A DNA stretch of 44,189 bases from the NCBI GenBank assembly GCA_016187395.1, contig JACPJV010000036.1, positions 1 through 44,189 of the forward strand, in the 5' to 3' direction. Numbering within the stretch: the first letter of the stretch is position 1; each line of letters opens with the position of its first letter. A program made the translations under genes and the position numbers. The stretch comes from Candidatus Aenigmatarchaeota archaeon (GTDB lineage: Archaea > Aenigmatarchaeota > Aenigmatarchaeia > GW2011-AR5 > JACRAC01). The notes under the pieces were generated by a model. It ran no database searches, was not told the origin of the DNA, and saw nothing but the letters and a program-made list of their open reading frames with translations. Shown here piece by piece: positions 1-44,189 of the stretch.

Positions 1-1178
1 AGGTCAGCTGCCGTCGAAGCTGTTTCTGCCGTCCCGCTTGTTGCGATAATCGTCATTGGTATCGTCCTTGCAGCCTCGCCTGCAGGCACTGTTATCGTTA
101 TGACAAACGTCTGCGAGCCGCCAAGCGCGATGTTCGCAGAAGCTGGCGAGATGCTTACCCATGAAGCAGGCGGGCCTGAGGCCGTCACGATTGTATTAGG
201 AGCGCTCGCGTCAGAGCTTGTCACGACAACATTAAGCGACCCCGATGTTCCTGCCTGCACAGTTATGGAGCCAGGCACTGAAAGCGAGAATGAAGGCGCC
301 GCGCCTCCGGGAGGCGGTGCAGCCTGCACTGTCGGTGCAGGTGCAGGCGGGCTCGCAAAAGCCGCGTAAGGCGTTGCAGGCGAGACAGAGAATGTGATGG
401 TGTTTGCAGCCGTATCGCGCGAGATGACAGGCAGCGCTGTCCACACCCCGCCAATGAACCGGTAGGGAGCAACAGTAGATTCATCTATTCCGGGGATTGT
501 ATCGTCATAGCTCATCGTCACGATGATTGTGAAGCCGCTTATGGAAATCTCAAAAGGCCCGCCTACGGCAATCAAACCGCCAGGCACAGGCGCTCCTGCA
601 TAGAAGCCGGCGCCCAGCGAAGACAACTCATTTATAGTCCCTGCTCCTGCAGCAGAGCACGGTATGCTGATTATAAAGCCGGGCAGCGTTGCAATCGTAA
701 TCGTAAGCCCTGGCCAACATAAAATAGGCTCGTCAAGAATAGAGCCGTCAGCATTCGGACTTGTTAATGCAATAGAGCTTGGAAACGCACCCCATGTCAG
801 GTCCAGATTAGTAACCTCGCCGCTGTCAAACAGCACGCTTTCCTCTGTCACTGCTGCAATCTGATTAATGTAGAATTTTATCTCAGCGCCATCTGCTGCA
901 TTCTGCACCAGCAGCTTGTTGTCAGATGACGCAGGGCCTCCATACCCGCCTGCCTCTGTTGTGATTATCCGCCCCCTCTCTGTCGTGCCTTCTTTCGCTA
1001 TAATGCCTGTCCCTGCAGGCGTATCCACGCCGCCTATATCAGCATCGCCCCAGAAAAGATGCGGCAGCCCAGGCGACTGTGCAACCGCAACCGCAGATAT
1101 AGCAGAAATCATCAAAGCAATAACAATAAATGCTGATATGCCCAAGCCGAACTTCCTTCCGTCTGATGCTAATTTCAT
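1..1178 (-). CDS. secreted/surface protein, N-terminal part (C-terminus runs off window start)
   Basis: Reverse-strand frame open from ATG at 1178 to the window edge: MKLASDGRKFGLGISAFIVIALMISAISAVAVAQSPG...; signal peptide, Pro/Gly/Ala/Ser-rich. Confidence 0.8.
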   Translation of the reverse strand, partial: MKLASDGRKFGLGISAFIVIALMISAISAVAVAQSPGLPHLFWGDADIGGVDTPAGTGIIAKEGTTERGRIITTEAGGYGGPASSDNKLLVQNAADGAEIKFYINQIAAVTEESVLFDSGEVTNLDLTWGAFPSSIALTSPNADGSILDEPILCWPGLTITIATLPGFIISIPCSAAGAGTINELSSLGAGFYAGAPVPGGLIAVGGPFEISISGFTIIVTMSYDDTIPGIDESTVAPYRFIGGVWTALPVISRDTAANTITFSVSPATPYAAFASPPAPAPTVQAAPPPGGAAPSFSLSVPGSITVQAGTSGSLNVVVTSSDASAPNTIVTASGPPASWVSISPASANIALGGSQTFVITITVPAGEAARTIPMTIIATSGTAETASTAAD

Positions 1179-1379
1179 CTCCACACCTCGCTTTGAATTT
1201 TCATTGAACATTATCACTGAATATTTGTTATCCCTGTTTCCTTTTCTCATGCCTTATTAATTCTAAACCCGAAATCTTTTTATTCCCGATTTTATTCTAA
1301 ACTGGCTTTCCTTTTTTCATTTTTCGTGGCTATTTCTATGAATTTTATGATTATGAGATAAAAGAAAACAAAACCCCGC

Positions 1380-3104
1380 TCAGTCGCTATAATAAAATGG
1401 CAGCGGCGTTGTCGTAAATCCTGGCAGTGTGTCTGCGTTGTCCATGAATACCCAGTATCCTCCGAAGTTCTGCACCCATGCGCTTCCGCCTGTGTAATCA
1501 TATCCACCTTCGTCAATGAACTCTTCCTTGGTCGTGCACTGGTTCACAGGCGAAGCCCCTGTCTCCTGGATAATCGGCACCCAGACCCAGCCATTCTGCT
1601 GGAACTGCCATGAGTTGTCGTCCTCATCTGAGAAGCTCAGGTACTCGCGCGGAGCCACTACAACCTCAACAGCGCGGTTTCCGTTGCTGTCGTAAGCGAC
1701 AGCGTCAAAAACTTCTCCAACGCAGGCGTCGTTGCTGTAGAGATCGGTGAGGTAGAGGTAGCTATCGCCGTAATAGTCGCGGCAACCTTCCCATCCATAG
1801 TACCTGATGCACCAGCTTATTTCATCTGTCATCTCCAGTGCAACTCCAGCCAGGTTCCATCCCTCATTCAATTCTTTCGCAGCCGGAGCTGTCAGGTCGC
1901 GGTCAAAGATTATTCCGTAGTGGCTGTTGCCAGTTGCATGGAAATACAGCGCCTCAAGAGGCACATGCCTGTCGTCTGTCACAAGCTCCCATGACTGCGT
2001 CTCTGCGTTCCAGCTGAGAACAGCATCGATCGCATCAGTCGGCCAGAATCTGTCGCCATCCAGGCTTAGTGGCGTTGCGCGCAGGTTCCATCCAGGCTGT
2101 ACAGGCACTGTCAGGTCGACGATGGTTATAATTGCCGAAGATTCTCCGTGGTTATCCGCCTCGTCAAACACGCTTACAGGCATCGCGAATTGTCCAAGCA
2201 CAAGCCCCTCTGAGATGAATCTCTGAAGGTCGTTCCACTCAAGCACGCTGTTGTCATACAAGTGATAGATGTGCTCTCCTGCGCAGAACTCATATTCATA
2301 GAATCCTGTGTCTCCGTTGAATTCAGCTACTGGCGTTGCGTGCATGTCCATTGCAAGATACTCTGCCCATGCCTCCGCGTCAGGGTTGAAACCGCCGATG
2401 TCTGCAAACATCTGCTCAAGCACAGAGCCGACATTCGTCAGAACCAGCAACCCGCCGGGGCGTTCTTCCCTGTCATCGCTCGCCTCTATTGAAATCAGCG
2501 TGCACTTCGGGTCGTCAAAGTATTTGTATCCGCCGTTCCCTCCGCCGCTCTGATAATACTCAGTGTCTATGAGCTCATGCTCCACAACAACAGAGTTTAT
2601 CACAGGAAGCGTCACGTCAGGCCTCTGGATTTGTATCTGCTGCTCCCAGTCCCAGTCCACAAGCTGCTCATTCACAGGGGTATCAGGATCCTGGATATAA
2701 ACCTCAAGGAAAACATCAAAGAAGCTGTCTGTTGGGAATTGCGGCTCATTCGTTGTGTCCCATGTTCCCAGTGTCATTGGCGCAGATAGCCCGTCAGGTC
2801 CAATAGGTCCTAGCTGGTGGTCTGTGATTGTGGTGCATCCTGCAGCGTCCCTTCCAGCCCGGGGTGCTCCTGGTTCCAGTGCACCAGTCGGGCAGACAAA
2901 TACGTCAAAAGGAAGTGGTGATTGTGACTGCAGAGTCAGTCCGACTATCTCTATCGGTATCGTGCCTGGCGATCCGTCCACAGGCGCTCCGCCTGGCGGC
3001 GAGGTTATGTCAACGCCATCAGGAGGAACTGCGTTTGCTGTCATTGCTACTAATCCAATTGCTGCCAAGAATGTCACTGCCAACACGATTTTATTTTTAA
3101 TCAT
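1380..3104 (-). CDS. secreted protein of unknown function (574 aa)
   Basis: Long ORF with N-terminal signal peptide MIKNKIVLAVTFLAAIGLVAMTANA. Confidence 0.85.
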   Translation of the reverse strand: MIKNKIVLAVTFLAAIGLVAMTANAVPPDGVDITSPPGGAPVDGSPGTIPIEIVGLTLQSQSPLPFDVFVCPTGALEPGAPRAGRDAAGCTTITDHQLGPIGPDGLSAPMTLGTWDTTNEPQFPTDSFFDVFLEVYIQDPDTPVNEQLVDWDWEQQIQIQRPDVTLPVINSVVVEHELIDTEYYQSGGGNGGYKYFDDPKCTLISIEASDDREERPGGLLVLTNVGSVLEQMFADIGGFNPDAEAWAEYLAMDMHATPVAEFNGDTGFYEYEFCAGEHIYHLYDNSVLEWNDLQRFISEGLVLGQFAMPVSVFDEADNHGESSAIITIVDLTVPVQPGWNLRATPLSLDGDRFWPTDAIDAVLSWNAETQSWELVTDDRHVPLEALYFHATGNSHYGIIFDRDLTAPAAKELNEGWNLAGVALEMTDEISWCIRYYGWEGCRDYYGDSYLYLTDLYSNDACVGEVFDAVAYDSNGNRAVEVVVAPREYLSFSDEDDNSWQFQQNGWVWVPIIQETGASPVNQCTTKEEFIDEGGYDYTGGSAWVQNFGGYWVFMDNADTLPGFTTTPLPFYYSD

Positions 3105-3239
3105 GTCACGTCACTTCGCTTAGATTAAAAGATAAAGTTATAAAGGCAGATTTTGCTGTTTTAATTACTGGTGAAAAGTGAATAGACTGGCACAGGGTGG
3201 GAATGCTTTATTTTTAAGCGTTCCTGCTGTCATGCTTTC

Positions 3240-4349
3240 ATGAATTCAAAGTTGGCTGCTGCTATTATTGTTATCATAATTGCTGTTGTGCTTGCCGTTG
3301 CAATTATAAACTTCGGCATAACCGGCTTTGCTTCAGGCGCCGCTGCCCCTGGCCAATCTTTATTCATGAACCAGAACGACCCTGCGGTTGCGCTGGCAAA
3401 GCAAGAGTTCAGGGAAGAATACTCCCCTGGTTGGGAAAACATGGAGCTTTACGAAAAGTACGTGGATATAATAGGTGCCAACGGAATCCTGGATGTTCTC
3501 GAAGAAAACTCCTGCCACAGCGAAGCGCACGACCTCGGGAAGATTATTTTTTCGCGCTCAGGCGACCTTGAGGAATCCATCACCATATGCGGCGACCGCT
3601 GTACGTCAGCCTGCCTGCACGGTGTCCTGATGGAGATGCTGGAAGGGAATATTACGCAGCATCCCGGCGACCCTGAAGGGCACGCGCGCCTGTCTGACAT
3701 AGAAAAGGAAATTAACAGCATCTGCAATAAGGAAGAAATTACATCCGTTCATAGTGAAGGCACATGCATCCATGGCCTGGGCCATGCAATCATGCACCTG
3801 TCAGGCTATGATATTAATGAGTCGCTGCGTGTCTGCGATACGCTGGAAGAAAAGCCCCAGAGCTATTACTGCGCAACAGGCGCATTCATGGAATATCATA
3901 TTGTCTACGGTGAAAGAGACCTGCAAAATGAAGGATTGCGCTATCCCTGCGATGCTTTTAAGCAGTATCCTGCCGCCTGCTACAGGTACAAGATGCAGTA
4001 TTCAATGCCAAAGATGCTTGCAGAAGGCATGAGTGTTGAAGATATATCAGGCGAATGCATGAAGCTTGAAAAGCTGGAAAGGCTCGGCTGCTTTCACGGA
4101 ATAGGCTTCTTCTTCCTTCCGCACATTGAGGAATCGCCTGCGAGGATTTCTGAAATTTGCATTTTCGGAAATTCCGACGACCGGCGCATGTGCATCGAGG
4201 GCGCTGTCGAGAAGCTGGCGGATTATAATCAGGAAAAAGCATTTGAAGCCTGCAGTCATCTGGATGGGGCAGACAGGGAAATCTGCACAGAAGCTGCGTC
4301 CGGAAAAATGTACAGGATGGACAAGGACTTCTCGCTTTACTTTGGGTGA
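3240..4349 (+). CDS. membrane-anchored/secreted Cys-His-rich protein
   Basis: 369 aa ORF with N-terminal TM and recurring CHSEAHDLG, CLHG, CIHGLGH, CATGAFMEYH, CFHGIGF motifs. Confidence 0.85.
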   Translation: MNSKLAAAIIVIIIAVVLAVAIINFGITGFASGAAAPGQSLFMNQNDPAVALAKQEFREEYSPGWENMELYEKYVDIIGANGILDVLEENSCHSEAHDLGKIIFSRSGDLEESITICGDRCTSACLHGVLMEMLEGNITQHPGDPEGHARLSDIEKEINSICNKEEITSVHSEGTCIHGLGHAIMHLSGYDINESLRVCDTLEEKPQSYYCATGAFMEYHIVYGERDLQNEGLRYPCDAFKQYPAACYRYKMQYSMPKMLAEGMSVEDISGECMKLEKLERLGCFHGIGFFFLPHIEESPARISEICIFGNSDDRRMCIEGAVEKLADYNQEKAFEACSHLDGADREICTEAASGKMYRMDKDFSLYFG

Positions 4350-4425
4350 AAGGCAGAAAGGCTCTCATGTTTTTCTCAGAATCAACCCTCCAAACCTTTA
4401 TCTGCGCATCTTCCCAGATTCTTTC

Positions 4426-4776
4426 ATGGCGCTCGAGCTTTTTTCAATCTTAGTCTTGGTCGTGCAGTTGCTCATCATATGGATTGTAGTTCTTCTAAGT
4501 GCAAAACTTGTTGCTTCAGGCATAGGTGCGTTGCGCGCGTTTGTGCTTGCCTTTCTCGCATATTTCCTGCCGCCGCTTGTTTTTTCCTTCTTTAGCATAA
4601 GCATACCTTACGCTGCAATAATAATTCCTCTGATTGTATGGATCATCTTAGGCGAGCTTCTCCTCAGAGAGGCTACGTTAGGTGGCAGGCTGAAGATCAC
4701 AATAGTTGCTTTTATCATCTACCTGATTCTGCAATTCATCGGCCTGCCAGGCATTATCATAGGGCTTGCTGGATGA
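4426..4776 (+). CDS. small integral membrane protein
   Basis: In-frame ATG at 4426 inside ORF 4126..4776; MALELFSILVLVVQLLIIWIVVLL..., several hydrophobic segments. Confidence 0.7.
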   Translation: MALELFSILVLVVQLLIIWIVVLLSAKLVASGIGALRAFVLAFLAYFLPPLVFSFFSISIPYAAIIIPLIVWIILGELLLREATLGGRLKITIVAFIIYLILQFIGLPGIIIGLAG

Positions 4777-4777
4777 C

Positions 4778-5425
4778 CTATATTTTCACTGATATGTTCC
4801 CCAGCGCTTTCTGGCAAGCTGCATTCCATAGCAGCGAGAATAAAATTGCAGGGCTTTCTATCGTGTAGTGGGTTCTAAGATATTCAATCCATTTCTTTAG
4901 GGCATTCTCCGACCTCGACAGGGATAATCCCACGTTCTGCCCCTTTAATAGCGAAAGAGGGATTGAATTAGAAACTTCCAGGCAGGGCCTCGCGATTTCA
5001 TCTTTTTGTGGAGTTGAAACTCTGTTCTTATCAAAGGGAAAAACAAACCCTTTTGTATATCCAATGTAACTTGCTGCTCCCTTTTCAACTGCCCTTTCAC
5101 CCAATATTGCAGCAGAATCACAAGCCCTGGCAAAGACGATCGCATCTGATAGAATGTCTTCGTTAGTCCCGGCCTCTATCAATAGATTATCATCCTGACC
5201 AGCGACCGTACTTTGATTTCCATGACCGTTCAGAACAATAAAATTCGGGGGATTCTTTCGAACATAACTTTCAAAATCTTTCTTATTGGCTTTATTACGG
5301 TTCAGATCTATGCATTTCATGCCCCTTTCTCCAGCTTCATTCAGAATTGGTTCGCTCCATCTTGACAAATAAGTTGTGGTATCATCATATTCCGGCCGCG
5401 TTACTATAATTGTCTTATCACTCAC
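4778..5425 (-). CDS. CHAT/caspase-like cysteine peptidase
   Basis: 215 aa; FIVLNGHG (His68) followed by IVFARACDSA (Cys102), the clan CD His/Cys dyad pattern; last gene of a 3-gene operon. Confidence 0.75.
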   Translation of the reverse strand: MSDKTIIVTRPEYDDTTTYLSRWSEPILNEAGERGMKCIDLNRNKANKKDFESYVRKNPPNFIVLNGHGNQSTVAGQDDNLLIEAGTNEDILSDAIVFARACDSAAILGERAVEKGAASYIGYTKGFVFPFDKNRVSTPQKDEIARPCLEVSNSIPLSLLKGQNVGLSLSRSENALKKWIEYLRTHYTIESPAILFSLLWNAACQKALGNISVKI

Positions 5426-5636
5426 TTATCTCTACCTCTTTTTTGAATGTCCGGATACCTGACATCATAACTTCTACTATCAGTTGGCCAACCTCGTCAT
5501 CTTTCCTGATATGCTCAATTAACTCCCATTTATCGAAAGAGCCATGGCTACCGATTGAAAGCTTTATATGTTCGGGCATCCCTTCAAGCCTCGCAATTGC
5601 GATTTTCTTTTCATCCTCGCTAGCCATACATGCCAC
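5418..5636 (-). CDS. small protein associated with CHAT-like peptidase (A)
   Basis: 72 aa; overlaps the peptidase start by 8 bp; motif W-ELIEHIRKDDEVGQ. Confidence 0.7.
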   Translation of the reverse strand: MACMASEDEKKIAIARLEGMPEHIKLSIGSHGSFDKWELIEHIRKDDEVGQLIVEVMMSGIRTFKKEVEISE

Positions 5637-5639
5637 CGT

Positions 5640-5831
5640 TCAAATTATTTCCAACTTGATGAGTTTTTGAGATATTTTCTGCCCAAGCTCTGTTTTATTT
5701 CTGATTTCTAGATACGCCATATTCCATGATATCGGCTGTTCGTCTATAACCGCAATAACCTGGTTTCTTTCCTCTATAGGCAGATTAGCATAAACTTTCA
5801 TAAATCTTTCCAAGGCATCTCCTAGAGGCAT
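5640..5831 (-). CDS. small protein associated with CHAT-like peptidase (B)
   Basis: 63 aa; 3 bp gap to protein A; motif W-NMAYLEIRNKTELGQ, similar to protein A. Confidence 0.65.
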   Translation of the reverse strand: MPLGDALERFMKVYANLPIEERNQVIAVIDEQPISWNMAYLEIRNKTELGQKISQKLIKLEII

Positions 5832-5892
5832 GTCTATATCTCAATTGGCCTGCTTATATTCTTTGTTTAATTTCTACCAACAGAGAGACTTT

Positions 5893-8800
5893 TTAACCTT
5901 GCTGTCTTTCCCTTCTCAGCTTTCTTCTGTTCCTTGATCTGATCCTTCGTATCTCGTAGACAAGCCCTGCTGCAAAAAGCAGCACTATCCCGAGTGCTCT
6001 GGAATTTGCCGTCAAGAATCCTATGACGTTTACTGCCGGAGCGCTGACCACACCGTCAGCAACCTCTGTCCTTGTCCTGGGATTCTCATTCCTTCCCTCC
6101 GCAGCAGGCGTCTCTGCTTCAGCTGTTATTGTTTGCCTTATGTTCTCTTCTTGTTGCTGTTCTTGATTTTCAGGAGGTGTTGGATTGTTAAGGGAAGTCT
6201 TGTTCACAGGCTTGGGCGGTAATGAAAATCCGCCCCCTCCCCCGCCTCCTCCGTTGCTTCCGCTGTTTGATGCAGGCGGCGCGCAGTTTACAGTCGTGAG
6301 CGAGGATACGTCAGAAACGGCCGTGCTGTTTACGGTAAAGTTCGTGTCACCGCTTTTTTGTGCATTAGCGTTCATGGAAAAAGAGCCGTCATTTTCCGTG
6401 ATCACAGCGCCTGAAATAATTCCTGCATACGTGATGGTTTTGTTTGCAATCACGCTGCCGTTATTCCACGTGAGATTGCCTCCTATTGTGTAACTGCCTC
6501 CTGAACAAACGCCTGTGTGATCAGTAACTATTAGCAGCGCAACTCCCGTTGATGTGCTTCCGTTTGTACTCACGGCATTTCCCGCCTCGTCTTCTGCAGT
6601 GACGGTATAAGTGTAATTCTCCGGGGTTTTCGGCGCAGCCCACGTGCCTGCAAAGGATGTCCGCGATGAGTTTATCAAAGTAATGTTTTCAGTGAAATTT
6701 TGATAAAATACTGTTGCGGTTACATTCAGCTCGCTGCTGTCCTCGGCTTCTGCTTTTATCTCGAAAATCTGGCCGTTCATCCCTTCCTTTGGATTCGCTG
6801 TTGTGCTGGTTATATTCGGAGCAAACTTGTCTATGGATATTTCATAGATAGGACCTTCCGTCACCCTGCCAAGCCTGTCTTTTATCAGGAAGTAATATCT
6901 TACCCTTGTGCCGTTTTCATAATGCTCCAGTTCTTGGTTAAGATTTATACTGCTCTGGCAGTACATGTAAGTGCCGTTAATGCAGCTCACGTTCTTTTCC
7001 GTGAATCCTGCTGTTCCATTTTCCTTCCAGTAGAACCTGCTTTCGTTGACCCAAAGCTCCGTATAGTTCATCCCGAACTTCCTGTTGCCTCCTGCAAAGG
7101 CCGTGTCATTCGCATAATTATAGCTGTTGATCACTGGTGCTGATGTGTCTACTGTTAATAATGTTGTCTTCATCCCGGTGTTCCCTGCACGGTCTTTTGC
7201 CCGAAATGTCATTGAATAAATGCCGTCTGGCATGCCAAGAGTGCCGCTGTAATTGTCGCAATTGCTGCAGAGTGTGCTTTCATTATGCGCGCTGTAATTG
7301 AGTAACGTGACGTTTTCGGATAATTCTATATCCAGAGGCACCTGCGAAATTGTGAAATAGTCACTATCCGGATTTATCACTGTTATTTGTGGAATTACTG
7401 TGTCTATCTTTACTGTTCTTGCTTCGCTCACGTTTGTCCTGTTCGCAAAATCAGCGGCATAAATTTTGTAGTAGTGTTCGCCGTCTGCCTGCCCCTGCAT
7501 AGTCCTGTGCCATTGCGTTCCAGAGCCGTTCATCGTATAGTTTGCAGAATCCCATTCTATTTTTGCGCTGCTCAGGCTTTCGCTCGATGTGATGTTTATG
7601 ACTACGCTGCTTCCGTTCACATAAGAGTCATTTGGAGGAGTCGGGCTTGCAAAGCTTATTCCTGGCTGCATTGTGTCTACTATTGTATTTGCATTTTCAC
7701 TTGCGCTTTCAAAAAATTCTCCGTAGCTTGTTGAGTTTGAAATTGCAAAAAAGGAATAATTTCCATCCTCCTCTGCTTCAACCTCCCACGTGACATTCAT
7801 CTTTGTGTTGTTTTCTATCGACCCTAAACTTCTGGGATTGTCTCCTGAAAGTATGGATGTTTTGAGAGGAAGAACAAGAAACGCCTGCACGCCGTGCGCA
7901 TGCAAATCCCCGCTGTTTTCTGTCTGCGAAGTCACATTGAATCTCCTTCCTGCTATCGCAGGCGTGCCTATAGTTGTTTTCAGAATGATGTTTGCTTCTG
8001 CATAGCCTCCGTCTGTTGCCAAAGCGAAATTTTCAATATCCGAACCGTGCGAGAAATTTGCGGGTTTCGCCTTTATCTTAAGGACCGCTCTGTCGTATGC
8101 GATATCCGCTTTAACCTGCTCTGCGTTGTCCATGCTGCTCTCAGATGAGTTTATTGCTGAGTTGCTGGTTTCATTATAAAGATGCAGATCAAGGTTGTTC
8201 AGAGAATACCACGCATTTGGATAGTCGATTCCGTTGTATGTCGCGTGCCTGTTCCACGCAAGCGTTGCACGCTCGCCCGGCAATAGCAAGGCTTTGTACA
8301 GCCTGAAAGATCCTTCTGTTATGTTTGAAATTAGCACATCGTCCTTGAATGAATAAGCCCTGTCAAGATCCAGATAGCCAAATCCGTATGCAGTTTTATC
8401 ACCGGTGCTGTTTGCAGTATTGAATAATAGCGCGCGCACAGCCATTGGATTCCAGTTTATGCCCTTGTAGTCTAGGATTAGCGCAATTGCTCCGGCCACG
8501 TGCGGCGCAGCCATGCTTGTCCCTGACTTATCCACAAACTGGGATCCGCCCTCCCAGTTGCTGTTGGCGGACTTTATTGTGACGCCGGGAGCTGCTATAT
8601 CAGGCTTTATCCTGCCGTCAGAGGTCAGCCCTCTGCTGCTGAATCCCGCGATAGAATCGTCGCCTGTGCTCACCGTACCTGCGTCATCTACGGCTGCAAC
8701 ACTGAATGCATTGTACGCAACAGCTCCAACAGTGCTCGCACCCGGACCGCCGTTTCCTGCAGAATTTGCCACGTGAACTCCCAGTTCATCCACAACAGCA

Positions 8801-9834
8801 TCCAGATATCTTGCAAGGTCGCAGTCGCTCTCACCCACAGAGCACATGCTTATGCTCCTGCTGATTATGTCAGCGCCCTGTTCCACTGCCCAGTCTATTC
8901 CTTTTCTGTTATCGCCTTCGTAGCAAAGACCGCTGCCTGCGTCATCTCTGAAGCACACCTTGGCGTTGATTATATTCGCGCCAAAGGCAATGCCCTTGTA
9001 TGTGCCGTCTCTGCTTGCAGCAATGCCTGCGACATGCGTGCCATGGCCGTGCAGGTCGTCTGTGCTGTTAGGATCGTCATTATAAGACGGATCGCCCTGC
9101 GCATCATCGTGGAATGTTTTTGATATATTTACGCTGTTGTTCAGTGCCGGATGTTTTTCATCCAGGCCTGTATCTGTGATCGCAACCTCAAACCCGCTGC
9201 CATTGATGCTTGCATTCCAAAAAACGTCTGATTTTATTGAATAGCTTCCTACGTCAAGGTCTAATTGCATTTTTTTATTTTCTATAATAGCAAGTACATC
9301 TTCATGGTTTTGCAGGTCGTTAAGGCAGGGCTGGGGCAGCAGCGCTGTCACGGAATTTATTATGGCAGTTGAACCCGTATACTTCCCACCGCATCTCTCT
9401 ATTATATTTCTTATTTCATCATGGCTGCTGCTTGTCTTTGCATTCACTTCTTCTATTATCCGCCTTCTCGCCTCGTCCTTTAGTGAATCTATTTCACTTC
9501 CTATCTCACCGAGTATTCTTCTATCTTTCTTAGTCAGAAATCTTTCTTCGTATTGCCTTACTTCTTGCAGGCTTTTTCCTCTCCTCTCCTTCTTTGAAAG
9601 AGGCTCTATCTTTGCATATATGCCCTTTGCCTCGGAAACTTCGGCCTCTATTCTTCCCCCGATCTCTGCGTTCACCTGAGCGCCCACCTCCCCCAGGGGC
9701 TGGTCTTTGAGTATTATAATCACGGGCATTGTGCCTTCGTTATCAGCCTCTGCCGTACCTGCCACAGAGGCAAGAGTAAGTGAAGCCAGAAAAAGAGCCA
9801 GAATGCTGCAGATACGCATGTATTTGCCTTTCAT
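5893..9834 (-). CDS. subtilisin-like S8 serine protease with Ig-like repeats and C-terminal TM anchor
   Basis: 1313 aa; signal peptide; catalytic motifs VAITDTGLD, GHGTHVAGI, GTSMAAPHVAGA; C-terminal hydrophobic helix plus basic tail. Confidence 0.95.
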   Translation of the reverse strand: MKGKYMRICSILALFLASLTLASVAGTAEADNEGTMPVIIILKDQPLGEVGAQVNAEIGGRIEAEVSEAKGIYAKIEPLSKKERRGKSLQEVRQYEERFLTKKDRRILGEIGSEIDSLKDEARRRIIEEVNAKTSSSHDEIRNIIERCGGKYTGSTAIINSVTALLPQPCLNDLQNHEDVLAIIENKKMQLDLDVGSYSIKSDVFWNASINGSGFEVAITDTGLDEKHPALNNSVNISKTFHDDAQGDPSYNDDPNSTDDLHGHGTHVAGIAASRDGTYKGIAFGANIINAKVCFRDDAGSGLCYEGDNRKGIDWAVEQGADIISRSISMCSVGESDCDLARYLDAVVDELGVHVANSAGNGGPGASTVGAVAYNAFSVAAVDDAGTVSTGDDSIAGFSSRGLTSDGRIKPDIAAPGVTIKSANSNWEGGSQFVDKSGTSMAAPHVAGAIALILDYKGINWNPMAVRALLFNTANSTGDKTAYGFGYLDLDRAYSFKDDVLISNITEGSFRLYKALLLPGERATLAWNRHATYNGIDYPNAWYSLNNLDLHLYNETSNSAINSSESSMDNAEQVKADIAYDRAVLKIKAKPANFSHGSDIENFALATDGGYAEANIILKTTIGTPAIAGRRFNVTSQTENSGDLHAHGVQAFLVLPLKTSILSGDNPRSLGSIENNTKMNVTWEVEAEEDGNYSFFAISNSTSYGEFFESASENANTIVDTMQPGISFASPTPPNDSYVNGSSVVINITSSESLSSAKIEWDSANYTMNGSGTQWHRTMQGQADGEHYYKIYAADFANRTNVSEARTVKIDTVIPQITVINPDSDYFTISQVPLDIELSENVTLLNYSAHNESTLCSNCDNYSGTLGMPDGIYSMTFRAKDRAGNTGMKTTLLTVDTSAPVINSYNYANDTAFAGGNRKFGMNYTELWVNESRFYWKENGTAGFTEKNVSCINGTYMYCQSSINLNQELEHYENGTRVRYYFLIKDRLGRVTEGPIYEISIDKFAPNITSTTANPKEGMNGQIFEIKAEAEDSSELNVTATVFYQNFTENITLINSSRTSFAGTWAAPKTPENYTYTVTAEDEAGNAVSTNGSTSTGVALLIVTDHTGVCSGGSYTIGGNLTWNNGSVIANKTITYAGIISGAVITENDGSFSMNANAQKSGDTNFTVNSTAVSDVSSLTTVNCAPPASNSGSNGGGGGGGGFSLPPKPVNKTSLNNPTPPENQEQQQEENIRQTITAEAETPAAEGRNENPRTRTEVADGVVSAPAVNVIGFLTANSRALGIVLLFAAGLVYEIRRIRSRNRRKLRRERQQG

Positions 9835-9892
9835 TGGAATTTTATTGAGAAATCAAAGCAATAAATAAACTGCGGTAATTCATTGTATCATT

Positions 9893-10303
9893 TTATTTCA
9901 GTTCTTCCAAGAATTCCCTTGCCGTAACTATCCTTATTCCCCTGAATTCTTTCAGCTTCAGAAGATGCGGGTCTCCGGAAATGATGTAATCAGCGCCTCC
10001 TGCCACTGCTGACTCCAGAATCCTGTTGTCATCAGGGTCTTCCTTGATAACATCAATACTTTCTGATAGACTGACAAACATTGCCATCTCCAGAATCAGT
10101 GTCTTGAATCTGCTTTTCTGCTCTTCTGTGAACTGAAACTTGGGGTAGTCTAATACCCTTGAGAGTTCATTGAATTGCTCTTTGGAAATGACCAGCTCGC
10201 AATCTCCGCTGATTATTTTTCGCACCACCTGCCTTGGATTTCCTTCCCATCCCAGCGCAGAAATCAATATGTTGGTGTCTAGCGTTGCCCTCGTCTTGCC
10301 CAT
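9893..10303 (-). CDS. PIN-domain toxin (VapC-like)
   Basis: TLDTNILISALGW...ILESAVAGGADYIISGDPHLL, PIN acidic motifs. Confidence 0.88.
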   Translation of the reverse strand: MGKTRATLDTNILISALGWEGNPRQVVRKIISGDCELVISKEQFNELSRVLDYPKFQFTEEQKSRFKTLILEMAMFVSLSESIDVIKEDPDDNRILESAVAGGADYIISGDPHLLKLKEFRGIRIVTAREFLEELK

Positions 10304-10551
10304 TTGACAGCCCCTTTAACATCTTTCTCGCTGACCCCTCTTTTTTTGAAATGAGTCTCTATGTCTTTAGACAAAGATTCAAATTCCGCCTTTAAATCAG
10401 GTATTTTTACCTTTTTGAAAACCACGCCTCCCTTAATCTCGAAAGCCACAAACCTGTCGCTGGTACCGAAGCCTTCCTTTTCCCTTATTTCCTGCGGAAC
10501 CACAAGCTGCCCCTTGGAAGACATCTTGACCAGCTCTTCTTTCATTTCCAT
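10279..10551 (-). CDS. AbrB/SpoVT-type antitoxin
   Basis: MEMKEELVKMSSKGQLVVPQEIREKEGFG; overlaps downstream PIN gene. Confidence 0.85.
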   Translation of the reverse strand: MEMKEELVKMSSKGQLVVPQEIREKEGFGTSDRFVAFEIKGGVVFKKVKIPDLKAEFESLSKDIETHFKKRGVSEKDVKGAVKWARRGQR

Positions 10552-10561
10552 CCTGTTTAAC

Positions 10562-10578
10562 AGTTTAATAGTTAAACT
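10562..10578. promoter_or_regulatory. palindromic operator-like site at VapBC promoter
   Basis: AGTTTAA-TAG-TTAAACT perfect inverted repeat between a TTTAAATA box and the antitoxin start. Confidence 0.5.
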
Positions 10579-10637
10579 ATTTAAAGCTGTTGGCAACCTG
10601 AAGATTTCACCTTTTCTTTTTCTTCCCTTTATAGTAT

Positions 10638-11081
10638 TTAGTAAGCGCCGGCATGGCTGCCGTAATTCGCGTTCCTCCATGAAGCAGAGCCCGTATAATT
10701 GAACCTCACGGGAGGTCTTGAGCGTTCACGCGCATGCGTGCTTGCCTCATGATCCGTAGGATCAATCTCAAATTCCGGTCTGTGTGCATTGTGCCAGCCT
10801 TCATGAAAAACAAGCCTTTCAGGAGTAAGCAGATATTCGAAAATAACTTCCTGCCTTCGCACGCGAGCCCTGTTATCAAGAAGGGTCCATCCGTGAACCC
10901 CTCTTTCAAAATACTGTTCACCTAATTCAACAACATCCACAACATTTCCGGGCTCAGAAGTGACGTTGGCACTGTGCATTTCATACCTGTCTCCGGAGTC
11001 TGATGTTGCTGTGTCATTCTGTTGCCTTTTCCGATCATCCGCCGGATAGTCGTAAACAAAACCTTCATATTTTCCTGCCAT
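10638..11081 (-). CDS. hypothetical protein with HEGWH motif
   Basis: MAGKYEGFVYDYPADD...RLVFHEGWHNAHRPEFEIDPTDHEASTHARE. Confidence 0.6.
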   Translation of the reverse strand: MAGKYEGFVYDYPADDRKRQQNDTATSDSGDRYEMHSANVTSEPGNVVDVVELGEQYFERGVHGWTLLDNRARVRRQEVIFEYLLTPERLVFHEGWHNAHRPEFEIDPTDHEASTHARERSRPPVRFNYTGSASWRNANYGSHAGAY

Positions 11082-11202
11082 ATTTATCCCCTTTGCCGAC
11101 ATCTATTAAAGGGCTTCCTGCAACGCATTCATGCAGGCGGTTTGCCGTCAAAAAGTTAAACTAAAAAGATAACTTTAAATACATTTGTATTAAATTATAA
11201 GC

Positions 11203-11406
11203 ATGAAAATGAAAACACTTGTGAGGACCAGGGCACTTGGAGGCTCCCTTGTGGTCACCGTGCCGAAAGAAATTGTAAAGGAAGAAGGTATTAGGCCGGG
11301 CGAGCTTGTTGAGATAGAAGTGGAAAAAGTTAGGAAATCGTTTTTTGGCGCAGCAAAAGGCGTAGGACCTTTCACGGAAGAAGATGAGATGAAAGCCCAT
11401 GACTGA
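11203..11406 (+). CDS. AbrB/SpoVT-type antitoxin (VapB)
   Basis: MKTLVRTRALGGSLVVTVPKEIVKEEGIRPGELVEIEVEK; TTTAAATA box upstream. Confidence 0.88.
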   Translation: MKMKTLVRTRALGGSLVVTVPKEIVKEEGIRPGELVEIEVEKVRKSFFGAAKGVGPFTEEDEMKAHD

Positions 11407-11791
11407 TTACATAGTTGATGCCTGGGCATGGATAGAATATTTTGACGGCAGCAGGGCGGGCAATAAAATCAGGGATTACATAGAAAGCGGTAGGAACGCC
11501 ATTTTCATATCCTCTGTAACGTTCGCAGAAGTAATAAGCAAATTCCTGAGGACAGGAAGAGATGCTGATGTTGCAATTGAAGGAATCCGCGCCCTGTCCA
11601 GAATTATAAATGCAGACGAAGAACTGGCAGCCTCGGCAGGAAGGCTTCACGCGGGAAACAGAAACAACATCAAAAATTTCGGGCTTGCGGACGCCTTTGT
11701 TCTTGCATCAGCGAGAAAAACAGGCTGCAGGATTCTTACAGGAGATCCGCATTTCGAAGGCTTCAAAGAAGCTGTCATGATAACACGGTAG
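11399..11791 (+). CDS. PIN-domain toxin (VapC)
   Basis: MTDYIVDAWAWIEYFDGS...GLADAFVLASARKTGCRILTGDPHF; overlaps antitoxin by 8 bp. Confidence 0.9.
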   Translation: MTDYIVDAWAWIEYFDGSRAGNKIRDYIESGRNAIFISSVTFAEVISKFLRTGRDADVAIEGIRALSRIINADEELAASAGRLHAGNRNNIKNFGLADAFVLASARKTGCRILTGDPHFEGFKEAVMITR

Positions 11792-11801
11792 AGTGAATCA
11801 A

Positions 11802-12485
11802 TCATTGTTCCAATCCCGCCTCCTTTATCAAAAGCATACCTGACCGTGTATTCGCATCCCAGATTTTTTCCGCCTCCTTCATCGCAATCTTCTTCCTGAA
11901 CATCGGGCATTTGATTACAAGTGTATCAAACTCGCCACCCTCGCCAACAAAAGAAACGCCGTATTTCTTGTTCAGTTTTTCCAGATCTTCCAGCGCTTTT
12001 TTGTCAAGCCTCCTCCCAAGCCAGCTTTCATCCAGCCCCTCAGCTGCGACCGCAACAATTATAATCTCGAAGCCGCTTTCAATCATTTCCTGCACAACCT
12101 GTTTTTGATCAAGCTGCCACAAGGGTGCAATTGACTGAAGTCTCAGTTCTCTGCACAGGTTATCAACCCTGCTCTTCTGATATTGAGAGGCCACTGCACC
12201 CGTCGTTATCCCTTCTATGCCATAGCGTTCTTTCATTTTTCTCAGCAGCCTTTCTAGGTCAGCAAGCTCTTCCTCCTTCTCGCCCTTTGTCTTTTCTATG
12301 ATTATGGGCAATTGCATCGCTTCTGCAACAAGCTTTGTCAGGTTTATATTCGGCACGTGAAACATGTAGCTGTCCTTGTTCTCGGAAACCATCGTGCCCA
12401 GGCATTCTATTGAATGTTCCTTTTCTGCCAGATAAACCGCAAACAGCGAATCCTTGCCGCCGCTTATGAGAGAGCCAAGTTTCAT
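11802..12485 (-). CDS. diphthamide synthesis ATP-dependent ligase / ATP-PPase family protein
   Basis: MKLGSLISGGKDSLFA PP-loop; EGITTGAVASQYQKSRVD; VGEGGEFDTLVIKCPMF. Confidence 0.88.
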   Translation of the reverse strand: MKLGSLISGGKDSLFAVYLAEKEHSIECLGTMVSENKDSYMFHVPNINLTKLVAEAMQLPIIIEKTKGEKEEELADLERLLRKMKERYGIEGITTGAVASQYQKSRVDNLCRELRLQSIAPLWQLDQKQVVQEMIESGFEIIIVAVAAEGLDESWLGRRLDKKALEDLEKLNKKYGVSFVGEGGEFDTLVIKCPMFRKKIAMKEAEKIWDANTRSGMLLIKEAGLEQ

Positions 12486-12540
12486 GTCTGTAGGTAAGGG
12501 GGAAGCATTCTTAATCTTTTCTGCGCAAAGTTATTAGTGA

Positions 12541-12744
12541 TTTGATACGATAGAATCAGATCTTGGTGTTGCATACAAAACATTGGCTGAAAGGGCATTA
12601 GAAAGAGCTCTAGAGGAATATGTTAGGAACAACATGGGTGCTTATGTTGCGAATGCATTTCAAGTTGGGTTTTGGACAGCTGAAGCAAAAATGCATGGAG
12701 AGCCCTGCACTGATCTTAGAAGAAAGCTCAGGATGGAAAAGTGA
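12541..12744 (+). pseudogene. possible gene remnant or gene with non-ATG start
   Basis: Open frame DTIESDLGVAYKTLAERALERALEEYVRNNMGAYVANAFQVGFWTAEAKMHGEPCTDLRRKLRMEK* preceded directly by TGA and without an ATG at its N-terminus. Confidence 0.35.
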
Positions 12745-12774
12745 GTTCTTAACCTTTTCCCGTGTTTAATTCTT

Positions 12775-13143
12775 TTGATCCGTATGGTGGCTGGCGCTGA
12801 ATCTGAGGCAAGGCCTGTGTCGGAATACCTGTATTTTTATCACAAGCACAGGAAAAATTTCAAATATCTTTACTACTGCAAGAACTGCATCATAAACTTT
12901 GATGCAAAGGAGCGTGCAAAGAATTGCGAGAAATGCGGCGGTGATAACATAGTAGAATTGCCAAAAGAGACCGAACTCAAGGGCAAAAAGAAAATGGGTA
13001 TAAGAGATATGATTGAAGGTGTGAAAACCGGAATATATAATGACAAGCAGCAGCGAGCTATTTTCAAAGGGAAGCCTGACGTGCACCTGCTGAGGTTGAA
13101 AATATTATTCCACTACCTCACCATTCCTGGCAAGAGAATTTAA
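12775..13143 (+). CDS. zinc-ribbon protein
   Basis: YYCKNCIINFDAKERAKNCEKCGGDN (CxxC...CxxC). Confidence 0.7.
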   Translation: MIRMVAGAESEARPVSEYLYFYHKHRKNFKYLYYCKNCIINFDAKERAKNCEKCGGDNIVELPKETELKGKKKMGIRDMIEGVKTGIYNDKQQRAIFKGKPDVHLLRLKILFHYLTIPGKRI

Positions 13144-13192
13144 GATCTACGGTGTAAATTATGATAACGAACAGCGGTGAGCAATTTTGATA

Positions 13193-13621
13193 ATGAAATA
13201 TCTCACGATACTTGTACTGGCTATAGTAGTGCTTGCAAGCGGGTGCGTTGGCCAGTACAGTTCTGATACGACCTCTGATACTTATGATACGCAAACACCA
13301 GAAAGTCCTGACACGCAAACACCAGAAAGTCCTGGCCCGCAGTTGCCGGAAGAGGATCTAAGAAGCATGGCTGTAGCTGGTGACACTGTATCACTCAGAG
13401 AATGTGATCCGTATCCGAAAGTTTTGAAGATAGCCGAAGGTGAAAAGATAAAATTCCAGAATCCTGATACGGTACAGCACAGGATATTCCTTGAAGGAGA
13501 TTCGTACAGGATAGAAGGAGGCAGTTACCTGGAAATTATTGCCGAATTCCCTTACGCGAGGGAAATATACAATTATCATTGCGACGATATCCAGAACGCA
13601 GGATATATCATTGTTGAATAA
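13193..13621 (+). CDS. lipoprotein with cupredoxin-like fold (degenerate copper ligands)
   Basis: Lipobox VVLASGC; IAEGEKIKFQNPDTVQHRIFLEG...YNYHCDDIQNAGYIIVE. Confidence 0.65.
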   Translation: MKYLTILVLAIVVLASGCVGQYSSDTTSDTYDTQTPESPDTQTPESPGPQLPEEDLRSMAVAGDTVSLRECDPYPKVLKIAEGEKIKFQNPDTVQHRIFLEGDSYRIEGGSYLEIIAEFPYAREIYNYHCDDIQNAGYIIVE

Positions 13622-13662
13622 GGAATGCAAAATTCCAGCTATAAATATTTGCATTCAAAGTA

Positions 13663-14415
13663 ATGGCTATGAATGCTAAATTTCTCCCTGCGATTCTCAT
13701 TACTCTGGCTCTTTCTGTAAGCGCCTACGCGTTAAGCGTAGACTTCGACCAGAGGCACCAGATTGTACCGATCTCTACAGAGGAAAGTACAAATACTGTA
13801 ATGATTTCCGGAACGGCACTGGATGCATTAGATGAATATACTTATGAAGTTATAGGCCCCGGAGGAACGCAGATTATGAACGGCACAGGAGCCCTCAATG
13901 ACTCTTTATTTTCAATTACAATTGAAATACCAACTGCTGATGATTTTACGGAATTAGGAGTTCCAGCAGCAGGACAGAGAGCAGCCATACCTATGCACGT
14001 ACTTATTACATTCACCGATGCGAATGAGACAAACGAAACGCAGAGATTCCATGCCCACGTGGTTGTTGCTACGAATCTGTTTGATGTAAAAATCCAGAAT
14101 ATGATAAAAAGATTGGAGAATATAGCAGAGCACGCAGAGCGTCTGGAAGTAAGGTTGGAAAGACTTTCTGAAAAAGCAGCGGCAAAAGGCCTGAACGAAA
14201 CCGCAGCTGCGCTTTTTGGCAGCGCGACGCAGGCTCATCTGGTTGCTGAGAGTGCAGAGGACTTGATAGAAAAGATAGAAGCATTAGGAATAGGTGCGTT
14301 TGAAGCAGATGATCTGCGTAATGCTTTGATAGAGTTCAGGGAAGAATTCAGGGAGATGCATCAGTCTCTCAGAGAGATAAGAAATGTCATCGGAGCTTTG
14401 AGAAGAGGAGGATAA
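13663..14415 (+). CDS. secreted coiled-coil protein
   Basis: Signal peptide then long Glu/Arg/Leu-rich C-terminal helices. Confidence 0.8.
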   Translation: MAMNAKFLPAILITLALSVSAYALSVDFDQRHQIVPISTEESTNTVMISGTALDALDEYTYEVIGPGGTQIMNGTGALNDSLFSITIEIPTADDFTELGVPAAGQRAAIPMHVLITFTDANETNETQRFHAHVVVATNLFDVKIQNMIKRLENIAEHAERLEVRLERLSEKAAAKGLNETAAALFGSATQAHLVAESAEDLIEKIEALGIGAFEADDLRNALIEFREEFREMHQSLREIRNVIGALRRGG

Positions 14416-14416
14416 A

Positions 14417-14599
14417 ATGAAGGTATTTTTGTTAATCGCGATCGTGCTTGCAGCCTTTGCAGCTGGTTGTATAAGCCAGACAACGGATTATACTCAAGAG
14501 CCTTCTTCAGATTTCGACCAGGCTGAAAGCTCTATAAATGAAATAGAAGGCGCAGGAGACGTAACCGAAGATCCTGATCTAGATGCATTCGTTTACTAG
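14417..14599 (+). CDS. small acidic lipoprotein
   Basis: MKVFLLIAIVLAAFAAGC lipobox; starts 1 bp after upstream stop; ends with TAG. Confidence 0.7.
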   Translation: MKVFLLIAIVLAAFAAGCISQTTDYTQEPSSDFDQAESSINEIEGAGDVTEDPDLDAFVY

Positions 14600-14604
14600 T
14601 AAAA

Positions 14605-14760
14605 TGGGCCCGGGCGGAGTTTCCGCACAGAAGCCCTTCTGGGCTTCATGCACTATCGAACCGCCAATCTTCTGCACGTCTTCCGCGAACCTTTCTTTGA
14701 TGAAACTTTCTTTCCAAAGAAAGTTTCTAAGCAGACGTCATGCCACTAGACCACGAGCCC
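14605..14760 (-). tRNA. tRNA-Val(GAC) with two introns (anticodon loop 33/34, 48 nt; T-loop, 36 nt)
   Basis: Acceptor GGGCTCG/CGGGCCC+A; D-arm GTCTAGTGGCATGAC; anticodon stem TCTGC/GCAGA; T-stem GGCGG/CCGCC; BHB around anticodon intron ACGT-CTGC-TT^A...GCGG-AA^G-ACGT. Confidence 0.8.
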
Positions 14761-14761
14761 T

Positions 14762-15184
14762 TTACACGAAATTTATAATTTCATGCATATGAAATGCGCT
14801 AATTCCGTTTTTGCGGCACCAATCTGCAAGTTTCCAGTCGTATGTTATGATAACACCTGAAAAAGTATCTGCCAAAATAATTATAGATGCATCTGAAATG
14901 CCAAATTTTTTCATTGCATCTGATTGCAGAATTGCAGTTTTTTCCACATATTTTTCAAAAATTTTTAATAATATTTCTATTTCATCTTCTTCCCAGCCTC
15001 CGAATTTCTCTTCTATAAAATATGCCATTTCTGCAAGTATTTGAGGTGTTATGAAAATATTCTTAGCTCCGAAAAGCTCTCGGAGGACAAATTTTTCAGA
15101 GTCTTCTAAATCTCTTTCCTTCAAATATCTGGTAAAAGTTTTAGTATCAAAAACTAGGAAGCTCTCTTTTAATTGCTCTATCAT
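14762..15184 (-). CDS. PIN-domain protein
   Basis: FLVFDTKTFTRYL...GISDASIIILADTFSGVIITYDWKLADWC; stop codon ends 1 nt before tRNA-Val 5' end. Confidence 0.75.
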   Translation of the reverse strand: MIEQLKESFLVFDTKTFTRYLKERDLEDSEKFVLRELFGAKNIFITPQILAEMAYFIEEKFGGWEEDEIEILLKIFEKYVEKTAILQSDAMKKFGISDASIIILADTFSGVIITYDWKLADWCRKNGISAFHMHEIINFV

Positions 15185-15420
15185 TCTGGATCTCCCCATT
15201 TCTCTACTTTTTTAGTGTACTTGTTAACAATGGCTATTTTGGTTTTCCACTGAATCGTGCCTTCTGGTGAAGGCTCTGGAACTGTAAATCTGACCGTATA
15301 TTTGCCTACCACCGGTTCATCCGATTTTATTTCCTGTATAAAAGCAATAGAGCCTAGTGGATTTGCTGCCAATACCTGATTTTTAACCGCCTGTGAAATT
15401 TCCTTAAGTTCATCTTCCAT
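15181..15420 (-). CDS. hypothetical partner of PIN-domain protein
   Basis: MEDELKEISQAVKNQVLAANPLGSIAFIQEIKSDEPVVGKYTVRFTVPEPSPEGTIQWKTKIAIV...; 4-bp overlap with PIN start. Confidence 0.65.
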   Translation of the reverse strand: MEDELKEISQAVKNQVLAANPLGSIAFIQEIKSDEPVVGKYTVRFTVPEPSPEGTIQWKTKIAIVNKYTKKVEKWGDPE

Positions 15421-15465
15421 TATTATCACCTAACTTAAGAATATCAGCATATTAACTTAAATATT

Positions 15466-15603
15466 GCACCTGTGGTCTAGTGGTATCTGCAAAACAGGCA
15501 CGAAATGATGCGAGCTTCCCAAGAAACTTTTTCGAAAAAAGTTTCATCAAAAATTCAAAGAAGGAAAAAGCTTGCGACCCGGGTTCGATTCCCGGCAGGT
15601 GCA
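15466..15603 (+). tRNA. tRNA-Gly(CCC) with two introns (D-loop 20 nt at 15487-15506; anticodon loop 47 nt at 15522-15568)
   Basis: Acceptor GCACCTG/CAGGTGC+A; T-arm CCGGG-TTCGATT-CCCGG; anticodon stem CGAGC/GCTTG, loop TTCCCAA; BHB TTCC-CA^A ... GGAA-AA^A flanks the anticodon intron. Confidence 0.87.
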
Positions 15604-15618
15604 TCCCTGCGAAAGGTT

Positions 15619-15786
15619 TTGGGAGTTGTCGATTGGATAAAGTCTAAAACAATAGTCGCCTTATCTATTCCGGAGTTCATAGGTATTTCTGTCAATTTCT
15701 ATACTTACTGTGAAGCAAATTTCCAGTACGGATTATTAATTTGGTTCGCATTATCTGTGGTGTCTTCAATAGTGGAAGGGATCTAA
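15619..15786 (+). CDS. possible small membrane protein (TTG start)
   Basis: Frame after the tRNA: LGVVDWIKSKTIVALSIPEFIGISVNFYTYCEANFQYGLLIWFALSVVSSIVEGI; GAAAGG upstream. Confidence 0.35.
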   Translation: MGVVDWIKSKTIVALSIPEFIGISVNFYTYCEANFQYGLLIWFALSVVSSIVEGI

Positions 15787-15790
15787 TGGA

Positions 15791-15811
15791 GGGGAAACCG
15801 TTGGTTTCCCC
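15791..15811. terminator. perfect 9-bp hairpin, putative terminator
   Basis: GGGGAAACC-GTT-GGTTTCCCC just after the 15619..15786 ORF. Confidence 0.45.
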
Positions 15812-15882
15812 TAATTCTACCCTTTCCACTAACAATAATTCGACAACCTCAGGGTTTTAACTGTTTCTGCAATAGATTTCCT

Positions 15883-16419
15883 ATGAACCTCATTGACAGA
15901 GAAAGCAGCATGCTTGTAGTGATAGACGTCCAAGACAGGCTTATGCCTCATATTTCAGACAGCGGGAAAACCATGAAGAATATCGTCAAGCTCCTGAAAT
16001 TTGCCAAAATAGTCGGCCTGCCTCTAATCCTGACTGAGCAGGAAAAACTTGGAACAACCGCGCCGGAAATAAAGGCGCACGCTGAAAGTGCGGTAGTGAA
16101 AAAAGAATTCAACTGCCTTGAGTGCGGCGAATTCCTCGGAAAATTGCGTGCACTGGGCAGGAAAAACCTTGTCATCGCAGGCGTCGAAACGCATATCTGC
16201 GTCATGCAAACGGCGCTGGATGCGATATCCAAAGGCTATAACGTGCACGTGGTTTCCGACGCCACGTCTTCCAGAACAGTTGATGAAAAGAACCTGTCTT
16301 TAGAGCGGATGCGTTCGGCCGGTGTGGTTATCACAACAACAGAAGCCCTGATCTTTGAGCTTCTGAAAAGGGCAGGCACGGACGAGTTCAGGGCTGCGCT
16401 GGAACTAGTGAAGAATTAA
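15883..16419 (+). CDS. isochorismatase-family hydrolase
   Basis: MLVVIDVQDRLMPH...KNLVIAGVETHICVMQTALDA. Confidence 0.92.
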   Translation: MNLIDRESSMLVVIDVQDRLMPHISDSGKTMKNIVKLLKFAKIVGLPLILTEQEKLGTTAPEIKAHAESAVVKKEFNCLECGEFLGKLRALGRKNLVIAGVETHICVMQTALDAISKGYNVHVVSDATSSRTVDEKNLSLERMRSAGVVITTTEALIFELLKRAGTDEFRAALELVKN

Positions 16420-16519
16420 CATCACAATTTTAATTCAAAATGGATCGTGGGTATCTGGACGATTTGATGAGCCTGATTTTTTTATTTCTTTCTTCTAAAA
16501 TGTATTTCCTTTCATGAAT

Positions 16520-16846
16520 TCATCCATTCCTCCACGTGCATTTTGCATTCGCACAGCCGCACTCCGCGCCAAACGCCGGCGCGTTGTAGCACTCGCGGTA
16601 TTCGCATGTTGTTATGATGCTTTCTTCACTGACGCCCTGGCATACCTGGGAAGAACAGCCGCCAACCGTGCAATCGGAATCTTTTGTGCAAGAACTGCCT
16701 GTCGAGAATCCGCAGAAGCCGCCGAGCTCTGCGCCGGCGACTATAAAACCACTTTCTCCGGTCTCTGTGTCCTCCCCTATGGTGCCCTGCCCTATGCAGC
16801 CTGCTGCAACAACAAGAAATGACAAAATAATTATGGTTCTCATTAA
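16520..16846 (-). CDS. cysteine-cluster lipoprotein
   Basis: MRTIIILSFLVVAAGC lipobox; CGFSTGSSCTKDSDCTVGGCSSQVC...CEYRECYNAPAFGAECGCANAKC. Confidence 0.7.
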   Translation of the reverse strand, partial: LMRTIIILSFLVVAAGCIGQGTIGEDTETGESGFIVAGAELGGFCGFSTGSSCTKDSDCTVGGCSSQVCQGVSEESIITTCEYRECYNAPAFGAECGCANAKCTWRNG

Positions 16847-16958
16847 TTTATTTGGTTTGGGAATTTTAAAAGCTGGTTTGGTGGGATTTTTCACGCCCGG
16901 GATTTTCAGGATTTTTATCCTGCTTTGTTCATCAGAATCTTTATCGTTTGTCATCCTT

Positions 16959-17321
16959 TTACGCAATCGCATACGTCGCCAAGCAGTTCGTGCAAGCTAA
17001 TGCGATTATTGTCAATAGTATAACAGCGGCAAGAAACGCCAGCCAGATTTTTCTCTGACCTCTTGACTCAAAAACCCAGACAACAAAAGCGAACCACACA
17101 ATCAGGTACGCAAAGAGCGGAAAGGCAAAGAACGTAAACAGGTTATAGCCAAGAAGATAGAAAGCCCACTCTATGCCGCCCATGCTCGCTCCCAGAAACA
17201 GGGTTGCCCAGATGAGTAAAATTATACCTCTTCGCCCTTTCTCATTCAAGCCCTTATAGTATAGGGCAATCGCAGCCACGCCAGCTATGCCAGCTATCGC
17301 AAGCGCCAAAGCCCAGAGCAT
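16959..17321 (-). CDS. integral membrane protein
   Basis: Several predicted TM segments in MLWALALAIAGIAGVAAIALYYKG... Confidence 0.65.
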   Translation of the reverse strand: MLWALALAIAGIAGVAAIALYYKGLNEKGRRGIILLIWATLFLGASMGGIEWAFYLLGYNLFTFFAFPLFAYLIVWFAFVVWVFESRGQRKIWLAFLAAVILLTIIALACTNCLATYAIA

Positions 17322-17373
17322 ATGTCCCTTGTTTTCGCAAACAATATAAATGAAATCTGGACATCTATCTGAC

Positions 17374-17679
17374 ATGAGCGGATATTTGCAGCTGTTGCTA
17401 GGCGAAAGCGCCCTGGTAGGCGCAGGCTATCTTGTTATTGATTTCATCATGGCCGGAGCAATGCGCGATTGGGAACCTTCCTTTGACAGAGATATGCCTC
17501 AGTATTCTGTTGGAGAAAGAGCAAGACGTCTGGAGTCAGCATGCGGCAGGCCAACAGGACCTTTTACCTGCCGCGCCTTGAGATATTTGCGAGGCAGATA
17601 CATATCCATGCCTGAACCTGAGATTACTGAAGTATCGTCTGCCGAGCCTGTTCCTTTCGCAGCTACTGCAGCGCCCTGA
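17374..17679 (+). CDS. hypothetical protein
   Basis: MSGYLQLLLGESALVGAGYLVIDFIMAGAMRDWEPS... Confidence 0.5.
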   Translation: MSGYLQLLLGESALVGAGYLVIDFIMAGAMRDWEPSFDRDMPQYSVGERARRLESACGRPTGPFTCRALRYLRGRYISMPEPEITEVSSAEPVPFAATAAP

Positions 17680-17681
17680 GG

Positions 17682-17743
17682 CTTTGCATCTAAAGTTCAT
17701 GTTGCACCTAAAGTCGGAGATTTAGACTACTTTAAGTGCAAAG
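17682..17743. repeat. inverted/direct repeat cluster (alternative hairpins)
   Basis: CTTTGCATCTAAAGT and GTTGCACCTAAAGT both complementary to ACTTTAAGTGCAAAG. Confidence 0.6.
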
Positions 17744-17755
17744 CTGCGCCTTAAC

Positions 17756-17911
17756 AGGTTCTGTCAATTAAAAGCATGATGGAACAATTTTCAGCCCATC
17801 CCTGGGGTGGGGGCTGAAAATTGTAAATAAATGACCCGTTCTGACGTTTTTCTTCGCCTCACCCAAAAAGGCGAAGAAAAATGAAGTTTCATTTGCTAAG
17901 TTGACAGAACC
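17756..17911. mobile_element. MITE-like element, IS6-family-like ends
   Basis: TIRs GGTTCTGTCAA (17757-17767) / TTGACAGAACC (17901-17911); flanking 8-bp direct repeats GCCTTAAC (17748-17755, 17912-17919); two internal 13-bp hairpins. Confidence 0.75.
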
Positions 17912-17954
17912 GCCTTAACGAAACATTTAAATCCGCAGCGTGCAAATGAAAGCT

Positions 17955-18524
17955 ATGGAAACGGTGCAGGTGCACATAGTCAAGGAGATGCTCATAGGTG
18001 AGGTCATGGCAAGATGGCCGCATACAACCACGATCATGGCGCGCCACGGATTCAAGGTAGGCGGCTGCAACCTTTCTCCTTTGGAGACCATAGAGCAGAT
18101 CTCAAAAACCCAGGGCATGAGCGATAGCCGGATAGACGAGATGATAGGCGATGTAAACAAAAGTCTCGCAGAAGAGAAGCCCGCCGAAAGCATGAGCGGC
18201 GTTGTCAATATTACGGAAACAGCTGCCTTGCATATCAAAAAGATAATGCAGAGCGAGGGAAAAGAAAATGCATTCCTGAAGCTGAGCGTTGTGCCAGGAG
18301 GCTGCTCTGGCTTCAATTACGAGATGGATTTTGTAGAAAAGCCATCTTCCCAAGATATGCAGGACGAAAGCCAGGGCGTGAAGCTTCTCATGGAAAAGAC
18401 GCATGAGAAATTCCTGCAAGGAATCACCATAGATTTCCGAGAAACCCTCAATGGCGCGGGCTTTGTCATGCAGAATCCTAACGCAAAATCAGGATGCAGT
18501 TGTGGTCAGAGCTTTTCGGTGTAA
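17955..18524 (+). CDS. DUF1858-like domain fused to HesB/IscA-type Fe-S carrier domain
   Basis: HIVKEMLIGEVMARWPHTTTIMARHGFKVGGCNLSPLETIEQ then NITETAALHIKKIMQ...VPGGCSGFNYEMDF...SGCSCGQSF. Confidence 0.88.
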   Translation: METVQVHIVKEMLIGEVMARWPHTTTIMARHGFKVGGCNLSPLETIEQISKTQGMSDSRIDEMIGDVNKSLAEEKPAESMSGVVNITETAALHIKKIMQSEGKENAFLKLSVVPGGCSGFNYEMDFVEKPSSQDMQDESQGVKLLMEKTHEKFLQGITIDFRETLNGAGFVMQNPNAKSGCSCGQSFSV

Positions 18525-18526
18525 AA

Positions 18527-18769
18527 ATGAGTGAAAATTTTCCAGTTATAGTTAACAAAGAATATGGAAGTCTGACAGCAGAAGAACGCAGTGCTTATGC
18601 TGGCTGCTGGCTTGCACTCAGGGTTGCTGGTACTGGAGAAGGTCCTCATAACTACAGAACAGAAAGGAGCCCTGTTATTGCCGCGGGGAAAGATATTCAG
18701 GACTGTCAAAATGGTGTTATAGCAAGAAGTGAGGATCCGTCATCAGTTGGTTATGTTTTTGTTCATTAG
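18527..18769 (+). CDS. hypothetical protein
   Basis: MSENFPVIVNKEYGSLTAEERSAYAGCW...; ends with TAG. Confidence 0.55.
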   Translation: MSENFPVIVNKEYGSLTAEERSAYAGCWLALRVAGTGEGPHNYRTERSPVIAAGKDIQDCQNGVIARSEDPSSVGYVFVH

Positions 18770-18788
18770 AAAAATGAAGGTGTGAATA

Positions 18789-19082
18789 ATGGCTAAAAGA
18801 AACGTGAGAAAGAATCCGTGGATCGCAGCTATTCTGAACATCATCATTGCCGGCCTTGGCTATATCTACGTAGGGCGAAGGAAAACTTTCGGTTATCTTC
18901 TTGTGGCAGGCACGCTAATAACAGCTGTCGGAGGGGCTATTGAAGGATTTAGCTTGGGAAGTGCGTTTGGCACCGCTCCGGAAGCGAACCTGTCATCACT
19001 TGCCCTTCTGATTATAGGAGGAATTATTTTAGAGATAGCTTTTGCCTATGATGCGTATCGCCTCGCGCAGGGAAGAGAATAA
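18789..19082 (+). CDS. small membrane protein (TM2-like)
   Basis: KNPWIAAILNIIIAGLGYIYVGRRKTFGYLLVAG. Confidence 0.75.
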   Translation: MAKRNVRKNPWIAAILNIIIAGLGYIYVGRRKTFGYLLVAGTLITAVGGAIEGFSLGSAFGTAPEANLSSLALLIIGGIILEIAFAYDAYRLAQGRE

Positions 19083-19085
19083 AAT

Positions 19086-19493
19086 TCATAAATGGATTGT
19101 ACCCTGTTTGACCAGATTCTGGATAGGCAGGAACAATGGCTCTGGCAATTCATTCCATCCAAACCATCCGATATCAGTACACTTCTCTCTTTCCAGAATT
19201 TTTGCTTCCCCTGAATCCCAGTCAGCAGCCATGAATATTGTAATGTAATGTTTATTCTCCTCTTTGAATATGTCATTTGTCAACCCTGCAAACCGTATAT
19301 TTCTGATTTTAATACCGCTTTCCTCCATGACCTCTCTCCTTGCGCAGTCCTCAAGGGATTCATTAAATTCCAGATGCCCGCCTGGAAAACACCACGTACC
19401 TTCTCCATGGGTGCCTGTTCTCCTGAGGAAAAGGGATTTTCCATCCTTCATAACGATCACACCCACACCTACTTTCGGCATCTGCTTCTTCAT
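19086..19493 (-). CDS. NUDIX hydrolase
   Basis: GGHLEFNESLEDCARREVMEESGI Nudix box. Confidence 0.92.
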   Translation of the reverse strand: MKKQMPKVGVGVIVMKDGKSLFLRRTGTHGEGTWCFPGGHLEFNESLEDCARREVMEESGIKIRNIRFAGLTNDIFKEENKHYITIFMAADWDSGEAKILEREKCTDIGWFGWNELPEPLFLPIQNLVKQGTIHL

Positions 19494-19497
19494 TTTT

Positions 19498-20220
19498 TCA
19501 CCCGCCCTCCCCGATCCCCGTCCACTTCTCCATCTTGATTCTTGTCCTGTCTAATCCTATGCGTTTCAGTATTTCCTCCACGCCTGAAACCATGCCAGGC
19601 GAGCCGCACAGGTAGTAATGCGCTTTTTGAGGGGTTTCAACATATTTTCTGAGAATATCAATGCTGAAGCGCTGCGTTTCTCCTTTCCACCCTTCCGGAT
19701 TCTCTCTCGTAACAACAGGAACAAACGTGAAATTTTCGCTTTGCATTTTATCGAATTCATCCAGCCATATGAAGTCTTTCGCATAAGAGCAGCTGTAGAA
19801 TAATGTCATCTTCATCGGCAGCTTTTTATCGATGACGTATCTGACGGCAGAGCTTACGCCTGCAACGCCAACCCCGCCTACTACGAAAACTATGTCTGCG
19901 TGGGATTCATCAAGCGTGAACACTCCGGAAGGCCCTGCAATGCCTACTTCTGCACCAATTCCAATATCAAGCAGCTTTGCCGGAAAGTTCGGCGTCATCT
20001 TTATCGTGAACTCCAGGCATTCGTGCTTCAGCGGCGACGATGATACAGAATAAGGCCTTACATCGCCTGCCGGATTGCCCTTCTCATCCAGCAGGTACAT
20101 CAGCACAAACTGGCCCGGCCTGAACTCGAGGTTATTACCATTTACTGCCGTAATCTGCCACGTCTTCGTGTTGTGATTTTCATTTTTGATGCCGATTACC
20201 CTGTACTTGCGAACAGGCAT
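19498..20220 (-). CDS. FAD/NAD(P)-binding oxidoreductase (ferredoxin reductase-like)
   Basis: VRPYSVSSSP, DIVFVVGGVGVAGVSSAVRY, YYLCGSPGMVSGVEEIL. Confidence 0.88.
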   Translation of the reverse strand: MPVRKYRVIGIKNENHNTKTWQITAVNGNNLEFRPGQFVLMYLLDEKGNPAGDVRPYSVSSSPLKHECLEFTIKMTPNFPAKLLDIGIGAEVGIAGPSGVFTLDESHADIVFVVGGVGVAGVSSAVRYVIDKKLPMKMTLFYSCSYAKDFIWLDEFDKMQSENFTFVPVVTRENPEGWKGETQRFSIDILRKYVETPQKAHYYLCGSPGMVSGVEEILKRIGLDRTRIKMEKWTGIGEGG

Positions 20221-20327
20221 GCGCGCCATGAGATGAAAAATGCACAAGGTTTTAAATAAGTAAAGGGAAGGAAAGCGCAGAAATCTTTAAATATGTACAC
20301 ATTTAAAACATTACATAACGTGATGAT

Positions 20328-20624
20328 ATGAAAAAAACAGAGCTGATAACAATACGCACAACGCCCGAAGTTGCTAGAACGCTGAAAAAGCTGACAAATC
20401 TGGAGTCCCGGACACTTGCAGATGAGGCAAGGTTTGTTATAGAGATTGGAGCCAAAGAAAGGCTAAAGGAGATTGCTATGGACAGCTACAGGAGGGGCCT
20501 AGTAACGCTTGAAAAGGCTTCTGAAATTGCCGAGGTAGGCGTGTGGGAAATGACAGAAATTCTCGGCACGGAAAAGATTCCTTACAATCTGGACCTGACC
20601 GCTGTGAAGATTGAGAAAAAGTGA
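20328..20624 (+). CDS. RHH/UPF0175-like antitoxin
   Basis: LITIRTTPEVARTLKKLTNLESRTLADEARFVIEIGAKERL...; overlaps downstream PIN-type gene region. Confidence 0.75.
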   Translation: MKKTELITIRTTPEVARTLKKLTNLESRTLADEARFVIEIGAKERLKEIAMDSYRRGLVTLEKASEIAEVGVWEMTEILGTEKIPYNLDLTAVKIEKK

Positions 20625-20628
20625 GCCT

Positions 20629-21138
20629 ATGCTAACAGTTTCGAATACCTCTCCGCTGATTTTTCTGGCAAAAGTCCCTGAGCTGATCGCCTTGCTTAAA
20701 TGGAAGTATGACAAAATAATTATCCCGAAAGAAGTCTATGCGGAAGCGGTAGAAAAAGGCATAAGCTCCCACAACCCGCAGATAAGCAGTAATGCTGCAA
20801 AGATAAAGGCACTTGTTGAGGAAGGTTTCATAAAAGTGGAGATAGTAAAAACAAAAATAGCGCTGCCTTCGTACCTTGGAAAGGGAGAGTCTGCTGCAAT
20901 TGCGCTTGCTCTAGAAAGAAAAGTAAAGGGTGTGCTCATCGATGAAAAGCCTGCGACCTCTGTGGCAAGGAGCCTCGGACTGAACCCATCGCCGATTTCC
21001 ACGCTTCCCATCGAGGCTTTCAGGAAAGATAAAATAAGCAGAGCCGAAGCTGTGAAAATTCTGGACAGCCTGCTCGCAAACAACTATTACCTGAGTTCAA
21101 GGGATTACAAAATTCTCATGAAAATGCTGGAATTATAA
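20629..21138 (+). CDS. PIN-like toxin (DUF3368-like)
   Basis: MLTVSNTSPLIFLAKVPELIALLKWKYDKIIIPKEVY...GKGESAAIALALERKVKGVLIDEKPA. Confidence 0.85.
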   Translation: MLTVSNTSPLIFLAKVPELIALLKWKYDKIIIPKEVYAEAVEKGISSHNPQISSNAAKIKALVEEGFIKVEIVKTKIALPSYLGKGESAAIALALERKVKGVLIDEKPATSVARSLGLNPSPISTLPIEAFRKDKISRAEAVKILDSLLANNYYLSSRDYKILMKMLEL

Positions 21139-21185
21139 CAATGGCTTTTCTTTCCCTTTTAATGAATTCGCTTCTTCCTTACATC

Positions 21186-21584
21186 ATGGCTGCGAAATCC
21201 TTTTCTTTCTCTGTCCTTGTCGAAAGCAATAGCTTGATTGGCATAACAGAGCGCATAGAAAAACTCGTCCAGAAAAGCGGCGTTGAGAATGGCATTTGCA
21301 ACGTCTTTTCAGCAGGCAGCACAGGCGCAATCATCATCAATGAAAACGAAGGCAATCTTATCGATGACCTCAAAAAGCTCATGAAAGACCTTGTTCCGGA
21401 GGGTGAATGGCATCATCCTGAAAACGCGCACTCGCACCTGCGCGCGATGCTTGCAAAATCCGAAGCGACCGTGCCTGTAGCTGATGGAAATTTACAATTA
21501 GGTACGTGGCAGTCTATTTTTATCTGCAATTTCGACACGCGCAGAAGGGAAAGGAAAATAATGGTTACGGTTGTTGGAGAATAA
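21186..21584 (+). CDS. YjbQ/UPF0047 family protein
   Basis: ICNVFSAGSTGAIIINENE...EWHHPENAHSHLRAMLAKSEATVPVADGNLQLGTWQSIFICNFDTRRRERKIMV. Confidence 0.92.
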   Translation: MAAKSFSFSVLVESNSLIGITERIEKLVQKSGVENGICNVFSAGSTGAIIINENEGNLIDDLKKLMKDLVPEGEWHHPENAHSHLRAMLAKSEATVPVADGNLQLGTWQSIFICNFDTRRRERKIMVTVVGE

Positions 21585-21587
21585 ATT

Positions 21588-22235
21588 TTATGGCAGAATC
21601 GAAAAAGTTCTGCCTGAATTATATGCCAAAATTCGCGGAAATAGTGCCAATCCTCTTGCCTCCTCTGGTACTGAAAAGCTGTTGTATCCTACCAGGTCTC
21701 CATGAGATGTAGCGGCTGTGTCCCTGACTTCATCGGGAATTCTTCCAACACCTCTTGGATAGGAGCGATGGAGTGTATCATGAAACTCTGTTTCAGGCAT
21801 AGGTGGATCTAATATGAACGTCTCAAATAGCTCGCTATCAGGTCCATTGCCTGCATAAATTCCGCATGCAGCGTAAAGTCCGGTACGAGGCTCACGGGTA
21901 TGGGTCGCAGCACGCAGAAAGTCTCTTGCATCTTCACCAGCCTCTATCTGTGCAATTACCTCATCAACATGATATTTTTGCCTCGCGGCCTTAAGCCCAT
22001 CAAAGCATCCACAACGCATTTTCTTTCTAAACTTGTCTGAAACTGCATGGAGATGTCCCAAGGCATCATTTCGTGTAGATGTGAGTGTGTGTTCCAACTC
22101 TTCTGGTCCGGCTTTGCAACCGAACCCATTATCAAAATACACAATCTCTCCTGGGTTTGTTACAATACCAAAAGTGCCCGGTAGGACAAGAGGCTTTCGA
22201 AAGGTGACATAAACAAAATTCCCAACGTCTGCCAT
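21588..22235 (-). CDS. hypothetical protein
   Basis: MADVGNFVYVTFRKPLVLPGTFGIVTNPGE...; the longer ORF 21588..22352 would overlap tbp. Confidence 0.6.
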   Translation of the reverse strand: MADVGNFVYVTFRKPLVLPGTFGIVTNPGEIVYFDNGFGCKAGPEELEHTLTSTRNDALGHLHAVSDKFRKKMRCGCFDGLKAARQKYHVDEVIAQIEAGEDARDFLRAATHTREPRTGLYAACGIYAGNGPDSELFETFILDPPMPETEFHDTLHRSYPRGVGRIPDEVRDTAATSHGDLVGYNSFSVPEEARGLALFPRILAYNSGRTFSILP

Positions 22236-22305
22236 AATAGTCACGTTTTCACTATCATTAGAAAAGTTTATAAAACAATCATCACTGAAAGACTTAAGAA
22301 TTGCA

Positions 22306-22872
22306 TCAAGCCTTAACTTCTGCCAGTCTTTTCTTGAGTTTCTCGACAGCATCCCTTACCTGGTTCAGGCTTTTCGCGCCTGCGCAGACTATGCGGCCTG
22401 AGCTGAAAATCAGAAAAGCCACCTTCGGGTCCTGTATGCGGTAGACAAGCCCCGGGAACTGTTCAGGCTCGTATTCGCTCTCCTCCAGCTCAAAGGCAAG
22501 ATGATCCAGGTTCAATTCCCTTTCTATATCAACAGAAACCACGATGTTCTCGATCTTCACTTTTATGCTTTTTTCATTAACGCGCACGCCTACCTTCTTG
22601 ATGGATTTGACGGTTTTCCTGAGGGCAATCCTTGCAGCGTTGGTGCTTCTCGCGCCTACGCAGATTATCTTGCCGCTGCGGAATATTAATGTCGCCACTT
22701 TCGGGTCGGTGAGCCTGTAAACAAGCCCGGGGAATTGCTCAGGCTCGTATTCAGAAGATTCCAGCGTATTCAGAAGCTTATCAAGTGAAATGGTTTTCTT
22801 TATATCTGTTGACGCCACGACGTTCTCGATCTTCACCTTAGTCGAACCTTTTTTCCTCATTCTCACACCCAA
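22306..22872 (-). CDS. tbp: TATA-box-binding protein
   Basis: Two internal repeats, each with YEPEQFPGLVYR and SGRIVCAGAKS/SGKIICVGARS. Confidence 0.97.
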   Translation of the reverse strand: MGVRMRKKGSTKVKIENVVASTDIKKTISLDKLLNTLESSEYEPEQFPGLVYRLTDPKVATLIFRSGKIICVGARSTNAARIALRKTVKSIKKVGVRVNEKSIKVKIENIVVSVDIERELNLDHLAFELEESEYEPEQFPGLVYRIQDPKVAFLIFSSGRIVCAGAKSLNQVRDAVEKLKKRLAEVKA

Positions 22873-22943
22873 TCCATCACGCAGCGCTATTCAAAAAAGC
22901 CTATATAAATACTACCATTTAAATAGTAGAAACCTTTAAATCT

Positions 22944-23066
22944 TCGAATTCCACCAGTCTGTGACTGGTGGTAGTGGAATTCGAGATGTAAAAAACTCCG
23001 AAATAATATACGGAGGCATCTTATTATTGCGTTTATACTAAGATGCCTCCGGTCTGTGACCGGAGG
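22944..23066. mobile_element. compound-hairpin element, possible IS200/IS605-type relic
   Basis: Hairpins CCACCAGTC-TGT-GACTGGTGG and CCTCCGGTC-TGT-GACCGGAGG plus IR CGGAGGCATCTTA/TAAGATGCCTCCG and TCGAATT/AATTCGA. Confidence 0.55.
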
Positions 23067-23176
23067 TTTTTCACATATGGATATTCATGCCGGAAATGAC
23101 GTACATAAATTTTCCACCGGAAGCATAAGAAATATACCTCTTGGATTGAAATACTTTCCCCGCTTTTCTTATTTTT

Positions 23177-25186
23177 ATGGAACGCCACGAGGTTCTTGCT
23201 GATTTTCTCCGGAGAGATTACCAGACAGAGATGATACAGGCTTCAAGGGAGGAAAAGCCTTCGCTGGTCATAGATTTTGCAAGGCTCGACCGTTTCAGCC
23301 CTGCGCTGGCAGACGAGCTTCTGGAAAATCCCGGAGATGTCCTGAAAGAATTCGAAAAGTCTATGGCGTTTCTGTACGGAGAGAAGGTTCCTGTGCGTAT
23401 AAGGAACCTGCCTGAGCGCAGGAGCATAAGAATACGCAATCTCAGGTCAGAGCACATAGGCCGGCTGATAAGCACAGAAGTTATAGTGAAAAGCGCGTCA
23501 GAGGTAAAGCCGCAGATAGAATCTATCACATACAGGTGTCCTGATTGCGAGGCGTTGCAGGAAGTCTGGCAGGAAGACTTCTTTTTTGTCAAAAAACCTG
23601 TTTCTTGCAACAACTGCGGAAGAAGGGGGGAATTTCCGGAAGTTGAGAAAAAGATGACGGATTTTCGCATACTCAAGGGCGTGGAGCCCTTTGAAATCAC
23701 CACAGGCGAGCAGCCAAGCGAGATAGCAATCATGCTGCGCGATGACCTTACAACGCCGCGAATGCAGAAGAAAACCGATCCTGGAAACAGGATAAAGATA
23801 ACCGGCATCCTGAAAGAGCTTCCAAAGCGCTTCAAAGGCAAGATGGCCACAAAGATGGACACGCAGATAGATGCCAATTATGTAGAACCTAGCGACACGG
23901 AATTCGAGGAGATGGATATATCCCCGGAAAATGAAGCGCAGATAAGAGCCCTGGCAGGAGACCCGAATGTTTATGAAAGATTGCGCAGATCGATTGCGCC
24001 TGCAATACATGGAAGTGAAATGATAAAGGATGCGCTTGTGCTGCAGTTATTCGGAGGCCTGCCGCACGTTCTTCCTGACGGAACAAGGATACGGGGAAAT
24101 ATTCACGTGCTGCTTACAGGCGATCCTGGCGTGGGAAAAACAGTTCTCCTTAAAATAGCGTCGCAGATAGTGCCGAGGGGCCGTTATGTTTCTGGAAGCG
24201 GTGTCACGGGAGCAGGCTTGACAACGACCGTCCGCAAGGACGAGATATTAGGAAGTTGGGTTCTTGAGGCAGGCGCTCTTATCCTCTGCAACAGGGGGCT
24301 TATAAGCATAGACGAGTTCGACAAAATGAACAGGGATGACCAGATAGCCATGCACGAGGCAATGTCTGTAGAAACGGTAAGCATTGCAAAGGCCTCCATT
24401 GTTGCGACGTTGCCTGCGCAAACAAGCGTTCTTGCCGGTGCCAATCCAAAGCTCGGCAGATTCGACCCGATGCGCTCAATAACAGACCAGATAGATATCC
24501 CTGAAACTCTTCTCTCAAGATTTGACCTGAAATTTGTGATGCGCGACGAGCCCAGCAAAAAAGAGGACAGGATGCTCGTTGACCACGTTTCCATGGGAAG
24601 AATAAGGCCGCATAAAATAATGCCGGAAGTCGATGTAAACCTCCTCAGAAAATATATAGCAACTGTACGGAAGATAAGGCACCTGGATTTCAATGAAGAG
24701 GCCATGGAAAGGCTGAAGAATTTTTACGTTGAGATGCGCAGTGCTTCTGCTGAAGGCCGCGTTGGCATAACATTGCGCCAGTTTGAGGCTTTGATACGGC
24801 TGTCAGAAGCATCCGCCAAAATACGTCTCGACAACCTGGTGAGAATACAGGACGCAGAGCGTGCAATCAGCATAATGAAATACTCCCTTCAGCAGCTGGG
24901 TTACGAGGAAGGCGTAGGATATGATATAGACAAATTTGAAACAGGCATAAGCAGCACGCAGAGAGGGATGATGACAAGGATGCTCGACATAATCTCAGAG
25001 CTTGAAAGCGAGCAGTCCAGGAACCCCAAGGCAACAATTGTGGCAGCGCCTGAAGAAGAGGTTAAGGTCAGGGCAAGGGATGCGTATGGTTTTGAAGATG
25101 TGAAGATAGAGGAGACGTTGGAGAAGCTGAAGCAGCAGGGAATGATATATTCCCCGGGACCGGGCTTCGTGAAGAAAGTTTCTTAA
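23177..25186 (+). CDS. mcm: MCM replicative helicase
   Basis: LLTGDPGVGKTVLLK Walker A, LISIDEFDKM Walker B, zinc ribbon CPDC...CNNC, arginine finger LLSRFDL. Confidence 0.98.
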   Translation: MERHEVLADFLRRDYQTEMIQASREEKPSLVIDFARLDRFSPALADELLENPGDVLKEFEKSMAFLYGEKVPVRIRNLPERRSIRIRNLRSEHIGRLISTEVIVKSASEVKPQIESITYRCPDCEALQEVWQEDFFFVKKPVSCNNCGRRGEFPEVEKKMTDFRILKGVEPFEITTGEQPSEIAIMLRDDLTTPRMQKKTDPGNRIKITGILKELPKRFKGKMATKMDTQIDANYVEPSDTEFEEMDISPENEAQIRALAGDPNVYERLRRSIAPAIHGSEMIKDALVLQLFGGLPHVLPDGTRIRGNIHVLLTGDPGVGKTVLLKIASQIVPRGRYVSGSGVTGAGLTTTVRKDEILGSWVLEAGALILCNRGLISIDEFDKMNRDDQIAMHEAMSVETVSIAKASIVATLPAQTSVLAGANPKLGRFDPMRSITDQIDIPETLLSRFDLKFVMRDEPSKKEDRMLVDHVSMGRIRPHKIMPEVDVNLLRKYIATVRKIRHLDFNEEAMERLKNFYVEMRSASAEGRVGITLRQFEALIRLSEASAKIRLDNLVRIQDAERAISIMKYSLQQLGYEEGVGYDIDKFETGISSTQRGMMTRMLDIISELESEQSRNPKATIVAAPEEEVKVRARDAYGFEDVKIEETLEKLKQQGMIYSPGPGFVKKVS

Positions 25187-25208
25187 AGATGCGCTGAAAT
25201 TCTACGTC

Positions 25209-25937
25209 ATGGTTGAAAAGAAAAGAATAACTTCTGCGAAGGTGAAGATACGCGAAGTGTCTGAAGGCAGGTACGTCAATGGGGAAGGGCTGAATCCTAA
25301 CTATGTTTTATCCAAAGACGGGAAGCGTCTCTCAAGAGTCTGGATTATCGGGACCTTGGTCAGAAGATTTGCCATTCCTGAGAAGCATTTCTATAGCATT
25401 ACTCTTGATGACGGCTCTTCCACGATAAGAGTCAAGGCGTTTGGGTCTAAGATCCTGGAAAAATTATCCGAAGGGGATATTATTGAGATTATAGGCAAGA
25501 TACGAAAGTACGGCGATGAAGTTTACGTCACTCCTGAGGTTGCATGGAAAACCGATGCAAACGCAGAAGCCATGCGCGAGCTTGATATAAGGACATCCCA
25601 GGAAGAATGGAAAAGGAGATCCGCACTGGTTCTTAACTATAGGAAGCAGGCTTCTGACGCTGAAGAGCTGAAAAAATTATGCGCAGATATCGGCATAGAA
25701 GAGGGGGAAGTGGAATCCATACTGGAAGCCCAGGAATCCGTAGAAGCAGGGACCCAGGAAAGGAAGTTGCACGTCCTGAGCATCATAGAAGAGCTGGATA
25801 GCGGAGATGGCTGCGACTACTCTGCCCTTATAGAAAAGGCAGGCCTTGAAGAAGCACAGCTGGACGAAACAATCCAGGAGCTTTTGGAAGAAGGATCGTG
25901 TTTCGAGCCCCGCGCCGGGAAGATAAAGAGAGTTTGA
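25209..25937 (+). CDS. RPA-like OB-fold ssDNA-binding protein
   Basis: VWIIGTLVRRFAIPEKHFYSITLDDGSSTIRVKAFGSKILEKLSEGDIIEIIGKIRKYGDEVYVTPE. Confidence 0.8.
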   Translation: MVEKKRITSAKVKIREVSEGRYVNGEGLNPNYVLSKDGKRLSRVWIIGTLVRRFAIPEKHFYSITLDDGSSTIRVKAFGSKILEKLSEGDIIEIIGKIRKYGDEVYVTPEVAWKTDANAEAMRELDIRTSQEEWKRRSALVLNYRKQASDAEELKKLCADIGIEEGEVESILEAQESVEAGTQERKLHVLSIIEELDSGDGCDYSALIEKAGLEEAQLDETIQELLEEGSCFEPRAGKIKRV

Positions 25938-25983
25938 TCGTCGAAGAATAAACCATTAAATATTATTCTTTCTTAATATAATT

Positions 25984-26163
25984 ATGTCGAAGCTTGGCGC
26001 TATTAAAGGCGTAGCGAAGGTATTATGGTCTTCGCTGGTTGAGGATTTCCAGCAAATGGATCACAAGATCGTCAGGATAGGCGTAGGCATCGCAGTATTC
26101 ATCTTCTGGGCGTTCTTCTGGTTTTACTTCTTCAGAAACACGAGCCCCTTCGGATTCTTTTAA
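25984..26163 (+). CDS. small membrane protein (59 aa), not in supplied ORF list
   Basis: MSKLGAIKGVAKVLWSSLVEDFQQMDHKIVRIGVGIAVFIFWAFFWFYFFRNTSPFGFF. Confidence 0.7.
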   Translation: MSKLGAIKGVAKVLWSSLVEDFQQMDHKIVRIGVGIAVFIFWAFFWFYFFRNTSPFGFF

Positions 26164-26229
26164 ATCACTCATTACTACTGGGTAGCGAAACTTTTAAATA
26201 CTTTTCTATGAGACTAATTTAGTGATATT

Positions 26230-26508
26230 ATGGCTGGAACAAACGGTTACGCCGGAGAGAGGGAAACCCTCATGCTGGCACTTGCCTCTGCGCCTACGAG
26301 AGTTGACGTTCGCAGATTAAGTTATCCCGGAGGTCTTTGTTATTTATGTCCGGAGCCAATGCCCCTGAGAATCAGAGGAATCGCAGACAGCGAAATAACT
26401 GTGCATGGAGCTGATGATCGCGGGAATCCTGAAGTCAGAACGTATAGGGCATGCACCATCTGCCTTAAAGATGCCGGAAAGCTTAGAGAAACCTCAGGGC
26501 TGAACTGA
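26230..26508 (+). CDS. small zinc-finger-like protein
   Basis: GGLCYLCPEP...YRACTICLKD. Confidence 0.65.
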   Translation: MAGTNGYAGERETLMLALASAPTRVDVRRLSYPGGLCYLCPEPMPLRIRGIADSEITVHGADDRGNPEVRTYRACTICLKDAGKLRETSGLN

Positions 26509-26524
26509 TCCGGAAGGTGAAAAC

Positions 26525-26806
26525 ATGTCTCATGTTTCAATAGCAACAGGCCGCCATGTAGATATAAATCCGTTTCTAGAAGCTGCAAGAGGATCTGCTG
26601 AAGGTTCTGCAAGAGTCGTGGTTTCCCGCAGACATCCGCCGGGGATCTGTGATTCCTGCAATACAGAAGATTGTGAGAGAGGATATGCAAGAATTAGGAT
26701 ATTTGCCAGTGAGGATGACGTAGGATTGAAACCTCCCAGGCAGAAATATCTTCTCTGCACAGATTGCCTATGGCATTTCAAAGGATCAGGATATCAGTGG
26801 CATTAG
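26525..26806 (+). CDS. small zinc-finger-like protein, similar layout to upstream gene
   Basis: PPGICDSCNTEDC...KYLLCTDCLWHF. Confidence 0.65.
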   Translation: MSHVSIATGRHVDINPFLEAARGSAEGSARVVVSRRHPPGICDSCNTEDCERGYARIRIFASEDDVGLKPPRQKYLLCTDCLWHFKGSGYQWH

Positions 26807-26811
26807 CCGGC

Positions 26812-27060
26812 TCATTCCTCTGCTTCTACTATTCCAATTCTTTTTAGCGTATCTATTATGCCCCACGCATAGACTACCGCTTCAAATGCCCTCACCCAGT
26901 CCTTTTTATCAATAAAATACCTGCAGTCCTTTACGTAATTCCTCGCATTCCTCAGGATATCTTCCTTGGTTCCGTCTTTCAGCGTGCCTTTCCCAAGCTC
27001 TTTCTCTATCCTTTCCAGCCATTTCTGCGTCTCTTTCTTTAATTCCATCTCCGTATCCAT
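26812..27060 (-). CDS. DUF357-like protein
   Basis: NARNYVKDCRYFIDKKDWVRAFEAVVYAWGIIDTLKRIGI. Confidence 0.8.
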   Translation of the reverse strand: MDTEMELKKETQKWLERIEKELGKGTLKDGTKEDILRNARNYVKDCRYFIDKKDWVRAFEAVVYAWGIIDTLKRIGIVEAEE

Positions 27061-27065
27061 GCGTA

Positions 27066-27764
27066 TCACTTCCATAATTCCAGAGCCTCTTCTTCCTTGA
27101 AGTTCAGCTCGCCTGGAATTATTATGCACGAAGGAGAAGTTATTTGCTTAAAGTAACCTTTCAGTTCGTTTGCAGTCCCGTATTTTATAATTTGCCCGTC
27201 AGTGCCCAAAGAAAGACAAGCTATTATCTTTTCCCCCGTGCCTATTTTCTTCCCGACTGTTTCCAACGCCTCTTTCAAATCCATTCCTACATCCAAGAGT
27301 ATAAGCGTATGCAGTCCTGTCTTTTTATTTTTCTCTATGGCTTCGAACGGGCTTTCTGCCTTGAAATCCTTCGGCAGCGTGGTCGTCCTGCCGAACTTGT
27401 ACAGATGCAGTCCTGTCTCCGCTACAGAAGTGATTATGGACGAAGAGTGGATGATTTCACATTTTATTCCTGCCTTTTTTGCATCAATAACCAGCTGGAA
27501 GTGCGTTGTCGCAGAAAGCGGGTCGCCTGGAACGAGCAGCGCGACCTTTTGTTTTTTTGCCATATTAACCAGAAAATCGCTCTCCACTCCTTCTCGCGAT
27601 AACGTCTGCACCCTTTTTCCAGTTGCTTTTTCTATTGCAGACAGATTCCCTGCCCACTGGCTCGTGTAAGTTTCTGCGAAAGCCTCGTCGCATTTTTTTA
27701 CAGCTTCTATTCCCCTTATCGATATATCCCCGTCATCCAGCCCCAATCCTATCAGGTAAAGCAT
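27066..27764 (-). CDS. dphB: diphthine synthase
   Basis: MLYLIGLGLDDGDISIRGIEAVKKCDEAFAETYTSQW...LLVPGDPLSATTH...IHSSSIITSVAETGLHLYKFGRTTTLP. Confidence 0.95.
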   Translation of the reverse strand: MLYLIGLGLDDGDISIRGIEAVKKCDEAFAETYTSQWAGNLSAIEKATGKRVQTLSREGVESDFLVNMAKKQKVALLVPGDPLSATTHFQLVIDAKKAGIKCEIIHSSSIITSVAETGLHLYKFGRTTTLPKDFKAESPFEAIEKNKKTGLHTLILLDVGMDLKEALETVGKKIGTGEKIIACLSLGTDGQIIKYGTANELKGYFKQITSPSCIIIPGELNFKEEEALELWK

Positions 27765-27799
27765 TTTGTTAGTTCGAGAGAAAGGGATTAATAGGAAAG

Positions 27800-28288
27800 T
27801 TACTCAGACTCAAGTACCTTTACCACGCAAACAGACTGAATATTTTTTCTTGCCAGTTCATGCCATGTGAGTGGCGCCCTGTCAGGGCTTGTTATATGCC
27901 TGGTTGCCCCTCTCGACACATCAGTTCTTTGTGCCATCCAGCAATAAAAAACATCGTCATCCATGAATTGGTACGCATGACCTGCCCTGTAAGCGTCGTT
28001 GCCTGAATCACTGCTGGTTTCTTGGTTGTCATATGGACCACCTCTTCTCCCGTCCAGATCCAGCCCGTATTCACGTAATGTAAAAACTGTTTCCGGCGTT
28101 CTCTTTGAAGAAGCTTCTCCTGAAGTATTGTGTGGATTGTGTCCATTCCTATTATCATGGGAATTCCTTTTTGAGAGACCTAAGCCAAATTCCCGGCAGG
28201 TAAGAAATGATTTTCTTCCATCCCGCCTTTTTGGTCTTTCTTCCGGCTCTGCTTCAGGACGGTAAAGAAGTGCCGCAGCCAACCCCAT
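27800..28288 (-). CDS. hypothetical protein
   Basis: 162 aa with two similar segments FLTCREFGLGL and VFTLREYGLDL. Confidence 0.5.
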   Translation of the reverse strand: MGLAAALLYRPEAEPEERPKRRDGRKSFLTCREFGLGLSKRNSHDNRNGHNPHNTSGEASSKRTPETVFTLREYGLDLDGRRGGPYDNQETSSDSGNDAYRAGHAYQFMDDDVFYCWMAQRTDVSRGATRHITSPDRAPLTWHELARKNIQSVCVVKVLESE

Positions 28289-28361
28289 GCCCTATATTGT
28301 CTATCCAAACATAAATAGGATTGAAAAGCAAAATTAAAACCCCCGTTGACAGAATTATATC

Positions 28362-30749
28362 ATGGTCCGCATCTCGCGCATAATTATGCAGGGCTTCAAG
28401 TCCTTTGCCGGCAGGACAGAAGTGCCCCTGCCTTCCGGCCTTGTCGTGGTTACAGGTCCTAATGGATCGGGAAAAAGTAACATACTCGACAGCATCACTT
28501 TCGTTCTGGGTGTCACAAGCGCGCGCCACATTCGCGCGCAAAAGCTGCAGGGCCTGATTTTCAAGGGGTCGCGAAAGCGCAAGCCGTCAGAATACTGCGA
28601 GGTCGTCGTGGAAATAGACAACAGCGACGGCAAGATTCCGGAATACGACAACGAGGTCAGAATTCTGCGCAGGATAACGCGCAGCGGCATTTCTGTCTAC
28701 AAGATAAACGGCAAGACCGCAAACAAGAGCAAGGTTCTGGATGTGCTGTCATACGCAGGCCTTTCTGCAGAAGGCCACAATATCATAATGCAGGGTGATA
28801 TCACGCGCATCATAGAGATGAATCCCCAGGAGCGAAGGCAGATTATAGATGAAATCAGCGGTATTGAAGAGTTTAACATAAAGAAAGAAGAAGCCCTGCG
28901 CCGCCTTGAAAAATCAGAGATGCGTGTGAATGAAGCGCTGGTTGTCGTGGCAGAAAAAGAAAAGCGCACTGAGCAGCTAAAGCGCGAAAAGGAGGCGGCA
29001 GAGTTGTATATAGAACTGAACAAAAATCTGCGCAGGTCAATGGCTTCATCGTTTAAAAGAAGGTCAGAAGACGCATTGGAAAAAATAAAGCAACTGGATG
29101 AAGAATCAAATGTCATGATCAAAGAAATGCACGGCGCGGAAATGGAGCTGAAAAAGGCAGAAGACCTTCTTTTGAAGGCAGAGAAGGAATTCAGGGAGGT
29201 AAGCGATCATATACTGGAATCAAAAGACGCCGAAGCCATCCGAAAAACAGAAAGAATAAGGGGAGAAATAGCCCGCAAAGAGGACAGGGTAGATTTTTTA
29301 GAAGCGCAGTTGAAGCAGACGTCGCTGCGCGATGCCGAGCTGCACCTGCCTGTGGATGCGACCAGATTCTCTTCTACCCTGCACATACCGGCAGAGTATA
29401 CGACTGCATTTAGCGTCGCCATAGGAGGGCACTCCCACGACCTGATCGTGCAGACAGCAGACGATGCTGTCAAGGGCATAATGCACCTGCGCAAGAGCCG
29501 CCAGGGCCGGGCGCGTTTCCTGCCCCTGGACAAGATACAAATAAAGACCAGAAGGGAAATCCAGGAAAGGGAGGGCTTTATAGGATGGGCGCTCGACCTC
29601 ATCAAGTACGACCAGAAATGGTACAAGGCCGTGAGTTACGTGCTCGGAAACGTCATGGTTTTTGATAACATAAAAAACGCGAAGGTCGTGGCTGGTCGTG
29701 GTATCAAAGCCGTGACGTTAGAGGGCGATCTTATCGAGCCTTCCGGCGCAATGGTCGGCGGCTGGAGGCGCCCTGTCCATCCTGTCCATGGCGAAGCAGG
29801 CATACGAGAAGAAATATCCAGGTTTTATTCTGAAATCGAAACCCAGAAAAAACAGCTGGCAGAGCTTGAATCAATAGAGCAGAAAACAGAGACGATGTCA
29901 TCAGAGCTGCTCAAGAAGCGCGAGGATGTCTCGTCCGCGCTCACGGAAATCCGCCTGAAAAGAAACGAATCTGCAGAGAAGAAATTCTCGTTGCAGAGCA
30001 GGCTTACCAGGATAGAAGTAGAGAAGGCAAAGCACGAAACTGATGTGAAAGATGTAAAGGAGCGGGCAAGGGAGTTTGCAGACGTGAAGGAATTCGTGGA
30101 TGCGCCGCTGGAAACGCTGCAAAAAACCGTAGGCGAGCTTACCGCACGAATACGCGCATTAGGCCCTATAAACATGCGCGCTATAGAAGAATACAAGACC
30201 GTGGCCGTGGAATACGAGCAGATGAAGCAAAGATTGGAAAAGCTTCTGGAAGAGAAAAATTCCGTCGTGAAAACCATAGAGGAGGTGGAATCGAAGACAA
30301 GGGAGAGATTTTTGTCAACGCTAGGCGAGATATCCGGGGGCTTCGCGCGCATCTACAAGGACATGATGGGAGGTGAGGCAGATCTGCGCCTTGAGGAAGA
30401 GAACAACATCGACGGCGGCCTTATCATAGAAGCCCAGCCAGAAGGGAAAGGCAAAATTGAATTGGATTCCATGTCCGGAGGCGAACGCACAATGACATCG
30501 CTTGCATTTTTGTTTTCAATCATGCAAAGATACGCGTCGCCTATCTACATCCTGGACGAGATAGACGCCGCCTTGGATAAAGTTAATACGCAAAAGGTTG
30601 CCAGGCTCCTCAAAAAATATTCGCAACAGGTGCAATTCCTGGTCATAAGCCACAATGATATCACAATCTCAGCAGCCGACAAAGTTTATGGCGCGGCGAT
30701 GGAAGAAGGCGTTACAAAGATATTCGGCGTGAGCCTTCCTGGCAGATAA
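28362..30749 (+). CDS. smc: SMC ATPase with shortened coiled-coil arms (795 aa)
   Basis: GPNGSGKSNILDSI Walker A; hinge region SVAIGGHSHDLIVQTADDAVKGI...GRARFLPLDKI; DSMSGGERTMTSLAFLFSIM signature; PIYILDEIDAALD Walker B. Confidence 0.97.
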   Translation: MVRISRIIMQGFKSFAGRTEVPLPSGLVVVTGPNGSGKSNILDSITFVLGVTSARHIRAQKLQGLIFKGSRKRKPSEYCEVVVEIDNSDGKIPEYDNEVRILRRITRSGISVYKINGKTANKSKVLDVLSYAGLSAEGHNIIMQGDITRIIEMNPQERRQIIDEISGIEEFNIKKEEALRRLEKSEMRVNEALVVVAEKEKRTEQLKREKEAAELYIELNKNLRRSMASSFKRRSEDALEKIKQLDEESNVMIKEMHGAEMELKKAEDLLLKAEKEFREVSDHILESKDAEAIRKTERIRGEIARKEDRVDFLEAQLKQTSLRDAELHLPVDATRFSSTLHIPAEYTTAFSVAIGGHSHDLIVQTADDAVKGIMHLRKSRQGRARFLPLDKIQIKTRREIQEREGFIGWALDLIKYDQKWYKAVSYVLGNVMVFDNIKNAKVVAGRGIKAVTLEGDLIEPSGAMVGGWRRPVHPVHGEAGIREEISRFYSEIETQKKQLAELESIEQKTETMSSELLKKREDVSSALTEIRLKRNESAEKKFSLQSRLTRIEVEKAKHETDVKDVKERAREFADVKEFVDAPLETLQKTVGELTARIRALGPINMRAIEEYKTVAVEYEQMKQRLEKLLEEKNSVVKTIEEVESKTRERFLSTLGEISGGFARIYKDMMGGEADLRLEEENNIDGGLIIEAQPEGKGKIELDSMSGGERTMTSLAFLFSIMQRYASPIYILDEIDAALDKVNTQKVARLLKKYSQQVQFLVISHNDITISAADKVYGAAMEEGVTKIFGVSLPGR

Positions 30750-30826
30750 TTTGCTTCCATCCGAACCTCAGGCTTCATGCCTTCCCTTAATGAATAGCAG
30801 ATTGGATAGAAACCCGGGTGATGCAT

Positions 30827-32185
30827 ATGAACGAAATCACAGAAAACAAAACGCAAAACAGCAAAATAAAGGCAGCCGTATTCGACCTTGACGGAGTGCT
30901 TGCAGACACAGAGCCTTTGCACTTCGAAGCATGGAGAATAATCTTTGAAAGTCGTGGAAGAAAGCTGTCAAAAAGATACTACATAAAAAATCTCATTGGA
31001 AAGGGAAAGAAGATAGCCGAGGACCTGATGCCAAAAAGAGTCAAGGGACCTGAAAGGGAAAAGGAGATGGAAAGAATCTGTGGTGAGAAAAAAATTGCCT
31101 TCAGGGATATTGTGAAAAAGGCACGTCCTTACAAAGAAGCCGCAGAGTTCGCGAAATCGCTTAAAGGCAAAATGCGAATCGCCGTTGTCACGTCCACGGC
31201 TAGGGAGTCTGCAGAGGAAATAATGTCTGCAATAGGAGTGGAGGGCTTGCCTGAAGTCGTTGTTACAGGCGATGATGTCACAAATCCGAAGCCTGCTCCA
31301 GACCCTTACCTTCTCGCCGCAAAGAAACTTTCTCTTGCCCCCAGGGAATGCATGGCATTCGAAGACACTCCAACAGGCGTGTCATCTGCAAAGGCTGCCG
31401 GTCTGATGTGCATAGCCGTGCCTAATGCGTATACAAGGCACATGGATTTTTCCCATGCCGACCATATCGCAAAGTCGTTTTCCAGATTATCCCTGGAGTT
31501 TCTGGAACGCATAGCCTCAGGAAATTATGCCGCGGCAAATGAGGGTGAAATCCTTGATACCATCGTCAAGGGCTTCGACTGGGAGGATGTTCTGACGAGC
31601 ATCGTCGTGGAGCACGGCCTTGATCCGGAAAACATAGACATAGCCAGGCTTGCCAATGATTTTATCGCGTACCTGCGCAAAACAGAATCCCTGGATTTCC
31701 GGATACCTGCCCGCTTCGTTCTTGTTGCCGCGATTCTTCTCAGCATGAAAGTTGAAGCATTACTGCAGGAAGAAGAGGAAAAGCTGACCACGCTGGATAC
31801 AAGCGTTCTTGACGTCCAGATGGAAGCGCCCCTTCTCGTCCCGCCGTCAGAAAGAAGGGCAACGCGGCCCGTGATCCTTACAGACCTGATTTCCGCATTG
31901 AACAAGGCATTCGAGATGAAAGCCAGAAAAGAGCCGCTCCTGCACAGGCCTGCGGCGCGGCTTCCTGTTCCTATCCAGAAACCGCCTGACATAGAAAAGC
32001 GCGTGAAAGAACTGTACGAGAGGATACGCAAAAAGGGCCTCATGACGTTCTCGGATTTGGTGCCGGTCTGGAAGCGTTCCGAAATAATAGCGACCTTCCT
32101 GCCCCTGCTCTACCTCATCCATCGCGGCAAGGTTGAAGCAAGGCAGGAGAAGATGTTCCGCGAGATCACGATAAAGCTGAAGTGA
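30827..32185 (+). CDS. HAD-family phosphatase fused to ScpA (kleisin)
   Basis: HAD: KAAVFDLDGVLADTEPLHFEAW...VVTSTA...NPKPAPDPYLLAAKKL...AFEDTPTGVSSAKAAG; ScpA: FDWEDVLTSIVVEHGLDPENIDIARLANDFIAYLRK...RFVLVAAILLSMKVEALL and MTFSDLVPVWKRSEIIATFLPLLYLIHRGKVEARQEKMFREITI. Confidence 0.92.
   Translation: MNEITENKTQNSKIKAAVFDLDGVLADTEPLHFEAWRIIFESRGRKLSKRYYIKNLIGKGKKIAEDLMPKRVKGPEREKEMERICGEKKIAFRDIVKKARPYKEAAEFAKSLKGKMRIAVVTSTARESAEEIMSAIGVEGLPEVVVTGDDVTNPKPAPDPYLLAAKKLSLAPRECMAFEDTPTGVSSAKAAGLMCIAVPNAYTRHMDFSHADHIAKSFSRLSLEFLERIASGNYAAANEGEILDTIVKGFDWEDVLTSIVVEHGLDPENIDIARLANDFIAYLRKTESLDFRIPARFVLVAAILLSMKVEALLQEEEEKLTTLDTSVLDVQMEAPLLVPPSERRATRPVILTDLISALNKAFEMKARKEPLLHRPAARLPVPIQKPPDIEKRVKELYERIRKKGLMTFSDLVPVWKRSEIIATFLPLLYLIHRGKVEARQEKMFREITIKLK
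32140..32185. repeat. 46-bp perfect direct repeat, copy 1 (3' end of HAD-scpA)
   Basis: AAGGCAGGAGAAGATGTTCCGCGAGATCACGATAAAGCTGAAGTGA. Confidence 0.97.
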
Positions 32186-32251
32186 TTACAAACGTAATTA
32201 TTCGTAGTTACAGATGTAATGAAACTTTAAATATCTTTATTACACGTGTAA
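32186..32251. promoter_or_regulatory. promoter with three TTAC-N4-GTAA operator-like palindromes
   Basis: TTACAAACGTAA (32186), TTACAGATGTAA (32208), TTACACGTGTAA (32240) around CTTTAAATA. Confidence 0.65.
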
Positions 32252-32257
32252 TTATAG

Positions 32258-32674
32258 ATGATTATAGGTGAAGTTATGAGAATAGAAGCGCACAGAAGGA
32301 ATCTGAAAGAAAGCACGATGACCCTGCGGGAAAGTGTGGAAAGGGGTCTCATGGAACGCCAGAGGAATGTGGGCTTTCACACCTCGGCCGGCATGTGCGA
32401 CATGCTCGAGATGCTCCTGCATGAGAAAAACCTTATAGATCCCGGTTCCTCCATAAAACACGAGTGGTTCTCCTCGAGAAAGGCTGTTGATGAGCGACTG
32501 CCCTTCGATTTTCCGATGAAAAACGAAATAATCGAAATGATGATGCGGATAGAAAGCAAAAGGAACATCCTCTGCTATGGAAAGCAGCAGACAGAAGAAT
32601 TCATTCAGGAAGCCATAGATGACTTCAACCTTCTTGTATCGAAGTTCAAAGAGGCTGGTCTTCATGAAATATGA
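32258..32674 (+). CDS. HEPN-like protein of HEPN/MNT pair
   Basis: All-helical; KRNILCYGKQQTEEFIQEAIDDFNLLVSKFKEAG; overlaps an MNT gene. Confidence 0.65.
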   Translation: MIIGEVMRIEAHRRNLKESTMTLRESVERGLMERQRNVGFHTSAGMCDMLEMLLHEKNLIDPGSSIKHEWFSSRKAVDERLPFDFPMKNEIIEMMMRIESKRNILCYGKQQTEEFIQEAIDDFNLLVSKFKEAGLHEI

Positions 32675-33275
32675 CCTTCTCGCCTATTCCATGGACTTTG
32701 CGTCATTTCTGGTGATGAAGCTGGGGGATGAAGCCGATAAAATCAAGGCCATAGTGCTTTTTGGCAGCGTTGCCAGAGGGGAAGCGACTGAAAAAAGCGA
32801 CATCGACATTTTCGTCGAGGTTTTCAGCGATGAGAAAGGGCTTTCCGCAAAGGCGGACAGAATAAAGGAGGACTTTTATAAGTCAGTGAAGTTCACAAAA
32901 TTCTACAAACTGATGAACATAGCCAATGATATCAAGCCCATAATCGGCAGGCTTGATGAGTGGAGAGACCTTGAAGCCAGCGTCATGGCCAACGGCATAG
33001 TCCTTTACGGCAGGTATTCCGGCGTGCCTGCAGCGAAAAAGCGTGTCATTCTTCTGTGGGAGAATGTAAAACCCCCCTCGAAAAGGGTTATGATAAACAG
33101 GCAGTTGTTTGGCTATACACATTACAGGAGAAAATATCAGGGGCTTCTGCAGAAATACCAGGGAACAAAGCTTGGCAAGGGAGCCATAGAGGTGCCCATC
33201 GAAAGCTACCATGTTTTTATGAAATTATTCAGGGCTTACAGAGTCGCCGTGAAAATAAAATATATCATGGTATGA
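32664..33275 (+). CDS. MNT-type nucleotidyltransferase
   Basis: IVLFGSVARGEATEKSDIDIFVEV. Confidence 0.9.
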   Translation: MKYDLLAYSMDFASFLVMKLGDEADKIKAIVLFGSVARGEATEKSDIDIFVEVFSDEKGLSAKADRIKEDFYKSVKFTKFYKLMNIANDIKPIIGRLDEWRDLEASVMANGIVLYGRYSGVPAAKKRVILLWENVKPPSKRVMINRQLFGYTHYRRKYQGLLQKYQGTKLGKGAIEVPIESYHVFMKLFRAYRVAVKIKYIMV

Positions 33276-33295
33276 CTCATCCGCCTCCTGGAATA

Positions 33296-33341
33296 AAGGC
33301 AGGAGAAGATGTTCCGCGAGATCACGATAAAGCTGAAGTGA
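33296..33341. repeat. 46-bp perfect direct repeat, copy 2
   Basis: Identical to 32140-32185; lies downstream of the MNT gene, outside any CDS. Confidence 0.97.
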
Positions 33342-33372
33342 ACCTTTTAAGTATTTCTCGTCATCTAAAATC

Positions 33373-34059
33373 ATGTCAGAAGTAAAAGTGAAAACTCTTG
33401 GGGAATTTTTGCAGGAATGGGATGTAAGAATGAAAGATGCATACAAACAGATACCTCTCTTCAACCTAGAGATGACTAAAAATTGGAGTGATGCACAGAA
33501 AACATTCTTTGCAAAAGCATTTTATCATGCCAGAGGTCATTTCCATGACTTCTTGTGGTTCATGGGAAACCACGCTCCAGATGCCACGGCCAAAAGAATC
33601 GTCATTGATAACATATCAGAGGAATTTGGAATCGCGAAATCTCATGAACAACTTTATTGGGAGTTTGCAACGAGTCTGGGTGTAGACCTAAAAGATGAAT
33701 TCCTGAAGGAAAAAACGTACCTTCCGTTTGTAAGAGAATTTAACAAAGGCCATATAGAATGGCTTACAAATCATGACTGGGAAAGGTGCTTATCGGCATT
33801 TGCTGCTTATGAAAGACTGGATAATCTGGACTACACAGAATTAATGAAGCTTGCCGAAAACATGGGAATTTCTGGAAGGGCCCTTGCGTTCTTCCAGGTC
33901 CATGTCTATGTAGAGCATTTCGAAGCTGCTAACAAAGATGTGCAAAGAGTATGGGACAAGGATCAGCAAAAAGTTATAGAAGCCTTTGATTTCATAGCCG
34001 AGCATCAGATAAAGATGTGGAAAGGCCTTAGCGATATTGTTTTTAATTACAAGGGATAA
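33373..34059 (+). CDS. heme-oxygenase-like / iron-containing redox enzyme-like protein
   Basis: AFYHARGHFHDFLWFMGNHAPD...EEFGIAKSHEQLYWEF...VHVYVEHFEAANKDV, helical His/Glu pattern. Confidence 0.65.
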   Translation: MSEVKVKTLGEFLQEWDVRMKDAYKQIPLFNLEMTKNWSDAQKTFFAKAFYHARGHFHDFLWFMGNHAPDATAKRIVIDNISEEFGIAKSHEQLYWEFATSLGVDLKDEFLKEKTYLPFVREFNKGHIEWLTNHDWERCLSAFAAYERLDNLDYTELMKLAENMGISGRALAFFQVHVYVEHFEAANKDVQRVWDKDQQKVIEAFDFIAEHQIKMWKGLSDIVFNYKG

Positions 34060-34106
34060 AGCAGAATTCTTTATAACCAATTCTTGCTATATTCATTATT
34101 GATCTC

Positions 34107-34691
34107 ATGCAAGACAATCCTAAGATCCGCAACCTTGACCGCTATTGCGCCCTCGTAGAGGCAATTTTATTTGCCGCCCCAAAGCCACTCAGCCCTGCGG
34201 AGATAGCGCGCATATCCAGAATAAATCCCGGCCACATGCCGCAAATCCTGAAAATGCTTGAAATTCGCTACCAGAAATCCGACCGCGGCATAACGCTCAG
34301 CAGGCTCGGTCAAACGTACAAATTGTCGGTCAAGCACGATTTCACAGGCAGGGTTGCAGGACTTACAAAGTCAGAGCTATCACGCGGCCTGCTGCGTGTT
34401 TTGTCCTTAATCGCATACCACCAGCCCGTAAGCCAGAGCGACATCGTGAAAATTATCGGCAACCGCACATACGAATATGTGAAAGAACTGGAAAAGCTGG
34501 GCTTCGTGAAAGGCGAAAGGAAAGGCAAAAGCAAATAGTTGGCAACAACGCCTGCGTTTGCAAGCTATTTCGAGACAAGCCCTGAAGAACTGAAAAAAGA
34601 GACGGAGAGATTAAAGGAAGAGGAGAAAATAAAGAAAGCAAAGGAAGGCACAGCAAATCCGGAGAAAATGCAAAGCGGTGAATCAGAATGA
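34107..34691 (+). CDS. scpB: ScpB, frame interrupted by in-frame UAG at 34536-34538
   Basis: KIRNLDRYCALVEAILFAAPKPLSPAEIARIS...LSLIAYHQPVSQSDIVKIIGNRTYEYVKELEKLGFVKGERKGKSK*LATTPAFASYFETSPEELKKE...; the post-TAG frame ends at 34691 in an ATGA overlap with cutA. Confidence 0.88.
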
Positions 34692-34999
34692 TGTCTGTCA
34701 TCTATACTACCGTTCCTGAAAAAGGCACGGACAGGCTTTCTGAGGCATTGCTCAAAAAACGCCTTGTCGCCTGCGTTGTAATGCTCGATGCGAAGAGCAT
34801 GTACTGGTGGAAGGGCAAGATAGCCAAAGACGAGGAGAAGGTGCTTTTATTCAAGACCACGGAACAAAAGGCAGAGAAGGCGATTGCGGAAATCCGCAAG
34901 CTTCATCCTTACGGCGTGCCATGCATCCTGAAATTTTCCGCAGAATGCAATCCAGAATATCTTAGATGGCTGGAGGAGGAGACGAAAAGATTTAAATAA
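34688..34999 (+). CDS. cutA: CutA1-family protein
   Basis: VIYTTVPEKGTDRLSEALLKKRLVACVVMLDAKSMYWWKGKIAKDEEKVLLFKTTEQK. Confidence 0.95.
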   Translation: MMSVIYTTVPEKGTDRLSEALLKKRLVACVVMLDAKSMYWWKGKIAKDEEKVLLFKTTEQKAEKAIAEIRKLHPYGVPCILKFSAECNPEYLRWLEEETKRFK

Positions 35000-35019
35000 T
35001 TTGATTCCATCAGAATTCT

Positions 35020-35391
35020 ATGGCTACAGTTCGTGAGTTACACGCGTATTTCAGGGATTGGGCTGAAAACCTTTTTGCCATTGAACGTGAAACAAGAGGG
35101 TGGGACAATGATTCTGCCAGAAGACATTATAAGGAGAAGACCAAATCCTTTAATGAAGAAAGAGGCGAAATTCAGAGATGGTTCAGGGACACGAGTGAAG
35201 ATGATATTCAGGGATTAAAGTTTTTTGCAGCCGGTTTATTCTATGTAATTTGCCATCCATTCAAATTCGGGCGCGCTTACAGAATCGAATCTACCTTAGG
35301 CCAAACAACTGAAGAGCATGCACGAACCGAGCGCCTGCGCAAAGAATTCAGGGACTATCAGGACTTCAGGGATGCCGAATCCCATCTGTAA
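35020..35391 (+). CDS. hypothetical protein
   Basis: 123 aa ORF, MATVRELHAYFRDWAENLFAIERETRGWDND... Confidence 0.55.
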   Translation: MATVRELHAYFRDWAENLFAIERETRGWDNDSARRHYKEKTKSFNEERGEIQRWFRDTSEDDIQGLKFFAAGLFYVICHPFKFGRAYRIESTLGQTTEEHARTERLRKEFRDYQDFRDAESHL

Positions 35392-35421
35392 CTTTATAAG
35401 CCGCTGAAGCAAGATTACAGC

Positions 35422-35574
35422 ATGGCAAAGAACGACACGCTGCTGATAATAATCATAATAGTCATCCTTCTGGTATTCTTTGGTGGCAGTATCCTGGGGC
35501 TCGTGAAAGATATCCTGGTAATCGTGTTGATTATCGTGCTCATACTCATTCTGGCAAAGAAATTTCTGAAATAA
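35422..35574 (+). CDS. small membrane protein (50 aa), not in supplied ORF list
   Basis: MAKNDTLLIIIIIVILLVFFGGSILGLVKDILVIVLIIVLILILAKKFLK. Confidence 0.65.
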   Translation: MAKNDTLLIIIIIVILLVFFGGSILGLVKDILVIVLIIVLILILAKKFLK

Positions 35575-35701
35575 GATAGCGAGCAGCAGCGAGCTATTGA
35601 TTACAGTTGGTTACAGTGAAAACAGAATTTCTTTTTAATCAGTGAGAAAAGTTAGAAAGGTAAATTTTTCAATATACTACCTCTGATCATTAACATACTC
35701 C

Positions 35702-36577
35702 TCACTTCCAAGCAAACCTCTGCATGAGCGGCGCAATGTCGATATTGCCTATATCCTGCTCTACTGGGGGTACAGCCACAACCTTAGCTACATCTTCGTC
35801 ATAGGTGTATTTTCCTTCTTCTATGTAGAATCTGCCGTAGGCGAGTTTCCCGTTAACCATGCCTGTTGATGCCAGGCGTATAGCTGCATCCCTGTCGCGG
35901 GGATTATGGCCGTTGTTGTCCACGTTGTAAAGATTGTCCTTATACCACATCATCGTATTGACGCGGTTATAAGTCGGGCACGGCTGGAAAACATCTATGA
36001 GTGAAAAGCCCTTGTGCTTTGCTGCGTCTACGATCAACTGCTTGAAGTGGGGCATGTCAAACGAATAGGCACGCGCCACGAATGTGGCGCCAGCGGCAAT
36101 CGCAAGAGCCATCGGATTTATCGCCTCCTCTATCACGCCGCTTGGCGTTGACGGCGAAGGCGTGCCCTTTTTGCTTGTTGGCGAAACCTGCCCCTTCGTC
36201 AGGCCGTAAACCTGGTTATTTTCAACTATCAACGTGATGTCAAGGTTGCGGCGCATAGAGTGTAAAAAGTGATTCCCGCCGATGCCGTAGGTGTCCCCGT
36301 CGCCTGCGACCACGATGACCTTCAGTTTCGGATTAGCCAGCTTCGCGCCTGTTGCAACGGGCAGCGGCCTTCCATGTAGTCCTTCGAAGCCGTATGTGTG
36401 GATGAAATGGTTGCACTTGGAACCACAGCCAATCCCTGTCACAATAAGAATGTTGTGCCTTTCCTCTCCTAATTCTGATAATGCCATTTTCAGCGTATTC
36501 AGTATCCCGAAATCGCCGCAGCCCCCGCACCACGCAGGCTGCTCTTCTGTCGCCAGATCTTTTATTGTCATCGACAT
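35702..36577 (-). CDS. 2-oxoacid:ferredoxin oxidoreductase beta subunit
   Basis: WCGGCGDFGILNTLK...VVAGDGDTYGIGGNHFLHSMRRN...ENNQVYGLTKGQVSPTS. Confidence 0.96.
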   Translation of the reverse strand: MSMTIKDLATEEQPAWCGGCGDFGILNTLKMALSELGEERHNILIVTGIGCGSKCNHFIHTYGFEGLHGRPLPVATGAKLANPKLKVIVVAGDGDTYGIGGNHFLHSMRRNLDITLIVENNQVYGLTKGQVSPTSKKGTPSPSTPSGVIEEAINPMALAIAAGATFVARAYSFDMPHFKQLIVDAAKHKGFSLIDVFQPCPTYNRVNTMMWYKDNLYNVDNNGHNPRDRDAAIRLASTGMVNGKLAYGRFYIEEGKYTYDEDVAKVVAVPPVEQDIGNIDIAPLMQRFAWK

Positions 36578-36578
36578 T

Positions 36579-36734
36579 TTATTCGCCTTTTACGTTTCCA
36601 TTTACATCTCTCAACCCCAAGAGGTATTCATCCCTTGGTACAAACTCCCCGGGTCTTACAAGATTGTAGGGGATTGCAGGCTCTTCGCTCTCGCCGTGTC
36701 TCCTGTAAATTTCTGCCCTGTCCAAAACCACCAC
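36579..36734 (-). CDS. small ORF between oxidoreductase subunit genes (GTG start)
   Basis: VVVLDRAEIYRRHGESEEPAIPYNLVRPGEFVPRDEYLLGLRDVNGNVKGE, 2 bp from beta-subunit start. Confidence 0.5.
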   Translation of the reverse strand: MVVLDRAEIYRRHGESEEPAIPYNLVRPGEFVPRDEYLLGLRDVNGNVKGE

Positions 36735-36736
36735 CT

Positions 36737-36907
36737 TCAGTCCCTCATAACAGGCCCTTCATCGCGGTTAAACCACCTTCGGAGAAATTCCAAAACTTCC
36801 GGATGATCTTTTTCCTCTCCCTGATAGGGTTTTGCTTCCTCTCTTCTGCCCTGAAATGGATAAGAAACTGCGGGCTTTGGATACGCTCCTTGGTTATTTT
36901 CTTCCAT
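36737..36907 (-). CDS. small ORF between oxidoreductase subunit genes
   Basis: MEENNQGAYPKPAVSYPFQGRREEAKPYQGEEKDHPEVLEFLRRWFNRDEGPVMRD, starts next to alpha stop. Confidence 0.55.
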   Translation of the reverse strand: MEENNQGAYPKPAVSYPFQGRREEAKPYQGEEKDHPEVLEFLRRWFNRDEGPVMRD

Positions 36908-38767
36908 TCAATCACCTTCCACAACAGCCGAAAACAGCTCGGGCGCCTTTAGCAAAAGCTCGCCCTCGCTTTTTAATTTCACAGCCTCCTGCCAGCCGTT
37001 CAGGATGATAATCCGGTGGGCATCTGACGTTGCAAGATCCTTGATGGCAGTAGCAAGGTCTTCAGGATTGAACGGCCTTCCGTCGTACTTGAGGATTTTG
37101 CAGTTGAATTCCAGCCCTGTTTCCTGTTTCACAATCCCTGCGAACTGCGCCGTCTTGTTGCCCTCTATGTCGATTGTGAGCTTTGCCTTTCGCATGACTT
37201 CCGCAATCTTCTTTGCAGGCAGCGGCGACAGGAATGTCACGTGCAGCATGTTTGCACTAATGCCTTTCTGCATCAGCAGGCGCATCGCCTCCAGCGCTGG
37301 CCCTTTCGTGGAGCCCCAGCAGAATATGGTTATTTCCGCATTCTCGGGTCCTATTAGTTGAGGCTCTGCTATTTCCTTTGCCGCATTTGCGAACTTGCGA
37401 AATCTCTTTTCGTGCATTGCCATTCTGACATGCTCTTCTTCGCGTTCAAAGCCAAATTCGTCATGCTCGTAGGAGCTTGCCACGTGCTCTCCGCCCTTAA
37501 CGCCAGGAATACTCCTGGGAGATACTCCACTTTTTGTTACCCGATATCTTCGGTAATCTTCTTCATTCACTTCTTTGAGCATCTCACCCCTTTCTACTTT
37601 TATCTCGTTGCCGCTAAAGGCAGGGGCAGTCGCAAAAGACTCTCCAAGGAATTTATCAGTGAGAACAATCACCGGCATCTGGTATTTTTCCGCGAGGTTG
37701 AATGCCTGTATCGTGAGATAATAGCATTCTTGCACGTCGCCTGGCGCGATTATGATGCGCGGGAATTCGTCTGTGCTTGCATGGAGCATGAACCTCAAAT
37801 CACCCTGCCCTGAATGAGTGGCCATTCCTGTTGCAGGCCCTGGCCTCTGCGCCTCTACGACTACGAGCGGTGTTTCCGTTTGCGCAGCCAGTCCAAATCC
37901 TTCTGTCATTAGCGCAAAACCGCCGCCGCTCGTCGCTGTCATTGCGCGCACCCCTGCAAAGCCTGCGCCTATTGCCATGTTTATCCCGGCTATCTCGTCC
38001 TCCGTGTGCTTCACCACGACGCCGTGGGTTTTTTCAAACGAAGCCATGGTATGCATCACCGACGAAGCAGGCGTCATCGGATAACCCGAGAAAAACTTGC
38101 ACCCGGCCTTCACCGCGCCAACGCATATAGCCTCGTTGCCTGACAGGAATATGTTATTTTTATCGCCCTGCCGCTGCACCCTGAAGGGGAATTTTACGTG
38201 GGCAAAATTCTGCCTGATATAATCATAGCCCGCCTTTGCTGCCTTTATGTTGTTGTCTATCACGGGCTGTCCTTTCTTTGCAAAATTCTTGGAAAGAATA
38301 TGATTGAATAGCTGGCAATCGTAATCAACAAGCGCGAGCGTTGCGCCCATTGCTATGACGTTGCGCATGATTTTCCCGCCGCACGCGTTTGCCATCTTAA
38401 GAAGCGGCATTGGAAACAGGGATATGTCGCTGCGGCCTACTTCCTCCGGGTTTATCTTGGTTTCCTCGCTGTCGTAGATTATGCCGCCGCCTGGAAGCAG
38501 CTTGCGCGTGTGCTTTTTGATTGACTCGCTGTTTAGCGCTACTAAAAGCGACAGGCGCTTTGTATGGGAGTAAAGAGGCCTTGCGCTGACACGCACGTCA
38601 AGGTGGTTGTGCCCTCCCCTGATAAGCGAAGGATACTCTGCTGTCGCATGAACGTACAACCCTCCTATCAGGCAGCTCTTGGCAAACATCAGGCCTGCGC
38701 TCAGGATGCCATCGCCTGCCTCGCCAGCTATCTTCCACGAAAAGTCGTCAACAATCATCGGCACCAC
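36908..38767 (-). CDS. 2-oxoacid:ferredoxin oxidoreductase, fused gamma-alpha subunit
   Basis: GEAGDGILSAGLMFAKSCLIGGLYVHATAEYPSLIRGGHN...GNEAICVGAVKAGCKFFSGYPMTPASSVMHTM. Confidence 0.96.
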   Translation of the reverse strand: MVPMIVDDFSWKIAGEAGDGILSAGLMFAKSCLIGGLYVHATAEYPSLIRGGHNHLDVRVSARPLYSHTKRLSLLVALNSESIKKHTRKLLPGGGIIYDSEETKINPEEVGRSDISLFPMPLLKMANACGGKIMRNVIAMGATLALVDYDCQLFNHILSKNFAKKGQPVIDNNIKAAKAGYDYIRQNFAHVKFPFRVQRQGDKNNIFLSGNEAICVGAVKAGCKFFSGYPMTPASSVMHTMASFEKTHGVVVKHTEDEIAGINMAIGAGFAGVRAMTATSGGGFALMTEGFGLAAQTETPLVVVEAQRPGPATGMATHSGQGDLRFMLHASTDEFPRIIIAPGDVQECYYLTIQAFNLAEKYQMPVIVLTDKFLGESFATAPAFSGNEIKVERGEMLKEVNEEDYRRYRVTKSGVSPRSIPGVKGGEHVASSYEHDEFGFEREEEHVRMAMHEKRFRKFANAAKEIAEPQLIGPENAEITIFCWGSTKGPALEAMRLLMQKGISANMLHVTFLSPLPAKKIAEVMRKAKLTIDIEGNKTAQFAGIVKQETGLEFNCKILKYDGRPFNPEDLATAIKDLATSDAHRIIILNGWQEAVKLKSEGELLLKAPELFSAVVEGD

Positions 38768-39020
38768 GCGTACTCAAACTTTATAGACTCTATTCAGGAT
38801 TTGAGTATATTTATATGTTACGCGTCTTCTTGCAAAGATATGCACAATAGTGTATGTCCAGTGTATATATTCCCCTCTCCCCACATTCCTACCGGGTGGG
38901 ATATGTAATTTTTGCACAATCAGTGCTTCGTGCACTTTTATAGTTTATTGTCGAAGAATTGGCATCAGGTATACGCTTTTATGCATCCATTAAGTTATGC
39001 GCTAAAATGCAGGTGATTAT

Positions 39021-39284
39021 ATGGGATATGTAAGATACAAGCTTCCCGAGCAGACTCACCAGATCCTCAAGAAAGTATGCCTCCGTCTTGGTATGAAAGA
39101 ATCTGAAATATCCAGAATTTCTGTGATGGAATACCTTAAATCGCTCGGAGTTTTATCTGAAAGTGTCCGTAAGGTAAGCTTTGTTGAAAAGCTTGAGCAT
39201 CTGAAAAGAGAGAAGCCTGAAAAGTATAGAGAGAGAGAAAGCAGGAGGGAAAGATTGTTTGCAAAACTCAGAAAAAAGAAGTAG
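39021..39284 (+). CDS. small basic protein, possible DNA-binding
   Basis: MGYVRYKLPEQTHQILKKVCLRLGMKESEISRISVMEYLKSLG..., basic C-terminus. Confidence 0.55.
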   Translation: MGYVRYKLPEQTHQILKKVCLRLGMKESEISRISVMEYLKSLGVLSESVRKVSFVEKLEHLKREKPEKYRERESRRERLFAKLRKKK

Positions 39285-39325
39285 TAGAATTTTTACATGC
39301 TCTAAGGATGGAAGGGGTCTGTGAG

Positions 39326-39976
39326 ATGATTTTCATTGTTATTCCTGCGTACAACGAAGAAGCTTCTGTAGAAGCTGTAGTGAGGAAAGCCAAAAAACAT
39401 GGAAAGGTCGTTGTAGTAGATGACGGCAGTTCTGACAAAACTGCAGAAAGAGCGAGAAAAGCGGGCGCCAGAGTAATTCGTCATAAAAGAAACATGGGGC
39501 TTGGAAGTTCGCTTAGAACAGGGCTCAACGAAGCAATGAGAACGTCAAAAAAAGACAGTGATATTATCATAACATTGGACGGGGATGGGCAGCATAATCC
39601 GGATGAAATTCCAAAATTCGTTGATCTTCTGGACAAAGGTTATGATTTTGTTCTTGGGAAAAGGGAGCTGTTTAATTATCCTGTAAGGAAAAAACTCGGT
39701 AATTTTATCCTTACAAAAATAACTAATGTCATGACTCGTACGTATCTCATTGATACAGAAAGCGGTTTTCGCGCCTTCCGCAGAATCGCGCTGGAAGGAA
39801 TGCGCCTCAAGGCAAAGCGCTACGAGATAGCCGTAGAAATTATAAAAGAAATAGGAAGAAATCATATTCGTACCGCCAACGTGCCGATAAGCTCTCCGCG
39901 CTACGTCAAGGGTGTGAGTGTCATTGACGGAATAAAGAATCTGCTCTATCTTTTTAAGGTTGTGTTTGATTTGTGA
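39326..39976 (+). CDS. GT2-family glycosyltransferase (dolichyl-phosphate sugar transferase-like)
   Basis: MIFIVIPAYNEEASVEAVV...VVVVDDGSSDKTAE...ITLDGDGQHNPDEIPKFV. Confidence 0.95.
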   Translation: MIFIVIPAYNEEASVEAVVRKAKKHGKVVVVDDGSSDKTAERARKAGARVIRHKRNMGLGSSLRTGLNEAMRTSKKDSDIIITLDGDGQHNPDEIPKFVDLLDKGYDFVLGKRELFNYPVRKKLGNFILTKITNVMTRTYLIDTESGFRAFRRIALEGMRLKAKRYEIAVEIIKEIGRNHIRTANVPISSPRYVKGVSVIDGIKNLLYLFKVVFDL

Positions 39977-39982
39977 TTATGA

Positions 39983-40103
39983 TTTGCTCTGTATACTCCC
40001 ACACCTAAAGGTGTGGGTTTCCTAGAGCAAAGCATCTCGGAAGCCTTCCGTATCTTAACCTCCAACTGAAGGTGGGGGTTTTAAGAGGAGGCTTCCGAAG
40101 ATG
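39983..40103. mobile_element. compound-hairpin element, possible IS200/IS605-type relic
   Basis: TTTGCTCT/AGAGCAAA enclosing CCCACACCT-AA-AGGTGTGGG; CATCTCGGAAGCC/GGCTTCCGAAGATG enclosing AACCTCCAACTGAAGGTGGGGGTT. Confidence 0.5.
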
Positions 40104-40127
40104 ATAACGACCCGCAGGCGAGCAATT

Positions 40128-40790
40128 ATGAAAGATGAGCATATTTTGATCTTTGGCGACAGCATAGCATATGGAGCCTGGGATGAGGAAGGCGGTTGGG
40201 CGCAAAGGCTCAGGAAATTCATAGATGAAAAGAATCGACATTATAAGAATATAGTCATGCAAGGAAAGAATTTGCTTCACTATAATTATTGCCTGATCTA
40301 CAATCTCGGAATAAGCGGCGATACAAGCGAGGAGGTTCTGGGAAGGCTTGAATTTGAGGCAAGGCAGCGTGCTGGTCTTGACAATGAAATCATACTCATA
40401 TTTGCCATAGGCGTCAATGACTCTTACTTTGTGCATGAAAAAGGTAGTAATCAGACTGAACCGGGAAAGTTTGAGCAGAATCTGAGAAATATCATAGAAC
40501 TTGCCAGAGAATTCTCAGATAAAACCATTTTTATCGGCCTTACTCCCTGCGACGAGTCAAAAGTGGATCCGGTACCATGGCGTCCGGAGATATCTTATAA
40601 GAACAAATATATCAAGCAATTCAATGACATAGTAAAACAAGTCTGCAAAGAAAACGATGTTAATTTTATAGAAATGCTGGATAATCTTTCAAAAGAAGAT
40701 TTAGAAGACGGCGTCCATCCGAACTCCGGAGGCCACAAGAAAATATTCGAAATCGTAAAGGATTATCTCGTCAAGGAAAAAATCATTTAG
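40128..40790 (+). CDS. SGNH/GDSL-type hydrolase
   Basis: ILIFGDSIAYGAWDEEGGW...LGISGDTSEEVLGRL...GVNDSYF...DGVHPNSGGHKKI. Confidence 0.92.
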   Translation: MKDEHILIFGDSIAYGAWDEEGGWAQRLRKFIDEKNRHYKNIVMQGKNLLHYNYCLIYNLGISGDTSEEVLGRLEFEARQRAGLDNEIILIFAIGVNDSYFVHEKGSNQTEPGKFEQNLRNIIELAREFSDKTIFIGLTPCDESKVDPVPWRPEISYKNKYIKQFNDIVKQVCKENDVNFIEMLDNLSKEDLEDGVHPNSGGHKKIFEIVKDYLVKEKII

Positions 40791-41634
40791 CCCTGCACAT
40801 CTGCCTTATTCCGTCTGCCAGCGAAATTTGCGGGGTCCACTCTTCTTTTTCGATCTTCGTTATGTCTGCAACGCTTCTTTCTATCTCGCCATCAACAGGA
40901 TCTGTAAATATAGTTTTGATTTTGCTTCCAGAAGAGCTTTCCGCCATATGAACCACTGACAAAACAGAAGACTCCTTTCCTGTTCCTATGTTGTAGGTTC
41001 CTTTTAGATTCATCCCTTTTATGAGAGCTGCCACCGTATCATCTATATGCACATAATCCCTTGTCTGCATTCCGCTGCCGTATATCTGGATATTTCCTTC
41101 TTTAAGCGCAGCCTTGCACGCCTTATTCACAAAGCTGTTGCCTCTTAGTCCGTATACATTGAACATTCTCGCGATAAATGCATTTTTTGGAAGCAGCTTT
41201 TCTGCCTGAAATTTGTTCAACGCATATTTTGAAAGAGGTCTTGCTTCTGACTCTTCAGGCACAGGCTCATCGCAGTTGCCGTATACCGCGCAAGAAGATG
41301 AAAATATGATTTTCGAGCCGTTGTCTTTTACAGCGTCAGCCACGTTCCTTGTCCCGGAAAAATTCACCTGATAATCCATGTCCGGGTTTTGCTGGGAAAC
41401 TCGCACATCTGTCTGCGCAGCCAGATGAAATATGACATCAAATCCGTTCAGGAATTTTTGCAGAGATGCAAAATCTGTAATATCGCATTTTATTATCCTG
41501 GCGTCTTTGTTCACATATTTTGCATTCCCTGTCGTGAAATTATCTACTACAGTGACTGAATGATTTTCTTTTATCAGTGCGTTCGTCAGATGGCTACCGA
41601 TGAAGCCGGCTCCGCCGGTGATGCAGATGTTCAT
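40783..41634 (-). CDS. NAD-dependent epimerase/dehydratase (UDP-sugar 4-epimerase-like)
   Basis: MNICITGGAGFIGSHLTNALI...DVIFHLAAQTDVRVS...YALNKFQAEKL. Confidence 0.93.
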   Translation of the reverse strand: MNICITGGAGFIGSHLTNALIKENHSVTVVDNFTTGNAKYVNKDARIIKCDITDFASLQKFLNGFDVIFHLAAQTDVRVSQQNPDMDYQVNFSGTRNVADAVKDNGSKIIFSSSCAVYGNCDEPVPEESEARPLSKYALNKFQAEKLLPKNAFIARMFNVYGLRGNSFVNKACKAALKEGNIQIYGSGMQTRDYVHIDDTVAALIKGMNLKGTYNIGTGKESSVLSVVHMAESSSGSKIKTIFTDPVDGEIERSVADITKIEKEEWTPQISLADGIRQMCRAK

Positions 41635-41666
41635 AAGATAGAATGAGAGGAAAAGCTTATATGTTC

Positions 41667-42065
41667 TTAGACATCTTTTCTCGATATTTCCTTTACGTCA
41701 TCAAAATCAGGATCAGTGGATACAATCGTAGAAATATTATTGACAAGTGCGCTTGCCGCGTGTATCGCGTCTCTTGGATCAAGACCGTATTTTTCTCTAA
41801 GTTCCTGCGCTCTCATGATTACAAGCGAATCAGCCGGTATGAACCTCACGCGTTGAAGCGATACCATATCATGTCCTGCTGCCAAAGATTCCTTCTGATT
41901 CCTTTCCTTTTTTACGTTCCATACAACCTCATCGTAAGTAAGTGCAGACGTTGCTGCCTCTTTCCTCCCTTCTTCTATCTCCAGCAAAAGCGTTCTCGCC
42001 CTCTTGCCTTTTTCTGACACGTCAAGAAATGCCAGAAGAAATACAGAAGAATCCAAATAAATCAT
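41667..42065 (-). CDS. PIN-domain toxin (VapC)
   Basis: MIYLDSSVFLLAFLD...GLDPRDAIHAASALVNNISTIVSTDPDFDDV. Confidence 0.9.
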   Translation of the reverse strand: MIYLDSSVFLLAFLDVSEKGKRARTLLLEIEEGRKEAATSALTYDEVVWNVKKERNQKESLAAGHDMVSLQRVRFIPADSLVIMRAQELREKYGLDPRDAIHAASALVNNISTIVSTDPDFDDVKEISRKDV

Positions 42066-42066
42066 T

Positions 42067-42324
42067 TTATCTCCTCGTCTTCTTCCATCTCTTCTCCAGT
42101 TCTTCCACATAAGAGTGGGGATTTGGCCTCACGCTTCTGCCTGAAGCAGCTATACGCTCCATATCAGAAACAACGTCCACACTAGGCCTGGTAATAACCA
42201 CTCCTTTCTCTTCCAGCTTCATTATTACGTTTGTTCCGGGCTGCATATCGAGGTATTTCCTGAATGTCCTCGGAATGACTACCTGCCCTTTCGAGCCTAT
42301 TTTCGATTCTTCTTTGATTTCCAT
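42067..42324 (-). CDS. AbrB-type antitoxin (VapB)
   Basis: MEIKEESKIGSKGQVVIPRTFRKYLDMQPGTNVIMKLEEKGVVI. Confidence 0.9.
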   Translation of the reverse strand: MEIKEESKIGSKGQVVIPRTFRKYLDMQPGTNVIMKLEEKGVVITRPSVDVVSDMERIAASGRSVRPNPHSYVEELEKRWKKTRR

Positions 42325-42421
42325 ATCTATGTTTTGTTAGAAATCTATTAATACTTTTGTATTACTTGGATTCTTACGAAAATTAACCATTTCCTCGTTA
42401 GATTTATAGGTTTCAGCAAGT

Positions 42422-43249
42422 TCACTTAAACCTGTATCCTTCCTTCTCAATCATCCTTTTCATCTTTAGCGCATCTCCCTGCGGATCAGGCGACTCGCAG
42501 ATGAGAGTGATGTCTGTCTTTTTCTTTACCAGCAATTTCGCGAGCGGCTCAAAAGGCGGCTCGCCTATAGGAACGTGCACATCCACGTGCTTTTTCTTTT
42601 TCGCATCAAATTTCATGCCCTCAAAATGCGAGTTTATATGCCTTATTCCGGTACGATGCAGCTTTTGCAAAATCTCCTCGTAATCCATTTTACTGCCGCC
42701 CCTTGCAAACAGATGCGCCCAGTCTATGTAAGGAATTGTTTTTCCGTGTGTTTTCTTGTGTAGCTGCAGAACCTCATCAAGAGTGCCCCACTGGCTTTCC
42801 CTTGCCATCGTCTCTGCTCCTAATTTTACATTTTTTATCCCTGCTGACCTCATCTTGTCAAGAATATCCCCGTATTCCTCTGCCAGTTTTTCTGTCGCCT
42901 CCCCTGAACTCATCTTGCCATAAAACGCAGTATGTATCGCAATTGCGTCAGCACCCATTATTTCTGCCCTATCTGCACTATCCAGAATGCGCTTCTTTGA
43001 AGCTGCTATCGTTTCTTTTTTGTCAGAGAGAAGGTTGATATAGAAAGGTGCGTGGATAGATAACCGCACCCCTGCTTCCTTAGCTGCGGCACCTGCTTCT
43101 CTTGCCGCCTCAGGCTTCATGTAAACCTGCTGGACGAATTCAATTTCCATCGCATTCAGCCCCAGCCTGGCGCAGGTCTTTATGCCTTCTGTTGTTCCAA
43201 GGCCCTGCGCATCGCGAGGGATGCCTGCCGTGCCCAGAAAGATTGTCAT
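42422..43249 (-). CDS. endonuclease IV-like TIM-barrel protein
   Basis: MTIFLGTAGIPRDAQG...RLSIHAPFYINLLSDKKETIAASKKRILDSADRAEIMGADAIAIHTAFYG. Confidence 0.85.
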   Translation of the reverse strand: MTIFLGTAGIPRDAQGLGTTEGIKTCARLGLNAMEIEFVQQVYMKPEAAREAGAAAKEAGVRLSIHAPFYINLLSDKKETIAASKKRILDSADRAEIMGADAIAIHTAFYGKMSSGEATEKLAEEYGDILDKMRSAGIKNVKLGAETMARESQWGTLDEVLQLHKKTHGKTIPYIDWAHLFARGGSKMDYEEILQKLHRTGIRHINSHFEGMKFDAKKKKHVDVHVPIGEPPFEPLAKLLVKKKTDITLICESPDPQGDALKMKRMIEKEGYRFK

Positions 43250-43517
43250 GAAGAAACTAGTCAAATCAAGGATTAAAGATTTCTGCCTAATGTCGATTGT
43301 TTGAAATGCTCATTAAAATAAAAAAGAAAAACAATGAATTTATTCTTCTCTTCTTCTCCTCCTTCTGCGGGCCATTTTTTCACCAATATATTGTTGCGCT
43401 ATCTGCAATATAAAATTTGCGGTATTCCAGTGTTTGTCTATAATTTGCTTTTTATACCTTTCCGAACAAGCAGTAAGTGTATGCGCGTGCCCGTTGCACG
43501 CACGATGTGTGATTCGA

Positions 43518-43679
43518 ATGGCAGAAAAAGAGCGTACGTACATGCCGCAGTCCACTGCAGGTCTCATACGATATTTCGAAAGCGAGGGCGGGGTCAAGCT
43601 GAGGCCGCACCTTGTTCTCGCAATAGGCGCAGGCTTCGGCCTTCTCGTGATCGCTGCAAAGTTTATTGCTGTTTTGTAG
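43518..43679 (+). CDS. preprotein translocase Sec61beta/SecG subunit
   Basis: MAEKERTYMPQSTAGLIRYFESEGGVKLRPHLVLAIGAGFGLLVIAAKFIAVL. Confidence 0.9.
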   Translation: MAEKERTYMPQSTAGLIRYFESEGGVKLRPHLVLAIGAGFGLLVIAAKFIAVL

Positions 43680-43953
43680 AGCCTATTCTATAGTGCCTTT
43701 TCAGAAATTTTTCAGTAGAGCGCACGTGCTTCCTGTGCGCCTCCAGTTCACGAAGAATCTCCTTGAATATTTCTCTTGCACTGCTCATTGCTTCCTCTGT
43801 CTCCTCTTCCAGTTGGCTGCCATGGCTTTTAATCTCGCCCTTGTGCAGCGACCTGTGCCTCTGGTGAAGCGCCTCTACCAGAGCCAGAAGCTCCTTGCAT
43901 TTCTCCCTCGCCTCTGCCAGATGCGCGGAGCGCCACCTGCCGTCACTGTGCAT
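43663..43953 (-). CDS. hypothetical helical protein
   Basis: 96 aa, Glu/Lys/His-rich coiled-coil-like. Confidence 0.5.
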   Translation of the reverse strand: MHSDGRWRSAHLAEAREKCKELLALVEALHQRHRSLHKGEIKSHGSQLEEETEEAMSSAREIFKEILRELEAHRKHVRSTEKFLKRHYRIGSTKQQ

Positions 43954-44049
43954 GATATTGCTAGGTGTGCTAAGGATAAAAGAATAGCTTTTTATATTTA
44001 TCTATTCATGTAAAGTATTACAATTGTTGTAATGCTTGAAGTGATTCCG

Positions 44050-44189
44050 ATGAGCGAAGAGAAAACCGTTACTATAAGCAAGGGCACTTACAGCAGGCTT
44101 CTCGGAGGGCTTGTGATTGCTTTGGTAGTTGTATCCTTCTCATTCGGCTATATCATAGGTGGTTCATTCTCAGGAGGGGTAACAGGCCA
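44050..44189 (+). CDS. membrane-anchored protein, N-terminal part (runs off window)
   Basis: MSEEKTVTISKGTYSRLLGGLVIALVVVSFSFGYIIGGSFSGGVTG. Confidence 0.6.
   Translation, partial: MSEEKTVTISKGTYSRLLGGLVIALVVVSFSFGYIIGGSFSGGVTG

What the first reader, a model, noticed from the sequence alone, without database searches (positions are those of the whole stretch)
4778..5831. Compact three-gene CHAT/caspase-like protease system with two related small proteins
Seen: three tightly packed minus-strand genes (63 aa, then 72 aa, then 215 aa; 3-bp gap and 8-bp overlap). The 215-aa protein has the clan CD His/Cys dyad pattern (LNGHG, His68; FARACDSA, Cys102). The two small proteins share W-x(5,6)-IR[KN]xxxE[VL]GQ, so they may be paralogous partners, adaptors or substrates. 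Known: CHAT/caspase-like proteases are effectors in several bacterial immune or cell-death systems with small companions. Inference: this may be an undescribed archaeal protease module, for stress or defence, in which one small protein restrains or is cleaved by the protease.
Basis: partly seen in the sequence, partly recalled or inferred. Interest (0 to 1): 0.86.

Follow-up and report, generated by a model that had tools for sequence, protein, structure and literature searches.

The report
Archaeal caspase-like protease with two partners
Small-genome archaea carry a portable, undescribed three-gene kit made of a caspase-like protease and two related small proteins that nearly always travel with it; it looks like a self-contained switch for cell shutdown, probably for defence, though nothing has yet been tested at the bench.

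Summary
In detail: three tight minus-strand genes, A (63 aa), B (72 aa) and C (215 aa), at the stated coordinates. C folds confidently as a caspase/CHAT-type (clan CD) protease (pLDDT 95; best PDB match SAVED-CHAT). Its His68 and Cys102 are invariant in all 33 open-frame relatives. No Pfam, NCBIfam, PADLOC or PDB sequence family claims A, B or C. The trio is a real module: of 40 C loci found in archaeal genomes, 36 have A then B directly upstream. The four exceptions are a decayed copy at a contig end, a contig-cut copy that keeps B, a decayed fragment and one distant relative. A and B are weakly but plausibly homologous and share a topology. The module is patchy, under strong purifying selection (dN/dS 0.04-0.07 in one close pair), has moved between archaeal phyla, and sits near AbiE toxin-antitoxin genes about 15 times more often than expected. 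Decay is one-sided: C breaks or vanishes while A or B persists. Best explanation: a toxin-antitoxin-like or abortive-infection module in which A and B hold the protease in check. Module and fold are shown computationally; toxicity, inhibition, substrate and trigger are inferred. Novelty: new variant of a known kind (CHAT effectors).

The parts
5640..5831 (-). Gene A: 63-aa small protein; predicted helix / beta-hairpin / two helices; W36 invariant, P18, R22, A39, E42 nearly so
   Evidence: relatives in 19 of 156 genomes of the phylum
5418..5636 (-). Gene B: 72-aa small protein, same predicted topology as A; R16, G29, G50 invariant
4778..5425 (-). Gene C: 215-aa caspase/CHAT-fold cysteine protease, one domain, no N-terminal export signal apparent by eye
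5222..5224 (-). Codon of catalytic His68 of C
   Evidence: invariant in 33 of 33 open-frame relatives
5120..5122 (-). Codon of catalytic Cys102 of C
   Evidence: invariant in 33 of 33
5000..5002 (-). Codon of near-invariant Asp142 of C; candidate substrate-pocket acid (inference)
   Evidence: 32 of 33; pocket role not tested
5853..5860 (-). TATA-like box (aatataag) about 25 nt before the A start, candidate promoter of the operon with a nearly leaderless mRNA
   Evidence: TTTAAA/TTATATA-like boxes at a similar place in many relatives; consensus match only

Best explanation
A, B and C are one mobile, self-contained module. C is a cytoplasmic cysteine protease of the caspase/CHAT fold. A and B are two small sister proteins, encoded first and in overlapping or touching frames, that most likely bind C and keep it inactive. 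When the A/B hold is lost (virus takeover, host shut-off or stress), C cuts one or more cell proteins and stops growth or kills the cell. It would thus work like a toxin-antitoxin or abortive-infection pair with a protease as toxin and two antitoxin/sensor proteins. Shown computationally: the fold, the conserved dyad, the near-obligatory A-B-C linkage, purifying selection, cross-phylum transfer, enrichment near AbiE genes, one-sided decay. Inferred: binding, inhibition, trigger, target, and the growth-arrest outcome.
For: Fold: AlphaFold pLDDT 95.1, pTM 0.92; top PDB matches SAVED-CHAT E 6e-7, then CED-3, caspase-11, TPR-CHAT, gingipain. Dyad 33/33. Linkage: 32 of 35 C loci plus 4 of 5 found later with the same profile. 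A-B junction is a 4-nt ATGA overlap in 13 of 29 loci; B-C overlaps or lies within 4 nt in 21 of 23. dN/dS 0.05/0.07/0.04 for A/B/C between two relatives at dS 0.8-0.9. A, B and C distances correlate (Mantel r 0.56-0.76, 0 of 5000 permutations). Cross-phylum sister groups with 97-100% bootstrap support. AbiEii within 3 kb of 6 of 34 modules against 0.40 expected; AbiEi/AbiEii PADLOC hits in 5 and 4 of 110 neighbour proteins, not among the listed families of 110 control proteins. One-sided decay: 6 loci with intact A and B but damaged C, 7 orphan A or B without C, no full-length module C with a damaged or missing A or B except one cut by a contig end. A virus contig encodes the second half of B.
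Against: No activity, toxicity or binding data. The tethered A-B prediction gave confident domains but pTM 0.58, so no A-B interface is shown; no A/B-C complex could be modelled. One distant relative of C (L134, 258 aa with a hydrophobic tail) has no A or B in the 540 nt upstream that are held. Decay counts come from metagenome-assembled genomes, where frameshifts can be errors, and C is the longest gene, so it is hit most often by chance (0.61^6 = 0.05 for the six single-gene cases). One orphan B pair has dN/dS 0.34, weaker constraint than in modules. AbiE proximity may mark variable islands rather than shared function.
Confidence: 0.5

Rival explanations
1. A and/or B are the substrates: C cuts one of them, releasing or destroying an active small protein, as CRISPR-linked proteases cut their anti-sigma partners. 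C would be a signal relay rather than a toxin.
For: Position 22 of A is Arg/Lys in nearly all relatives and lies next to a loop before the first strand; clan CD enzymes often cut after basic residues (general knowledge). Near-obligatory linkage fits a dedicated substrate. CalpL/CalpT/CalpS is a known precedent with another protease fold (PMC11417357).
Against: Both A and B are compact, confidently folded domains. No transcription factor or third output protein is shared by the neighbourhoods. Orphan B genes kept without C are not expected if B is only a substrate.
Confidence: 0.2
2. A and B are sensors or activators of C (adaptor-type defence): they detect an invader and assemble C into an active complex, and C alone is inert.
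For: Small dedicated partners next to an effector protease recall the effector-associated adaptors of conflict systems (PMC7159879). Defence-like genomic setting. A virus carries the second half of B, which could be a decoy.
Against: If C alone were inert, loss of A or B should be as common as loss of C; observed decay is one-sided. No recognised sensor domain or nucleotide-binding family in A or B.
Confidence: 0.2
3. A housekeeping regulatory protease of these archaea with two chaperone-like subunits, not a conflict module.
For: Strong purifying selection in one close pair; no CRISPR or phage genes fixed beside it.
Against: Only 18 of 156 genomes of the phylum have it, spread over 17 of 104 genera; the two other genomes of the family lack it. 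Cross-phylum transfer, up to three copies in one genome, frequent decay.
Confidence: 0.07

Closest known systems
SAVED-CHAT protease of type III CRISPR (PDB 8tl0)
   Same: Closest solved fold to C (Foldseek E 6e-7, TM about 0.55), His/Cys dyad in the same clan CD arrangement, companion genes
   Different: C has no SAVED domain (215 aa, one domain). No CRISPR gene was seen among the neighbours that were read. Companions A and B match nothing known.
TPR-CHAT / Csx29 of Craspase (PDB 7y84, 8d9g)
   Same: CHAT-type protease controlled by partner proteins; fold match E 2e-4
   Different: No TPR part, no Cas7-11 partner; partners are 60-80 aa proteins
Caspases and prokaryotic metacaspases/orthocaspases (C14)
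   Same: Caspase fold and dyad (CED-3 E 6e-5)
   Different: No Pfam C14 match. A 2012 survey found metacaspases in only 5 of 114 archaeal genomes, all Euryarchaeota (PMC3501461).
Gingipain family C25
   Same: Fold match (RgpB E 2.5e-4, TMq 0.63); one member of the C family reaches PF01364 at E 0.083
   Different: No propeptide or export signal apparent; sequence match not significant
AbiE and type II toxin-antitoxin modules
   Same: Compact operon, small partner genes first, overlapping genes, patchy and mobile, orphan partner genes, found side by side with AbiE
   Different: Effector is a predicted protease rather than a nucleotidyltransferase or RNase; two paralogous partners; neutralisation untested

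Membership tests
CHAT/caspase-like (clan CD) peptidases | Caspase-type alpha/beta fold | tested here: met
   pLDDT 95.1; 16 PDB matches at E <= 0.001, all SAVED-CHAT, caspase, TPR-CHAT or gingipain
CHAT/caspase-like (clan CD) peptidases | Catalytic His-Gly and Cys after successive strands | tested here: met
   H68-G69 and C102 invariant in 33 of 33; both directly follow strands in the model (E62-67, E96-101)
CHAT/caspase-like (clan CD) peptidases | Match to the existing Pfam families (CHAT, C14, C25) | tested here: not met
   0 Pfam hits up to E 10 for C; best in the family C25 at 0.083. It is a separate sequence family in the same fold.
CHAT/caspase-like (clan CD) peptidases | Peptidase activity | not testable with these tools
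   needs purified protein
Type III CRISPR CHAT effectors (SAVED-CHAT, Craspase) | Fused SAVED or TPR domain | tested here: not met
   single 215-aa domain, no family match
Type III CRISPR CHAT effectors (SAVED-CHAT, Craspase) | cas genes next to the protease | tested here: inconclusive
   no cas family among the 25 most frequent PADLOC or Pfam families of 110 neighbour proteins; families below that list were not shown
Toxin-antitoxin modules | Compact operon of effector and small partner(s) that occur together | tested here: met
   36 of 40 loci; overlaps. Transcription itself not tested.
Toxin-antitoxin modules | Patchy distribution and horizontal transfer | tested here: met
Toxin-antitoxin modules | Effector lost before protector in decaying copies | tested here: inconclusive
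   6 damaged C with intact A and B, 7 orphan A/B, no reverse case in the module family; numbers small, draft genomes
Toxin-antitoxin modules | Toxicity of the effector and its neutralisation | not testable with these tools
   needs expression assay
NTP-dependent conflict systems with caspase effectors (VMAP, EACC) | NTPase/MoxR/vWA core and effector-associated domains | tested here: not met
   no such shared neighbours; description from PMC7159879

The most novel reading that the evidence does not exclude
A toxin-antitoxin-like system with a caspase-fold protease as toxin and two paralogous small proteins as joint antitoxin/sensor, spread by transfer among several archaeal phyla, and countered by at least one virus that carries half of protein B as a substitute antitoxin or decoy.
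Probability: 0.3. Interest if true: 0.9.

Novelty: new variant of a known kind. Interest (0 to 1): 0.74.

Why it matters
Known defence systems are scarce in DPANN archaea: a 2026 survey of 7747 archaeal genomes reports that CRISPR and restriction are under-represented in DPANN while AbiE and other compact systems are enriched; it does not mention CHAT or caspase proteases (PMC12988326). A 1-kb module with a caspase-fold protease would be a compact candidate of the missing kind and would extend caspase-type effectors to small-genome archaea. It is small enough to synthesise and test directly, including which small protein controls the protease. If A/B restrain C, it would be a toxin-antitoxin architecture for which no earlier description was found here.

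Tried and rejected
Sequence-family searches of A, B and C (Pfam, NCBIfam, PADLOC, PDB by sequence and by profile): nothing significant; B against msDPBB_sym2 at E 0.0047 over 22 residues was treated as chance. Foldseek of the tethered A-B model against PDB and viral structures: nothing below E 0.1. Phages and plasmids by tblastn with C: none. Viral contigs with C and A queries: none. Conserved neighbour beyond A-B-C: none found. First joint alignment of A and B rows put B on top of A and was discarded; A6 was used. Gasdermin-type partners: no such neighbour seen.

Full report
OBSERVATION. The window carries three minus-strand genes exactly as described: A 5640-5831 (63 aa), B 5418-5636 (72 aa), C 4778-5425 (215 aa), with a 3-bp gap and an 8-bp overlap. 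The window lies in a 0.98-Mb, 42-contig draft genome with an archaeal SSU rRNA. The genome's phylum is not named by the tools; genome sizes around 1 Mb suggest DPANN (inference).

WHAT C IS. No Pfam, NCBIfam, PADLOC or PDB sequence match exists for any of the three. AlphaFold on a 17-sequence alignment gives C at pLDDT 95.1 and pTM 0.92. Foldseek against the PDB returns SAVED-CHAT (E 6e-7), CED-3, caspases, TPR-CHAT and gingipain, and nothing else at E <= 0.001. His68 and Cys102 are invariant in all 33 open-frame relatives, as is Gly122; Asp142 is kept in 32. One decayed copy (L076) has Tyr in place of the His. C is therefore a new sequence family with the caspase/CHAT fold; catalysis is inferred, not shown.

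THE MODULE. Searching the phylum with C found relatives in 18 of 156 genomes, in 17 of 104 genera. A wider archaeal sample gave 28 of 392 genomes, 10 of them outside the phylum. Four further phylum scans added five loci. In 32 of the first 35 C loci A and B lie directly upstream in the same order; the exceptions are a decayed copy at a contig start (L019), a copy cut by the contig end that still has B (L078), and a lone C fragment (L081). Of the five later loci, none of which was used to build the A and B profiles, four have A and B; the fifth, L134, is a distant C relative with a C-terminal hydrophobic extension and no A or B in the 540 nt held upstream. Searches with A and B themselves find few copies away from C: B alone in six places, A alone in one. 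A-B junctions overlap by ATGA in 13 of 29 loci, and most B-C junctions overlap or nearly touch. A TATA-like box sits about 25 nt before the A start in the window and at similar places in many relatives (a consensus match only).

A AND B. The two families align with each other over 47 columns (hhalign E 1.7e-4, probability 49%). To look at both together, the in-frame stop between them was read as Trp, a computational tether and not a biological claim. AlphaFold gave the same topology for each: helix, beta-hairpin, helix, helix (mean pLDDT 89.8). pTM was 0.58, so nothing is claimed about an A-B interface. No solved or viral structure resembles the pair. Common ancestry of A and B is likely but not proven.

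EVOLUTION. Between two relatives of one genus all three genes show strong purifying selection (dN/dS 0.05, 0.07 and 0.04 at dS 0.8-0.9). Pairwise distances of A, B and C correlate across 25 loci (r 0.56-0.76, no permutation of 5000 reaching them), so the genes travel together. The C tree mixes phyla with strong support: G068 with G302, G092 with G302/G355, G006 with G338/G166/G188. Some genomes carry two or three copies. This is the pattern of a horizontally moving module.

SETTING. No neighbour is shared beyond A-B-C. AbiEii genes lie within 3 kb of 6 of 34 modules against 0.40 expected from their density in the same genomes (Poisson P 4e-6; genome sizes rounded). Among 110 neighbour proteins PADLOC finds AbiEi in 5 and AbiEii in 4; they are absent from the listed families of 110 control proteins. 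In the window itself two PIN-domain genes, one with a MazE-type partner, lie 4-6 kb away. This suggests a variable island with toxin-antitoxin genes.

DECAY. Six loci have intact A and B with a damaged C (L010, L012, L018, L025, L073, L089). Seven places keep A or B without C. No full-length module C lacks an intact A or B, apart from the one cut by a contig end. L134 is the only full-length C relative without them, and it lies outside the close family. One-sided decay is what a toxin and its protectors would give, but counts are small, genomes are drafts, and C is the largest target.

VIRUS. One 21.9-kb contig, present both in an archaeal draft genome and in IMG/VR (UViG_3300014886_000074), has terminase and portal genes and a 46-aa ORF that is the second half of B (62% identity over 35 residues to the B of L025). 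It may be a remnant, a decoy or a replacement antitoxin.

INTERPRETATION. The most economical mechanism is a protease effector kept off by two small sister proteins, released under attack or stress, stopping the cell. Steps shown: module, fold, dyad, linkage, selection, transfer. Steps inferred: inhibition, trigger, target, outcome. Rivals are A/B as substrates, A/B as activating sensors, and a housekeeping role. The literature searched describes CHAT or caspase-like effectors in CRISPR and NTPase-centred systems (PMC11417357, PMC7159879) and metacaspases in a few Euryarchaeota (PMC3501461). A 2026 archaeal defence survey mentions neither CHAT nor caspase (PMC12988326). The searched library lacks most subscription journals and preprints, so absence of a description is not proof of novelty, and bacteria were not searched systematically.

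Noticed in passing
L053:3427-3564 (-), same contig as L126 (IMGVR_UViG_3300014886_000074): A virus contig with terminase and portal genes encodes a 46-aa ORF matching only the second half of protein B, overlapping the end of an upstream gene; possible decoy or substitute antitoxin.
   Followed up: partly
window 9893-10303 (-) and 11203-11791 (+): Two PIN-domain toxin-like genes, the second with a MazE/AbrB-type antitoxin gene, 4-6 kb from the module.
   Followed up: partly
window 5893-9834 (-): 1313-aa subtilase with Ig-like repeats directly upstream of the module on the same strand, 61 bp from gene A.
   Followed up: partly
G000:C29:6945-9916 (L127): The SSU rRNA match spans 2972 bases for a 1478-position model, so the gene probably holds about 1.5 kb of intron-like insertion.
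   Followed up: no
L134:541-1314 (+): Distant relative of C, 258 aa, keeping His and Cys, with a C-terminal hydrophobic/amphipathic extension and no A or B detected; may be a membrane-attached outgroup of the family.
   Followed up: partly
G119:C7 (L055, L056): One genome carries three different A-B-C modules on one contig within 60 kb, belonging to different branches of the C tree.
   Followed up: partly
L049:4014-4205 and L052:4267-4458: Orphan B genes in two genomes of one genus beside an HsdM-like gene (by eye), dN/dS 0.34: kept without C.
   Followed up: partly
window 3240-4349 (+): 369-aa predicted protein with repeated Cys/His-containing CxHG...GHA-like motifs and an N-terminal hydrophobic stretch, no Pfam family.
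   Followed up: no
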